Below are positions 1 through 53,237 of a stretch of 53,237 nucleotides of DNA, piece after piece. The stretch covers positions 1 through 53,237 of the forward strand of contig JAFRJG010000002.1 in the NCBI GenBank assembly GCA_017432365.1, in the 5' to 3' direction. This DNA is from Candidatus Saccharimonadota bacterium. GTDB lineage: Bacteria; Patescibacteriota; Saccharimonadia; Saccharimonadales; Saccharimonadaceae. The notes under the pieces are model-generated. The model did not search any database, was not told the DNA's origin, and worked only from the letters and a program-made list of their open reading frames with translations. The first letter of the stretch is position 1, and every line of letters begins with the position of its first letter. The position numbers were made by a program, and so were the translations under genes.

Positions 1-158
1 CGCATATTATTATTGACATTGTAAGCTCTTAAGTAGAGCTTTCGCATTGACATTGTATTTCTTTTATTTTCTCAATAGTCATTGTTTTAAGCCTCTACGT
101 CTCAAATTGAGATATATTTTCTTAAAAGTTCGAATCTCTTTACCTGTATATGTATACC
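1..158. other. Window edge, no recognisable gene; short repeats
   Basis: AT-rich stretch with no supported reading frame. It holds a 12-bp direct repeat (ATTGACATTGTA at 12-23 and 46-57) flanking a perfect 7-bp hairpin (23-29 with 35-41, loop TAAGT). A further palindrome (TCTCAA-A-TTGAGA) lies at 100-112. The repeats could be operator sites or debris of a mobile element; the sequence alone does not decide. Confidence 0.5.
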
Positions 159-650
159 TCAGAACTCGCAAGGCATCAGGATAGGGTAGTCTTTCTTAGG
201 TATAACCTTGATCTTTGCCGTGTATTCGGGGTGGTCAATACACCAGTCCACTACCATGCAAAGCCGAGCAACAACGTCTGGTCGCCCCTCGCGAACAGGG
301 GAATAGGTAAGCTCCATGCGCTCGAGCTTGTCGTAATCGCGTGATGCTTCATAACCGGCGTTTATCGTCTAATGTCCTTTCACTCCGAACGCTGCGACAT
401 ACATCTCGGCGAACGCTCTTTTCTATATCTTTAATGTGCTGTTCTTTTATGTCTTCGTCTGGGCGAGACAGAGGCGTAAGCTTAGCGAGGAGAGTTTTGA
501 AATGCTCGGCTATTTGGTTGGAGTCAGGCAGACCATTATAAATGTCCTTCAGCATGATTTTTGTTCTGGAGTAGCGGATTGTAGAAAAAGTTTTTCTGAT
601 GACCGACAGCCCTTTCTCGGGATGTAAACGTTGCGCAGGATTTGGTTCAT
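159..650 (-). pseudogene. Frame-shifted remnant of an unknown gene
   Basis: Three coding-like minus-strand segments follow one another in different frames. An ATG at 648-650 begins MNQILRNVYIPRKG. The sense then passes by a -1 shift into a frame open to a stop at 349-351, with SNQIAEHFKTLLAKL in it. It passes by a +1 shift into a frame open from 368 to the stop at 159-161, with DYDKLERMELTYSP in it. Joined, they give one plausible protein of about 160 residues, whereas none of the three frames is complete alone. Codon use is AT-richer than the housekeeping genes. I recognise no family. The first shift point is AAAGGGC, a possible slippery heptamer, so programmed frameshifting is an alternative to decay, but the second shift makes decay more likely. 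Confidence 0.45.
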
Positions 651-712
651 TTTAAATTTGACGCTTTTAATGATAATACTATAACCCCCTACCCTTTCTC
701 AACTTTTTCCGT

Positions 713-718
713 TATAAT
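713..718 (+). promoter_or_regulatory. -10 box of leaderless thioredoxin-like gene
   Basis: TATAAT with exactly six bases before the ATG at 725. There is no Shine-Dalgarno sequence. The start of transcription would fall on the A of that ATG, and the ATG at 719 lies too close to the box to be used. Confidence 0.6.
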
Positions 719-724
719 ATGCTT

Positions 725-1483
725 ATGGCTACAAAAAAATCTTCATCAAAATCTGCGCCAGCGGCGCGATCGACTAAAGCGGTAAAACCCGCGAAAACCC
801 CCAAGGCTCCGGCGAAAGCGCGAAAAACCGCGAACGCCCGACCGAAAAAGTTCCAACCTTATCATCCGGCAATCGGCGTCGTCCTCCTCTTTATCGCCGC
901 GATTATCTTCTCCTTCTTGCTCGGCGGTTTGATTCTCGAGTTCCCCGATAAAACCTCGAAAAACCCCGACGCACCACGTTTCGCGAAAGAATATACCTCC
1001 GTCGAAAAGTCTAACGTCTTCCATTACCTCTCCGCCGAAAAGACCGTCAAACTGCTCGAATCTGGAACCGGCGTCGTCTTCCTCGGCTACCCTGAATGTC
1101 CCTGGTGTCAGGCTTACGCTCCGATGCTGAACGAAGTTGCGAAAGCTTACGACGTTAAAGTTTATTATTACAACACCTACGACGATTGGCAGAACAATAC
1201 TCCTGAATACCAAAAAATCACTGAACTCCTCGGCGATTATCTCCAGTTCGACAACGTCGGCAATCGCCATCTTTACGTCCCCAACGTCGCCTTCGTCGTT
1301 GATGGACAAATTGTCGCCAATGATTGGGAAACCTCTAAGGACACGCTCGACGCGGAAACTCCAGAAGCATATTGGACTGAAGAACGAATCGCGACTTGGA
1401 CTAAAAAAATGCAGACCAATTTCAAAACTTATCTCGAGGCTAAACTCAACTCTCGACAGACTACCTCGGCTCAGTCCGAATAG
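725..1483 (+). CDS. Membrane-anchored thioredoxin-fold protein (CPWC)
   Basis: About 252 residues. The N-terminal 45 residues are Lys/Ala/Pro-rich and cytoplasmic. One membrane segment follows (around residues 50-73, GVVLLFIAAIIFSFLLGG). The rest is an extracytoplasmic thioredoxin-like domain whose active site is CPWC in the context YPECPWCQAY, near residue 123. The fold and motif suggest disulfide reduction or oxidation of exported proteins; it resembles bacteriocin-transport accessory thioredoxins. I chose the ATG at 725 over the in-frame ATG at 719 because a -10 box at 713-718 makes 725 the likely transcript start. It stands alone, followed by a hairpin terminator. The natural substrate cannot be told from sequence. 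Confidence 0.8.
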   Translation: MATKKSSSKSAPAARSTKAVKPAKTPKAPAKARKTANARPKKFQPYHPAIGVVLLFIAAIIFSFLLGGLILEFPDKTSKNPDAPRFAKEYTSVEKSNVFHYLSAEKTVKLLESGTGVVFLGYPECPWCQAYAPMLNEVAKAYDVKVYYYNTYDDWQNNTPEYQKITELLGDYLQFDNVGNRHLYVPNVAFVVDGQIVANDWETSKDTLDAETPEAYWTEERIATWTKKMQTNFKTYLEAKLNSRQTTSAQSE

Positions 1484-1504
1484 CCCGCGTCATTTTCGAG
1501 GATT

Positions 1505-1530
1505 ATAGCTCCCGTCAGGGAGCTATTCCT
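1505..1530 (+). terminator. Hairpin terminator after thioredoxin-like gene
   Basis: Perfect 9-bp stem: ATAGCTCCC (1505-1513), loop GTCA, GGGAGCTAT (1518-1526), then TCCTT. The T-tract is weak. The stem resembles the one at 45806-45831. Confidence 0.6.
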
Positions 1531-1549
1531 TGCGGAAATAAAGAAATAA

Positions 1550-1558
1550 TGGTAAAAT
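1550..1558 (+). promoter_or_regulatory. Extended -10 of leaderless typA
   Basis: TGg-TAAAAT ending eight bases before the typA ATG at 1567. No Shine-Dalgarno sequence is present. Confidence 0.55.
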
Positions 1559-1566
1559 AAGTCCCT

Positions 1567-3378
1567 ATGGAAAAAGAGAGAATCCGCAACGTTGCTATTA
1601 TCGCCCACGTCGACCATGGAAAAACCACCCTCGTCGACGGTCTTTTGAAGCAGTCCCACACCTTCCGCGACAACCAAGCGGAAATGTCTCAAACTCTCAT
1701 CATGGACTCCGGAGACCAGGAACACGAGCGGGGAATTACCATCACCGCGAAACAAACCGCCGTTTTTTACAACGGTTATAAAATCAACATCATCGATACT
1801 CCAGGTCATGCCGACTTCTCTGGCGAAGTCGAACGCACGCTCAACATGGCGGACGGCGTCCTTCTTATCGTCGACGCTCAAGAAGGTCCCATGCCCCAGA
1901 CCAAATTCGTCCTCAAAAAGGCTCTCGAATTGAACCTCAAACCCGTCGTCATCATCAACAAAATTGACAAGCCCGCCGCCCGTATCGAAGAAGTCAAAAG
2001 CGAAATAGAATCGCTCTTCCTCGAACTCGCAACCGACGAGTCTCAACTTTTTTACCCTATTTATTATTGTATCGCCCGCGAAGGTCGCGCCGGAATCACG
2101 ACCGACCTCGACCCTGACCTTCATGTTATCTTCGATTCCATCGTCAACGATATTCCCGCTCCGAAAGTTGATGATAACGAAGGTAAAGGTGCTCAACTCC
2201 TCGTCGCCGCCCTCGCTGCCGACAGTTACCTCGGAAAATACGCCATCGGTAAAATCTTCCGCGGGAAGCTCAAAAAGGGCGAAACCGTCAAGTTGCTCCA
2301 AAAATCCTCGCTCACGTCCGCCAAAATCGACCGACTTTTCACTTTTAAAGGGCTCGGTAAAGAAGAAGTCCCCGAAGCGTCCGCTGGTGACCTCGTCGCC
2401 CTGACCGGTATCGAAAAAGCCAACATCGGCGACACGATTGCAACCGGCGACTGCCCCGAAGCGCTCCCTACCATCGAACTCGAACCGCCAACCCTTTCTA
2501 TCTACATCGGTCCGAATACCTCCCCTCTCAAGGGTAAAGAAGGCGAATTTACCACTTCGCGTCAAATCGCCGAACGGCTCGAGCGCGAACTTGAAACCAA
2601 TATCGCCCTTAAAATCACTCCCGACGGACTCGGCTATAAAGTCTCCGGTCGTGGCGAGCTTCATCTCTCTGTCCTCATAGAAACCATGCGTCGCGAGGGC
2701 TACGAACTCGAGGCTGGTCGCCCGGAAGTCGTCTATAAAATCATCGACGGCGTTAAATCCGAGCCGTATGAAAGCCTCTCTATCGAGGTCGATTCCGCCT
2801 TCGTCGGCGCCGTCTCTCAGGAACTCGGTGTCCGTAAAGCCGACTTAAAGTCAACCGAAATTACTTCTTCTGGTACTACGCGCTTCACTTACGAAATTAC
2901 CACCGCCGCCCTCATCGGGCTCCGCAACAACCTCCTGACCGCAACTAAGGGAACCGTCATCATGTCCTCCATTCCCAAGGGGTATAAGCCCCTTGAATCG
3001 AAGTATCAACCCGAACGCAACGGCGCGCTCATTTCTTTCGAATCTGGCGTCTCGACCGCCTATGCTCTCGACGCCGCCCAAGCCCGTGGCACCCTCTTTA
3101 TCCCGCCTCAAGTCCCCGTCTATCAGGGTATGATTGTTGGGCTTTCTAACAAAAAAGAAGACATAGACCTCAATATTTGTCGCGAAAAACAACTAACCAA
3201 CATGCGCACTCACGCCTCCGACGGCGCTATTCAGCTCACGCCTTATACTCAATTATCTCTCGAACAATGCCTTGACTTCCTCCTCGATGACGAACTTCTC
3301 GAAGTAACCCCGAAATCTCTCCGCCTCCGCAAGCGCCAACTCGACCCTATCAAACGCAAACGCGAAAACCGCCACTAA
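1567..3378 (+). CDS. typA: Ribosome-associated GTPase TypA/BipA
   Basis: 603 residues, the usual length. It is a translational GTPase of the EF-G family that acts on the ribosome in stress adaptation and 50S assembly. Visible motifs: G1 AHVDHGKTTL (residues 13-22), the G2 region with RGITI, G3 DTPGHADF (about 78-85) and G4 NKID (about 131-134). EF-G-like domains and the BipA-specific C-terminus follow. The start is fixed by the N-terminal match and by a leaderless extended -10 box. It is separated by one base from tatD (stop TAA, then ATG at 3380), so the two are probably cotranscribed. Confidence 0.96.
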   Translation: MEKERIRNVAIIAHVDHGKTTLVDGLLKQSHTFRDNQAEMSQTLIMDSGDQEHERGITITAKQTAVFYNGYKINIIDTPGHADFSGEVERTLNMADGVLLIVDAQEGPMPQTKFVLKKALELNLKPVVIINKIDKPAARIEEVKSEIESLFLELATDESQLFYPIYYCIAREGRAGITTDLDPDLHVIFDSIVNDIPAPKVDDNEGKGAQLLVAALAADSYLGKYAIGKIFRGKLKKGETVKLLQKSSLTSAKIDRLFTFKGLGKEEVPEASAGDLVALTGIEKANIGDTIATGDCPEALPTIELEPPTLSIYIGPNTSPLKGKEGEFTTSRQIAERLERELETNIALKITPDGLGYKVSGRGELHLSVLIETMRREGYELEAGRPEVVYKIIDGVKSEPYESLSIEVDSAFVGAVSQELGVRKADLKSTEITSSGTTRFTYEITTAALIGLRNNLLTATKGTVIMSSIPKGYKPLESKYQPERNGALISFESGVSTAYALDAAQARGTLFIPPQVPVYQGMIVGLSNKKEDIDLNICREKQLTNMRTHASDGAIQLTPYTQLSLEQCLDFLLDDELLEVTPKSLRLRKRQLDPIKRKRENRH

Positions 3379-3379
3379 A

Positions 3380-4198
3380 ATGCCCGCCCCTTCACGCGAA
3401 CCTTATCTTATCGACTCACATTGCCATCTCCACGACCCCGAATTTTTCACCCCTGAACAACAGCTCGATTTCCTCGAGGACGCCCGCCAACAAAATGTAC
3501 GCCAAATCATCTGCATCGGCACCTCTCCCGCCGACTCGCTCCGCGCTCGCGCCTTCGCTGAGTCCCACGAAAACGTTTTCTGGAGCTACGGCATCCACCC
3601 AGAGGAGGCTGTTAAAAAAGAAGATTTCAAAAGTCTTTTTGAAGTTTTAAAATCTTCTAGCTTGGTTGCCATCGGCGAAATCGGTCTCGATTATCATTAT
3701 CCCTCCTTCGATAAACAATCCCAATGGCGCCTCCTCGAGCAAATGCTCTCTCTCGCTATCGACCTCTCCCTCCCTTGCTCCTTCCACGTCCGCGACGCTC
3801 TCCCCGACTTCTTCGCTATCGTTCATAACTTCCCCAGTCTCAAGCCCTCCGTCCTCCATTCTTTCACAGACTCAAAAACCAACCTCAACCGCGCGCTTGA
3901 CCAAGGTTTCTACCTCGGTCTCAACGGCATCGCCACTTTTGCCAATCTCGATTGTTATCGAACCCTTACCCCTGAACTCCTCGACCGTCTCGTCCTCGAA
4001 ACCGACGCCCCCTTCTTGACACCTGCGCCGAAACGTGGTAAAATAAACAAACCGGGCAATATCGCCCATATTGCCTCTTGGCTATCTGAAAAATTAGGAG
4101 TCAGCGTCTCTCAAGTCGCTGAAAAAACCTCAAACAATGTTCGAAAAGTCTTCAACCTTCCAAATCCCGAAGCAATTTCTTGCCCCGGCTCCTCATAA
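3380..4198 (+). CDS. tatD: TatD-family metal-dependent hydrolase (DNase)
   Basis: 272 residues, normal for TatD. Metal-binding motifs are visible: DSHCHLHD near the N-terminus, GEIGLDYH near residue 97, FHVRDA, HSFTDS and ETDAPFLTP near the C-terminus. The family comprises two-metal hydrolases with 3'-5' exonuclease activity, acting in the cytoplasm in DNA repair or degradation. It starts one base after typA and its 3' end overlaps the next small gene by about 60 bases, indicating a tightly packed operon. The exact substrate is unknown. Confidence 0.92.
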   Translation: MPAPSREPYLIDSHCHLHDPEFFTPEQQLDFLEDARQQNVRQIICIGTSPADSLRARAFAESHENVFWSYGIHPEEAVKKEDFKSLFEVLKSSSLVAIGEIGLDYHYPSFDKQSQWRLLEQMLSLAIDLSLPCSFHVRDALPDFFAIVHNFPSLKPSVLHSFTDSKTNLNRALDQGFYLGLNGIATFANLDCYRTLTPELLDRLVLETDAPFLTPAPKRGKINKPGNIAHIASWLSEKLGVSVSQVAEKTSNNVRKVFNLPNPEAISCPGSS

Positions 4199-4358
4199 CC
4201 CGGCGCCTCATCTTCCCGGCTCGCTTTTTGCGCCCGCACTCGAAACCGCTGCTACTGCCCTCGCGCCACGTATTCTCCTCTCTGAAGACCAGCGTGTGTT
4301 TGAGGAACTTAACGCTATCGCTGAGGAGATTGACCGATGTCGCGCCGCCGCTCGCTAG
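4137..4358 (+). CDS. Small protein of unknown function, overlaps both neighbours
   Basis: 73 residues. The N-terminal half is rich in Pro/Ala (AAPHNPAP-like) and the C-terminal half is a likely helix (EDQRVFEELNAIAEEIDRCRAAAR). It overlaps the tatD end by about 60 bases and the next gene by 22 bases. That is typical of coupled translation and argues that it is real. There is no signal peptide or membrane segment. It could instead be a chance frame, but its codon use is like its neighbours' and it fills the only gap between tatD and the next gene. Confidence 0.6.
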   Translation: MFEKSSTFQIPKQFLAPAPHNPAPHLPGSLFAPALETAATALAPRILLSEDQRVFEELNAIAEEIDRCRAAAR

Positions 4359-4717
4359 GAGCCTTCAAAAAATCTGGTCGCAAGTCTCTTTCCCCTCGCG
4401 TCCGTGCTTTGAAGACTCTCGATGACCAAATCAACGCCGAATCCGAACTCGGTCGTACGATTTTTGGTCCCGTCCCCGCTGGTCATCAGCGCGAATTTTT
4501 CGAGCATAAGAAAAATCTCTGGATTTGGCACGAAGCCTGGACAGAATTCGGCGAACTGAAAACCGTTACCATCCGCTATGAAGTTCATCCCTCTGGTGTC
4601 TATAAAATCATCAACAATAGTATCTCTGCAAAATTGACCGGCGCCGAACTCGATAATTTCCGTCGCGCCACCAAAAAATACCTCGAACTTATTAAAACAA
4701 ACTTATATTCCGCTTAA
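4337..4717 (+). CDS. Conserved small protein of unknown function
   Basis: 126 residues. The first 25 are strongly basic (MSRRRSLGAFKKSGRKS). A compact mixed alpha/beta domain follows, with FGPVPAGHQREFF and LWIWHEAWTEFG, then a basic helical tail (RRATKKYLELIKTN). I recall similar proteins as hypothetical genes in Saccharibacteria, but no function is known to me. It overlaps the preceding small gene by 22 bases, so it is probably the last gene of the typA-tatD operon. The basic N-terminus could bind nucleic acid; this is inference only. Confidence 0.75.
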   Translation: MSRRRSLGAFKKSGRKSLSPRVRALKTLDDQINAESELGRTIFGPVPAGHQREFFEHKKNLWIWHEAWTEFGELKTVTIRYEVHPSGVYKIINNSISAKLTGAELDNFRRATKKYLELIKTNLYSA

Positions 4718-4720
4718 ATA

Positions 4721-4729
4721 TGTTACAAT
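4721..4729 (+). promoter_or_regulatory. Extended -10 of leaderless membrane protein gene
   Basis: TGt-TACAAT, six bases before the ATG at 4736, with no Shine-Dalgarno sequence. Confidence 0.6.
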
Positions 4730-4735
4730 AAGCTT

Positions 4736-5335
4736 ATGGATAATCCTACCATAAGCCCCTCGGCCCCCGCTTCTCCTCCCCCAGTTTCTCCGCCCCCCGC
4801 TACTCCCGTCGTCCCTCCTGCTTCGACTCCCCCCGAACCGCCGACCCTTCCCAAAAAATCTCAAAAAACTAAAAAGCCCGAAAAAGTTGTCGCGAAAAAG
4901 TCAAAAAAGCCCCTCATTATCTCCCTTATCGTCATTTTCGTCCTTCTTCTCGTCGCGGCGGGCGTCTTTTGCTATTTTAAATTCTTCAAAACTCCCCCGG
5001 GAATCGTCAAAAACGACGTTGAGTTCTTGACCGAAATCGACGCCTGGGAAAAAGTTAACGCCTCGACTGTTATCTGGTCGTTCAAAACCGACGGCACTGG
5101 CGAACTGACCACGAACAAGGAAAATTATTACCCCTTCAAATGGTATCTCTCGAACGGTAAACTCGAAATCGATACGACCTGGCTTTATCAACTCTCCGAC
5201 GCGTTCGAAATTACGCTCGACCGCGACTCCGAAACCCCGACTTTCGTGGTTAAAAACCTTGCCGATGAAACCGTTTCAACTTTTGTCCCGCTCGGCACGA
5301 GCGAAACCGCTCAAGTTGAAAAAACAGAAGAATAA
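4736..5335 (+). CDS. Single-pass membrane protein, Pro-rich N-terminus
   Basis: 199 residues. Residues 1-45 are a cytoplasmic Pro/Ser/Thr tract (many PPxSPPP-type repeats), then a Lys-rich stretch, then a membrane segment (about residues 62-82, LIISLIVIFVLLLVAAGVFCYF). An extracytoplasmic domain of about 110 residues contains TDGTGELTT and YPFKWYLSNGKLEID, which look like a small beta-rich domain. I do not recognise a named family. The start is set by a leaderless -10 box. Four bases separate its stop from the -10 box of the next gene, so the two are adjacent but separately promoted. Confidence 0.8.
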   Translation: MDNPTISPSAPASPPPVSPPPATPVVPPASTPPEPPTLPKKSQKTKKPEKVVAKKSKKPLIISLIVIFVLLLVAAGVFCYFKFFKTPPGIVKNDVEFLTEIDAWEKVNASTVIWSFKTDGTGELTTNKENYYPFKWYLSNGKLEIDTTWLYQLSDAFEITLDRDSETPTFVVKNLADETVSTFVPLGTSETAQVEKTEE

Positions 5336-5344
5336 TGATATAAT
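5336..5344 (+). promoter_or_regulatory. Extended -10 of leaderless iscS-mnmA
   Basis: TGa-TATAAT, exactly six bases before the ATG at 5351. The TG of the box lies within two bases of the preceding stop codon. Confidence 0.6.
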
Positions 5345-5350
5345 TCGACG

Positions 5351-7651
5351 ATGATTTATCTCGACCACGCCGCCGCGACGCCGGTCACGAAGTCGGCGCT
5401 TGCCGCCATGCTCCCGTTCTTCTCGGATAATTTTTTCAACCCTTCCGCCGCCTATCTCCCTGCCTCTCGCACTCGCGAAGCCTACGAAGCCGCTAAAAAG
5501 TCTATCGCCAATTTCATCGGCGCTAAGCCCGCCGACCTCGTTATTACCTCTGGCGCAACCGAGGCAAACGCCCTCGCTCTGACCGTCGCTAAAACCGGCA
5601 AACTGCTCGTTCTCGAAACCGAACATGCCTCTGTCCTTGAAAATGCTAAACAATATCCTCACGAACTCGTCAAGGTTGACCACACCGGGCTGATTGACCT
5701 CGGCGACCTGAAACGAAAGCTCACGTCTGACGTCGTTCTCGTTTCGGTTTCTCTCGCCAACAACGAACTCGGCACGCTCCAGCCTCTCTCGGAAATCGCC
5801 GAACTCCTCCGGAAAACTCGCGCCGCTCGGCTTCGCGCCGGTAACCCGACTCCGCTCTTTCTTCATTCCGACGCTTCTCAAGGACTTGCCCTCCTCGATT
5901 TTAACGTCGCCCGCCTCGGCGTTGACCTTCTGACGCTCAATTCCGCTAAAGTTGGCGGTCCGAAAGGAGTCGGCGCTCTTTACGTCGCTCATGACGTCCG
6001 TCTCGAGCCTCTCGTTTTCGGCGGTGGTCAAGAACTCGGCTTGCGCTCTGGGACTGAAAATGTCGCCGGCGTCATTGGCTTTGCCACCGCTCTCGAAACG
6101 CTTAAAGGGCACGCCCCTGCCAATCGTAAAAAATACGCCACCCTCCGTCGTCTCTTGAAAACCGAACTCGAATCCGCGAAGGTTCCGCCTCTTTTCCTCG
6201 GTCACGAAAAGTCTCAGCTCGTGAACTTCCTCCCCGTCTCTTTCCCGGGACTCGACGCCGAGCGCTTGATTTATCAACTCGAGTCAAAGGGCGTTTATGT
6301 CTCGACTGGTGCCGCTTGTGCTGCCTCGAAAAATGCCCCGTCTCATGTCCTCCGCGCTATCGGTCTCTCTCCTGAGGAAATCGCCGGCTCTCTCCGCCTT
6401 ACCATCGGGTCTTTGAATAACGAGGAAAATGTCAAGGAAGCTGGTCGCCTAATTTGCGAAACGGTTGATGAAGCCGCGGCTCAAAAACCCGTCCACGCCC
6501 AATCTCGTCATACCTCCGCCCAGTCTCGCGGTACCGTCTTCCTCGGTATGTCTGGCGGCGTTGACTCCTCTCTCTCCGCACTTCTCTTGAAACAACAGGG
6601 ATACCGCGTCGCCGGCGTTTATATGAAAAACTGGTCAAAAAACCTTCCTGGCATGAAATGCCCTTGGGCGGAAGACCTCGCCGATGCCAAGCGCGTTGCT
6701 GTCCAGCTCGGTCTCGATTTCCGAGTTTTTGATTTTGAACATGAATATAAACAGCGCGTTGTTGACTATATGCTCGCCGAGTTTCGCGCCGGACGTACTC
6801 CGAACCCCGACATCATGTGTAACGCCGAAATTAAATTCAAACTTTTCTACGAAACCGCCAAGCGTCAGGGCGCCGATTTTATCGCCACTGGTCACTACGC
6901 TCGTTCTGCCCATGGCGAACTCCAGCTTGCTCAAGACCAGAACAAGGATCAGACCTACTTCCTCTATCGTATCCCGAACGCCGCGCTAAGCGACACGCTC
7001 TTTCCGCTCGCCGACCTCGAGAAACCTGAAGTGAAACGCCTCGCCGCCGCTGCCAGTCTCCCGAACGCCCGGAAAAAGGAATCCATGGGCGTCTGCTTCG
7101 TCGGCGATGTCGGAATTAAGGACTTTCTCAAGACCTATCTCCCCGTCCAACCTGGAGAAATCCGCGAACTGGAAACCGACCGCGTCCTCGGTTATCACGA
7201 CGGCGCAGTTTTTTATACCCTCGGTCAGCGTCATGGTCTCTATGTCGGCGGCGGACTTCCGTATTACGTCGTCAAAAAAGACCTTGAACAAAATCTCGTT
7301 TATGTTTCTAAGAACCTCAATAGTCGCGACCTCTGGACGAAAGAGCTCCCCCTTGAAAATCTCTTCCTGCGTGATGTAACTGCTCTGAGTCACTCCCCGG
7401 CTCTCTTCGTTCGCCTTCGTCATCGCGCCCCTTTTCTCCCCGCTCGCCTCGTTTTTTGTAGCGCGGATGAAATCCCCGAAACTCCGCGCTGTGCCTCTGC
7501 CGACTCTCTCTCGAACTCCTCTGATTTTCCCCCGACCGCGAAGCTCCTCTTCTCTGAAGAAATCAAACGCCCCGCCTCTGGTCAGTCCGCCGTCTTTTAT
7601 TCCGGCACGGAACCTGGCGCCGTCTGTCTTGGCGGCGGTATCGTTAGTTGA
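5351..7651 (+). CDS. iscS-mnmA: Cysteine desulfurase fused to tRNA 2-thiouridylase MnmA
   Basis: 766 residues in one frame. Residues 1 to about 385 are a NifS/IscS-type PLP-dependent cysteine desulfurase: the PLP lysine is K200 (NSAKVGGPKG) and the persulfide cysteine C323 (STGAACAAS). Residues from about 395 are MnmA, which makes the 2-thio group of uridine 34 in tRNA Lys/Glu/Gln: PP-loop SGGVDSS (401-407), first catalytic Cys in NPDIMC (C490), second in GVCFVG (C582), then a C-terminal beta-barrel. In most bacteria sulfur passes from IscS to MnmA through relay proteins or direct contact. Here both steps are on one chain and no IscU or relay gene is in view, so direct intramolecular transfer is a reasonable inference. 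All key residues are present and no frameshift is seen. Confidence 0.95.
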   Translation: MIYLDHAAATPVTKSALAAMLPFFSDNFFNPSAAYLPASRTREAYEAAKKSIANFIGAKPADLVITSGATEANALALTVAKTGKLLVLETEHASVLENAKQYPHELVKVDHTGLIDLGDLKRKLTSDVVLVSVSLANNELGTLQPLSEIAELLRKTRAARLRAGNPTPLFLHSDASQGLALLDFNVARLGVDLLTLNSAKVGGPKGVGALYVAHDVRLEPLVFGGGQELGLRSGTENVAGVIGFATALETLKGHAPANRKKYATLRRLLKTELESAKVPPLFLGHEKSQLVNFLPVSFPGLDAERLIYQLESKGVYVSTGAACAASKNAPSHVLRAIGLSPEEIAGSLRLTIGSLNNEENVKEAGRLICETVDEAAAQKPVHAQSRHTSAQSRGTVFLGMSGGVDSSLSALLLKQQGYRVAGVYMKNWSKNLPGMKCPWAEDLADAKRVAVQLGLDFRVFDFEHEYKQRVVDYMLAEFRAGRTPNPDIMCNAEIKFKLFYETAKRQGADFIATGHYARSAHGELQLAQDQNKDQTYFLYRIPNAALSDTLFPLADLEKPEVKRLAAAASLPNARKKESMGVCFVGDVGIKDFLKTYLPVQPGEIRELETDRVLGYHDGAVFYTLGQRHGLYVGGGLPYYVVKKDLEQNLVYVSKNLNSRDLWTKELPLENLFLRDVTALSHSPALFVRLRHRAPFLPARLVFCSADEIPETPRCASADSLSNSSDFPPTAKLLFSEEIKRPASGQSAVFYSGTEPGAVCLGGGIVS

Positions 7652-7763
7652 ATTGCCTAAAAAAGCTCCCCGTGAGGGGAGCGGAGAAAGGAGCAAGCCG
7701 GGGCTATCCCGGCACGATAGAAGGGGGAAGAACACCTACAATTCCCCCGGGGAACTGTCAATC
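7652..7763 (-). terminator. Three-hairpin 3' region ending in a minus-strand terminator
   Basis: Read on the minus strand after the secreted-protein gene there are three hairpins. They pair 7742-7748 with 7723-7729 (GGGGGAA/TTCCCCC), 7708-7713 with 7697-7702 (GCCGGG/CCCGGC), and 7676-7682 with 7665-7671 (GCTCCCC, loop TCAC, GGGGAGC). The last is followed on that strand by TTTTTT (7659-7664), a good rho-independent terminator. On the plus strand the same hairpin ends iscS-mnmA but lacks a T-tract. Confidence 0.6.
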
Positions 7764-8432
7764 TTAGACTTTGTAGCGCGTCAACCACGTATAAATATCG
7801 TTGATTGACGACACCTTCACATTGTGCCGCACGTAGGTATAAGTAAACTTGTTGTTCTTACGTACGACGGTTATCTTGACGCTGAACGAATAGCGCGAAT
7901 TGTAAACAGTCACCGTCGCGGTCGACGTCACCACCAGATTCGACGCCGTGCTTCCGCTGACCTTCGTCATGACCTTATTAGTCTTGATGGTCCACTTATT
8001 GGATCGTGCTTTTTTGACCACGAGGTCAGCTTTCGCCTTTGCCAGCGCCGCTGTCGTCTTTTTGATAGCTAGCACATTCGCCCTCTGCTGAAACGCCGTC
8101 TTCCAGCTACTGAAGGGATAATCCGTCCCCTTATAGCGATATGTGACTTTTGAAGCAGTCACAATCTGCTGGATGTTGGCAAAATATCGCCCTGTATGGT
8201 TACAGACCGCTTTTAGTGTCGTCACTATCCGCGACGAAGTTTTAGACGTTACGCGCTTCGTTACTGCCCAACCATTATAGTTGGCAACGGACACGAACTG
8301 CGTCGTCGCATTGTCGGAACGCGTCTCGAGCGCCGTCTTCGCCTCCGCCTTCACGCAGAAGGCTTCGGACACCAGCGCCATCATCGCCGCTACTGCAAAT
8401 GCCACAACGAACAATCTAACGAGTTTCTTCAT
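7764..8432 (-). CDS. Secreted lysine-rich protein of unknown function
   Basis: 222 residues with a clear signal peptide (MKKLVRLFVVAFAVAAMMALV, cleavage probably near AEA around residue 31). The mature part is strongly basic, rich in Lys/Thr/Val/Ser, with alternating patterns suggesting beta strands (TVTVYNSRYSFSVKITVV). There is a helical Ala/Lys stretch (TTAALAKAKADLVVKK). No catalytic motif is recognised. The gene has AGGAGG 11-12 bases before its ATG and a leader of about 60 bases, unlike the leaderless core genes. A basic secreted protein could bind a host or self envelope polymer, but that is only a guess. Confidence 0.8.
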   Translation of the reverse strand: MKKLVRLFVVAFAVAAMMALVSEAFCVKAEAKTALETRSDNATTQFVSVANYNGWAVTKRVTSKTSSRIVTTLKAVCNHTGRYFANIQQIVTASKVTYRYKGTDYPFSSWKTAFQQRANVLAIKKTTAALAKAKADLVVKKARSNKWTIKTNKVMTKVSGSTASNLVVTSTATVTVYNSRYSFSVKITVVRKNNKFTYTYVRHNVKVSSINDIYTWLTRYKV

Positions 8433-8499
8433 TTTGAACCCCTCCTTCTATAAAAGAACCTTTTGATGTAACATTTTCCATCAACAACAGTTACCCTTA

Positions 8500-8527
8500 T
8501 TTTAGCACATTTTGTCGAAAAAATCAA
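8500..8527 (-). promoter_or_regulatory. Promoter of the secreted lysine-rich protein gene
   Basis: Minus strand: TTGATT (8522-8527), 16-base spacer, TAAAAT (8500-8505). It faces away from the alaS -10 box at 8535-8540, only seven bases away, so the two polymerases should exclude each other. Confidence 0.5.
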
Positions 8528-8531
8528 CTTC

Positions 8532-8540
8532 TGATAAAAT
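8532..8540 (+). promoter_or_regulatory. Extended -10 of leaderless alaS
   Basis: TGa-TAAAAT ending seven bases before the ATG at 8548. This picks 8548, not the in-frame upstream TTG at 8512, as the start. Confidence 0.55.
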
Positions 8541-8547
8541 AAACTCC

Positions 8548-10458
8548 ATGAACGCCAGTGAAATTCGTCAAAAATACCTAGATTTTCAAATTTCAAAGGG
8601 ACATCAGCCTATCCCTCCCGCTCCACTCGTTCTTGAAAACGACCCGACGACCCTCTTTACTGGCTCCGGTATGCAACCTCTCCTCCGTTATCTCCTCGGC
8701 GAATCGCACCCTTCTGGCACGCGCCTGACCGATTCTCAGCCCTGTCTTCGCCTCCAGGACATCGAAGATGTTGGCGACCCGCGTCATACAACCGTCTTTG
8801 AAATGCTCGGCAACTGGTCTCTCGGCGATTATTTTAAGCAAGAACAAATCGAAAACTACTTCGAATTTCTGACTCAGGTCATCGGTCTTGACCTTGAAAA
8901 AATCTTCGTCACCTGTTTTATCGGCTCAGAAAAATATGGTATTCCGAAGGATGAAGAAACCGCGAAAATCTGGCAATCCGTCTTCAAAAAAGCTGGTATC
9001 GACGCCAAAATCGCCGAAATCGGCTCGGCTGAAACCGGCGACAAACGGGGAATTAAGCCCGGCGAACGCATTTTCTTCTATGATGACCATGAAAACTGGT
9101 GGTCGCGCGGCGGTGGAATTGAAACAACCCCAATCGGCGACCCCTGTGGTCCCGACTCTGAAGTCTTCTACGACTTCGGCGAAGACAAACAAGACCTCGA
9201 AAAATACGGCAAGTCCCACCCCGCCTCTGATGGCGCCCGTTTTATGGAAATCGGAAACCAGGTCTTCATGCAATATCGGCGGAACGCGGACGGCACTTTC
9301 TCTGAACTCGACAAGAAAAACGTCGACTTCGGCGGCGGTCTCGAACGGCTCGCCGCGGCGTCGCTCGGGAGTTTTGACGTCTTTAAAATCTCTCTGATGA
9401 AACCAATTATCGAAAAACTCGAAGCGCTCTCCGGAAAGTCTTACGAAAATAATACCGATGAAATGCGGATTATCGCCGACCATCTCCGCGGCGCCTATCT
9501 CCTCGCCGCTCAAGGGCTAACCCCCTCTAACAAGGCTCAGGGCTACGCCCTCCGCCGTCTGATTCGCCGCGCTATCTTGAAAGCGCTCGACCTCGGAATC
9601 GCTCAGGATTTCCTCAAGGAAACTATTTTAACAATCGAATCCGAATATAAAACCCTCCCCGACTCAATTTTGACCTCCCGCGACACCGCTCTCACCACTC
9701 TCGAAAAAGAGGAAAAAGCCTTCCGTAAAACTCTCAACAAAGGTCTGCGCGAGTTGCATCGGCTCACTCGTTCGGTAAAGTCCAGCGCAGATACTGCTCC
9801 GCGCCGAGCGGTCTTAACCGGCGATGACCTCTTCAAACTTCAAGACACTTACGGCTTCCCCATGGAAATCTCCGTCGAAGAAGCTTACAAAGAGGGAATC
9901 ACCCTCTCCGAACACTGGAAACAAGAATTTGACCAAGCACTCGCAGAACAGCGCGAACGCAGTAAAACCGCTAGCAAAGGCATGTTCAAGGGCGGTCTCG
10001 AAGATCACGGCGAAACGACCACTAAATACCACACCGCAACCCATCTCCTCCTCGCCGCTCTTCAAAAACATATCGACCCCTCTATCTGTCAACGCGGCAG
10101 TAATATCACCGCTGACCGCCTCCGCTTCGACTTTAATCTCGACCATAAAATGTCCGCTGACGAGCTTAAAACCGTCGCCGACCAGGTGAACGCTTGGATT
10201 CAAGCTGACCTCCCTGTCGTTTTTGCCGAATACGCGAAAGACTACGCCAAAAACGAGCTAAAGGCTCATGGTCAATTCTGGGATAAATACCCAGAAACCC
10301 TCAAGGTCTATACTATCGGCGATTTTGATAATCCCGTCTCTCGCGAAGTTTGTGGCGGTCCGCACGTTGAACATACTGGCGTCCTCGGCACTTTCGTCAT
10401 CAAAAAGGAAGAATCTTCCTCCGCTGGCGTCCGCCGAATTAAAGCCGTCCTCGAATAA
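8548..10458 (+). CDS. alaS: Alanyl-tRNA synthetase, short form
   Basis: 636 residues from the ATG that gives the family-typical N-terminus MNASEIRQKYLDF. It charges tRNA-Ala and edits mischarged Ser/Gly. The class II catalytic core covers roughly 1-250 and the tRNA-recognition helices 250-440. The editing domain has its zinc ligands visible as HTATH (H495, H499) and CGGPH (C602, H606). It stops right after the editing domain (GVRRIKAVLE), so the DHHA1 and C-Ala regions of full-length bacterial enzymes (about 870 residues) are absent. There is no frameshift or downstream fragment, so this looks like a genuinely short enzyme rather than a broken gene. Confidence 0.94.
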   Translation: MNASEIRQKYLDFQISKGHQPIPPAPLVLENDPTTLFTGSGMQPLLRYLLGESHPSGTRLTDSQPCLRLQDIEDVGDPRHTTVFEMLGNWSLGDYFKQEQIENYFEFLTQVIGLDLEKIFVTCFIGSEKYGIPKDEETAKIWQSVFKKAGIDAKIAEIGSAETGDKRGIKPGERIFFYDDHENWWSRGGGIETTPIGDPCGPDSEVFYDFGEDKQDLEKYGKSHPASDGARFMEIGNQVFMQYRRNADGTFSELDKKNVDFGGGLERLAAASLGSFDVFKISLMKPIIEKLEALSGKSYENNTDEMRIIADHLRGAYLLAAQGLTPSNKAQGYALRRLIRRAILKALDLGIAQDFLKETILTIESEYKTLPDSILTSRDTALTTLEKEEKAFRKTLNKGLRELHRLTRSVKSSADTAPRRAVLTGDDLFKLQDTYGFPMEISVEEAYKEGITLSEHWKQEFDQALAEQRERSKTASKGMFKGGLEDHGETTTKYHTATHLLLAALQKHIDPSICQRGSNITADRLRFDFNLDHKMSADELKTVADQVNAWIQADLPVVFAEYAKDYAKNELKAHGQFWDKYPETLKVYTIGDFDNPVSREVCGGPHVEHTGVLGTFVIKKEESSSAGVRRIKAVLE

Positions 10459-10465
10459 CTTTTTA

Positions 10466-10474
10466 TGTTATAAT
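10466..10474 (+). promoter_or_regulatory. Extended -10 before ftsA-like gene
   Basis: TGt-TATAAT, nine bases before the ATG at 10484, with no Shine-Dalgarno sequence. The mRNA would have a 0-3 base leader. Confidence 0.55.
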
Positions 10475-10483
10475 CAAATTATC

Positions 10484-11770
10484 ATGAGCGGAAAAGTTGC
10501 CTCCGATTCGCTTTCGACTCTTCTTGCCCTCGATATTGGCTCGAGCTTTGTTAAGTGTATCCTCGCCCGCCCGCTCGAATACTCTAAAAAGGGCATCACG
10601 GACGGGAAATTACGTCTCCTCGGCTTCTCGAAAGCCCCTCAAGCTCCCGGAAATATGCAAAACGGCGGTATCGCTAATATCTCCGGCGTTGTCTCGACCT
10701 GTGAAGCCGCTCTGTCTGAGTTGGAGGAGAAAACTGGTGAGCGCGCGAAGTCTGTCGTGGTCGGTCTCTCTGGAGAACTTGTAAAAAGTTCTGTCTCGAC
10801 AATTCGTTATCGGCGCGACTCCCCGAAAAAACCGATGACTGAAACCGAGTTACGTGAACTTCTCGAAAAAATCGAAGCCCGTTCTAAGGAAAAAGCTTTG
10901 AAAGAAGCGGCGCTCGAACTCGACAATCCCGACGCTGACCTCTCCCTGATTAACTCCGCCCTCGTCTCCCTTTCAATTGACGGTTACCGCGTGAATAACC
11001 CCGTCGGTTTTAAGGGGAGCGAAGCTATTATCGAATACTATACCGCCTTCGCGCCGACCGTTGCTGTCTCCGCAATTGAAAAAGTCTGTGCCGAGCTTGA
11101 GCTTGACCTCTTAACCTTAGCGACCGAGCCGTTCGCGGTTTGTCGCGCCTGTCTCGGGGAAGATACCGATCCGGACTTCTCCGCGATTTTGCTCGATGTT
11201 GGCGGCGGGACGACCGACCTTGCGGTTGTGAGCGACGGAGAAATTGCCGGAACGAAAATGTTTAACTTCGGCGGGGAAAACTTTACTCATGTCATCTCAG
11301 AAACCCTGAACGTCCGCCCGACGACTGCCGAAAAATATAAAGTCAATCTCGAGGACGAGTCGCTCCTCTCTGACTCTTTAATCAATAAAACCGTTTCCGC
11401 GCTCAATCGCTCCCTCCCTGTTTGGCTCGGCGGTGTTTCGGTTGCACTCGAGGAGTTTCATAACGTCCTTCCTCTCCCCCCGAACATTTTACTCGCCGGC
11501 GGTAGTTCGAGCCTCTTCCCACTTGAAGAACTCCTCGCGACCTCCGATTGGTATCAAGAATTGCCCTTCGAAACTCGCCCCCTCGTCCGTCAACTCGACC
11601 CCTTCGAGCTGCCCGATTTTCTCTTCCCGGACGACTCTGAAGAAAATCTCGACTTCGACCGCGGTTTTGTGACGGCTCTTGGCTTACTCCGGGTCGCCGT
11701 CGATACGCTACTCGCCTCGCCGGAAAAGTCAAACCTAAAGACCAAGCTCGCGAAACTCCTTGCTCACTAA
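10484..11770 (+). CDS. ftsA: FtsA-like actin-fold ATPase
   Basis: 428 residues from ATG 10484; the longer open frame upstream overlaps alaS and lies before the promoter. Actin-fold motifs are visible: phosphate 1 LALDIGSSFVKC (about residues 14-25), an SHS2-like insertion (SVVVGLSGELVKSS), phosphate 2 LDVGGGTTDLAVV (about 236-248) and the adenosine motif LAGGSSSLFP. FtsA tethers FtsZ to the membrane during division. The C-terminus here (LKTKLAKLLAH) could be the short amphipathic membrane-targeting helix. A PilM-type role in pilus assembly is the main alternative, because the window also has a type IV pilin. It converges on the rsuA-type gene with only three bases between stop codons. Confidence 0.8.
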   Translation: MSGKVASDSLSTLLALDIGSSFVKCILARPLEYSKKGITDGKLRLLGFSKAPQAPGNMQNGGIANISGVVSTCEAALSELEEKTGERAKSVVVGLSGELVKSSVSTIRYRRDSPKKPMTETELRELLEKIEARSKEKALKEAALELDNPDADLSLINSALVSLSIDGYRVNNPVGFKGSEAIIEYYTAFAPTVAVSAIEKVCAELELDLLTLATEPFAVCRACLGEDTDPDFSAILLDVGGGTTDLAVVSDGEIAGTKMFNFGGENFTHVISETLNVRPTTAEKYKVNLEDESLLSDSLINKTVSALNRSLPVWLGGVSVALEEFHNVLPLPPNILLAGGSSSLFPLEELLATSDWYQELPFETRPLVRQLDPFELPDFLFPDDSEENLDFDRGFVTALGLLRVAVDTLLASPEKSNLKTKLAKLLAH

Positions 11771-11773
11771 TTC

Positions 11774-12487
11774 TTAGCTTTTCTCAACTTCTCTTATCTC
11801 ACCCGGCTTCAAATCCCCTAGTGTATAGTTACCGAAGCTAATCCGGTGTAGTTTCTCGACCGTATAGCCAAGCGCTAAAAACGTTCGTCGAATCTGTCGG
11901 TTCCGCCCTTCAGCCATCTCAACCAAAAAGCGTTTACGCTGTTCCGGCGCGTCTCCGAGTCGCGTCAATCCGAGCTTCGAGACGCCATCCTCAAGCTTCA
12001 CCCCGTAGTCGTTTATCATCTGCTGATGAAGTGGCGCCAGGTCTCGGTCTAGCTCAACTTCATACCGTTTCAGTTTATAAAACTTCGGATGCGTCATTTG
12101 AAACGCAAAATCCCCATCATTAGTCAACAAAATCAACCCCGACGAGTCTTTGTCGAGCCGTCCCACAGTCTTTAGCTTCTGATATTTTTCTGGTAACAAC
12201 TCATAAATCGTCGGCGCCTCCCCCTGGCGTTTTCGCGAACAAACATACCCCACGGGCTTATTCATCGCGATATATTCATAGCTCTGCTCGAAGCTTACTA
12301 CTTCCTTTTCGACTCGTATCTTATGCTCCGGAGTAAATCTCGCCCCGAGCTTCGCCGGAATCTCATCAATAAACACCTTCCCCGCGGCGATTAAATCGTC
12401 TGCCTCTCTTCTGGAAAGCCCTAGCCTCTCGGCAAGGAACTTATTGAGCCGGATAAGCTGGCGGGAATCCGGGCTGGGCTGCGCCAT
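11774..12487 (-). CDS. RsuA/RluB-family pseudouridine synthase
   Basis: 237 residues. An N-terminal S4 RNA-binding domain (RLNKFLAERLGLSRREADDL, about residues 13-60) is followed by the pseudouridine synthase domain. The catalytic aspartate lies in VGRLDKDSSGLILLTNDG and the family motif is EGRNRQIRRTF. It converts uridine to pseudouridine in rRNA, either 16S (RsuA) or 23S (RluB); the sequence alone does not separate these. Its first 47 bases overlap the 3' end of the response regulator, so it is probably translated from the same mRNA. Confidence 0.92.
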   Translation of the reverse strand: MAQPSPDSRQLIRLNKFLAERLGLSRREADDLIAAGKVFIDEIPAKLGARFTPEHKIRVEKEVVSFEQSYEYIAMNKPVGYVCSRKRQGEAPTIYELLPEKYQKLKTVGRLDKDSSGLILLTNDGDFAFQMTHPKFYKLKRYEVELDRDLAPLHQQMINDYGVKLEDGVSKLGLTRLGDAPEQRKRFLVEMAEGRNRQIRRTFLALGYTVEKLHRISFGNYTLGDLKPGEIREVEKS

Positions 12488-13133
12488 TCACTTCTCCTGG
12501 GTTAGGCATTACGGGTTGCGTTGGCATCGTCGGTTGCGCTGGCACTACTGGCTGTTCCGGCATTGGCGGGACGACCGCCTCAGATACTACTGGCATCTCT
12601 GGCTGCGCCGGCTGTTCTGATGTCGGCATAGGTTGCTCAGGCATCTGTGGCGTCGTAGCCGGTTCCGCCTGTACCGGCGCCGCCTGTGGCTGTTGCGTTG
12701 CTTCAAACGTCGCCGGAGCGGGAGCTGCCGCTTCTGGCGTTGCTTCTGGAGTCTTCGGCGCTTGCCCCCCACCCATGACCTCATGCACTGCCGCAATTAC
12801 GTCCTCAATCCCGACCTGACTCTTGACGAGATATTTATCTGCTCCGAGACTCTCTCCGCGCTTTCTCTGGTCATCGCTCGACAGCGCCGTCATCATAATT
12901 ACCTTGATATCTTTCGTCTCTGGCGTTGACCGTAAAATATCTAACATATCAAAGCCCGAAATCTTCGGCATCATCACGTCCGACAATACCAAATCCGGTC
13001 GTTCCTTCACGGCGACCGCGAGTGCTTCCTCTCCGTCTCCAGCCGAAACCACTTCAAACCCCTCGGCGGTCAAGCGAATCGAATAAATCTCCCTTAAACT
13101 CTGGTCATCCTCGACCACCATAATTTTTGCCAT
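12441..13133 (-). CDS. Response regulator with Pro/Gln-rich tail, no DNA-binding domain
   Basis: 230 residues. Residues 1-122 are a CheY-like receiver: acidic pocket EDD (8-10), phospho-acceptor D52 in LSDVMMP, conserved Thr in MMTALSS and Lys in KYLVKSQ. Residues 125-230 are a disordered Ala/Pro/Gln/Met tail with repeats of the type MPEQPxxP and QPTMPTQP. There is no DNA-binding or enzymatic output domain, so it must signal by protein contact. It lies just downstream of the histidine kinase, whose tail has the same composition. It has its own TATAAT at 13159-13164 and a Shine-Dalgarno sequence (AAGGAG), so it can be made independently of the kinase. Confidence 0.88.
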   Translation of the reverse strand: MAKIMVVEDDQSLREIYSIRLTAEGFEVVSAGDGEEALAVAVKERPDLVLSDVMMPKISGFDMLDILRSTPETKDIKVIMMTALSSDDQRKRGESLGADKYLVKSQVGIEDVIAAVHEVMGGGQAPKTPEATPEAAAPAPATFEATQQPQAAPVQAEPATTPQMPEQPMPTSEQPAQPEMPVVSEAVVPPMPEQPVVPAQPTMPTQPVMPNPGEVNGAAQPGFPPAYPAQ

Positions 13134-13158
13134 AGTTTTCTCGTTCTCCTTTTATTAA

Positions 13159-13164
13159 ATTATA
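13159..13164 (-). promoter_or_regulatory. -10 box of the response regulator gene
   Basis: Minus-strand TATAAT about 26 bases before the ATG. A leader of about 19 bases carries AAGGAGAACGAG as ribosome-binding site. Confidence 0.5.
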
Positions 13165-13177
13165 GCGTATTCACTCT

Positions 13178-14917
13178 TTAATGTATAGCTGACTGGATTG
13201 GCTGAACATTAGTCGCGCCTTCCTCCGGTTGGACATAAACTTGAGGCTGTGGCGACGGCGGTGTGGTCGGACTGACTTGCGGCGTCTGGGGAACGGCGGG
13301 TGGTTCTTGTGATGTCTGCAACGGCATTTGCGGCGCTACTGGCGGCTGCGCAACAGGCGTAACCATCTGAGGCGCTTGCGGAATCTGCATCGTCACCTGT
13401 GGTTGTTCTGGCACTGACTGTGGCGCCTGAGGTATTTGTGGCGCCTGAGGTATTTGTGGCGTCTGCGGAGGCATCTGCGGCATTGGCTGTTGTACTTGAG
13501 TCATTGACTGCGGTATCTGGGGCGCTTGAGGCTGTGCCTGCACCGGCATCTGTGACATCTGCTGCGGCATTTGCACCGGCTGGGCTAAAACTTCCGGATT
13601 GAACCCTCTTTGCATCGTCGGAATATTCCCCTGAAGCATCGCCGCATTTTCCGCCGCTCGCTGATTGAGCGCCTGCTCCGCAAACATCTGCACCGCCTGT
13701 TGGTTTTTCGCAGCAATCTGGCGTTTCTCAAACTCCGCCGCCGTCAATCTCGGTAAGCTCACATAGAACGTCGAACCTTCTCCAAACGCACTTTCCGCCC
13801 AAACGCGCCCTTCCATCGCCTCCGTCCGTTGCTTGACGAGATATAACCCTAGTCCCGTTCCGCCAACCGTTCGCGTCTGTGAATTATCTGCGCGATAGAA
13901 CTTTTGAAAGACGTGTTGCAAATCTTCTGCCGCAATCCCAATCCCCGTATCGGTCACGTTAATCAGCGCTCGGTCGCCGTCCCCCTGAACATTGACCCAA
14001 ATCGCTCCTCCGTTCGGCGTGTATTTTATCGCGTTCTCAATCAAGTTCGACAAAATCTCACCCAAGAAATCCACATCCGCAAACGTATAAACAATCTGCT
14101 CAATTGTCTTAATTCCGCCCCCCACACGCCCCGCCCGCGACGTATCTGTCCCGAAGCTATACGACAGATTTTTCTCCCGAAACTTCGGAATATACTCGTC
14201 CGCAAACTTCTTCACGAATCCCGTCAGTTCAATCGGCACCGGACGCGCATGAATTCGTTTATCTTCTAGTCGCGTTACGTCGAGCAGGTCTTTAAACAAG
14301 TTCCCGAGCCGCTGACTCGCCGTATGCGCGCTTTCGAGATACTGTCGCGCTCGCGCATCAATCGTCGCCGTTTGCGGGTTCAAAGCCAATCCGAGATATC
14401 CCTCAATTGACGCTACCGGCGTTCGCATTTCGTGCGACGCGGTGGAAATAAACTCCGCTTGCGCCCCCTCCTCTTCCAACTCTTTCGCGATGTTCCTAAA
14501 CGTAATCAATCTATCCGCTCGCGTATCGCCCGACGGCATTACATAAATCGCGACCGGCGTCGTTTTTTCTCCTTGACCCAACAATACATATTCTTTCGTC
14601 TCGAACGCCACATTTTCCGTAATCGCCTTGAGGACTTTATCGTCTTCTGGCGCGACTTTACTTCCGTCTTGCGCCTCAAGTTTCAACACCAGGGGTAGAT
14701 TTAGTCCAAACGCGTTTTCCGGCGACCCAACCCCCGTCATCTCCACGCCCGCGGGATTGATGAACTTCACGTTCGCCCCCTTATCCACGACAATCACGCC
14801 GTCCCGAATCGCTCGGAGCGCCAACTGCGCCACCGTCCCCGCATCAACCGGTTTCATTTGCGTCGGCTTCTGCCCCCCAGGAACCGCAGGTGTCTTCTTT
14901 AAGCTAAATAAACCCAT
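13178..14917 (-). CDS. Soluble PAS histidine kinase with Pro/Gln-rich tail
   Basis: 579 residues with no membrane segment. Residues about 30-140 are a PAS-like sensor (AIRDGVIVVDKGANVKFIN). HisKA follows with phospho-accepting H162 in TASHEMRTP. The HATPase domain shows an N box (LIENAIKYTPNGG), G1 (DTGIGI), an F box (FQKFYRADN) and G2 (GGTGLGLYLVK). Residues about 410-579 are a low-complexity tail of MPQQM, PQIPQAP and similar repeats. The tail matches in style that of the adjacent response regulator, so the two tails may interact or recruit a common partner (inference). The kinase gene is leaderless and divergent from the gene at 14965. Confidence 0.9.
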   Translation of the reverse strand: MGLFSLKKTPAVPGGQKPTQMKPVDAGTVAQLALRAIRDGVIVVDKGANVKFINPAGVEMTGVGSPENAFGLNLPLVLKLEAQDGSKVAPEDDKVLKAITENVAFETKEYVLLGQGEKTTPVAIYVMPSGDTRADRLITFRNIAKELEEEGAQAEFISTASHEMRTPVASIEGYLGLALNPQTATIDARARQYLESAHTASQRLGNLFKDLLDVTRLEDKRIHARPVPIELTGFVKKFADEYIPKFREKNLSYSFGTDTSRAGRVGGGIKTIEQIVYTFADVDFLGEILSNLIENAIKYTPNGGAIWVNVQGDGDRALINVTDTGIGIAAEDLQHVFQKFYRADNSQTRTVGGTGLGLYLVKQRTEAMEGRVWAESAFGEGSTFYVSLPRLTAAEFEKRQIAAKNQQAVQMFAEQALNQRAAENAAMLQGNIPTMQRGFNPEVLAQPVQMPQQMSQMPVQAQPQAPQIPQSMTQVQQPMPQMPPQTPQIPQAPQIPQAPQSVPEQPQVTMQIPQAPQMVTPVAQPPVAPQMPLQTSQEPPAVPQTPQVSPTTPPSPQPQVYVQPEEGATNVQPIQSAIH

Positions 14918-14924
14918 TACGCAT

Positions 14925-14933
14925 ATTTTAACA
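14925..14933 (-). promoter_or_regulatory. Extended -10 of leaderless histidine kinase gene
   Basis: Minus-strand TGt-TAAAAT ending seven bases before the ATG at 14917. Confidence 0.5.
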
Positions 14934-14949
14934 CAAGCTTCATGAATTG

Positions 14950-14958
14950 TGCTATATT
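14950..14958 (+). promoter_or_regulatory. Extended -10 of leaderless baseplate-J-like gene
   Basis: TGc-TATATT exactly six bases before the ATG at 14965. Back to back with the kinase promoter. Confidence 0.55.
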
Positions 14959-14964
14959 ATTTAC

Positions 14965-16707
14965 ATGAACAAAGAAACGATTTATCTCGAATCTAGTGAC
15001 GATATAACTGATATTCTCTCGAAAATTAAAGCTTCTGATAAAAAACTCGTCGTTCTTGTCCCCCCGAAAAAACCGACTGTCCTCCTTAGTGCTATCAATA
15101 TCAAACTCATCGCTCGAACCGTCCGTACTGAAAAAAAGACCCTCGTTCTCGTCACAACTGACGACTCCTTAACTAAGCTCGCGATGGCGGCGAACCTCCC
15201 GGTTGCTCCGTCTTTGAAGTCCCGCCCGATTCTCCCTGGAAAATCTGCCGATGCCGAGTCGAAGTCCGCGTCCGAGCCCGCCCCTGAACCGGAATCCGCG
15301 GAACCTGTACAATCGAAAGAACTCTCCGCCGAGCCGGAAGCTGATGCTGAACCGGACGCCGACGCGCTCGTTGAAGAAATTGAACAGAAACAGCCCGTTT
15401 CCGCCTCCGACTCGGATTCTGAGGCTGATTCCGATTCCGAACCAAAATCCGAGAAACCCTCGAAGAAGTCTAAAAAGCCCAAAAAATCCGCCGACCCCGA
15501 CCATGTAAACCCGCTCGTCGCCTTTCTGAATCAGAAAAAAGCTTGGGTTATCTTCGGTATTGTCGCTCTCGCCGGTGTCATCGTCTTCTTTATCTGGGCG
15601 CTCATGATTGCCCCGAAACTTCATATCTCCGTCAAAGTTCGTACTTCTTCAGGAAACTTCTCGGAAAACGTCAACTTTACTAAAGTCGCGTCCGATGAAA
15701 AAGTCGCCGACGGTATCTTCGCTGTTCGCGAGGAAACCTTAGAAAAGGCTCAAGAAGTTAAGTTCACTGCGACCGGTCAGAAAGACCTTGGTGACCCGGC
15801 GTCCGGAACACTTATCGTTTACTATCAGGGAAAAGATAGATTTTCTTATGACTTCTCCGCCGGCTCAACTTTCGCCTATAAAGGTCTCGAATACGTCGCG
15901 ACAGCGAGCGCGAGCCTCTCTTGGAGCGGGGAAGAAATCGACAGCTGCGACAATAAAGCCACTTATAACCCAAGTAAAGGCTGTATTATCTCCGCTTCCG
16001 TCTCTGTCAAAGCTTCCGCCCCGGGAGAAAATTATAACGTCTCCGGCGAACAGTCCGGCTGGAGCTCTAAAGATTTTCCGGAAGTCTCCGTTTATAACAA
16101 ATCCGACCTCTCTGGCGGAACTTCGAAAATCGTTACTATCGTCCAACAATCCGATATCGACCTCGCCCTCGATAAATTAACCAACGATTCGAAAGAAGCC
16201 GGAAAAACCGAACTACTCGGGAAACTATCTGAGACTGTTCTCCCGCTCGAAGCGAGTTTTGTCGTCGAAACGACCGAACCGAAGGCTTCCCCCGCCGCTG
16301 GTGAAGAAGTCCCCGAAGGAACGACTCCGTCCGTCTCCTCGAAAACCACCTTTAAAATCTTCACCGTCGAAAAAACCCGTATCGAAGAGTTTATTACCTT
16401 AAAAGCCAATCTCGAGGAAAACCGTAAGATTTATTCCATCGGTGAACCTTTCGTAGAATACTTTACTCAAACCGGCGAAGGTACTTATAGTGGCAAACTG
16501 AAAACCACGTATAAATTCGGTCCTCGCCTGAGCGAAACGGAAATCCTCGAACGGATTGACGGTCAAAAGGTCGGTCGCATCGAGCCGTTACTCCGCGATA
16601 ACTTCCCCGGCGTCTCGTCTGTCTCTCTGGAAAAATCCGTTTTCTGGGTTAATAAAGTCCCGAAAAACCCGAATCGTGTGACGATAAATCTCGAAGTCGA
16701 GGAATAA
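14965..16707 (+). CDS. Baseplate-J-like single-pass membrane protein of CPR type
   Basis: 580 residues from ATG 14965; the ATG at 14947 lies upstream of the promoter. The N-terminal domain (about 1-85: LESSDDITDILSKI, VVLVPPKKPTVLLSAINIKLI) resembles the N-terminus of baseplate-J/gp47-like proteins seen in CPR genomes. A long acidic Ser/Glu/Pro linker with SESDSDSE-type stretches follows, then one membrane segment (about residues 190-213) and a large beta-rich extracytoplasmic part. It overlaps ruvX-mltG by one base (TAATG), so the two are translationally coupled. That places it with peptidoglycan-related genes. The function is unknown. Confidence 0.75.
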   Translation: MNKETIYLESSDDITDILSKIKASDKKLVVLVPPKKPTVLLSAINIKLIARTVRTEKKTLVLVTTDDSLTKLAMAANLPVAPSLKSRPILPGKSADAESKSASEPAPEPESAEPVQSKELSAEPEADAEPDADALVEEIEQKQPVSASDSDSEADSDSEPKSEKPSKKSKKPKKSADPDHVNPLVAFLNQKKAWVIFGIVALAGVIVFFIWALMIAPKLHISVKVRTSSGNFSENVNFTKVASDEKVADGIFAVREETLEKAQEVKFTATGQKDLGDPASGTLIVYYQGKDRFSYDFSAGSTFAYKGLEYVATASASLSWSGEEIDSCDNKATYNPSKGCIISASVSVKASAPGENYNVSGEQSGWSSKDFPEVSVYNKSDLSGGTSKIVTIVQQSDIDLALDKLTNDSKEAGKTELLGKLSETVLPLEASFVVETTEPKASPAAGEEVPEGTTPSVSSKTTFKIFTVEKTRIEEFITLKANLEENRKIYSIGEPFVEYFTQTGEGTYSGKLKTTYKFGPRLSETEILERIDGQKVGRIEPLLRDNFPGVSSVSLEKSVFWVNKVPKNPNRVTINLEVEE

Positions 16708-18407
16708 TGTTACTCCTCGGTCTCGATGTTGGTGAAAAACGGATTGGCGTCGCGAAAGCCGACTCCTCGGTTCGGATTGCCGTCCCCGTCGGCATGCTTC
16801 CGGTTGACGGAACTGAGTTTGAACGTCTAATTCGTTTCGTTAAAATCCAAAACACCGATGTCATTGTCGTCGGTATGCCCCGTAATCTTCAAGGGGAGGA
16901 AACTCGCCAGTCCGCTTTTGTCCGCGATTTTGTTAAAACCCTCAATAAATCCCTCCTTGCAGCTCGCCCGAACAATAAAGTCGTTAAAATCTTTCTCCAG
17001 GACGAATCCTTAACCTCTGTTGAAGCGCGTAATAACCTTAAACATCAAAAAGGCGGTATCAATAAAAAAGCCGGCGACGTCGATGCTGAAGCTGCGACTC
17101 TGATTCTTCAAGATTTTCTCGAGAATCTCGAGCGCCGTCTGCGCCAGTCAAGACCTGCCGCCTCTCCTTCTGTCTCTGCCCCCTCTTCTGCTTCTTCTGT
17201 CTCCTCTGCCACCCCTGCGTCGACTCCTGCTTCATCTCCTGCCGCCCCCTCATCGAAAACTTCTCAAACTCAGTCCCGAAAAACTCAGTTCGACCCATAC
17301 CAAAAGACCCAGGTTAAAAAATGGCTCGCCTTGCGGATTTTCCTCATTTTCCTTGCCTGTCTCACCCTCGTTGCGCTCGGTTTGAAGTTTACTTATGACC
17401 GTCTGTTGACCGCCGTTGTCTCCCCGGAGACCTGCTCAGAAACCGCCTCTGAAGACTCCGAAGTTTGCCAGTTCAAAGATTTAACTATCGAAGACGGCTC
17501 CTCTGTCGAGACAATCGCCGAAGCCCTAAAATCCGCCGGTCTTATTCGTAACCCTTTCGTTTTTAAGCTTTACAACCGCCTCTCTGGTACTTCCGCTAAG
17601 CTTCAGGCGGGGACATACCGTCTCGCTCCGACGCTTTCGGTTAGCGAACTCGTCGATAAGCTCGTCGAGGGTCCCGGAAAGGGAATTGTTTTTCGCTTCA
17701 CTGTCCTTCCCGGCGAAACGTTGTCCGACGTCAAAAAGCGTCTCGCGACCGCGGGTTATTCTGACGCCGAAATTACCGCCGCCCTTGAGAAAAACTATAA
17801 TCACCCCGTACTAAAGTCCAAGCCCGCCAACGCTTCGCTTGAAGGGTACCTTTTTGGCGAAACTTACGAATTTTACACGACTGATTCCGTCGAAACTATC
17901 ATTATTCGCATGCTCGACGAACTCTATCGTGTTGTCCAGAAAAATAACCTCGAGTCGAAGTTTAACAGCCTCGGCTTGACCCTCCACGAAGGAATTATTC
18001 TCGCTTCCGTCGTCCAAAAAGAAGCCGGCACCCTCGATAAAGAAGACCAAAAAACCGTCGCCCAGGTCTTTCTCTCTCGTCTCGAACTCGGGATTCCGCT
18101 CGGTTCCGACGTTACCGTAAAATACGCGCTCGACCTCGTTGACCCCGAGCGAAAAACCTACACCGACAACGCCGCCGCCCTCGAGATTGACTCCTGCTAT
18201 AATACCCGAAAAAATGCCGGTCTCCCCTGTGGTCCGATTTCGAGCCCCGGCTCCCTTGTCTTGATTTCGACCGCGAACCCATCTGACACTTCTTATCTTT
18301 ATTTCTTGACAGGAGACGACGGAAAGATGTATTATAGTAACACAGAGTCGGAACATCTCTCGAATGTCTCTGCTTATTGCTCCGAACTCTGCCAAACTCA
18401 ACTATGA
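16707..18407 (+). CDS. ruvX-mltG: RuvX (YqgF) fused to MltG endolytic transglycosylase
   Basis: 566 residues in one open frame. Residues 1-150 are the RNase H-like RuvX/YqgF domain (LGLDVGEKRIGVA, VVGMPRNLQG, DESLTSVEA), known for 16S rRNA 5'-end processing or Holliday-junction resolution. Residues 150-200 are a Ser/Ala/Pro/Gln linker. A membrane segment (about 206-228) is followed by a LysM-like part and the MltG catalytic domain, with the catalytic glutamate E439 in SVVQKEAG and a GPISSPGSL block. MltG cuts nascent peptidoglycan chains. A cytoplasmic nuclease domain would thus be tethered to the membrane next to a wall enzyme. The stop overlaps the next start as ATGA. Confidence 0.93.
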   Translation: MLLLGLDVGEKRIGVAKADSSVRIAVPVGMLPVDGTEFERLIRFVKIQNTDVIVVGMPRNLQGEETRQSAFVRDFVKTLNKSLLAARPNNKVVKIFLQDESLTSVEARNNLKHQKGGINKKAGDVDAEAATLILQDFLENLERRLRQSRPAASPSVSAPSSASSVSSATPASTPASSPAAPSSKTSQTQSRKTQFDPYQKTQVKKWLALRIFLIFLACLTLVALGLKFTYDRLLTAVVSPETCSETASEDSEVCQFKDLTIEDGSSVETIAEALKSAGLIRNPFVFKLYNRLSGTSAKLQAGTYRLAPTLSVSELVDKLVEGPGKGIVFRFTVLPGETLSDVKKRLATAGYSDAEITAALEKNYNHPVLKSKPANASLEGYLFGETYEFYTTDSVETIIIRMLDELYRVVQKNNLESKFNSLGLTLHEGIILASVVQKEAGTLDKEDQKTVAQVFLSRLELGIPLGSDVTVKYALDLVDPERKTYTDNAAALEIDSCYNTRKNAGLPCGPISSPGSLVLISTANPSDTSYLYFLTGDDGKMYYSNTESEHLSNVSAYCSELCQTQL

Positions 18408-19486
18408 CAACGAAAAAAACTTCTGCTGACTCTCAACATCCCGTCCTTCGGGCGGTTTGTTATCTTTGTTCTGCCGCTTTAATTCTCGGTACGGTCTTTT
18501 TCGGCTCTAAAAATAAGTTCTCGACCGAAAACGGAACCCCGATTATGCTCGCTATCTCCGATAGTAATTACTCCGTCTCCGTTGACCAGCTTTCCGAACT
18601 TTATATCGTCGCCGAAGTCGCGAATAACGTCTCTTTAAGCTCCTCGAGCTATCTCAACATGGACTATATCTCCGCCGTGACTCAGTACTCCCTGAACCAG
18701 ACCGCCTCGACAAAAATCGAAAAAACGAACATTATCGATACCTCCTCTCTCGCGAAAGGCGTGATTGAATATGAGGTTGCCGCCGGCGAGTCTATGGAAT
18801 CTATCGCTAACGATTTTGGTCTCTCGACCGACCAAATCCGCTGGTCGAACGGTAAAAAGACAACCGACGTAACGGTCGGGGAAACTCTCTATCTTCCGAG
18901 CGTCTCCGGAATCGTTTATACCGTTAAAAACGGCGAATCCCTCGCCGAAATCGTCGGTAAATATGGCTCAACAACCGACCGCGTCGAGGAAGAAAATAAC
19001 CTCGCCTCGCGTGGACTTTCTGAAGGCTTAAAAATCGTCATCCCGAACGGTAATCTCCCCGAAACTGAACGCCCGGAATACGTTGCTCCTGCCCCTGTCC
19101 AGACTTACGTCGCCACAACGACCACTTACGTCCCGACGACGAACCTCTACTCAACTTCGTCGAACCCGATGCCTTGGGGTTGGTGTACCTGGTACGCCTG
19201 GCAATGGCGCTCGGATAACGGTAATCCTCTCCCTGGCGGTCTCGGTAACGCTCGCTACTGGGCGTCTCAGCTCGCTTCGCGTGGCTATGCGACCGGTTCG
19301 ACCCCGGCTTATGGTGCTGTTTTTGTGAGCTATGCCGGTTATTACGGTCACGTCGGAATCGTCACCGGCGTCAATGACGACGGCACCATCCAAATCACCG
19401 ACATGAACGGAACCTCCGGCTGGGGTCGCGTGGGGACTCGAACCGTTGAAGCTTCCGAATGGGGCTCCTGGACTTTCGTTTACTAG
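18404..19486 (+). CDS. Secreted LysM-CHAP peptidoglycan hydrolase
   Basis: 360 residues from the ATG that overlaps the mltG stop (ATGA). A signal anchor is near residues 20-40 (YLCSAALILGTVFFG). Two LysM-type repeats follow (about 125-170, EYEVAAGESMESIANDFGLS; and 175-220, YTVKNGESLAEIVGKYG). A Thr/Pro linker leads to a C-terminal CHAP domain with catalytic C261 (WGWCTWYAW) and H316 (YGHVGIV). CHAP enzymes are amidases or endopeptidases cleaving wall peptides. Translational coupling to mltG suggests joint control of wall growth. An alternative role is attack on a neighbour's wall, as expected for an episymbiont; sequence cannot decide. Confidence 0.9.
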   Translation: MTTKKTSADSQHPVLRAVCYLCSAALILGTVFFGSKNKFSTENGTPIMLAISDSNYSVSVDQLSELYIVAEVANNVSLSSSSYLNMDYISAVTQYSLNQTASTKIEKTNIIDTSSLAKGVIEYEVAAGESMESIANDFGLSTDQIRWSNGKKTTDVTVGETLYLPSVSGIVYTVKNGESLAEIVGKYGSTTDRVEEENNLASRGLSEGLKIVIPNGNLPETERPEYVAPAPVQTYVATTTTYVPTTNLYSTSSNPMPWGWCTWYAWQWRSDNGNPLPGGLGNARYWASQLASRGYATGSTPAYGAVFVSYAGYYGHVGIVTGVNDDGTIQITDMNGTSGWGRVGTRTVEASEWGSWTFVY

Positions 19487-19560
19487 CCTCGTCCCTCTCG
19501 TCTTTTCAACATTTTCACCTCTGTTCCTGCCCGTCTCCGCTTGAGCAAAAACGTCAAAAA

Positions 19561-20861
<1,301 letters not shown>

Positions 20862-20873
20862 TGAAAAAACCTC

Positions 20874-20902
20874 TTGACAATTAAACTTAAACGTCATATA
20901 TT
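20874..20902 (+). promoter_or_regulatory. Consensus promoter of an RNA gene
   Basis: TTGACA (20874-20879), exactly 17 bases, TATATT (20897-20902). This is one of the best -35/-10 pairs in the window, and no start codon follows within a normal distance. The transcript would start near 20909, at the foot of the closing stem of the RNA described next. Confidence 0.75.
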
Positions 20903-20908
20903 AAACAT

Positions 20909-21053
20909 AAGCTGATACGCTTCACAGGGTTCCACTGATTCTTAGTGGAGTGTGGAGACTACATTAAAAACAAAAACAGCGGATTAAAACAAAACAATGT
21001 GCCCTAGGGTGGGCGCGCATCAGCAGAAGCCGGATTTAGCCCCGGCTTCTTTC
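20909..21053 (+). ncRNA. Candidate structured non-coding RNA, class unknown
   Basis: About 145 bases between a consensus promoter and a hairpin terminator, located between obg and uvrB, which has its own -10 box beyond. The ends of the body pair: 20911-20920 (GCTGATACGC) with 21015-21024 (GCGCATCAGC), 9 of 10 pairs. Inside are a hairpin TCCACT/AGTGGA extended by CACA/TGTG, an ACATT/AATGT stem with a long A-rich loop (AAAAACAAAAAC), and GCCC-TAGGGT-GGGC. AGGG in the first hairpin can also pair with CCCT near 21003, a possible pseudoknot. I see no tmRNA, SRP, RNase P or tRNA signature. A GTG-started frame of about 20 codons runs through it, but it has no ribosome-binding site. Confidence 0.6.
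21025..21053 (+). terminator. Terminator of the structured RNA
   Basis: AGAAGCCGG (21025-21033) pairs with CCGGCTTCT (21042-21050), followed by TTC. The T-tract is short. The core resembles the hairpin at 7697-7713. Confidence 0.6.
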
Positions 21054-21054
21054 A

Positions 21055-21063
21055 TGGTATAAT
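21055..21063 (+). promoter_or_regulatory. Extended -10 of leaderless uvrB
   Basis: TGg-TATAAT seven bases before the ATG at 21071. It overlaps the tail of the RNA terminator, so uvrB is transcribed separately from the RNA. Confidence 0.55.
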
Positions 21064-21070
21064 TATCCTT

Positions 21071-23068
21071 ATGAAATTCGAACTTGTCTCGAAATATGCC
21101 CCAACCGGCGACCAGCCTGCCGCAATAAAAACCCTAACCAAGGGTCTCAAAGAGGGAATTAAAGAACAATGTCTGCTCGGCGTTACTGGTAGCGGTAAAA
21201 CCTTCACCATGGCGAATCTGATTCAGAACTTCCAACGCCCGACTCTCGTTCTCACTCATAACAAAACCCTCGCCGCCCAACTTTACTCCGAGTTCCGCGA
21301 CTTCTTCCCTAAAAACGAAGTCCATTATTTCGTTTCATACTTCGATTATTATCAGCCGGAAGCTTATATCGCCTCGACCGACACTTACATCGAAAAAGAT
21401 TCGATGATTAACGAAGAAATCGACCGCCTTCGCCACGGCGCAACCGAAGCGCTCCTGACTCGCGACGACGTCATTATTATCGCCTCGGTCTCTTGTATCT
21501 ATGGTATCGGCTCCCCGGCGAATTATCAGGAAATGTCTCTCCCCCTCTGGAAACGTGCCGATGGCTGGTACACTTCTAATGACCGCAAGCTCCAAAACCA
21601 GCTCGATTTCACGCGTGCCCTTGTTTCGATGCAATATCATCGTAACGACCTCGCCTTCGAGCGCGGCAACTTCCGCGTTTCTGGCGACACCATCGACCTA
21701 TATCCCGCTTCTGGCGAATGGGGGTATCGGTTTGAATTTACTTTCGATACCCTTGAAACCGTTAAAATTATTGACCCCTTGACCGGCGAAGTCCGCGAAA
21801 AGCCCGACCATGTTCATATCTTCCCTAACACTCATTACGCTACCCCGCGCGAAGACCTCGAACGCGCCCTCGGTCTGATTGAAAAAGAATACAAAGCACG
21901 TCTCGCTTTTTTCGAGCAACACGAAAAATACCTCGAGGCTCAGCGCCTCTCCCAGCGTATTAAATACGACCTAGAAATGCTCGAAAGTACCGGCTTCGTC
22001 AAGGGAATCGAAAACTACTCGCGCCACCTCGAGGGCAGAAAAGCCGGCGAACCGCCTTCGACCCTCCTCGACTTTTTCCCAGACGACTTTCTCCTTCTCG
22101 TCGACGAGTCTCACATGACCTTGCCTCAGGTTCGCGGTATGTATCACGGCGACCATTCTCGGAAACAGAACCTCGTCGATTACGGCTTCCGCCTCCCGTC
22201 CGCTCTTGATAACCGCCCCTTGACCTTCCCGGAGTTTTATCGCCATATCTCTCATGCCGTTTACGTCTCCGCAACCCCGGGAGATTATGAACTTGAAGTT
22301 TGTCCGAAGCCCGCGGAACAGGTTATCCGCCCGACCGGATTGCTCGACCCGGAAATTGAAGTCCGCTCCTCTGAAGGTCAAGTTGATAACCTCATGGAAG
22401 AAATTGACCGTCGTGTCGCAAAACATCAGCGCACCCTCGTCACAACCTTAACAAAGCGCATGGCGGAAGACTTAACCGACCATCTCAAGGAACGCGGAAT
22501 TAAAACCGCCTATATTCATTCCGACATCGACACTCTCGAACGTGGCGACATCCTCCGCGACCTCCGCGCCGGCGTTTATGATGTTCTCGTCGGGATTAAC
22601 CTCCTCCGTGAAGGTCTCGACCTCCCCGAAGTCTCCCTCGTCGCGATTCTCGACGCCGATAAAGAAGGCTTCCTCCGCTCTGAATCCGCTCTGATTCAGA
22701 CCATCGGTCGTGCCGCCCGCCACGTTGAAGGAAAAGTTATTATGTACGGCGACCATCTAACCGAAGCTATGGAAAAAGCTATTTCCGAAACCGCCCGTCG
22801 TCGCGAAATCCAGACCGAATATAACCGCGCCCATCATATCACCCCTAAGGGAATTGACAAAGAAATCTCCGCTGGACTCCGCGCTATTATCCCCGAAAAA
22901 GAGGTCGCCTCGAAACTCGACATTAAACACATCCCGCGCGAAGAACTCCCCTCGCTCGTTAAAGAGCTTGAAAGCCAAATGCGTCTCGCCGCCGCCAATC
23001 TTGAATTTGAGCGCGCTGCCCTCCTTCGGGACCAAATCAGTGACATCGAAAATCTTAACAAAACTTAA
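21071..23068 (+). CDS. uvrB: UvrABC excinuclease subunit B
   Basis: 665 residues, normal length. UvrB receives damaged DNA from UvrA, verifies the lesion and recruits UvrC. Visible: Walker A GVTGSGKTFT (residues 37-46), the beta-hairpin region SYFDYYQPEAYI (about 92-103), the DEAD-like VDESH, helicase motifs V and VI (INLLREGLDLPE and QTIGRAARH) and a C-terminal UVR motif (LEFERAALLRDQI). No LexA-type operator was seen upstream. uvrA and uvrC are not in the window. Confidence 0.97.
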   Translation: MKFELVSKYAPTGDQPAAIKTLTKGLKEGIKEQCLLGVTGSGKTFTMANLIQNFQRPTLVLTHNKTLAAQLYSEFRDFFPKNEVHYFVSYFDYYQPEAYIASTDTYIEKDSMINEEIDRLRHGATEALLTRDDVIIIASVSCIYGIGSPANYQEMSLPLWKRADGWYTSNDRKLQNQLDFTRALVSMQYHRNDLAFERGNFRVSGDTIDLYPASGEWGYRFEFTFDTLETVKIIDPLTGEVREKPDHVHIFPNTHYATPREDLERALGLIEKEYKARLAFFEQHEKYLEAQRLSQRIKYDLEMLESTGFVKGIENYSRHLEGRKAGEPPSTLLDFFPDDFLLLVDESHMTLPQVRGMYHGDHSRKQNLVDYGFRLPSALDNRPLTFPEFYRHISHAVYVSATPGDYELEVCPKPAEQVIRPTGLLDPEIEVRSSEGQVDNLMEEIDRRVAKHQRTLVTTLTKRMAEDLTDHLKERGIKTAYIHSDIDTLERGDILRDLRAGVYDVLVGINLLREGLDLPEVSLVAILDADKEGFLRSESALIQTIGRAARHVEGKVIMYGDHLTEAMEKAISETARRREIQTEYNRAHHITPKGIDKEISAGLRAIIPEKEVASKLDIKHIPREELPSLVKELESQMRLAAANLEFERAALLRDQISDIENLNKT

Positions 23069-23074
23069 AGCTTA

Positions 23075-23083
23075 TGTTAAAAT
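23075..23083 (+). promoter_or_regulatory. Extended -10 before small membrane protein gene
   Basis: TGt-TAAAAT nine bases before the ATG at 23093. Confidence 0.5.
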
Positions 23084-23092
23084 CAAATTAAC

Positions 23093-23434
23093 ATGAGTGA
23101 AAAATCGGCAGAAAAAAATCTCGCAGAGTCCGCGTCTGAATCGACCTCTGGAAAGTCGAAATCCGGCTCCGAAAAAGCCTCCAAGCCCCTGTTCTCGACG
23201 GAAACTCCCCCGAAAATGGCTTCTCCCGCGATTCTTTCCGCCCCTGTCGAAAGACCTTTCCCTGTCTTTCTTGCGGCTGTCGCCGGCTGCGTCGTTTGCG
23301 CCGCGCTCGCCGTTTTGTTTCTGGTGATGATGCTCTCTGCGAACGCGCGAGTGTCCCAGCTCGAACGCGATATCGAAGATTATAAGTCTCAAATCCTGAA
23401 CCTAAAAAAGCAGATTAACGAGCTTGATAAATAG
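23093..23434 (+). CDS. Small membrane protein with coiled coil
   Basis: 113 residues. The N-terminal 50 are Ser/Lys/Glu-rich and probably disordered. A membrane segment (about 57-82, FPVFLAAVAGCVVCAALAVLFLVMM) and a short coiled coil follow (VSQLERDIEDYKSQILNLKKQINEL). This topology is like FtsL or DivIC division proteins, but no specific motif supports that. It lies between uvrB and gatC with its own promoter. Confidence 0.75.
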   Translation: MSEKSAEKNLAESASESTSGKSKSGSEKASKPLFSTETPPKMASPAILSAPVERPFPVFLAAVAGCVVCAALAVLFLVMMLSANARVSQLERDIEDYKSQILNLKKQINELDK

Positions 23435-23443
23435 TGATATAAT
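23435..23443 (+). promoter_or_regulatory. Extended -10 before gatC
   Basis: TGa-TATAAT eight bases before the ATG at 23452. It overlaps the stop codon of the preceding gene. Confidence 0.55.
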
Positions 23444-23451
23444 TATCTGTA

Positions 23452-23739
23452 ATGGAAATTACGGATAAAGAAATCTCTCATCTCGCGAGCCTGAGTAACT
23501 TTTCCCTCGCCGCGGACGAGAAAAACGCTCTCAAAACCGACTTAAAAAACATCTTAAAATACATCTCGAAACTTGACGAACTCGACGTCTCGAACGTCGA
23601 ACCGACGTTTCAGGTTTTTGAAATGGAAAACGTTTGGCGTCCCGACGAAATCACGCCTCAAGACGCCTCTTGCGAAGCTCTCCTCGCCCTAACTAAAGAG
23701 AGCCTCGACCATCAAGTAAAAGTCCCGAAAGTCTTATAG
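23452..23739 (+). CDS. gatC: Asp/Glu-tRNA amidotransferase subunit C
   Basis: 95 residues, typical size. Family features: an N-terminal helix with ISHLASLSNFSLAADE, the ILKYISKLDELDVSNVEPT core, and DEITPQ near the end. GatC wraps the GatA-GatB interface in the enzyme that converts Glu-tRNA(Gln) or Asp-tRNA(Asn) to the amidated form. First gene of gatC-gatA-(HEPN-like)-gatB. Confidence 0.93.
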   Translation: MEITDKEISHLASLSNFSLAADEKNALKTDLKNILKYISKLDELDVSNVEPTFQVFEMENVWRPDEITPQDASCEALLALTKESLDHQVKVPKVL

Positions 23740-23752
23740 GAAGTATTTCATC

Positions 23753-25243
23753 ATGAAAATCGCTAACCAAACTACCTCTGCCGTCTCCCTTGTTCAAGCG
23801 GCGCTCGGAAAAATCGACCAATATCAAGATTGGCATATTTTCACTTTCGTCAATCGCGACGCCGCGTTAAAACGCGCACGAGAGATTGATAAAAAAATCA
23901 AGAACGGCGAACCTGTCGGGCGTCTCGCCGGTGTCCCGTACGCGCTGAAAGATAACTTCCTCTCGAAAGAAGGTGAAACGACCGCTTCCGCGAAAATCCT
24001 CACCGGTCTCACTTCGCCCTTGAACGCCACTTGTGTTGAAAAGCTCGAAGCCGAAGATGCGATTATGATTGGTCGCACAAACCTCGACGCGTTTGCGCAC
24101 GGCTCTTCGACCGAAAACTCCTTCTTCGGCCCCACGAAAAACGCTTTCGACCCCGAGCGCGTCGCTGGCGGCTCCTCCGGCGGTTCCGCCGTCGCGGTCG
24201 CTCTCGGCTGCGCCGAGTTCGCGACCGGAACCGACACGGGCGGTTCCATCCGTCAACCTGCCTCCTTCAACGGCGTCTTCGGAATTAAGCCAACCTACGG
24301 AGCTATCTCTCGCTACGGCGTCGTCGCAATGGCGTCCTCGACCGACGTTGTTGGTTTCTTCGCGAAGACTCCCGCCGACCTCGACCTCTTGATGTCCGTC
24401 GCCTCTGGAAAAGACGCGAAAGACTTGACCTCCCTCCCTGACTTTTACGGCTTCGAAGATAAAAAGCTCAAAAAGAAAAAAATCGGCTTCGTCAAGGAAT
24501 TTGTCGAATCTCCCGCCCTGAACCCGGAGCTAAAAACCGCCCTCGAAGCGAAGCTCTCCGCGTTCCGCTCTAAGGGTTACGAAATCGTCGAGCTCTCCCT
24601 TCCGACCCTTGAATACGCCCTCGCAACTTATTATATCCTCCAGCCCGCTGAAGTCGCCTCGAATCTCTCTCGCTACGACGGGATTCGCTATGGTTTTCGC
24701 TCGAAAAATCTCGACCCCGCGAAAGTTTGTAGCGCGGATGAAAACCCCGAAAAAACCGCCCTTGACCTCTGTTATCAGCAAACCCGTCAAGAAGGCTTTA
24801 TGCGCGAAAATAAGCGCCGGATTATGATTGGTAATTTCGTCCTCTCCTCCGGCTTTTACGACGCTTACTTCCTAAAAGCCGCGAAAGCCCGAACTCTCAT
24901 TATTAAGGAGTTTGAAAAAGCGTTTGAAAAAGTTGATGCTATTCTCTCCCCAGTCGCCCCGAACCCAGCCTTCCGCCTTGGTGAAAAGGTTAACGACCCG
25001 GTCTCGATGTATCTCGAGGATGTCATGTCCGTCCCCGTGAACCTCGCCGGAATCCCCGCCGTCGCTTTTCCGGCGGGCTGGACCGAATCAAACCCCGCTT
25101 CAAAATCCACTAAGAACCCCACTAAGAACCCCACTAAGAACCCCACTAAGAACCCCGTCTCGAAGCTCCCTCTCGGTCTCCAGCTTCTCGGTCCGCGTCG
25201 TAGCGATAAACAGCTCTTAGAAATGGTAGAGGAGATTCTTTAA
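23753..25243 (+). CDS. gatA: Asp/Glu-tRNA amidotransferase subunit A
   Basis: 496 residues. Amidase-signature enzyme that releases ammonia from glutamine for GatB. The catalytic triad is readable: K66 (YALKDNF), cis-Ser S141 (GGSSGGSA) and nucleophile S165 (GTDTGGSIRQPA), with spacings 75 and 24 as in characterised GatA. A ribosome-binding site (AGGAAG) precedes the ATG. Odd feature: near the C-terminus, between GWTESNPASKS and VSKLPLGLQLLG, there is a TKNP-type repeat encoded by four perfect 12-bp tandem copies (25109-25156). It stays in frame and probably forms a surface loop. Confidence 0.96.
   Translation: MKIANQTTSAVSLVQAALGKIDQYQDWHIFTFVNRDAALKRAREIDKKIKNGEPVGRLAGVPYALKDNFLSKEGETTASAKILTGLTSPLNATCVEKLEAEDAIMIGRTNLDAFAHGSSTENSFFGPTKNAFDPERVAGGSSGGSAVAVALGCAEFATGTDTGGSIRQPASFNGVFGIKPTYGAISRYGVVAMASSTDVVGFFAKTPADLDLLMSVASGKDAKDLTSLPDFYGFEDKKLKKKKIGFVKEFVESPALNPELKTALEAKLSAFRSKGYEIVELSLPTLEYALATYYILQPAEVASNLSRYDGIRYGFRSKNLDPAKVCSADENPEKTALDLCYQQTRQEGFMRENKRRIMIGNFVLSSGFYDAYFLKAAKARTLIIKEFEKAFEKVDAILSPVAPNPAFRLGEKVNDPVSMYLEDVMSVPVNLAGIPAVAFPAGWTESNPASKSTKNPTKNPTKNPTKNPVSKLPLGLQLLGPRRSDKQLLEMVEEIL
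25109..25156 (+). repeat. Four perfect 12-bp tandem repeats inside gatA
   Basis: ACTAAGAACCCC repeated four times without mismatch at 25109, 25121, 25133 and 25145. Each copy adds four residues (TKNP). Copy-number change would alter loop length without breaking the frame. Confidence 0.95.
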
Positions 25244-25665
25244 TGGACGGCTCATATCTCGCACTCTTCGGCTCTATTACCGTCGTCGGCGTCCTCGTTT
25301 TTGTCTCGATTGTCCTGACTTCGAAAAAACGCTACACCTTTGATAAAATGGAATACCAGACCGACTTCCTCGCTATCGAGAACGCTCTTGAAAAGTCCAA
25401 CCGCGCCACGTACAACCTCTCAATCGTCGAAGCTGATAAACTCCTCGATAAAGCCCTGCTTGAAATGGGAATCCCCGGAAAAACCATGGGTGAACGCCTG
25501 AAGCGCTGTGGTCGCGAAAAGTTCTCACGCCTTGAATCCGTCTGGCGCGTCCATAAACTCCGGAACCAAATCGCTCACGAGCCGCGCTTTTCTGTCGAAT
25601 ATGCCGACGCTCGTCGTGCCTTAACTATCTATCGTCAAGCTTTAAAAGACCTAGGAGCTATCTAA
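25243..25665 (+). CDS. Membrane-anchored HEPN-like protein in the gat operon
   Basis: 140 residues. A membrane segment (about 6-28, LALFGSITVVGVLVFVSIVL) is followed by an all-helical cytoplasmic domain with ALEKSNRATYNLSIVEADKLLDKAL and WRVHKLRNQIAHE. RNQIAH fits the R-x4-H motif of HEPN domains, which can be RNases or helical scaffolds. Similar proteins occur as hypotheticals in CPR genomes, to my recollection. It overlaps the gatA stop by one base and runs to the gatB start by a one-base overlap, so it is coupled to both subunits. A role with the amidotransferase is suggested only by position. Confidence 0.8.
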   Translation: MDGSYLALFGSITVVGVLVFVSIVLTSKKRYTFDKMEYQTDFLAIENALEKSNRATYNLSIVEADKLLDKALLEMGIPGKTMGERLKRCGREKFSRLESVWRVHKLRNQIAHEPRFSVEYADARRALTIYRQALKDLGAI

Positions 25666-27143
25666 TGCCCGCCACCCCTTCATCAAAAACAACCGCCGAT
25701 AAAACCTCTTCTCAAAACCCTCAAAAATACGGCCTCACAATCGGTATCGAGTGCCACGTCCAGCTCAAGACCAAGACTAAGCTCTTCTCTGAAGTTGATA
25801 ACGACGCCCGCGGTAAGGCTCCGAACTCTTGCGTCTCCCCAGTTGACTATGCTCTCCCTGGCATGCTCCCGCGCCTGAACGGGGAAGCAGTTCGCCTCGC
25901 TATTCGCGCCGGCGCCGCCATGAACGCCGAAATTAACCCGAAATCTCGCTTCGACCGGAAACATTATTTCTACCCCGACTCCCCGAAAGGTTATCAAATC
26001 ACCCAATTCTACTCTCCGATTATCGGCGCTGGGTTTATTGAACTCCCTTCCGGAAAGAAAATCCGTATCGAACATGCTCATCTCGAAGGCGATGCCGGAA
26101 AACTTTCTCATTACGCCGACTACTCCCTCGTCGATTTTAATCGCGTCGATACCCCGCTCCTCGAAATCGTTTCTATGCCCGATATTTCCTCCGCGGAAGA
26201 AGCGCGCGACTATTGCAAGGAACTCTGGCGCAATATGCTGTTCGCCGATGTCACGAACGGCGACCTTTATAACGGCAACATGCGTTTCGACGTCAACATC
26301 TCCCTGAAAAAACCGGAAGCGACCGAACTCGGGACGCGCGCCGAAATTAAAAACCTCAACTCTTTCCGCTCGGTCGAACGTGCCGTTTTATATGAATACG
26401 AACGCCAATCGAAACTTCTCGACCATGGTGAAAAAATCGTTCAAGAAACTCGCGGCTGGTCTGACGCGACTGGGAAAACGACTGCCCAGCGCTCGAAAGA
26501 AGTCGCTCAGGATTATCGCTACATGCCCGAACCTGACCTACCGCCCTTGAACTTGTCTGAAGATTTTATTCAAGCCGAATACTCTGCCTGCCCGAAACTC
26601 CCCCAGGATTATCGTCGTGACTTCGCGAAAAAACTCCCGACCGATACTCTTGAAGTCCTCTTGGACTATCCTCTGCTCATGTCTCGCTTGTCTGAACTCG
26701 CCACAGACCACGCAGCGGCTCTTGCTTATATTGCTAATCTCTTTTCCTCCGTCCTCCTCGCCGAAGAAAACGCGAGCCTCTTGAACGATAAACTCCCAGA
26801 AGCTGCGAAACTCGCCGAACTCGCCGACATGAAGGCTCAAAACGAGCTCTCCTCGACTTCTGCGAAGGAAATCTTCCTCAAGTTATTTGAAGAAAAACAC
26901 TACGATAAATCTCCCCGCGCTCTCGCGAAAGAGTTAAATCTGATTCAGGAAAACGACTCGGCTGCCCTCGAAGCGCTGATTAACGAAGTTCTAAAAGACC
27001 CCTCAACCAAGTCCGCCCAAGAAGATTTCAAAAACGGTAAAGAAAAAGTCCTCGGCTTCCTCGTTGGCTCCGTCATGAAGGCCTCGAAGGGAAAAGCGAA
27101 CCCCGCCGCCGTCTCGAAACTCTTAAAAAATAAGCTCAAGTAG
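25665..27143 (+). CDS. gatB: Asp/Glu-tRNA amidotransferase subunit B
   Basis: 492 residues. Kinase/amidotransferase subunit that activates the tRNA-bound acid. Motifs: IGIECHVQLKTKTKLF near residue 27, the YFYPDSPKGYQITQ block, MRFDVNISL, GTRAEIKNLNSFRSVERA and DYRYMPEPDLPPL. The C-terminal YqeY-like tail domain covers about 340-492. It starts on the stop codon of the HEPN-like gene. With no downstream partner in the operon, GatCAB here is encoded as C-A-x-B. Confidence 0.96.
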   Translation: MPATPSSKTTADKTSSQNPQKYGLTIGIECHVQLKTKTKLFSEVDNDARGKAPNSCVSPVDYALPGMLPRLNGEAVRLAIRAGAAMNAEINPKSRFDRKHYFYPDSPKGYQITQFYSPIIGAGFIELPSGKKIRIEHAHLEGDAGKLSHYADYSLVDFNRVDTPLLEIVSMPDISSAEEARDYCKELWRNMLFADVTNGDLYNGNMRFDVNISLKKPEATELGTRAEIKNLNSFRSVERAVLYEYERQSKLLDHGEKIVQETRGWSDATGKTTAQRSKEVAQDYRYMPEPDLPPLNLSEDFIQAEYSACPKLPQDYRRDFAKKLPTDTLEVLLDYPLLMSRLSELATDHAAALAYIANLFSSVLLAEENASLLNDKLPEAAKLAELADMKAQNELSSTSAKEIFLKLFEEKHYDKSPRALAKELNLIQENDSAALEALINEVLKDPSTKSAQEDFKNGKEKVLGFLVGSVMKASKGKANPAAVSKLLKNKLK

Positions 27144-27145
27144 TA

Positions 27146-27151
27146 TATAAT
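27146..27151 (+). promoter_or_regulatory. -10 box of bactofilin-like gene
   Basis: TATAAT with transcript start near 27158. The leader is about 21 bases and contains the Shine-Dalgarno GGAG before ATG 27179, so this gene is not leaderless. Confidence 0.5.
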
Positions 27152-27178
27152 ATACTTAACTAACTGGAGAAACCCCCG

Positions 27179-28411
27179 ATGAAAAAATCTCTTTTATTAA
27201 CCTTAACGCTCTTGCTCTCGGTCTTATGTAGCCCCGTCGCGGTCTTTGCTTGTGGCGACGGTTCAGCGGACGAGAATGGCGAACCTCTCGATAATTGTTC
27301 GGAAGAAATCGAAGGCGAAGCGGAATCTTCCGAAGAAGAAAGTATCGAGGAAGTCCCTTATTTAATCTCCGGACTTGATACCTCCGAAACGGCTGCCGAC
27401 GAAACCGAAACCTATGTCGCGGCTGGCGCGACCGTGAACTCCTCGCGAACCCTGGCGCACTCTCTCTTTCTCGCCGGTAGTAGTATCGTTTCTAACGACG
27501 TTCTCGACGGTCTTGCCTTTGTCGCCGGAAATCTCGTAGATTATGCTGGCTCCTCTGACTATGCCTTCCTCGCCGGAAACTCCGTTAAAATCTCCGGAAC
27601 CGTCGAGCGCGACCTCTTTGTTGCCGGTAATTCCGTCGAAATTGACGAAGACGCGATGATTGGCCGCGACGTTTTCGCTGCTGGTAGTTCCGTTATCTTC
27701 CGTTCTATGCTATACGGCAACGTCTTCATGAGCGGCGGTCGTCTCGTCCTCGAAAACGTGACCATCGACGGCGATTTGAATGTTGATGCCGACGAAATCG
27801 TTATTAAAGGCGAATCCTCTATCGCCGGAACCTTCAAATATAACGACAATGCCGAAATTACCGGTCGGGAAAACTTGAGCGTCTCTCTAGTCGAGGCATA
27901 TTCTGGCGATTCGACAACCGGAAAAAGCTCTGCTCTCTCTCGCTTCTTCTCGGCTTTGAGTAGTTGCCTGATTAGTTATCTTGGTCTTCTCGCCGTCCTC
28001 GTCGTCCTGATTGCTCTTGCTCCGAAGTTCATGCAACATCTTCTTGATTCCTTCCGTTGGAAGACTTCCTGGAAGTTCCTCGGTCTCGGTCTCGGTCTCC
28101 TCATCGTCGTCCCGCTCGCCTGTATCTTCGCCCTCTGTACGGTTATCGGTCTGCCGCTCGCTGGTTTAACTTTCGGTCTATACTTCGCCTTCATCTGCCT
28201 GTCTCAGGGAATTACTGGCGGGATTCTCGGCAACGAACTCTCGAACCGTCTCTTGAAGAAACCGAAACTCAACCTCTTCCTGAAATATGCTCTCGGTCTC
28301 GCCCTGATTCGTCTGGTTAGCCTCGTTCCTGTTATCGGCGGTCTCGTGACTGCGGTCTCTGTCTGCTTCGGCTTCGGTTATCTCGCCAAGCGTGTCTTTA
28401 TTAGAAAATAA
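27179..28411 (+). CDS. Exported bactofilin-like multi-pass membrane protein
   Basis: 410 residues. A signal peptide (MKKSLLLTLTLLLSVLCSPVAVFA) leads to an acidic linker (about 30-75). A repetitive beta-solenoid follows (about 85-240) with recurring LAGNSV, FVAGNSVEID and AAGSSVIF units, as in polymer-forming bactofilin-type domains. Four hydrophobic segments (about 255-405) complete the protein. The solenoid should lie outside the membrane, unlike classical cytoplasmic bactofilins. Likely a structural envelope protein. The next gene, ung, starts one base after its stop. Confidence 0.8.
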   Translation: MKKSLLLTLTLLLSVLCSPVAVFACGDGSADENGEPLDNCSEEIEGEAESSEEESIEEVPYLISGLDTSETAADETETYVAAGATVNSSRTLAHSLFLAGSSIVSNDVLDGLAFVAGNLVDYAGSSDYAFLAGNSVKISGTVERDLFVAGNSVEIDEDAMIGRDVFAAGSSVIFRSMLYGNVFMSGGRLVLENVTIDGDLNVDADEIVIKGESSIAGTFKYNDNAEITGRENLSVSLVEAYSGDSTTGKSSALSRFFSALSSCLISYLGLLAVLVVLIALAPKFMQHLLDSFRWKTSWKFLGLGLGLLIVVPLACIFALCTVIGLPLAGLTFGLYFAFICLSQGITGGILGNELSNRLLKKPKLNLFLKYALGLALIRLVSLVPVIGGLVTAVSVCFGFGYLAKRVFIRK

Positions 28412-28412
28412 C

Positions 28413-29123
28413 ATGTTCCATGATTCCTGGAAGCCGTTTCTAACTCAAGAGTTTCAAAAACCCTACTTCCAGAAACTCTCGAACTTTCTCAAGTCCGCTT
28501 ATTCAAAAACGACGGTCTTCCCAGAGAAGTCCGCCGTTTTTCGCGCTTTTTCAACTGACTTAGCTCAAGTCAAGGTCGTAATCCTCGGTCAAGACCCTTA
28601 CCATACTCCCGGCGCGGCGATGGGTCTCGCCTTTTCTGTCCCCGATAACGAACCAATCCCGCCTTCTCTCGTCAATATTTATAAAGAAATCGACACTGAC
28701 CTCGAAACGCTTTACCGCGACTTAAAAACCATGAACCCGAGTCTTGATTTGAATCCGAACGATTATCATCATCAAAACCCGACCGGAAACCTCGAACCTT
28801 GGGCGGCTCAAGGCGTCTTACTTCTCAACAACGTCTTAACCGTCGAGGCGCATCTTGCTGGTTCCCATCGCAATAAAGGTTGGGAAACTTTCACAGAACA
28901 CGTGATTACCTTTCTCAGCGATACTCGCGACTCGCTCGTGTTTATTCTTTGGGGTCGCGACGCTCGCTCGAAAAAACCGCTCATTAACATAGAAAAACAT
29001 CTCATTCTCGAATCGGCGCACCCTTCACCCCTCTCGGCTTATGCCGGTTTCTTCGGCTCTCGTCCCTTTACTAAAACCAACGATTATCTTCGCGCGCACG
29101 GAAAAACTCCGATTCGATGGTAA
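28413..29123 (+). CDS. ung: Uracil-DNA glycosylase, family 1
   Basis: 236 residues from ATG 28413; the in-frame GTG at 28392 overlaps the upstream gene and adds nothing conserved. Motif A VVILGQDPYHTPGAAMGLAFSV contains the catalytic Asp, and motif B is HPSPLSA with the catalytic His. GVLLLNNVLTV is also typical. It removes uracil from DNA. There is an extra segment of roughly 20-25 residues (DLKTMNPSLDLNPNDYHHQNP) between NIYKEI and the PWAAQG block, compared with my recollection of E. coli Ung. The minus-strand deaminase gene converges from the right. Confidence 0.95.
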   Translation: MFHDSWKPFLTQEFQKPYFQKLSNFLKSAYSKTTVFPEKSAVFRAFSTDLAQVKVVILGQDPYHTPGAAMGLAFSVPDNEPIPPSLVNIYKEIDTDLETLYRDLKTMNPSLDLNPNDYHHQNPTGNLEPWAAQGVLLLNNVLTVEAHLAGSHRNKGWETFTEHVITFLSDTRDSLVFILWGRDARSKKPLINIEKHLILESAHPSPLSAYAGFFGSRPFTKTNDYLRAHGKTPIRW

Positions 29124-29198
29124 CGGACGCCAAAACCCGCCTCATTAATCTCGAATCGCCGCTGAAAACCACGACACCTCCTGCGCTTCTCGAGCCCC

Positions 29199-29813
29199 CT
29201 AGAGCCAGCTCAATAACCGCTCTCGCTCGGCACTCCCTGGCTCATACTGTGCCAAAATATCTTCCGTATAAGTTTTTCCGTTCGACAAATTAAGCGTCTC
29301 AACGTCCGGACACGCCGCAAGCAGTCTCACAATCGCCTCGTCCGTCTCAAAATTCGTCATACTACGGTTCTTGTCCGACGCATGCGAATGAACTCTCAAT
29401 TCCTCATACACAAACCTGACAATCCCCGCCTGGAGACAATACTTCAGACAGTTCTCGCAAGTCGCAATCTTATTATATAGCGTACACCCGGTTAAATCTC
29501 TCCCCGCAAACAAGACCGCGTTCATCTCCGAATGAATCGCAAAATAGTATTTCATCGGGCGCTCCTCGAGCGTCATTTTCGTCTCGTCCGCCCCTTGAAT
29601 CGTTCCGTTATACCCGAAGGAAACCGGTCGCTTTCGCTCGTCAACAATCACACACCCGTTCTTGCTCGACGGGTCTTTCGACTTCTTTGCGACCTCGTTC
29701 GCAATCCCCATAAAATACTCGTCCCACTTCTTCTGCCCCGCCAAAAACTCCTCCGCGGCTTTCTCGGAAAACTCTCGCGGAAACCCCCGGAAACTTTTAT
29801 CATTTTCAGCCAT
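29199..29813 (-). CDS. dCMP/cytidine deaminase-family protein
   Basis: 204 residues. Zinc-dependent deaminase fold: IHSEMNAVLFA supplies His and the proton-shuttling Glu, and ATCENCLKYC supplies two Cys ligands. SSKNGCVIVD and SFGYNGTIQG match deoxycytidylate deaminases, which make dUMP for dTMP synthesis. The loop Pro before the first Cys (usual PCxxC) is replaced by Thr (TCENC). The gene has TATAAT at 29834-29839 and a Shine-Dalgarno AAAGGAGG. It sits beside ung, which removes the uracil that such a pathway may raise. Confidence 0.88.
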   Translation of the reverse strand: MAENDKSFRGFPREFSEKAAEEFLAGQKKWDEYFMGIANEVAKKSKDPSSKNGCVIVDERKRPVSFGYNGTIQGADETKMTLEERPMKYYFAIHSEMNAVLFAGRDLTGCTLYNKIATCENCLKYCLQAGIVRFVYEELRVHSHASDKNRSMTNFETDEAIVRLLAACPDVETLNLSNGKTYTEDILAQYEPGSAERERLLSWL

Positions 29814-29833
29814 CTTGCCTCCTTTGTCTCGCT

Positions 29834-29839
29834 ATTATA
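29834..29839 (-). promoter_or_regulatory. -10 box of the deaminase gene
   Basis: Minus-strand TATAAT about 20 bases before the ATG. The short leader contains AAAGGAGG. Confidence 0.5.
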
Positions 29840-29960
29840 CCCCGAGCCTCTGTCCGTATCAAGAATCTCGTCTCCGGAAACTGCTCAACCTTGACCGAAA
29901 AAGCTTGTCCGCGCTACTCTCGAAAAAATAACTAGAGAAGAACCTCGGAGGAAAACTTAT

Positions 29961-31763
29961 ATGCGCTTAAAATCTCACCCTTTGCGGAAACTTAACTTAA
30001 AGCCGCTCGCCGTCGCGTTGACCTTGCTTCTCTCGAATCTCCCCTTGACCTCCGCTGCAACCGACTTCTCGACCGACCCGAACTTTACTTGTACCGACTT
30101 AAAAGTCATCTTCGCTCGTGGCTCCGGCTCAGAAATCCACGCTACGAACTACCAATATTACGAACGTGCCTTCCGCGACACCTTCCAAAACTCCGGTCTC
30201 TCTTTAAGTTTTTATGAACTCGGCGCTAACGCAGCAAACGGCGGCTATGGTGGCTATTCCTATCCTTCTCCCGGCATCGGCGTCTATACTTGGGCGAGGT
30301 TCAAGACGTCTCTCGGCGCTCTCGTCTCTGGTGGCGAGTATTATTCCTATGGCGACTCTATCGAAGAAGGCTCAAACGAAGCTGCCTTCTTCCTCATGCA
30401 TTATAAAAACAAATGTCCCGCCTCGAAAATCATCATCGGCGGCTATTCTCAGGGCGCGAATACTGTCTCGCGCACCCTTCAAAAAATCAATCCTTCTTGG
30501 GTCGATTATGCCTTGACTTTCGGTGACCCGAAACTTTATCTCCCGGAAGGGAAGCCTGAACAACTCGGTACAACAACCCGCGCCTGTCGCGAAGGAAAAA
30601 GCGCTTATTCCCACTACCGCACTTTCGTCCCCGACTGCCATACTTACGAAGGCGTCCTCGGCGGCTATAACCCCTACGACACTGGCTCCGACGCCTACGA
30701 CGGCAAGCTGAAAGCCTACTGCCAGATGCACGACGTGATTTGTAGCTCCTACATCGACCCCTTTGACCTCGCCTATGGACACGCTACTTATAAAGAACAA
30801 GGAACTTATCAGCGCGCCGCTGAAGATGTCTATAACGCTATCTTCGCCAGCGATACTTACGAACATCCGGCCCAAAACGTCGCCATTCTCTTTGATGCAA
30901 CTGGTTCAATGGACACGCTCCTCGCTCACTATCAAGACAAGGCGCTCAAGGTTGCCTCGGCATATTTGAAAAAAGGCGGTAAAGTCGCCCTTTATACTTA
31001 TAATGACCTCTCGACCGCTGCAGTTTTTCCGACCCCAGTCGAACTCTGCAATTTTGACACCTGCTCGCTTGAAAATATTCCGAGCCTGATTCAAAACATT
31101 GAAGTTGCCGGCGGTATCGACGACCCCGAATCGCTCCTCTCGGCTTCGTATCGGATGATGACCGCCCTCTCCTGGACGACCGGCGCGAACAAATCCGTCG
31201 TCGTCTTGACTGACGCCGGTTTCCATAACCCCGACCTTGACGACGTTACTCTCGATGACGTCGTAAACCTGAGCGAATCAATCGATCCGGTCAATTTCTA
31301 TATCTTGACCGAGCCAGAAATTGCCCCAGAATATGCCGAACTCGCTCGTCGTACGAACGGCGCAGTCTATACAACCGACCTCCCCGACGCCCTCGGCGAC
31401 ATCGAAACCGAAATTAACGCTCGCGTCGGCGATTTTGCCGATAACGCCTCGCCTCTCCTTCTCGCTTCCGCATCCATCGACAATTTATCTTATGCCATTT
31501 CCGGAACCGCTACGGAAATCTCCTATACTTCTGACGCCACCCTCTCGATTCTTACAATTAACGATGAAATCATGGGCTATACCGAATTAAAAGATTTCAC
31601 GATTACCGACCTCGACTTCTCGAAAGACAACCTCGTTTGTCTCTCGCCAGTTTCCTCCGCCGGTTTACGTGGCACTAAATCTTGTGTCTCCGTTGTCCAG
31701 TCCGCTTCGACCGACACTTCCTCTTTTGTGATTCCGAAAGCTCCGAACACGTCCCGCCCGTAG
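29961..31763 (+). CDS. Secreted cutinase-like esterase fused to a VWA domain
   Basis: 600 residues. A signal peptide covers residues 1-33 (VALTLLLSNLPLTSAA). A cutinase/alpha-beta hydrolase domain runs from about 45 to 290: VIFARGSGS near the start, nucleophile S163 in GGYSQGA, and a late Asp/His region (YIDPFDLAYGHATY). A von Willebrand A domain follows, about 300-480, with the metal site starting at D312 (DATGSM) and the later DAGFHNPD. The C-terminal part is beta-rich and ends in PKAPNTSRP, reminiscent of the PxTG surface proteins nearby but without a membrane segment. Cutinases hydrolyse ester bonds in lipids or polyesters; VWA domains bind ligands. A role on or against a host envelope is an inference. 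GGAGG lies about nine bases before the ATG. Confidence 0.85.
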   Translation: MRLKSHPLRKLNLKPLAVALTLLLSNLPLTSAATDFSTDPNFTCTDLKVIFARGSGSEIHATNYQYYERAFRDTFQNSGLSLSFYELGANAANGGYGGYSYPSPGIGVYTWARFKTSLGALVSGGEYYSYGDSIEEGSNEAAFFLMHYKNKCPASKIIIGGYSQGANTVSRTLQKINPSWVDYALTFGDPKLYLPEGKPEQLGTTTRACREGKSAYSHYRTFVPDCHTYEGVLGGYNPYDTGSDAYDGKLKAYCQMHDVICSSYIDPFDLAYGHATYKEQGTYQRAAEDVYNAIFASDTYEHPAQNVAILFDATGSMDTLLAHYQDKALKVASAYLKKGGKVALYTYNDLSTAAVFPTPVELCNFDTCSLENIPSLIQNIEVAGGIDDPESLLSASYRMMTALSWTTGANKSVVVLTDAGFHNPDLDDVTLDDVVNLSESIDPVNFYILTEPEIAPEYAELARRTNGAVYTTDLPDALGDIETEINARVGDFADNASPLLLASASIDNLSYAISGTATEISYTSDATLSILTINDEIMGYTELKDFTITDLDFSKDNLVCLSPVSSAGLRGTKSCVSVVQSASTDTSSFVIPKAPNTSRP

Positions 31764-31802
31764 TCGGTCCGAAACCCGTGTCTTGAGCCGAAAAACCGTC
31801 TA

Positions 31803-31811
31803 TGTTATTAT
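31803..31811 (+). promoter_or_regulatory. Extended -10 of leaderless 980-residue membrane protein gene
   Basis: TGt-TATTAT seven bases before the ATG at 31819. This selects 31819 over the ATG at 31783. Confidence 0.5.
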
Positions 31812-31818
31812 AAATGTA

Positions 31819-34761
31819 ATGGATGATTTTCGCGACGCCGAAGAGAACGCGGTAAAGACCGGAGAATCCTCGGGGAGTGAGGATTCTTATGACCCCCGTG
31901 AAGCGGAAGAAAGTTTTTCTAGTTCCGTTGTCGGCTCTCGTAATCTTGCCTCCTCCGCTAAATCCCTCAAGAGAACCGCTAAAACCGTCAAGGGTGCGGC
32001 GCGTGTCTTTCGCTTTGCTGGACCTCTGCTTATTGTTTTTCTTCTCATCTGTGCCTTCGTCGGGATTCTCTTCGTTTCTCAAGCCGCGATGCCTTTCGCA
32101 ATCGTCAATCGTCTCCGCGAAGAGTTTAATACTAACGGGATTTCCTCTGTTCTCCGCGCCGATAATATCCTCGATGTCCAACTCGCGACTCCTCCCGGCT
32201 CGACTTTCTCAATCACCGATGTCCAGAAAGCCGCGTTTCGGGAAAACGATATTTACGTCAGCGAATATAATAACACTACAACTCTGACCTTCCATAATTC
32301 CAAAAACCAATGGACGACCGTCGTAACGACCGGTCTCGCCGGAGATACCGGCGCTGCGGAAGCTGCCCGCGCCGTCCTCGGCGACGACGCCAAGTTCACC
32401 GACCCCGCCGTCATTACCATCTCCGAGGCGATGAAAGACGTCAACTTTAAGACCGCTTATATAACCGCCTCGAAAACCTGGCGTGGCGGAAACTCTGGCT
32501 GGTACGATGAGCTTGAAAAACTCGGTGAAGAGGTCAACGGTTGGACGCGTTCTCGCTGGTTTAACTATGGTGCTCAAGCGACAAGCGCCACGTTTAATCA
32601 AATCGCCGCCTCAACCATCAAATCCGCTACTGCCTCTGCCGAAGGAGCGACCGTCTATGTCGACGCTTCTGGACGTGCCGTGAGTCCCGATGTCGACGAA
32701 AGTGGCGCTCTGACTGGAACCTATACTGACCTTGACGGGAATACTCTGACCTCCTCTCAAGTAACCGAAGACACTTCCGGAACTGTCAGCGGCGCCGCTG
32801 TCTCGGAAGCTGCTGCTATCGCTCAGAACCTCTCGACTTTTAGCACTGCCGCCCGCGGTGTTACGAATGTCGTTTGTGCTGGCGTTCAAGGACTCATGGC
32901 GGTCCAGGCTTATGCTCAAGCCAAACAACGTATCCAGAAACTGAATCTTGTCTCTGGCTACATGGAAGCCGTCCAAAAGGTTCAGGCGGGCGACGATTTG
33001 ACCGGCGAACCGATGAAAGAATATAACGAACACCTCCTTCAAAAAGACGAAACCTCAAAGTCGAACGCCATGATGAGTGACGGTATGAACACGCTCTTCA
33101 CGGGCGCCAAGGTCAACGCCAATGACTCTGCGGTCCAGGCTGTCAATGCCGAAACCGTTGTCGCTCGTGCCGGCGACGCCGATGACGAAATTAGCGGCGA
33201 CGGTTACAGCATCGCCGACCTCTTCGCTGACACGTTAAACGACGGCTCGCGTCTTGTACGCGCAATGAAGACCTGTAATTATGTCGAGGGCGGTTTATCC
33301 CTTGTAAGTGCCGTTTCTTCCGGCGTTGTTATCGGCTCAATTATCGCTGGCATTGTCACTGGCGGTATCGGCGCCATTCCCGGTATCGTTCTCGCCGTCG
33401 TCAAGGGTGTCGCCAAGGGGCTTGCTATCGCCGCGATTACCACTCTCGCTCCTCTCGTCGCTAAATACGTTGTCGAAAAATACGGTAAAAGCCTCATTAG
33501 CGACTTCGCGACCGAAGTGTTCGGAGAAGAACTCGGAAACATGATGGTTTCTGGCGGAGACGCTCTTCTTTCCTCAAATCATCAAATCGGCGGCGGTTCC
33601 CCCGCGGACGAAGAAACCGTCGCTTACTTTAAGCGCGCTCAGGAGGCTGTCATCGCTGAACAGGCAGAATACGAACGCCGAACGCTCTCGCCTTTTGACG
33701 TAACTTCTCAACATACTTTCCTCGGTAGCATGGTTTATGCTCTCGTCCCCGTCGCGACGTCAGTCAACGCTAGCTCCGCTTTGAATAGCCTCGGTAGTAT
33801 TCTGCGTACTTCGACCCTAAACCTTCTCCCCTCCGCTTCAGCAATCGGGGAAACCGAACTCATCAAGGGTGCCGCGAAAAATGACTGCCCGACTCTTGAA
33901 AGCGTCGGCATCCAGGGCGACCCCTTCTGCAACCCTCTCTATGTTACCGACCGGACGACAACGACCGTCGCCGGCTACTACAATGCCTTCCCGAGCGACT
34001 TAAACTCGACCGTTGCTGCGACCGGCGAATACTCTTCCGCTGATACTAGCCCCATGACAATTATTGAGGAAGAAGAACGCCTGAAAACTATCGAGGTAAC
34101 TCGCGATGACTCCGGGAAAATTACCGCCATCAACTACAGCAGCGACGAAGAAAATGAGTTAAAACGCTATATTCTCTACTGCGGTCAGCGAACTTCCAAC
34201 TGGGGTTCTGCCGACGCCAACATCGCCGGCTCGCTCGACAGTAATAACCTCTCGAACCGCCTCTCGGCTATTCCGGTTGTTGGTGACTTCGCTAACTTCT
34301 GGGACAAGACTCACGGGACGGGTAGTAAAATGGACTGGGTTACCGGCTCCGCCTGCGTTGCTTCGAGTTCGAACCCTTACTGGAACGGCACTAGCGGTCA
34401 TAACCAGCTCCATCAACGCTTCGTCGAAGACCAGCGCCTCTTCGCGGAAATGAACGTCTTTAATAAAAACCTCATCGTCTCTTTCCTTAACGAATACTAT
34501 GAAGAAAATCCCCTCGACAACTCTTATGAAGGTGTCATCGCTCGCTTCTCTGGCATGACCAAAGAAGAGGTCATCGCGACCGAACAGTTAATCGACGCCC
34601 TCGTCTATATCGCCAACTACGACCCCTCAACCCGCCTCGCCTTCGGGGCTACGGACACTGAAGAACCTGTCGTATTTGAAGAACAAACAGAAAACATTAT
34701 TGCCTTAGAACCAAAATACATAATATATAAAAAAATAATTCAAACAGTATCTAATGCCTAA
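31819..34761 (+). CDS. Very large membrane protein of unknown function
   Basis: 980 residues. The N-terminus is acidic and Ser-rich, then basic (SLKRTAKTVKGAARVFRF). A membrane segment lies at about 65-88. A long extracytoplasmic part follows, with a Gly-rich hydrophobic stretch near 485-555 (VVIGSIIAGIVTGGIGAIPG) that looks like a hairpin able to enter a membrane. The C-terminal 400 residues are Ser/Thr-rich with several Cys. No domain is recognised. The last 25 codons are abruptly AT-rich (TTKs replaced by many AAA/ATA codons) and overlap the P-type ATPase start by eight bases. I cannot name a family; large proteins of this look occur among CPR envelope or secretion genes. Confidence 0.75.
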   Translation: MDDFRDAEENAVKTGESSGSEDSYDPREAEESFSSSVVGSRNLASSAKSLKRTAKTVKGAARVFRFAGPLLIVFLLICAFVGILFVSQAAMPFAIVNRLREEFNTNGISSVLRADNILDVQLATPPGSTFSITDVQKAAFRENDIYVSEYNNTTTLTFHNSKNQWTTVVTTGLAGDTGAAEAARAVLGDDAKFTDPAVITISEAMKDVNFKTAYITASKTWRGGNSGWYDELEKLGEEVNGWTRSRWFNYGAQATSATFNQIAASTIKSATASAEGATVYVDASGRAVSPDVDESGALTGTYTDLDGNTLTSSQVTEDTSGTVSGAAVSEAAAIAQNLSTFSTAARGVTNVVCAGVQGLMAVQAYAQAKQRIQKLNLVSGYMEAVQKVQAGDDLTGEPMKEYNEHLLQKDETSKSNAMMSDGMNTLFTGAKVNANDSAVQAVNAETVVARAGDADDEISGDGYSIADLFADTLNDGSRLVRAMKTCNYVEGGLSLVSAVSSGVVIGSIIAGIVTGGIGAIPGIVLAVVKGVAKGLAIAAITTLAPLVAKYVVEKYGKSLISDFATEVFGEELGNMMVSGGDALLSSNHQIGGGSPADEETVAYFKRAQEAVIAEQAEYERRTLSPFDVTSQHTFLGSMVYALVPVATSVNASSALNSLGSILRTSTLNLLPSASAIGETELIKGAAKNDCPTLESVGIQGDPFCNPLYVTDRTTTTVAGYYNAFPSDLNSTVAATGEYSSADTSPMTIIEEEERLKTIEVTRDDSGKITAINYSSDEENELKRYILYCGQRTSNWGSADANIAGSLDSNNLSNRLSAIPVVGDFANFWDKTHGTGSKMDWVTGSACVASSSNPYWNGTSGHNQLHQRFVEDQRLFAEMNVFNKNLIVSFLNEYYEENPLDNSYEGVIARFSGMTKEEVIATEQLIDALVYIANYDPSTRLAFGATDTEEPVVFEEQTENIIALEPKYIIYKKIIQTVSNA

Positions 34762-37288
34762 TTACTACAACAAATCCGTCAAAGACACGGCGGCTTCCTT
34801 CCGCACGAACCTCGAAACCGGTCTAACCTCGAAGGAAATCGCCAGTCGTCGCAAAAAATACGGCGAAAACGTCCTTAACGTCGAAACGACCCCGCTCTGG
34901 AAAAAACTCCTCGAACCTTTCGCCGACCTCTTCATGATTATCCTTCTTATCGCTCTCTTTCTCTCGATTCTACAACAATCCTGGACCGAAGTTATCGTCA
35001 TCGCTCTCGACATGATTCTCGACGTCGCCGTCTTCTACTTTCAGCGCTTCTCGACTGAACGCATCTTGAACTCCCTGAAAGAAAAAACCGTCCAAAAGGT
35101 CACGGCTTTCCGCAACGGGGAAGAAGTTGAGCTCGACAGTAGCGAACTTGTCCCCGGCGACATCGTCATCCTCCACGAAGGCGACCGGATTCCTGCCGAC
35201 GGTCGAATTATCTCCGAATCCGGACTTTTGACGAACGAGTCGATGCTGACCGGCGAATCCGAATCAATTGCTAAAGACGCTAAGGCTATCTCCGGAAAAA
35301 AGAAAGTTTACGAACAGAAAAACATGGTTTTCTCCGGCTCTTTCGTCATTACTGGCGCCTCGAAAATCCTCGTCACCGCGACCGGCAACGACACCGAATA
35401 TGGAAAAATCGCCTCCCTCGCCTCTGGCGCTTCTGTCTCCTCCCCGATTCAAGAAAAAATCAACAAACTCGTCGTTCGTATCGCCGCCGTTATTCTCGCT
35501 GCCGCCGGAATCGTCCTCGTCATTCAGCTCTTCGACGGCATCCGTTTTTACGACGCTATCCAATTCACTCTCGCCATGATTGTCTCCGCCGTTCCAGAAG
35601 ACCTCCCAATTGTCACCGCGATTATTCTCGCTCTCGGCGCCGTCCGCCTGGCGAAGAAAAACGCCCTGATTAAGGAGCTCCGCGCTATCCAGTCAATCGG
35701 TATCGTCTCAACTATCGCCTCTGATAAAACCGGTACTTTGACCGAAAACCGCCTCATGCTCAAGGACCTCTGGAATCCCCACGCGAAAAACACGTTAAAA
35801 TCGAACGAACGTTTCTTAAAAACCGTCGCCGAAGCCGCTCTTCCTCCCGAATCTGCTCTTGACCCTCTCGACCTAGCTATCTGGGAATTTGAAAAAACCG
35901 AAGCCCCCGCCCTGATCGAACTCCGCCCGCTCCGCTCTTATGCCTTCGACCAAGATTTGAAGCTCTCTGGAAACCTCTTTACGAACTCTGCCGACGGAAA
36001 ATCTTTCCGCCTCGTTGTCAAGGGCGCTCCGGAAACTGTCTTCGCTAAAGTTAGCCTGCCGAAAACTCTCCGTGAAGCTGCCGAAGCGAAGCTAAACGCC
36101 TTCTCGGAAAACGGTTATAAAGTCATCGCTCTCGCTTCTCTCGACATCTCCCGCGAAATTAACGAACTCGGTCGCCTGAATAAAACCGACGTCTTCACTT
36201 TCGAGGGACTCATCGCTATCGCCGATACCGTCCGTCCTGGCGTCCTGGAAGCCGTCGAGTCGGCTGAAACCGCCGGTGTTAAAGTTAAAATGGTTACGGG
36301 CGACCATGCTAAGACCGCTTTCGCTATCGGTCGCGAACTCGGACTCTGCTCAGATTTTTCCGAAGTTCTTGACTGCTCGAAGCTCGGCGACCTTCCCGAC
36401 TCCGACCTCGAAAGCCGTGTTAAATCCGCCTCTATTTTCGCTCGTGTTACTCCCGAAGATAAGTTTCGTATTTTGAACGTCATTAAACAATCTGAAGTCG
36501 TCGCCATGACCGGCGACGGCGTTAATGATGTCCCCGCTCTAACCAACTCTCATGTCGGTATCGCCATGGGTAACTCCCCCTCGATTGTCCAAGACGCCGG
36601 CGATATCGTCCTCCTCGACAATAACTTCTCTAGTATCATTTCCGCCATGAAAGAAGGTCGCGTAATTCTCGCGAACATCCGGCGCATGTTGATTTACCTT
36701 CTCTCGACTAACGCCGGCGAAGTTCTCGCTACTCTCGGCGCTCTCTGTCTCTCCGGTTCCCAGCTCCTCCTTCCGATTCAGATTCTCTGGATTAACATGG
36801 TGACCGACTCGCTCATGGTTATTCCCATCGGGCTTGAGCCCCCCGAACGCGCTTTTCTCTCTGCGAAGCCCGAACCGAAAAACGCGCCGATTCTCTCGAA
36901 ATATCTCATCGTGCGCATGCTCCTCGTCTCGCTCACAATGGCGGCGGTCTGTCTCGGTACTTATTACCTCGCCCTCTCCCGCTTTTCTCAAGCCGAAGCG
37001 AACACTCTCGCCTTTACCGCCATGGTTATCGTCCAATGGTCTAACGCTTTCTGCGTCCGAGGTATTTACGAATCCGTCTTGAAACGTCTGAAAGTTAAAA
37101 ACCCTCTCTTTCTTCTCGCCTTTGCTTGTGCAATCTTCCTCGAGATTCTCGTTCTCTTCGGACCGCTCTCCCGTCTCGTTCATACCGTCCTTGTTGACCC
37201 GCTTGCGCTAACTTTAACCGTCCTCGTCTCGCTCGCTGTCCCGCTTCTAGTTACTGAACTCCATAAAAAACTTGCCAAACCCCATTAA
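34754..37288 (+). CDS. P-type cation-transporting ATPase (calcium-type)
   Basis: 844 residues. Class II P-type pump: N-terminal cation ATPase domain, actuator motif LTGES (about 166-169), phosphorylation site D324 in SDKTGTLT, nucleotide-binding domain (KGAPETVF), hinge GDGVNDVPAL, and about ten membrane segments including a C-terminal set. The M4 motif reads VPEDLPIV where calcium pumps usually have PEGLP, so Ca2+ is likely but not certain; Mn2+, Na+ or K+ remain possible. Its start overlaps the 980-residue membrane protein gene by eight bases, so the two are coupled. Confidence 0.9.
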   Translation: MPNYYNKSVKDTAASFRTNLETGLTSKEIASRRKKYGENVLNVETTPLWKKLLEPFADLFMIILLIALFLSILQQSWTEVIVIALDMILDVAVFYFQRFSTERILNSLKEKTVQKVTAFRNGEEVELDSSELVPGDIVILHEGDRIPADGRIISESGLLTNESMLTGESESIAKDAKAISGKKKVYEQKNMVFSGSFVITGASKILVTATGNDTEYGKIASLASGASVSSPIQEKINKLVVRIAAVILAAAGIVLVIQLFDGIRFYDAIQFTLAMIVSAVPEDLPIVTAIILALGAVRLAKKNALIKELRAIQSIGIVSTIASDKTGTLTENRLMLKDLWNPHAKNTLKSNERFLKTVAEAALPPESALDPLDLAIWEFEKTEAPALIELRPLRSYAFDQDLKLSGNLFTNSADGKSFRLVVKGAPETVFAKVSLPKTLREAAEAKLNAFSENGYKVIALASLDISREINELGRLNKTDVFTFEGLIAIADTVRPGVLEAVESAETAGVKVKMVTGDHAKTAFAIGRELGLCSDFSEVLDCSKLGDLPDSDLESRVKSASIFARVTPEDKFRILNVIKQSEVVAMTGDGVNDVPALTNSHVGIAMGNSPSIVQDAGDIVLLDNNFSSIISAMKEGRVILANIRRMLIYLLSTNAGEVLATLGALCLSGSQLLLPIQILWINMVTDSLMVIPIGLEPPERAFLSAKPEPKNAPILSKYLIVRMLLVSLTMAAVCLGTYYLALSRFSQAEANTLAFTAMVIVQWSNAFCVRGIYESVLKRLKVKNPLFLLAFACAIFLEILVLFGPLSRLVHTVLVDPLALTLTVLVSLAVPLLVTELHKKLAKPH

Positions 37289-37294
37289 ACCTCT

Positions 37295-37327
37295 TATAAT
37301 CCCTCTCTAATAACTTTTATAGAGAGG
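37295..37327 (+). promoter_or_regulatory. Promoter with inverted repeat covering the ribosome-binding site
   Basis: TATAAT (37295-37300) is followed after one base by a perfect 8-bp inverted repeat, CCTCTCTA (37302-37309) and TAGAGAGG (37320-37327). The right arm contains the Shine-Dalgarno AGAGAGG, eight bases before ATG 37335. Transcripts starting near 37307 lose most of the left arm and should be translatable; read-through RNA from the ATPase gene would hide the site. The repeat could alternatively be a protein operator. Confidence 0.55.
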
Positions 37328-37334
37328 TGATTTT

Positions 37335-38126
37335 ATGCTTCCGGACGCTCCCGTCATCATCAACAATAACCTTGAGTTCTGTTCATATCTTGCAACCGCC
37401 TATACGGACTCTCCGTATGATTGTTCCAACGTTGCAAACGACGCTGCCTTTGAACTGACGACGCCTTTTATCTCTCCGGCTGGCGCTAGTTTAACACTAA
37501 AAAATCTCAACCTCTCCATAACCGACCCTTCCGTTTATCTTAACGCCCTTGGTTCTCTAACTCTCGAAAACGTCACCATGACTGGTACTACCGGCTGCTT
37601 TCTCCTCGTTAATCCTGTCGACTCCGACCAACCTCTCTTAATCACCTCCGGCACTTTCTCGACAACCGATATAAAAAACTCTTCTCCGATTTGTTATCGC
37701 CCCTCAATCGTTGAATCGAACGCAGAGACCGCCCTCTCCGAACCTGAGGTCGCCGCTCTCTTCCGCTCGATTATTCCCGCAACCTCGAGCTACTTCATAG
37801 AAACTGCCTCAGGTACTCGTGAAGAAATTACTGAAATTACCGAACTCGTCGGCGGTCTTCCTGTCGTTAAAGGCTACACGAGCCGCGCCCTCGCCTTAAA
37901 TAGCACAACACTCATCATCGCCGAACAAGAACGCGGAGAAATCCCCGACGAACCGGCCCCCGACTCTTCAATCACTCCGACCGAAACTCCCGTCCCGACC
38001 ACTCCAGAGGCCCCAAAAGCCCCGAACACCGGCGCTACCGGCTCGACTCCGAAGCTTTCTTTCTTCTCGAACGTGCTGAAAAAATTCAAAAACATAACCA
38101 AAACCGTATTGACACACCATATATAG
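37335..38126 (+). CDS. Surface-type protein with PNTG motif, atypical ends
   Basis: 263 residues. The N-terminal 130 are beta-helix-like with short Asn/Leu/Thr repeats (LTLKNLNLSI, SLTLENVTMTG). A Thr/Pro-rich spacer (TPTETPVPTTPEAP) is followed by PKAPNTGATG, like the PxTG sorting signals of Gram-positive-like surface proteins. Oddities: there is no N-terminal signal peptide, and no hydrophobic segment follows the PNTG motif. The last codons (LTHHI, stop) are formed by the nrdD -35 box and NrdR operator. It may be truncated at both ends, or be a domain of an older larger protein. The start follows a good Shine-Dalgarno. Confidence 0.65.
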   Translation: MLPDAPVIINNNLEFCSYLATAYTDSPYDCSNVANDAAFELTTPFISPAGASLTLKNLNLSITDPSVYLNALGSLTLENVTMTGTTGCFLLVNPVDSDQPLLITSGTFSTTDIKNSSPICYRPSIVESNAETALSEPEVAALFRSIIPATSSYFIETASGTREEITEITELVGGLPVVKGYTSRALALNSTTLIIAEQERGEIPDEPAPDSSITPTETPVPTTPEAPKAPNTGATGSTPKLSFFSNVLKKFKNITKTVLTHHI

Positions 38127-38137
38127 TGTCTTATACT
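38109..38137 (+). promoter_or_regulatory. nrdD promoter
   Basis: TTGACA (38109-38114), 17 bases, TATACT (38132-38137). An almost ideal sigma-70-type promoter. It lies across the end of the preceding coding frame. Confidence 0.8.
38114..38129 (+). promoter_or_regulatory. NrdR box 1
   Basis: ACACCATATATAGTGT, nearly identical to the NrdR consensus ACACTATATATAGTGT. It sits between the -35 and -10 boxes, where a bound repressor would block polymerase. Confidence 0.85.
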
Positions 38138-38145
38138 AGTTCCAG

Positions 38146-38161
38146 ACGCTACATATAGCGT
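38146..38161 (+). promoter_or_regulatory. NrdR box 2
   Basis: ACGCTACATATAGCGT, palindromic and starting 32 bp after box 1 (about three helical turns), the tandem arrangement known for NrdR. It covers the expected transcript start. Confidence 0.8.
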
Positions 38162-38180
38162 AGGTCGGAAACCCGACCTA
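38161..38180 (+). other. Hairpin in the nrdD 5' leader
   Basis: TAGGTCGG (38161-38168), loop AAAC, CCGACCTA (38173-38180): a perfect 8-bp stem in a leader of about 100 bases. It may stabilise the mRNA or have a regulatory role. It is too far from the ribosome-binding site (AAGGAGG, about 38230) to block it. Confidence 0.5.
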
Positions 38181-38247
38181 GAAAACCATTGAAGAACAAC
38201 CTGAAATAAAAACATATCAATATAACTAACAAGGAGGTTTATTTCGT

Positions 38248-40656
38248 ATGTTCAAAAAAATCATTAAGCGTGACGGAAAAATCGTCGACTTCAAGTTAGA
38301 AAAAATCACGGACGCCATCGCAAAAGCTGGCGCCGCGACTGGTGAATTTGACCATGAACGCGCAAAGGAATTAACCGCCGAATTTGAAACCGCCTCGAAA
38401 ACCCTGCTCAAGTCCCGGATTCCCTCCGTCGAGCAGGTTCAAGACGCTGTTGAAGAAGTCTTAAAAACCGCCGGCTTTAAGCGCACCGCTCGCGCCTATG
38501 CCGACTATCGCGCCCGTCGCTCCGACATCCGTATCTCGAAATCCGACCTGATGAACATTTACCGCACTATCGCCTGCGCTGACGCTTCGGAAGACTCCGA
38601 CGTGAAACGCGGTAACGCCAATGTTGACGGCAACTCCGCTATGGGGAAAATGCTCCAGTTCGGCGCTGAAGGCTCCAAGGTCTTCGCAAAAACCTCGCTC
38701 ATGAAACCCGAATACGCCTACGCCCATAACAACGGCGACATTCACGTCCACGACCTCGATTTCTATGCAACCGGAACTCTGACTTGTTGCCAGACCGACC
38801 CGCTCATTCTCTTCAAAAACGGCTTTAATACCGGACATGGTCATCTCCGTACCCCTCAAAGCATCGGCTCTTACGCTGCTCTCGCCGCGATTATTCTCCA
38901 AGCGAACCAGAACGAGCAACACGGCGGCCAGTCGATTCCGAACTTCGACTATGCCATGGCGCCCGGCGTCGACAAAACCTTCCGGAAAGCCCTGAAACGC
39001 AACCTGGAAAAATACAACGAATTTGTCGATAAAAAGAAAAAACTCGACATCACGATTGGCGACTATATCGAATTTGGCGACGATGAAAAACTCGCCCGCA
39101 TGCACGTCCCCGAAGCCGTAATAAAGGCTTCGACCGAAGACACGGAACAAGAAACAAAGCAGGCGATGGAGGGGTTCATTCATAACCTGAACACGATGCA
39201 CTCCCGCGCCGGCGCGCAAGTCCCCTTCACTTCTATCAACTTCGGAACCGATACTTCCCCTGCCGGTCGCCTCGTCTCGAAAATGCTCCTTGAAGCAACC
39301 GACAAAGGTCTCGGGAAAGGAGAAACCCCGATTTTCCCAATTTCCATCTTTAAGGTTAAAGAGGGAATTAACTATAACCCTGAAGACCCGAACTACGACC
39401 TCTTCAAGCGTTCAATGGAAGTCTCTGCGAAACGCCTCTTCCCGAACTTCACCTTCATTGACGCTCCGTTCAATCTCCAATACTACAAAAAGGGCGACTA
39501 TCGCACAGAAATCGCGACCATGGGCTGCCGCACCCGTGTCTTTAGCTCTATCTTCCCAGAATCCGACGGTATCGTCACCGGCCGTGGTAATCTCTCCTTT
39601 ACGACCGTCAATCTCGTCCGTATCGGTATCAAAAACGGTATCGCCCTCGGCGAACGCGACGAAGCCGACTGGACGAGCTTCTTCAAAGACCTCGACGACA
39701 TGATGGAACTGGTCGCTGGCGAACTCTACGAGCGCTTCGAGTTCCAGGCCAACCAACACGTCCGCAACTTCCCCTTCCTCATGGGTCAAGGTAACTGGTT
39801 CGGCTCGGAAAAGCTCTCCCCGAACGACACTCTTCGCGACGTCATTAAACACGGTACGCTCTCTATCGGCTTCATCGGTCTCGCCGAAACCCTCGTCGCC
39901 ATGATTGGCAAACACCACGGCGAGGACGAAACCGCGCGCGAACTCGGACTCGACATTATCTCCCACATGCGCGAAAAATGTGATGAGTTCTCGAGGAAAC
40001 ATCATCTTAACTACTCTCTCCTCGCAACTCCCGCGGAAGGTCTTGCCGGTCGCTTCACGAAGATTGACCGAAAAGAATACGGAGAAATTAAAGGCGTCAA
40101 CGACCGCGAATACTATACCAACTCTTTCCACGTCCCCGTTTATTATCCTATCTCCGCCTTCGAGAAAATCGAAATCGAAGCCCCCTACCACGCTCTCTGT
40201 AACGCCGGTCATATCTCCTACATCGAACTCGACGGCGACCCGACGAACAATATTGAAGCCTTCGAAGCGGTTATCCGCAAGATGCACGATTGCGGTATCG
40301 GTTACGGCTCCGTCAATCACCCCGTCGACCGCGACCCGGTCTGCGGCTTCTCTGGCATTATCTCCGGCTCTCGCTGTCCTTCCTGTGGACGTGAAGAAGG
40401 CGACGTCCCGTTTGAACGCCTCCGCCGTATTACCGGCTACCTCGTCGGCACGCTCGACCGCTGGAACGACGGAAAGAAGGCCGAGGAACGCGATCGCGTT
40501 AAGCACGGCGTCGAGACCTGCTCCTGCTCCGACTCTGAAGATTCCGACGCCGCCGAAACGAACCTCTATAATAAAAACGGTGTTTATACCGCCGATGAAA
40601 AAGCGAAGCGCGAAATTGAAAAAATGTACTCCGTAAAAGCGCTCGGAAAGGAATAA
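38248..40656 (+). CDS. nrdD: Anaerobic ribonucleoside-triphosphate reductase
   Basis: 802 residues. Class III RNR that makes dNTPs with a glycyl radical under anaerobic conditions. An N-terminal ATP cone (about 1-95: KRDGKIVDFKLEKITDAIAKA) gives allosteric control. The catalytic barrel has HVHDLDFYATGTLTCCQTDP, and a C-terminal zinc site (PVCGFSG then RCPSCGREEGD) is present. The glycyl radical is G730 in RITGYLVG, where many enzymes have RVxGYLG. AAGGAGG precedes the ATG. It is cotranscribed with nrdG and controlled by two NrdR boxes. No oxygen-dependent RNR is in the window. Confidence 0.96.
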   Translation: MFKKIIKRDGKIVDFKLEKITDAIAKAGAATGEFDHERAKELTAEFETASKTLLKSRIPSVEQVQDAVEEVLKTAGFKRTARAYADYRARRSDIRISKSDLMNIYRTIACADASEDSDVKRGNANVDGNSAMGKMLQFGAEGSKVFAKTSLMKPEYAYAHNNGDIHVHDLDFYATGTLTCCQTDPLILFKNGFNTGHGHLRTPQSIGSYAALAAIILQANQNEQHGGQSIPNFDYAMAPGVDKTFRKALKRNLEKYNEFVDKKKKLDITIGDYIEFGDDEKLARMHVPEAVIKASTEDTEQETKQAMEGFIHNLNTMHSRAGAQVPFTSINFGTDTSPAGRLVSKMLLEATDKGLGKGETPIFPISIFKVKEGINYNPEDPNYDLFKRSMEVSAKRLFPNFTFIDAPFNLQYYKKGDYRTEIATMGCRTRVFSSIFPESDGIVTGRGNLSFTTVNLVRIGIKNGIALGERDEADWTSFFKDLDDMMELVAGELYERFEFQANQHVRNFPFLMGQGNWFGSEKLSPNDTLRDVIKHGTLSIGFIGLAETLVAMIGKHHGEDETARELGLDIISHMREKCDEFSRKHHLNYSLLATPAEGLAGRFTKIDRKEYGEIKGVNDREYYTNSFHVPVYYPISAFEKIEIEAPYHALCNAGHISYIELDGDPTNNIEAFEAVIRKMHDCGIGYGSVNHPVDRDPVCGFSGIISGSRCPSCGREEGDVPFERLRRITGYLVGTLDRWNDGKKAEERDRVKHGVETCSCSDSEDSDAAETNLYNKNGVYTADEKAKREIEKMYSVKALGKE

Positions 40657-40668
40657 AAAGGAAATAAT

Positions 40669-41160
40669 ATGAACATCCGCCTGTCTGGACCCCTCGAACG
40701 CGACTCAATTGTCAACGGCTACGGTCTCCGCGCCGTCGTCTGGACTCAAGGTTGCTTAACTCACTGCCCCGGTTGCCAAAACCCGGAAACCTGGGACCTC
40801 GAAGGGGGGTTCGAGGTTGACGTCGAGGAAATTAAAGACCGCCTCAGGGGCTTCAAGGGTCAGGCGGGACTCACCTTCTGCGGCGGGGAACCGTTCCTCC
40901 AGCCTGAAGCTTGTAAAGCAATCGCCGACTTCTGCCGGAAAGAACTCGGCTGGAATGTCTGGAGCTTCTCTGGCTACACCTACGAAAAAATCAAAGAACG
41001 CGGCGGCGCCGCCCTCGAGTTCCTAAAGTCCCTCGACGCCCTAATCGACGGCCCGTTCGTCCTTGCCGAACGCGACCTCTCGGTCAAGTTCCGCGGCTCC
41101 CGGAATCAGCGCCTCCTCCACTTAAGATACGGGGACGGAGAAATTCTAAAAGTAGAATAA
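40669..41160 (+). CDS. nrdG: Anaerobic RNR-activating radical-SAM enzyme
   Basis: 163 residues. It uses S-adenosylmethionine and a 4Fe-4S cluster to install the glycyl radical on NrdD. The cluster ligands are C29, C33 and C36 (CLTHCPGC), and GGEPFLQP is the SAM-binding GGE motif. It starts 12 bases after nrdD with AAAGGAAATA before the ATG, so the two form an operon. Confidence 0.95.
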   Translation: MNIRLSGPLERDSIVNGYGLRAVVWTQGCLTHCPGCQNPETWDLEGGFEVDVEEIKDRLRGFKGQAGLTFCGGEPFLQPEACKAIADFCRKELGWNVWSFSGYTYEKIKERGGAALEFLKSLDALIDGPFVLAERDLSVKFRGSRNQRLLHLRYGDGEILKVE

Positions 41161-41177
41161 CGAAGCCCTCTCTTTTC

Positions 41178-41206
41178 TTAACACATTGTGCTTAATGTGA
41201 TAAAAT
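41178..41206 (+). promoter_or_regulatory. Promoter with operator-like repeat before coiled-coil gene
   Basis: TTAACA (41178-41183), 17 bases, TAAAAT (41201-41206). The spacer holds an inverted repeat CACATT (41182-41187) and AATGTG (41194-41199), a possible regulator site. Confidence 0.45.
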
Positions 41207-41229
41207 ACAATCAAAAAGAAAGGTAGTCT

Positions 41230-41775
41230 ATGGACTGGACGAACGTAATTCTTACTATATTTATCTCCGTCACTGGCGCTATCGTGACTAGCTTGGTGAC
41301 TTTAGGGAAATACCGCGAAAAGGTAGATAGAATTGAAAAAGATTTAGACAAGACCGAAGAAAACGTTTTAGAAAACAGTAAACTGATCGCAAAATATGAA
41401 GTTATGATTTCGAACCTCGAGAAAAACATCGATAAAATTTCCGGCGTCGCCCAATCGCACAGTCCACTTGCGTTGACAGATAAAGGCAAAAGGCTTGTTA
41501 AGAAAAGTGGCTTTATGGATATTTTCGAGAAAATTAAGGATAATCTGACAGAAGACCTTGAAAAAGAAGCTCCAAAAACCCAATACGAAGTTCAGGAAAA
41601 AGCCCGAATCGTCATGAGCCGTTTATTTGACGATGAGCGCTTCAAGGAAGTCGAGGAGTGGGCGTACGAGAACGGTGAGGATTTGTCTCAGATTCTCCGC
41701 GCTGGTGCCATTCCACTCCGTGATTACTATTTTGAAAAACATCCAGAAATAGTCAATCCGAAAGAAAAATACTGA
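41230..41775 (+). CDS. Membrane-anchored coiled-coil protein, unknown
   Basis: 181 residues. An N-terminal membrane segment (about 5-25) leads to a coiled coil (about 30-75, KVDRIEKDLDKTEENVLENSKLI). A mixed helical domain follows, with LALTDKGKRLVKKSGF (winged-helix-like spacing) and LFDDERFKEVEEWAYENG. Codon use is AT-richer than nrdDG, suggesting a different history. AAAGG lies before the ATG. It is followed by a strong terminator. No function can be given. Confidence 0.75.
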   Translation: MDWTNVILTIFISVTGAIVTSLVTLGKYREKVDRIEKDLDKTEENVLENSKLIAKYEVMISNLEKNIDKISGVAQSHSPLALTDKGKRLVKKSGFMDIFEKIKDNLTEDLEKEAPKTQYEVQEKARIVMSRLFDDERFKEVEEWAYENGEDLSQILRAGAIPLRDYYFEKHPEIVNPKEKY

Positions 41776-41776
41776 C

Positions 41777-41808
41777 AATAAGCCCGAAAAAACGGGCTTA
41801 TTTTTTTC
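41777..41808 (+). terminator. Strong rho-independent terminator
   Basis: AATAAGCCCG (41777-41786), loop AAAAAA, CGGGCTTATT (41793-41802), then a T-run. Ten-pair stem. Confidence 0.9.
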
Positions 41809-41838
41809 TTGACATTCCGCTTTCGCTTTTGCTATAAT
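41809..41838 (+). promoter_or_regulatory. Promoter of the major secreted protein gene
   Basis: TTGACA (41809-41814), 18 bases, TATAAT (41833-41838): both hexamers are consensus. Transcript start is near 41845, giving a leader of about 48 bases with AAAAGGAA before the ATG. Confidence 0.75.
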
Positions 41839-41893
41839 CATAACCACAAAGGTCAATATTTAACAAAAAACTAAAAAGGAAATAATTATAATT

Positions 41894-42739
41894 ATGTCCA
41901 AAAAACTCATTGCCGGCGCTGGCGTTGTTGCGTCTTTCGCGGTCGCTCTCGCTCCGTTAGCGACTTTCGCAGTTGATGCTTCCGATACCCATACCGATAA
42001 GCTCATCTTGACGGTTCTTCCGTCCTGCACCTTCGGCTCCGCCGCTAGAACAGAACAAGGCGCTCCGGATTACTTTGTTAGCGGCATCACTCACGACGAT
42101 TCTCAGAACAACTACGGCGACGATACGGCTAACGGCGAATATAGCGCTACCGTCTGGACTACCACTGAAACGACGACCGGTACCACTGGCGCTGCCGATA
42201 GCGTCGACTCCACCAACCATAACACCTCCGTTCTCGACTCGACCGGCTATGGTGTCCTCGCCGGTGAAGGTGGCGTAACTGCGACGAACAATCGTTCTAA
42301 CGCTTCTCATCACACTGTCCACCGCTCGATGCTCGCTGGTACTTCGACCGCGAACTTCGCAACTACGACTCTCTATGTCGTCTGCAACAACGGTGATGGC
42401 TACTCCGTAACTTCGACCGCTACTACCCTTTCCAACGGTACTGCCGCTGAAGATATTCCTGTCGTCGCCGCCTCTGGTTATAGCGATACGACTTCCGGCT
42501 ATAACGGTATTGTTTCTGTCGAAAATTCCGGTGGCATGACAAAAGCCGCTGACGTTGTTCAAGCCGCTGAAACTATCATCGCAACCAAAGCTGGCGTCTC
42601 CAAGAACGATGGTGACTCCGTAACGATTGAATACGGTGTCGGTGTCGCTTCTTCTCAGAAAGCTGATGCCTATGTTGGAACCGTTACTTACAATCTCTAC
42701 AAGGGCGTTAACGGCGCCGGTGCTCAAAGCAACGGCTAA
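41894..42739 (+). CDS. Secreted Thr/Ser/Gly-rich surface protein
   Basis: 281 residues. A signal peptide (KLIAGAGVVASFAVALAPLATFA, cleavage about residue 27) precedes a mature part that is very rich in Thr, Ser, Gly, Asn and Ala and almost free of Lys/Arg. Alternating strands suggest a beta-sandwich. Near the C-terminus VTIEYGVGVASSQKADAY and VGTVTYNL resemble the end of secreted WxL- or pilin-like beta domains. There are two Cys (SCTF and VVCNN). The consensus promoter, own terminator and long leader fit an abundant monocistronic product. Probably an exported envelope or fibre component, possibly partnered with the DUF916-like protein at 44861 (inference). Confidence 0.8.
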   Translation: MSKKLIAGAGVVASFAVALAPLATFAVDASDTHTDKLILTVLPSCTFGSAARTEQGAPDYFVSGITHDDSQNNYGDDTANGEYSATVWTTTETTTGTTGAADSVDSTNHNTSVLDSTGYGVLAGEGGVTATNNRSNASHHTVHRSMLAGTSTANFATTTLYVVCNNGDGYSVTSTATTLSNGTAAEDIPVVAASGYSDTTSGYNGIVSVENSGGMTKAADVVQAAETIIATKAGVSKNDGDSVTIEYGVGVASSQKADAYVGTVTYNLYKGVNGAGAQSNG

Positions 42740-42784
42740 TCTACCCTAGATTCAACTTTCTAAAATCTAGCTTAGAACAACCCA

Positions 42785-42812
42785 AAATCCCTCCCCAAAA
42801 GGAGGGATTTTT
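42785..42812 (+). terminator. Terminator of the secreted protein gene
   Basis: AAATCCCTCC (42785-42794), loop CCAAAA, GGAGGGATTT (42801-42810), TT. Ten-pair stem with five Ts. Confidence 0.9.
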
Positions 42813-42950
42813 ACTATGTTCTCTAGTTTTTGGGATTTCTCTTCTCTGTCTTCCCGCATTTTTGGTTTGCTTGACTAGCGGTGCGTATTTACGCCTACCG
42901 CTGCTAATAACTAAGCTACATATCAGCTCGTAGGATTGCTAAAAAATCAC
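42813..42950. other. Gene-free spacer with a bulged hairpin
   Basis: No coding frame is seen. AGCGGT-GCGTA (42877-42887) pairs with TACGC-CT-ACCGCT (42890-42902), 11 pairs with a two-base bulge. There is no T-tract, so it is not a terminator. It marks the left side of the AT-rich island that follows. Confidence 0.4.
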
Positions 42951-42979
42951 TTGCACTGCTAAAAGAACTATGGTAGTAT
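42951..42979 (+). promoter_or_regulatory. Promoter of the NYN-associated gene pair
   Basis: TTGCAC (42951-42956), 17 bases, TAGTAT (42974-42979) preceded by TG. Seven bases to the ATG at 42987, so probably leaderless. Confidence 0.5.
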
Positions 42980-42986
42980 TACAAAT

Positions 42987-43559
42987 ATGGTTACCATTGA
43001 AGAAAAAACTACAATTGGAGGAATTATAAATGAACTAAAACAAAATGCAGAAAGAACCAGTATAAAGAAAACAGAACTGAGTTCGCTACTGTCGTCATTA
43101 AGTAGAATCTACAAAGAAACTACTACCCCGCCGGAACTTTGGCAGGAAGCCTACTTTTCCGAACAGGATTTTGTAAACCGGATTGAAATGTTTACAAAAA
43201 AGTTGCAGGAAAAGTTTTCTGGAAAATCTACGCTCTCGGTTTATAAAGCCCGTGCGAGAAAGGCAATAAAACTATATTATTCGTCATGCGGAACGACTCG
43301 GCCCCATGCGTTTCAAACGCCTCAAGATACGGCTTCTGGCTCCGCTTTGTCGGCTTCTGCTCAAGCTGAAAGCGTCGTAGACAGGTTGAATGAAATGATA
43401 AGAAAACGCCACGACGAACTCGCTCTTTATCGTTTTTCGCTTTCGGACAAGAAAGATGCCTTTTTGTTAGTCCCTGCTAGCCAAACCAGCGACTATCTTG
43501 AACGAGTTAAGGATGGGATAGAAGTAGCGATCCAGGCGATAAATAATACAATTAAATAA
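42987..43559 (+). CDS. Unknown helical protein paired with NYN nuclease gene
   Basis: 190 residues. Mostly helical: TIGGIINELKQNAERTSIKKTELSSLL, then PPELWQEAYFSEQDFVNRIEMF and SVYKARARKAIKLYY. A Ser/Ala hinge (TASGSALSASAQAES) and a second helical part (VVDRLNEMIRKRHDELALYRFSL) follow. The basic helix SVYKARARKAIK could contact nucleic acid. Codons are AT-rich, unlike the core genes. It lies 12 bases upstream of the NYN gene, and they probably form one transcript. I recognise no family. Confidence 0.75.
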   Translation: MVTIEEKTTIGGIINELKQNAERTSIKKTELSSLLSSLSRIYKETTTPPELWQEAYFSEQDFVNRIEMFTKKLQEKFSGKSTLSVYKARARKAIKLYYSSCGTTRPHAFQTPQDTASGSALSASAQAESVVDRLNEMIRKRHDELALYRFSLSDKKDAFLLVPASQTSDYLERVKDGIEVAIQAINNTIK

Positions 43560-43571
43560 AGAGGACTCATT

Positions 43572-44063
43572 ATGAATCAAGCATTTATAGACGGCCAAAA
43601 CCTTTACATAAACACAAAAGCCAATGGATGGAAGGTGGATTTACTCAGATTCCGTCGTTATCTTAAAGAAAAATACAATATAGAAAAAGCATATTATTTT
43701 CTCGGCGTTCTTGACGAAAGTTATCAAGAAATCTACGAAGAAATTCAATCGGCTGGGTTTATATTGGTTTTTCGCGAGCATACTTCTGCAATGCTCGGAA
43801 GGAAAAAAGGAAATGTTGATACCGACATCGTGTTTACAGTGATGTCAAAAATAAAAGATGATAAAGAGCTAGACAAAATCATCTTAGTATCGGGTGATGG
43901 CGATTATTACAAGACGGTTAAATACTTGATTAAAGATGATCGCTTTCTGAAACTACTCGCTCCGAATCGCCATTCTACATCTTCGCTGTATAAAAAACTA
44001 GAACCTAGATACATCGATTACATTGACTCTCCGGACATAAAGAAAAAGATAGAAGAGAAATAA
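43572..44063 (+). CDS. NYN-domain (LabA/DUF88) putative ribonuclease
   Basis: 163 residues. PIN-like NYN fold with acidic residues: AFIDGQNL (D7), KGNVDTDIVF (two Asp near residues 82-84) and LVSGDGDYYKTVKYL (near 105-112). Such proteins are metal-dependent RNases or RNA-binding regulators; some act as toxins or in RNA processing. AGAGGA precedes the ATG. AT-rich codons match the upstream partner. It is followed by a promoter-like sequence and a small RNA-sized unit. Whether it is a toxin, defence effector or housekeeping nuclease cannot be told. Confidence 0.88.
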   Translation: MNQAFIDGQNLYINTKANGWKVDLLRFRRYLKEKYNIEKAYYFLGVLDESYQEIYEEIQSAGFILVFREHTSAMLGRKKGNVDTDIVFTVMSKIKDDKELDKIILVSGDGDYYKTVKYLIKDDRFLKLLAPNRHSTSSLYKKLEPRYIDYIDSPDIKKKIEEK

Positions 44064-44071
44064 GAAAAATA

Positions 44072-44100
44072 TTGACAAAAAAATCATTATTTGATAATCT
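44072..44100 (+). promoter_or_regulatory. Promoter-like pair before the small RNA candidate
   Basis: TTGACA (44072-44077) with TAATCT (44095-44100) at 17 bases, or GATAAT (44093-44098) at 15. It lies immediately after the NYN stop codon. Confidence 0.5.
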
Positions 44101-44106
44101 TAACTC

Positions 44107-44160
44107 ATACCGACGCGGGCAATTCGAACGGAGAAATACCTAAGAAGAACCCGCTTTTTT
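44107..44160 (+). ncRNA. Candidate small RNA, about 55 bases
   Basis: Starts about seven bases after a promoter-like pair and ends in GCGGG (44115-44119) pairing with CCCGC (44150-44154) followed by six Ts. The 30-base loop is purine-rich (GGAGAAAT, CTAAGAAGAA) and unusually long for a simple terminator. It could be a regulatory RNA of the NYN pair, or only a poor terminator for that operon. Confidence 0.4.
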
Positions 44161-44208
44161 GTTATCGTGAAAAGCTTTTATCTTCTTCCCAAACCTCTTG
44201 TCTTAATG

Positions 44209-44214
44209 TACAAT
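44209..44214 (+). promoter_or_regulatory. -10 box before TTG-started membrane protein gene
   Basis: TACAAT with a short leader carrying AGGAGG. No clear -35 box. Confidence 0.4.
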
Positions 44215-44233
44215 ATAAACATTAGGAGGTATC

Positions 44234-44848
44234 TTGAAACAGAAGAAAACACCATCTTCCGCCCCCGCGGAAGCGAAATCGAACGAAAACAAGGAAAAGA
44301 GTAACCATAAAGCCCTCAAACTCACTCTCTTCTTTCTCTTTTTACTTGTCATAATCCTCATTCTCCTCTGGCTGCTCCGCGGAAAAACTACAATCTCCGG
44401 TCAATATCCTGAAAACGTCAAAAGCTCCGCTCTCGAATGTACCTCTTCCTCCGCCTCTTACGCGAAAAAACTCGGCACCCTCTCGGAAACCTCGAAAGAA
44501 ACAAAAATCTCCGCCGTCTTTTACGGCGACGACGATTTTAACATGATTTCCCTGCGACATGTACTGACTTTCGCCTCGAATCTCGCCGCAACTCAAGCCG
44601 AGGCTGTCGCCCACGCTAATTTTAACTTCTCTCTTCATGGCGCCGGCTACGACGATACGACGACCTTCGACAACAACTTTACCATTCTTGATAATCAGCT
44701 CGTCGTCTCTATCCACGGTAAAAAGCGCGACTGGAACACTTTTAACAAAGGCTACTTCATGATAGAATCGGAAGAAATGCCGGAAACGCTTTCCGCGCTA
44801 AAAACCACATACGAAGCTCAAGGCTTCTCTTGTCGGGTCATTGAATAA
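44234..44848 (+). CDS. Single-pass membrane protein, TTG start
   Basis: 204 residues. The start is TTG at 44234, supported by TAGGAGG five bases upstream; no ATG fits. A Lys/Glu/Ser-rich cytoplasmic tail (1-34) and one membrane segment (about 37-58, LTLFFLFLLVIILILLWLL) are followed by an extracytoplasmic domain with two Cys and strands such as TKISAVFYGDDDF and HANFNFSLHG. The family is unknown. It is 12 bases upstream of the DUF916-like gene and probably cotranscribed with it. Confidence 0.8.
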   Translation: MKQKKTPSSAPAEAKSNENKEKSNHKALKLTLFFLFLLVIILILLWLLRGKTTISGQYPENVKSSALECTSSSASYAKKLGTLSETSKETKISAVFYGDDDFNMISLRHVLTFASNLAATQAEAVAHANFNFSLHGAGYDDTTTFDNNFTILDNQLVVSIHGKKRDWNTFNKGYFMIESEEMPETLSALKTTYEAQGFSCRVIE

Positions 44849-44860
44849 CATAGGAGGTAT

Positions 44861-45787
44861 ATGAAAAACGTTCATCAACAGTTCACGCGCTTAAAATCCG
44901 CCGGGCTCGCCCTCGCTCTTGCGCTCTCTTCGCTCGGTGCTCTATTTCCGAAGCCGACTTATGCTGCGGAGTCCTTCGGCGTCTCCCCGACGTATCAACT
45001 CGTCACGCTGACCCCGGGAGAAACTTTCGAAAGTAATTTCCAAATTGTCAACCCCGCCGGAAATACCTACGATTTTTACTACGAACTCTCCGTTGAACCC
45101 TTCACGGAAAACGGGAATCAAGAAATTAAAGCCGTCGCCAACGGCGACTACAATAAAATCGTCGATTGGGTCGAACTCCCCGTAACCGAAGGCGTCGTCT
45201 CGCCGAACTCGAGCGAAGAAATCCGCTTTAAAATCCACGTCCCCGAAGACGCCCCCGCCGGCGGTCAATACGCCTCAATCGTCATCGGCTCAAAAGAAGA
45301 CTCCGCCGCCGAAGAAGGCATGAACATTCATGAAATCTTCCAACAAAACCACTTAATCTACGCTGAAGTCTCCGGCGAAACCGTCCGGAAGGGAAAAATT
45401 GATAACGTCCGCGTCCCGAGCTTCCTCTTCTCTGGAAACATTACCGGTACCGCCGAAATCACCAACGAAGGCAACGTCCATTCCCCCGCAACTTACACTC
45501 TTCAAGTTTTCCCCTTCTTCTCGAAAGAAGAACTTTATACTAACGTCGAGGAGCCGAAAACCCTCTGGATTATGCCTGGAAATACGAGCTATACTACGCT
45601 CGCTTGGGACGAAACCCCGCGCCTCGGCGTCTTCCATGTCATCTATAACGTCGAATATGAAGGTGTCGAAAACACCGTAAATAAGTTCGTCATTGTCTGC
45701 CCGATTTGGCTCTTGTTGGTTATTCTCGCCGCCCTCTTCCTTATCTTCTTCTCTATCATCTTCAGCAAGAAAAAATCCCAGAAATAA
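44861..45787 (+). CDS. DUF916-like (WxL-interacting type) envelope protein
   Basis: 308 residues. A signal peptide (about 1-36, GLALALALSSLGALFPKPTYA) is followed by a beta-sandwich with FGVSPTYQLVTLTPGE, FQIVNPAGNTYDFYYELSV and APAGGQYASIVIG. These match the N-terminal domain of DUF916/WxL-interacting proteins. A second Ig-like domain contains GTAEITNEGNVHSPATYTL. A C-terminal membrane anchor (about 278-300) and a Lys-rich tail end the protein. In Firmicutes such proteins bind peptidoglycan and WxL proteins. TAGGAGG precedes the ATG. Confidence 0.85.
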   Translation: MKNVHQQFTRLKSAGLALALALSSLGALFPKPTYAAESFGVSPTYQLVTLTPGETFESNFQIVNPAGNTYDFYYELSVEPFTENGNQEIKAVANGDYNKIVDWVELPVTEGVVSPNSSEEIRFKIHVPEDAPAGGQYASIVIGSKEDSAAEEGMNIHEIFQQNHLIYAEVSGETVRKGKIDNVRVPSFLFSGNITGTAEITNEGNVHSPATYTLQVFPFFSKEELYTNVEEPKTLWIMPGNTSYTTLAWDETPRLGVFHVIYNVEYEGVENTVNKFVIVCPIWLLLVILAALFLIFFSIIFSKKKSQK

Positions 45788-45805
45788 CCCGACCTTAGAA
45801 CTTAG

Positions 45806-45834
45806 AATAGCTCCTCTCCTCGGGAGCTATTTTC
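45806..45834 (+). terminator. Terminator after the DUF916-like gene
   Basis: AATAGCTCC (45806-45814) pairs with GGAGCTATT (45823-45831), followed by TTC. It runs directly into the trmD promoter. Confidence 0.7.
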
Positions 45835-45843
45835 TGGTATAAT
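45835..45843 (+). promoter_or_regulatory. Extended -10 of leaderless trmD
   Basis: TGg-TATAAT exactly six bases before ATG 45850. Confidence 0.6.
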
Positions 45844-45849
45844 TGTTTC

Positions 45850-46500
45850 ATGAGATTCTCAATCATCACCCTCTTCCCGGAGGCTCTCGAACCGTACCTC
45901 CGCTCAAGCATGATGTGGAAAGCGACCGAAAAGGGAATTGTTGACTTTGAACTGATTAACCTCCGCGACTTCGGTCTCGGACCTCATAAATCCGTCGACG
46001 ACACCCCCTACGGCGGCGGCGACGGCATGCTTCTCCGGTGTGAACCTGTCTTCTCCGCTATCGAATCCGTAAAAACCGAAAACAGTAAAGTCCTCCTTCC
46101 AACCCCCGTCGGTCAAGTCTGGAATCAACAACTCGCCCGAACGTTCGCGAGCGAAGATAAACATTATATTATCCTCTGTCCCCATTACGAAGGTTACGAC
46201 GAACGAATCTTGACTCTCGTCGACCATAAAATCTCCCTCGGTAATTTCATTCTCACCGGTGGTGAACTTCCCGCCCTTGTGGTTGTCGATAGTATCGTCC
46301 GCCTTCTCCCCGGCGTTCTCGGTGGCGAAACTTCCGCTGAAATCGAAAGTTTTAGCAACGGTAATAATCTCGAATACCCTCAATACACCAAGCCCGCCGA
46401 CTTCCGCGGTCTGAAAGTTCCTGACGTTCTCCTCTCTGGTCATCATGAAAACATTGCCAAGTGGCGCGCGAGCCATTCCGGAACAGCGACCGAAAATTAG
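45850..46500 (+). CDS. trmD: tRNA (guanine37-N1)-methyltransferase
   Basis: 216 residues, somewhat shorter than the usual 240-250. SPOUT trefoil-knot enzyme that methylates G37 and prevents frameshifting. Visible: MRFSIITLFPE at the start, DDTPYGGGDGMLL, CPHYEGYDERI, and the knot SLGNFILTGGELPALVVVDS. EYPQYTKPADFRGLKVPDVLLSGHH is the C-terminal catalytic region. The missing length is at the C-terminal helical domain. The recG start follows the stop by one base. Confidence 0.95.
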   Translation: MRFSIITLFPEALEPYLRSSMMWKATEKGIVDFELINLRDFGLGPHKSVDDTPYGGGDGMLLRCEPVFSAIESVKTENSKVLLPTPVGQVWNQQLARTFASEDKHYIILCPHYEGYDERILTLVDHKISLGNFILTGGELPALVVVDSIVRLLPGVLGGETSAEIESFSNGNNLEYPQYTKPADFRGLKVPDVLLSGHHENIAKWRASHSGTATEN

Positions 46501-46501
46501 C

Positions 46502-48538
46502 ATGACTCTCTCCGACTCGGTTGAACATATCAAAGGCGTCGGTCCAAAAACCGCCGCTTCTCTCGAAAAAGCCGGTCTAAAAACCGTTAAAGACCTTCTT
46601 TATTTCCTCCCCCGTACATACGAAAACTTCACAGAAACCACACAACTTTCCGAAATCCAGCCCGGCAAGGTCGTCATCAAGGGAAAAATCTCCGACCTCA
46701 CTACAAAGCGCACCTCCCGTCGTAACCTCACTATCACCGAAGGCGTTATTCGTGACACAACCGACGCCATTCGTGTTGTCTGGTTTAATCAGCCCTATCG
46801 CGCCAACCAGTTCGACCCGACAAAAGATTATTACTTCTCTGGAACCTACGATTTTAACCGCGGTCGTTACCAGTTAACCTCCCCAAAGGCCCAGCTTGCC
46901 TCCGATGTCGAAAAAAAACCCGCCTCCAACTTCCGCCCCATTTACTCCTCGAAAGGCGGTCTCAAAAGCGAAAACTTCCAAAAAATCTTCGAGACTCTCC
47001 GCCCGGAATTCTCCTTCATTCCTGACCTCCTTCCCGATGCGACCCCCGGCGCCCGTGCCGACGCCCTCTTTAAGGCTCATTTTGCCGAATCCGAAGCCGA
47101 CGTCGCGTCCGCTCGAAATTACCTCGCCTATGAAGAGCTCTTCGAGCTAATTCTCGCCGCAAAACTAAATAAACTCGAAAACCAAAAATTGCAAGCGACC
47201 CAAGTCCCCTTCTCCCCCGAAAAAATCCGCGCCCTGGTTCGAAAACTCCCGTTCCGCCTTACTAACGCCCAGAGAAAAGCCGCTTTTGAAATCTTCAAAG
47301 ACCTCGAAAAACCCGCCCCGATGAACCGCCTCCTCCAAGGCGATGTCGGCGCCGGAAAAACCGTCGTCGCCGCCCTCGCTGCTTTTGCTGTCGCCTCGGA
47401 CAAGAAACAAACCGCCCTCCTCGCCCCGACCGCCATTCTCGCCACTCAGCACGCCGAATCTCTCAACCGTCTCCTGGCTCCCTTTGGAATTAAAACCGCC
47501 CTCCTCACGGGCGCAACCAAGCATAAGCCCGAGTTAAAACAACGTATTAAAAACGGCGAAGTTGACCTCGTTATCGGTACCCATGCTCTCCTTACCGACG
47601 ACACAGAGTTCAAACATCTCGCCCTCTGTATTATCGACGAGCAACATCGTTTCGGCGTCAACCAGCGTCAAAAGCTCCTAACGAAAACCGTCGAAAGCTC
47701 CGGAAAAGCCCCTCATCTCCTCATGATGACCGCAACCCCAATCCCGCGTTCGCTCCAACTCGCCGTCTTTGGCGACCTCGACGTTTCGATTTTGAACGAA
47801 CTTCCCGCCGGACGTCAACCAATAAAAACCACTATTCTCTCCGAAGTCAATCTCTCCGACCTTCTCTACCCGAAAATTCGCGAATTTCTCGCCGAGCATC
47901 AACAGATTTATTGGATTTGTAAAGCAATCGACGACAATCCCGCGACCGAAACCAAGTCCGTTAAAAAACAAACGGAAAAGTTAAAAACTCTCTTTAGAAC
48001 CGCCCGTGTTGAGTTTCTTCATGGTCGCATGAAACCCGAAGAAAAAGATAGCATCATGACCGCCTTCTCGGAAGGAAAAATCGACATTCTCGTTTCGACA
48101 ACCGTCGTCGAGGTCGGCGTTAACGTCCCGAACGCTAATCTCATGGTCATTGAAGATGCCGAAGGCTATGGTCTTGCCCAGCTTCATCAGCTCCGCGGGC
48201 GCGTCGGACGCGGCTCTCATGTCGCCTTTTGCTATCTCGTCACTTCCGCTGAAGAACCGTCCCGCCGTCTGAAAGAACTCGAACGCTCGACCGACGGTTT
48301 TTACCTCGCCGAAGCCGACCTGAAACTTCGCGGTCCCGGAGAAATCTACGGCGCACTCCAACACGGCGCCATGTCTCTCCGCTTCGCTAGCTTGACCGAC
48401 TCTCGACTTATCTCCCTCGCCAGCAGGGAAGCAAAGAAATTTGCCACGCTTTTTGCTAAAGCCCCGACCACCCTCGACGACTTCCCTGAATTAAAATCCT
48501 CCATTAAAAAATACCAACAACTAACGACACTAAATTAA
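46502..48538 (+). CDS. recG: ATP-dependent DNA helicase RecG
   Basis: 678 residues from the ATG just after the trmD stop; a longer in-frame extension overlaps trmD and carries nothing conserved. RecG reverses stalled forks. An OB-fold wedge domain (about 1-170) begins with a helix-hairpin-helix-like VEHIKGVGPKTAASLEKAG. Walker A is GDVGAGKT (about 280-287), Walker B IIDEQHRFG, motif III MTATPIPRSL, motif V VVEVGVNVPNA and motif VI QLRGRVGRG. The C-terminal TRG-like helical tail is present. Confidence 0.95.
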   Translation: MTLSDSVEHIKGVGPKTAASLEKAGLKTVKDLLYFLPRTYENFTETTQLSEIQPGKVVIKGKISDLTTKRTSRRNLTITEGVIRDTTDAIRVVWFNQPYRANQFDPTKDYYFSGTYDFNRGRYQLTSPKAQLASDVEKKPASNFRPIYSSKGGLKSENFQKIFETLRPEFSFIPDLLPDATPGARADALFKAHFAESEADVASARNYLAYEELFELILAAKLNKLENQKLQATQVPFSPEKIRALVRKLPFRLTNAQRKAAFEIFKDLEKPAPMNRLLQGDVGAGKTVVAALAAFAVASDKKQTALLAPTAILATQHAESLNRLLAPFGIKTALLTGATKHKPELKQRIKNGEVDLVIGTHALLTDDTEFKHLALCIIDEQHRFGVNQRQKLLTKTVESSGKAPHLLMMTATPIPRSLQLAVFGDLDVSILNELPAGRQPIKTTILSEVNLSDLLYPKIREFLAEHQQIYWICKAIDDNPATETKSVKKQTEKLKTLFRTARVEFLHGRMKPEEKDSIMTAFSEGKIDILVSTTVVEVGVNVPNANLMVIEDAEGYGLAQLHQLRGRVGRGSHVAFCYLVTSAEEPSRRLKELERSTDGFYLAEADLKLRGPGEIYGALQHGAMSLRFASLTDSRLISLASREAKKFATLFAKAPTTLDDFPELKSSIKKYQQLTTLN

Positions 48539-48546
48539 AAATCATA

Positions 48547-48552
48547 TATAAT
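48547..48552 (+). promoter_or_regulatory. -10 box of leaderless rsmD
   Basis: TATAAT exactly six bases before ATG 48559, in an alternating AT tract. Confidence 0.55.
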
Positions 48553-48558
48553 ATATAT

Positions 48559-49218
48559 ATGCGCATAATCTCTGGAACTTATCGAAATTTCTTCCTCGCC
48601 TCCCCCGTTACTCCTCGATATCGCGCGACTCTTTTTCGTACCGACCCGTTTCATCCCATGGGTGACCGCCAACGCTCGGGCTTGTTCAACGCCCTCTTTT
48701 CCGCTCGCGGACAGTTAATCGACGCGCGTGTCCTCGACGCTTATGCCGGAACCGGCTCGATTGGTCTCGAGGCGCTCTCTCGCGGCGCAGCTCATGCGAC
48801 TTTTCTCGAAAAAAATCCTGCCGCCGTGAAACTGATTCGTGAAAACGTTTCCCGTCTGAAACTTTCTGAGGATTCTTATCGCATCATTCAGAAAGCCGTC
48901 GAAAAATACGACGGTGGTCAAAGGCGCAACTTCTCGAAGCTCCAACACTCCCAGTCCGCACGCGCCGCCGGAACGAAACCCCTCGCGAAACTCCCCCCTC
49001 TCGATACTTATGATATTATCTTCGCCGACCCTCCGTATAACGCCGTCTCCGAGAAAGCCCTGATTTCCCTCGCTAAGTTCCTCAAAACCGGCGGTATCTT
49101 CGTCCTCTCTTGCCCGAGCGACTTTGTTACTGACCGCTTCGTTACCTCCGCCCACCTCTCGATTTTACGCGTCCATACCTACGCCCGCGCAAAAATCGTG
49201 ATTCTGAAAAAGCCCTAA
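48559..49218 (+). CDS. rsmD: 16S rRNA (guanine966-N2)-methyltransferase
   Basis: 219 residues. SAM-binding motif VLDAYAGTGSIGLEALSRGA (about 58-77), acidic residue in FLEKNP, and catalytic DPPY (about 155-158). The N-terminus MRIISGTYR is typical. It modifies G966 of 16S rRNA. There is a small extra loop around 118-145 (GGQRRNFSKLQHSQSARAAG) compared with what I expect for the family. Confidence 0.92.
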   Translation: MRIISGTYRNFFLASPVTPRYRATLFRTDPFHPMGDRQRSGLFNALFSARGQLIDARVLDAYAGTGSIGLEALSRGAAHATFLEKNPAAVKLIRENVSRLKLSEDSYRIIQKAVEKYDGGQRRNFSKLQHSQSARAAGTKPLAKLPPLDTYDIIFADPPYNAVSEKALISLAKFLKTGGIFVLSCPSDFVTDRFVTSAHLSILRVHTYARAKIVILKKP

Positions 49219-49254
49219 TTTCCTCTGTTTTCTCTTCCCATCTCCGAAAAATTA

Positions 49255-49290
49255 TGTTATAATAACTCCAAATCGTTATAATTTGGAGTT
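49255..49290 (+). promoter_or_regulatory. Promoter with inverted repeat covering the ribosome-binding site
   Basis: TGt-TATAAT (49255-49263) is followed directly by a perfect 10-bp inverted repeat, AACTCCAAAT (49264-49273) and ATTTGGAGTT (49281-49290). The right arm contains the Shine-Dalgarno TTGGAG, nine bases before ATG 49298. Transcripts from the box start near 49270 and lack most of the left arm. A second TATAAT lies inside the repeat (49277-49282). Same layout as at 37295. Confidence 0.55.
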
Positions 49291-49297
49291 ACCTTCT

Positions 49298-49795
49298 ATG
49301 TACGCCCAAGAATATGAAGACCCAGCCGTCTCGAAAAAGAAAATCATTCTCGTCTCTGTTATCATGGGAGTGATTATTCTCGCGCTCATCTGTGTCCTTG
49401 TTAGCGCGATTATTCGCAAAAACCGTCTCGCCTCGACAACCTCGACCACTACGACTCCGGTAACCGCCTCAATCGATGACTCCGCCAACACCCCCTCGAA
49501 CTCGAACCTGACCCCTGTTTCGAACGACTCCTCCTCGGCAAACGGCACTAGCTCGGCTTCCTCTAACTCCTCGAACTCTTCGAGTTCCTCTAGCTCTGCT
49601 TCTAGTACGTCCAGCTCGAACAATTCAAGTAGCCCCTCTTCTACTTCTTCTAACTCCGTCCCGACGACCTCGACCAGCTCTTCCGCCTCGTCGATTCCTT
49701 CGACCGGTCCAGAAACGTCCCTCTTCGGGCTAGCTCTCCTCTTCGGCTCCGCCTCCGCTTATCTCTTCTCGCGTCGCCTTGCGACCCGCGCTTAA
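49298..49795 (+). CDS. Ser-rich surface protein with PSTG sorting-like end
   Basis: 165 residues from ATG 49298; a TTG-started extension to 49283 would place the ribosome-binding site inside the gene. An N-terminal membrane segment (about 16-40, IILVSVIMGVIILALICVLV) is followed by about 85 residues almost wholly Ser/Thr/Asn. The end is SSIPSTGPETS, a hydrophobic stretch (LFGLALLFGSASAYLF) and RRLATRA. That is a sortase-type sorting signal with PSTG in place of LPxTG. The Ser tract may be glycosylated (inference). Confidence 0.85.
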   Translation: MYAQEYEDPAVSKKKIILVSVIMGVIILALICVLVSAIIRKNRLASTTSTTTTPVTASIDDSANTPSNSNLTPVSNDSSSANGTSSASSNSSNSSSSSSSASSTSSSNNSSSPSSTSSNSVPTTSTSSSASSIPSTGPETSLFGLALLFGSASAYLFSRRLATRA

Positions 49796-49801
49796 AAATG
49801 C

Positions 49802-49807
49802 TAAAAT
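49802..49807 (+). promoter_or_regulatory. -10 box of tRNA-Leu
   Basis: TAAAAT about ten bases before the mature 5' end at 49817. Confidence 0.4.
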
Positions 49808-49816
49808 AACCACAAC

Positions 49817-49900
49817 GCCCGGGTGGTGGAATTGGTAGACACGTATGCCTTAGGAGCATATGCTTCGTGCGTGCAGGTTCAACTCCTGTCCCGGGCACCA
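49817..49900 (+). tRNA. tRNA-Leu (anticodon UAG)
   Basis: 84 bases with encoded CCA. Acceptor GCCCGGG pairs with CCCGGGC (49890-49896). D-arm GTG/CAC, anticodon stem TATGC/GCATA with loop CTTAGGA and anticodon TAG at 49851-49853. A class II long variable arm (TGCTTCGTGCGT) and a T-arm GCAGG-TTCAACT-CCTGT complete the cloverleaf. It reads CUN leucine codons. A decayed recombinase element begins just downstream, as is common at tRNA 3' ends. Confidence 0.97.
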
Positions 49901-50048
49901 CCATTGTACTACTGCTTTGAACACATCTCGATCCCCCGTACCCCTGTTTCTAACAGGGGTCGTTTGCTTCTATAAGCCCACATCATCGACCCTTCTCTAC
50001 CATGTTCACAGCATCATTCCCCTCATTCTTACTTCCACCAAACAGAAT

Positions 50049-50158
50049 CGTTTAGAACGGATAGAATAGTTTGTAAACGTTTAGAATAGGCCATTTTCTC
50101 AGGTCATTTTTCCAGAACCGTATATAAACGCTTGGAAACGTATATAAACGTTTAGAAT
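50049..50158. repeat. Degenerate direct repeats near tRNA-Leu
   Basis: CGTTTAGAA recurs at 50049, 50078 and 50149, each followed by a variant of YRG. Two 20-bp tandem units beginning CGTATATAAACG lie at 50119-50138 and 50139-50158. They may be recombinase-binding or attachment sites, or a regulatory array. Confidence 0.6.
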
Positions 50159-50197
50159 GGAAAAAACTTCCGGAACCTCCACCCCTGTTTCTCCAAC

Positions 50198-50224
50198 AAA
50201 AAAAAGACCCCTCATCTGGGATCT
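50198..50224 (-). terminator. Terminator of the recombinase remnant
   Basis: On the minus strand AGATCCC, loop AGATGA, GGGGTCT (seven pairs with one T-G), then a run of Ts (50198-50205). Confidence 0.7.
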
Positions 50225-50269
50225 CTCATTACCTTCCAGTTCTACCTATGCCGCTTTACCTCCCTCATC

Positions 50270-51373
50270 CTACCTTACCCGCTCAATCTTCACCGGCTCC
50301 CCATTCATAAACAGAAACTTGAGCGTATATTTATCACCCCTGAGCGAGCTCACATAGATTCGCTCCACCGTCTCCATAAACAAATCATCCCGGAACCGTA
50401 CCTCCGCTCCCCTGAGTCCGTCTGTCTTCTCCCGGAACATCCGCTTCTTCATCTCAAGGGCCTTATATTGCGCCACTTCATCTTCAGCTAACTCAATCGC
50501 CTTCCGCTTATCGAGCACTTTTTGCAACTGCCCTTCGTACTCCCGGCGACTTTCCTCGGAATCACTTTCTCGATGTTCATTCCTGTATTGCTCCAGCCTG
50601 ATCGTTGCTTCCTGTGCCGCAACCCGCGCCTTCTCTACTTTCTCGTTCAAGACCGCCAGGGAATCACGACTTTTATCTTTATTCTCGGTTCCATTTTTGC
50701 TCTCGTTCTCACAGCCGTCTCCTTCCTCCCCATCCTTTATATCCTCCCTATTCGCTAACACCTTCCTCATGGCCTCCTCGAACGCCTGCTGTAAAACTTC
50801 CTCCTTTATAATCGGCGTCATACAAGTCTCTTCCCGCTCATATCGCCGGTTACAATACCATACCAGATCCACCCGGCCATGCCTCCGCCTTAACGTCTTC
50901 CTCCCATAAAACCCGCCACAATCCCCACAGACAATCTTGGCAGCGAACGGACTGGAACTATTGGTCTTGCCACTGACCGCTTTATTCTTCCGGAGCTTGT
51001 CCTGGACCAGATCGAACAGCTCTGGCTCAATAATCGCCGGATGGGAATTCTTCACATAATACTGCTTGACTGAACCATCATTCTTCTTCCGGGTTTTCGA
51101 CAAATAGTCATAAGAAAACGTCTTCTGGAGCAGTGCCTCTCCTTTATACTTCTCATTCGTCAAAATACTCCTCACTGTAGAAAGCCTCCAACATATCTTC
51201 CCCGAAGGAGTCGGGATCTTCCTCTCGGTCAAGGTTCTCGCAATCCCTCCCATCGTCCTCCCCTTGATATACATATCATAAATCTCCCGGACAATCTTCG
51301 CTTCACTCTCCACAATTTCCGGCTTCCCGCAATGATCGCAGCGCTCCCCAGATTTTATTATTTTCCCGATTCA
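50270..51373 (-). pseudogene. Serine recombinase lacking its catalytic N-terminus
   Basis: The frame is open from 51373 with a possible GTG start at 51313 (347 residues). Present: a recombinase domain (EAKIVREIYDMYIKGRTMGGIARTL, ILTNEKYKGEALLQKT, NSHPAIIEPELFDLVQ), a zinc ribbon (CGDCGGF then WYCNRR), and a long coiled coil rich in Glu/Lys/Arg. Missing: the whole resolvase domain with its nucleophilic Ser, which should precede these parts in large serine recombinases. Just upstream another copy of the same region continues in a different frame (51374-51495). It cannot be active alone; it probably derives from an integrated element next to tRNA-Leu. Confidence 0.85.
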
Positions 51374-51495
51374 ATTGTCTGGTTATTGTCTGGCGCCCTT
51401 TTCCAGAAAGATACATAGAGAAAATCCGTTTAACAATTTCTGCTTCTTCTGGAACTACCTCAAGCCACCCTTCGATCCCGTAATCCCTTCATCCA
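51374..51495 (-). pseudogene. Second recombinase fragment, frame-shifted
   Basis: Minus-strand reading gives KYVDEGITGS (resolvase domain motif, 51473-51498) and then, after a frameshift, EVVPEEAEIVKRIFSMYLSGKG and TRQLNRENN, the start of a recombinase domain. This duplicates the segment that opens the larger remnant (EAKIVREIYDMYIKGR). The element has therefore suffered deletion and possibly fusion of two related recombinases. Confidence 0.65.
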
Positions 51496-51498
51496 CAT

Positions 51499-51589
51499 AT
51501 TTCCACAACACAAGCGCCACAATTCCACCAACAGAATTACTACAATTCCCACAACAAAATTGCCACATTTCTACCAACACCCCTGTTAT
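51499..51589. repeat. Four imperfect 22-23 bp tandem repeats
   Basis: Units begin at 51499, 51521, 51544 and 51567 with ATTTCCACAAC, AATTCCACCAAC, AATTCCCACAAC and ATTTCTACCAAC. Units are adjacent without spacers, so this is not CRISPR. They end about 30 bases before the promoter of the AAA ATPase gene. Confidence 0.7.
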
Positions 51590-51619
51590 CCGACCCTTCC
51601 CTTAATTGGTTTCTTGATA

Positions 51620-51625
51620 TATAAT
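51620..51625 (+). promoter_or_regulatory. -10 box of the AAA ATPase gene
   Basis: TATAAT with a leader of about 18 bases containing CAGGAA before ATG 51651. Confidence 0.45.
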
Positions 51626-51650
51626 TGTATGCATAAACAGGAACCAAACC

Positions 51651-52937
51651 ATGACAGAGAACAAGGTAGAATATCGCCCGAGAATCGTTGACGATATCAT
51701 CAAGCAGAGACTCAAGTCCGCCGGCGCACTGCTGATTGAAGGCCCAAAGTGGTGCGGAAAGACTACCACTGCCGAACAAATCGCAAAGAGCGAGCTCAAG
51801 CTTGGCGATCCAGAAGAACTCGAGAAGTCGCAACTAGTTGCTATTAGCGGCATTAATTCTCTTCTTGAAGGTGACGCCCCACGATTGATTGATGAATGGC
51901 AGACGATTCCTAGGCTTTGGGACGCCGTGAGATCGGAAGTGGATCGCAGAAGCGGTCTTGGAGAGTTTATTCTAACCGGATCGGCCGTCCCTCCTGACGA
52001 CGAAGATATCCAGCACTCCGGCATTGGACGTTTCTCCCGGCTCAGAATGCGAACTATGTCGCTCTATGAATCCGGTGACTCGAACGGTTCTGTAAGCTTA
52101 CAAGATTTATTTGACGGCAAACCAATCAAGGGTGAGACTAGTCTGACCATTAATGACATTGCGTTTCTTTGCTCTCGTGGTGGGTTCCCAAACTCTCTCC
52201 GCATTGAAGATAAAAAGGCCGCCTTATCCGTTGCAAGAGATTATGTGGAGGGTATTATTAATTCTGACCTTCCTAGAGTTGACGGCGTCAGACGTAATCC
52301 GGATTATATCGCTCGCGTTATGAGATCGTACGCACGGCTCCAAGGCGAACAAGCTCCTCTCACAGAGATTGTGAGTGACATTACCGCAATGGAAGGAAGC
52401 GCTCCTAGTATCAATACCGTCACTGATTATCATGACGCGCTCAAGAAAATCTTTGTAATCGACGATGTCGCCGCTTGGAACCCTAACCTTCGTTCCAAAA
52501 CCGCCATCCGTACCTCCGATACGCGATACTTTGTTGATCCGTCTATTGCCGTAGCAGCGCTGGAGACCAGCCCTGAAGGCTTAATGAATGACCTGAAGAG
52601 TTTCGGGTTCATTTTTGAGACGATGTGCATGCGTGACCTTCGAGCCTATGTCGAATCTACTGGCGGTAGCGTATCTCACTATCGTGACAGCAATGGTCTT
52701 GAATGTGATGCCGTAGTGCATCTTTACGGCGGAGTCTACGGATTCGTTCAGCTGAAGCTTGGCGGTAGTCAAAAAGATATCGATCAGGCTGCGGAGAAGA
52801 TGAACGAATTAGAAAGCCGACTTGACGAAAGACGGCCCAAGCCGTCATTCCACATGGTTCTAACAGGAGCAAACAACGTAGCTTACCGGCGTGAAGACGG
52901 CCTCTATGTCGTTCCGATTGGTTGTCTCAAGCCGTAA
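51651..52937 (+). CDS. AAA-type ATPase with DUF4143 domain
   Basis: 428 residues. Walker A is EGPKWCGKTT (about 30-39), and the Walker B-like LIDEWQTIP and sensor ILTGSAV are visible. The C-terminal DUF4143 part includes GGFPNSL and a nuclease-like end with GFIFETMCMRDLRAY, LECDAVVHLYGG and VQLKLGG, resembling the restriction-endonuclease-like fold often found in this family. Such ATPases are common in prokaryotes, often strain-specific, and their function is poorly known. Codons differ from the core genes, in line with an accessory origin. It lies between the recombinase remnant and the pilin gene. Confidence 0.9.
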   Translation: MTENKVEYRPRIVDDIIKQRLKSAGALLIEGPKWCGKTTTAEQIAKSELKLGDPEELEKSQLVAISGINSLLEGDAPRLIDEWQTIPRLWDAVRSEVDRRSGLGEFILTGSAVPPDDEDIQHSGIGRFSRLRMRTMSLYESGDSNGSVSLQDLFDGKPIKGETSLTINDIAFLCSRGGFPNSLRIEDKKAALSVARDYVEGIINSDLPRVDGVRRNPDYIARVMRSYARLQGEQAPLTEIVSDITAMEGSAPSINTVTDYHDALKKIFVIDDVAAWNPNLRSKTAIRTSDTRYFVDPSIAVAALETSPEGLMNDLKSFGFIFETMCMRDLRAYVESTGGSVSHYRDSNGLECDAVVHLYGGVYGFVQLKLGGSQKDIDQAAEKMNELESRLDERRPKPSFHMVLTGANNVAYRREDGLYVVPIGCLKP

Positions 52938-53061
52938 TCCACCCGTTTTTGTGTTCAAACTTATACCTCTTCGGGTTGCTTTTTTATTCATGACAACCCT
53001 CGCATATGTTACAATCAAATTGGTTGCTTATAAAAAACGCCCAAATCTTATAAAAACCCTC
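52938..53061. other. Spacer with a weak terminator-like hairpin
   Basis: ACCCG (52942-52946) can pair with CGGGT (about 52974-52978) followed by TGCTTTTTT, a long-looped terminator like that at 44115. No gene is seen. Confidence 0.35.
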
Positions 53062-53090
53062 TTGCGGATTTCAAAATAAGACGCTACAAT
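53062..53090 (+). promoter_or_regulatory. Promoter of the type IV pilin gene
   Basis: TTGCGG (53062-53067), 17 bases, TACAAT (53085-53090). Transcript start near 53097, then GAAAGGA before ATG 53128. Confidence 0.55.
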
Positions 53091-53127
53091 ATCTCTAAGC
53101 ATAAATAGAAAGGACAAGTTAAACCCT

Positions 53128-53237
53128 ATGAAACTGAAATCTTATAAAGGCTTTACGATTATTGAGGTCGTTTTGGTGCTCGCGATTGCCGGGTTAATCT
53201 TCTTGATGGTTTTCATCGCCCTGCCAAACATGCAGAG
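53128..53237 (+). CDS. Type IV pilin/pseudopilin, partial
   Basis: Only the first 36 codons are in the window. MKLKSYKG is the short basic leader, and G|FTIIEVVLVLAIAG is the prepilin peptidase site followed by the hydrophobic assembly helix with the conserved Glu at +5. It will be processed by PilD and assembled in a type IV pilus or competence pseudopilus. The remainder lies beyond the right edge, so major or minor pilin cannot be told. Confidence 0.9.
   Translation, partial: MKLKSYKGFTIIEVVLVLAIAGLIFLMVFIALPNMQ

Follow-up and report, generated by a model that had tools for sequence, protein, structure and literature searches.

We analysed a stretch of 53,237 nucleotides (hereafter the window) from the genome of a Candidatus Saccharimonadota bacterium (G000; 0.68 Mb in 19 contigs). 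As judged from its sequence, the interval from 20874 to 21053, between obg and uvrB, is a complete RNA gene made up of a promoter, a structured core and a terminator hairpin. The core occurs as a single copy in this genome. The features of the locus are as follows:

19578-20861: obg, upstream of the RNA gene
20874-20902, forward strand: sigma-70-type promoter, TTGACA (20874-20879), 17-nt spacer and TATATT (20897-20902), agreeing with the consensus at 11 of 12 positions
20910-21024, forward strand: structured RNA core of 115 nt, an end-to-end covariance-model match (G000:C17:20910-21024)
20911-20920, forward strand: 5' strand of helix P1, GCUGAUACGC (DNA GCTGATACGC)
20921-20956, forward strand: local hairpin surrounding the 5' strand of P2
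20926-20930, forward strand: 5' strand of helix P2, AGGGU, pairing with 21001-21005; the pseudoknot strand in the window's genus
20961-21000, forward strand: A-rich apical loop with invariant ACAGCGGAUUAAAACAAA, from invariant columns of the genus alignment
21001-21005, forward strand: 3' strand of P2, GCCCU
21008-21014, forward strand: invariant unpaired strand GGUGGGC, between P2 and P1
21015-21024, forward strand: 3' strand of P1, GCGCAUCAGC (DNA GCGCATCAGC)
21026-21052, forward strand: terminator hairpin GAAGCCGG...CCGGCUUC with a TTT tail, inferred from sequence and fold
21055-21063, forward strand: extended -10 box of uvrB, TGGTATAAT, which begins its own transcription unit beyond the RNA
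21071-23068: uvrB, with its ATG at 21071, downstream of the RNA gene

A sequence-only reading of this DNA had proposed a unit of about 145 bases with a near-consensus promoter, a closing stem of 9/10 pairs, an A-rich loop and a terminator, followed by a -10 box belonging to uvrB. We recovered all of these parts where that reading had placed them. The closing stem joins 20911-20920 to 21015-21024 with nine of ten positions paired. The terminator-like hairpin has 8 bp (GAAGCCGG/CCGGCTTC, 21026-21049) and a short T tail; its T run is too weak for a strict terminator scan, which did not report it. The extended -10 box of uvrB lies only 8 nt before the start codon, and the uvrB mRNA is therefore probably leaderless. 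The 800-base region contains two promoter-like sites, versus 0.4 ± 0.7 in shuffled sequences. Upstream of the homologues described below, promoter matches averaged 8.5 of 12 positions versus 6.5 in shuffles, and the best upstream site had a -35 element starting with TTG in 69 of 81 cases. A hairpin followed by a T run was detected downstream of 66 of the 81 homologues, compared to 9% of shuffled downstream sequences. Among the genomes of the genus, the promoter, start point and terminator move together with the RNA gene. We also noted a near-copy of the promoter (85% over 40 bases) elsewhere in the genome (L023:1501-1540, G000:C14:52144-52183), apparently upstream of a protein gene.

We assessed whether the predicted fold is supported beyond the single sequence. 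The unit at 20909-21053 has a folding energy of -52 kcal/mol versus -34.9 ± 3.6 in shuffles (z = -4.8) and is more stable than all 200 dinucleotide shuffles; the z-score is -3.25 when the terminator hairpin is left out. The conserved fold comprises a closing helix, P1 (8-10 bp), and an inner helix, P2 (4-10 bp). Across 81 aligned matches, all 10 pairs of P1 change on both sides and 90% of the cells are paired. In the model alignment, 14 of the 14 modelled P1 and P2 pairs vary on both sides, with a covariation score of 0.409 versus 0.140 ± 0.010 for shuffled and ≤0.079 for slid controls. This model alignment is biased towards the structure, which gives weight to an alignment-free test of P2. 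We paired each sequence's own 5' region with its own or with a permuted 3' region and obtained a mean helix score of 16.9 versus 13.6 ± 0.3, with none of 10,000 permutations scoring as high. Relatedness is not fully corrected for in either test; the changes recur over approximately 26 families, and the slid controls are low. Counting structures in the genus alone was uninformative because there is too little variation. Each of the 20 genus sequences has P2 as either AGGG/CCCU or GGGG/CCCC. Among 79 sequences, P2 takes the form of 49 distinct helices, including GGGGUAC/GUGCCCC, GCGGCG/CGCCGC, GGCUCUU/AAGAGCC, CUUGCGAC/GUCGCAAG, UUGGCGCG/CGCGCCGG and many others in relatives.

The pairing of (A)GGG at 20926-20929 with CCC(U) at 21002-21005, which had been put forward as a possible pseudoknot, proved to be the genus form of this covarying P2. 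The hairpin GCCC/GGGC (21001-21004/21011-21014), perhaps the third internal stem of the sequence-only reading, is not conserved. We rejected this hairpin (P4), which is energetically favoured in some sequences, because its 3' strand is invariant while its 5' strand varies together with P2. The local hairpin around the 5' strand of P2 consists of an outer pairing of UUCAC (20921-20925) with GUGGA (20952-20956) and an inner pairing of UCCACU (20931-20936) with AGUGGA (20944-20949), and is kept in the window's genus with few changes. Its counterpart, P3, covaries in other genera of the window's family (14.1 versus 11.3 ± 0.35, 0 of 5000 permutations). Outside this family P3 gave no covariation signal (9.7 versus 9.5) and is ruled out there, and thus as a universal part of the RNA. 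Where P3 is formed within the family, P2 makes a true pseudoknot. In most of the family's genera, the window's own excepted, P3 also takes up the inner half of the 5' strand of P1, from which we infer that P1 and P3 may exchange.

The unpaired parts of the fold are also conserved. The 7-nt strand GGUGGGC is identical in all 79 aligned homologues, with the helices on either side of it changing. The A-rich loop is present as proposed; the apical loop is approximately 55% A among the homologues, and 76 of 79 contain AAACAAA or AAAUAAA. Single-base length differences inside the conserved part of the genus alignment rule out a coding function.

We searched for the element in the genus, the order and beyond. 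Of 23 other genomes of the genus, BLASTN detected it in 21, with identities mostly of 82-93%, and it was in none of 16 genomes from other families. Obg is only 57-80% identical over the same genus genomes, and conservation of the RNA is therefore no weaker than that of a core protein. Among the 295 genomes of the order, a covariance model built from the genus (R1) found one full-length match each in 130. Away from the genus and its near relatives the RNA is smaller, nearly all homologues measuring 76-96 nt; the cores range overall from approximately 76 to 124 nt. The whole unit in the window is approximately 145 nt, compared to about 85-120 nt plus a terminator hairpin in relatives. A second covariance model with P1 and P2 (R2) matched 227 of the 295 genomes, mostly once each, and 189 of the 223 good-quality genomes. 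By taxon, these matches cover 107 of the order's 143 genera and about 26 of its 37 families; the family count was taken from the matches listed, and a 31-base match in G037 was left out and not counted as a copy. Approximately 23% of the genomes lack an R2 match, which could reflect genome incompleteness, strict filters or real loss. In a phylum-wide draw of 380 genomes, R2 matched 31 of 32 members of the order (one of them through the 31-base match) and none of the five genomes from other orders of the class. The roughly 350 genomes from outside the order yielded no genuine copy. In other classes R2 gave a single match (G435), a false one that coincides with the end of a tRNA-Ile gene. On the evidence of these sequence searches, the RNA family is specific to the order of Saccharibacteria (TM7) and is present once per genome in most of its members.

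The genomic position of the RNA gene varies within the genus: it lies downstream of obg in many genomes and upstream of it or away from it in others. The element, for which the sequence-only reading had asked for a check of spacer conservation, is kept across the order with strong covariation, though not always at the obg-uvrB position. The next downstream gene differs within the genus and is on the opposite strand in 8 of the 17 loci with a called downstream gene. Among 80 sampled loci (L059-L138), 32 (~40%), drawn from several distant families, have tRNA-Ala(GGC) 43-209 nt downstream in the same orientation; in three cases the downstream tRNA is tRNA-Ala(CGC), and in another three tRNA-Ala(GGC) is downstream on the opposite strand. 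This linkage is probably an ancestral gene order that was lost in the window's genus, and it could also be a sign that the role is in cis or shared. Among protein families, none always adjoins the RNA gene. As regards a CRISPR tracrRNA or crRNA, no cas genes are apparent beside the RNA in the window, where the adjoining genes are obg and uvrB.

We compared the RNA with the 4227 families of Rfam 15 and found no match in sequence or structure. No family reached its gathering threshold at the element, and no weak match recurred over 13 homologues; those to DUF805 and BSnc120 were far below threshold and not recurrent. The only above-threshold match in the whole window is one tRNA, far from the element. 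No self-cleaving ribozyme family of Rfam matches the RNA. A tRNA or a Y-RNA-like RNA (YrlA, RF02553) was rejected, there being no ARAGORN or Rfam match within the RNA itself. The statement that the element bears no signature of RNase P RNA, tmRNA, SRP RNA or tRNA stands, as the corresponding models match none of them there.

We are highly confident that the element represents a real, stand-alone, trans-acting RNA family; this judgement does not extend to the choice of mechanism and is made without expression data. The proposal of a new structured RNA between obg and uvrB is upheld by the order-wide conservation, the strong covariation and the lack of an Rfam family. The RNA very likely matters to the cell, as it is found once per genome in most of the order, shows compensatory changes and keeps a 7-base strand unchanged in 79 copies. 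In the absence of transcript data we can only infer that it would be transcribed from its own promoter, would be abundant and would act in trans. Two covarying GC-rich helices, together with a conserved A-rich loop and an unpaired strand that does not vary, are typical of a binding platform. The helices may hold GGUGGGC and the A-rich loop as protein-binding sites, and the RNA would then be the core of a ribonucleoprotein or a decoy for one. Such a protein-bound RNA is the most likely single mechanism, at somewhat below an even chance; it is deduced from anatomy alone and the function is unproven. Antisense pairing with mRNAs is rather unlikely, and ligand binding or catalysis is more unlikely still. 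Tentatively, and without expecting it to be the case, we also consider that the RNA is an unknown housekeeping RNA of Saccharibacteria, either a new ribonucleoprotein core or a new regulator of tRNA or the ribosome acting through GGUGGGC, in bacteria that lack SRP.

Binding of tRNA 3' ends or of the ribosome by GGUGGGC is rather unlikely, on a par with antisense pairing. In RNase P, a GGU in the internal loop between two helices (L15) pairs with the RCCA of tRNA. In the new RNA two GC helices likewise flank an internal loop with a GGU, part of the invariant GGUGGGC, which could pair with ACC(A) in the same way. Most tRNA genes that we saw end in an encoded ACCA, and the linkage with tRNA-Ala(GGC) is frequent. 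Against this, pairing would generally be limited to three bases, the only genes seen to carry the full complement GCCCACC are a few for tRNA-Leu(UAA) and one for tRNA-Ile, and the linkage may be mere ancestral gene order. Unlike RNase P RNA, the new RNA has no other RNase P element, and the genome encodes a separate RNase P RNA. A related candidate, an antisense to tRNA acting through GGUGGGCGCG, was weakened because the invariance is confined to GGUGGGC, whose complement is present in few tRNAs.

A 6S-like RNA had been suggested because the ends pair, and a functional analogue of 6S RNA would bind RNA polymerase as a closed hairpin with a bubble inside it. Paired ends, an internal loop, a stand-alone single-copy gene, a strong promoter and an order-wide distribution agree with this, and the 6S model RF00013 has no match in 29 of 30 genomes searched. 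Nevertheless, the failure of RF00013 to match in G000 or in the region of the element and the anatomy count against the suggestion, and we regard a 6S function as very doubtful. 6S RNA has a long closing stem and a large central bubble in approximately 150-200 nt, whereas the new RNA is about half that size or less (~80 nt in most families) and has only a small asymmetric internal loop. Its most conserved parts, the invariant GGUGGGC and the A-rich apical loop, are features of its own. An ordinary-shaped 6S-like RNA is, moreover, present in a genome of another family of the same order (G025). That RNA (L028:1501-1654; G025:C51:16563-16716, minus strand) scored 32.4 bits with RF00013, below the curated cut-off, adjoins the RNase P RNA gene and was the only such match in the 30 genomes. 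G025 has no R2 copy of the new RNA.

We also considered a cis-acting leader, riboswitch or attenuator, in which the fold would sense something and control read-through into the downstream gene (uvrB here, tRNA-Ala elsewhere). The terminator directly follows the fold, tRNA-Ala(GGC) is next on the same strand in the 32 loci counted above, and the strand shared by P3 and the inner half of P1 in the window's family is switch-like. GGGUGG, with GCG close behind it and helices on either side of the loop, resembles the bulge of the T-box antiterminator (RF00230). In contrast to a T-box, the new RNA lacks a stem I, a specifier loop, ACC after UGGN and a model match, and in the loci read no aminoacylation gene lies downstream of it. 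Nor did any riboswitch model match, and no anti-terminator partner was seen. The RNA is not a leader, on our reading, because the downstream gene changes and in several loci is antiparallel, even within one genus; uvrB, in addition, has its own -10 box after the terminator. Regulation in cis is accordingly an improbable account that we give little weight.

A strongly divergent form of a known housekeeping RNA (SRP RNA, tmRNA or RNase P RNA) is practically ruled out. The housekeeping-like distribution would fit, as would the finding of no SRP RNA in the order. However, RNase P RNA and tmRNA are encoded elsewhere in the same genome, on contig C16 (RF00010 at 25742-26089; tmRNA at 29214-29573). 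There is no RF00010 match in the region of the element. The criteria for tmRNA, a tRNA-like domain with a tag ORF and a match to RF00023, are not satisfied by the element, and ARAGORN returned nothing at the locus. SRP RNA is marked by a helix 8 with a GNRA loop and AGCAG; neither RF00169 nor RF01854 matched in the order, and no helix-8 motif was clearly above control. Its partner Ffh is missing as well: the M domain (PF02978) was found in 0 of 20 genomes of the order (G000 and 19 relatives), and 14 of 14 controls were positive. SRP RNA was rejected as an identity on the grounds that neither it nor Ffh was found in the order. The absence of SRP is known in other CPR bacteria (PMC4508563, PMC8080830).

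Chance, meaning an ordinary intergenic spacer with a terminator, draws support only from the limits of single-sequence folding, and merits next to no credence after being refuted by order-wide conservation and compensatory change.

Saccharibacteria live as ultrasmall parasites on other bacteria. They are frequent in mouths, rumens and soils, and their genomes, 0.5-1.3 Mb in size, leave little intergenic space. To our knowledge, almost none of their RNA biology has been described. The new RNA is a concrete, clonable handle on it, and the covariance model enables easy annotation of the RNA and its testing in cultured strains. We found no description of the RNA in the open-access literature; most subscription papers were beyond that search. 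Orphan lineage-specific stand-alone RNAs discovered by comparative genomics (e.g. PMC2864571) are likewise single-copy, bounded by promoter and terminator, structured, of unknown function and confined to one lineage. The host lineage of the new RNA, in contrast, is not named in the main text of the large surveys examined. The RNA is new as a family, in that sense only: the genre is already known, and the function may prove familiar.

Almost all pattern matches in named genomes carry the label Candidatus Saccharibacteria (TM7). Among these records R2 confirmed strain TM7i (complete genome, CP075337.1; locus L265), TM7 oral taxon 348 (HOT-348), HGW-Saccharibacteria-1 and others. Pattern matches in Clostridium, Crocinitomicaceae, Cryomorphaceae and Rhodobacteraceae were not confirmed by R2. 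Two R2-confirmed records (L208, L213) are labelled Nomurabacteria and carry Saccharibacteria-type copies; they are possibly misnamed metagenome bins.
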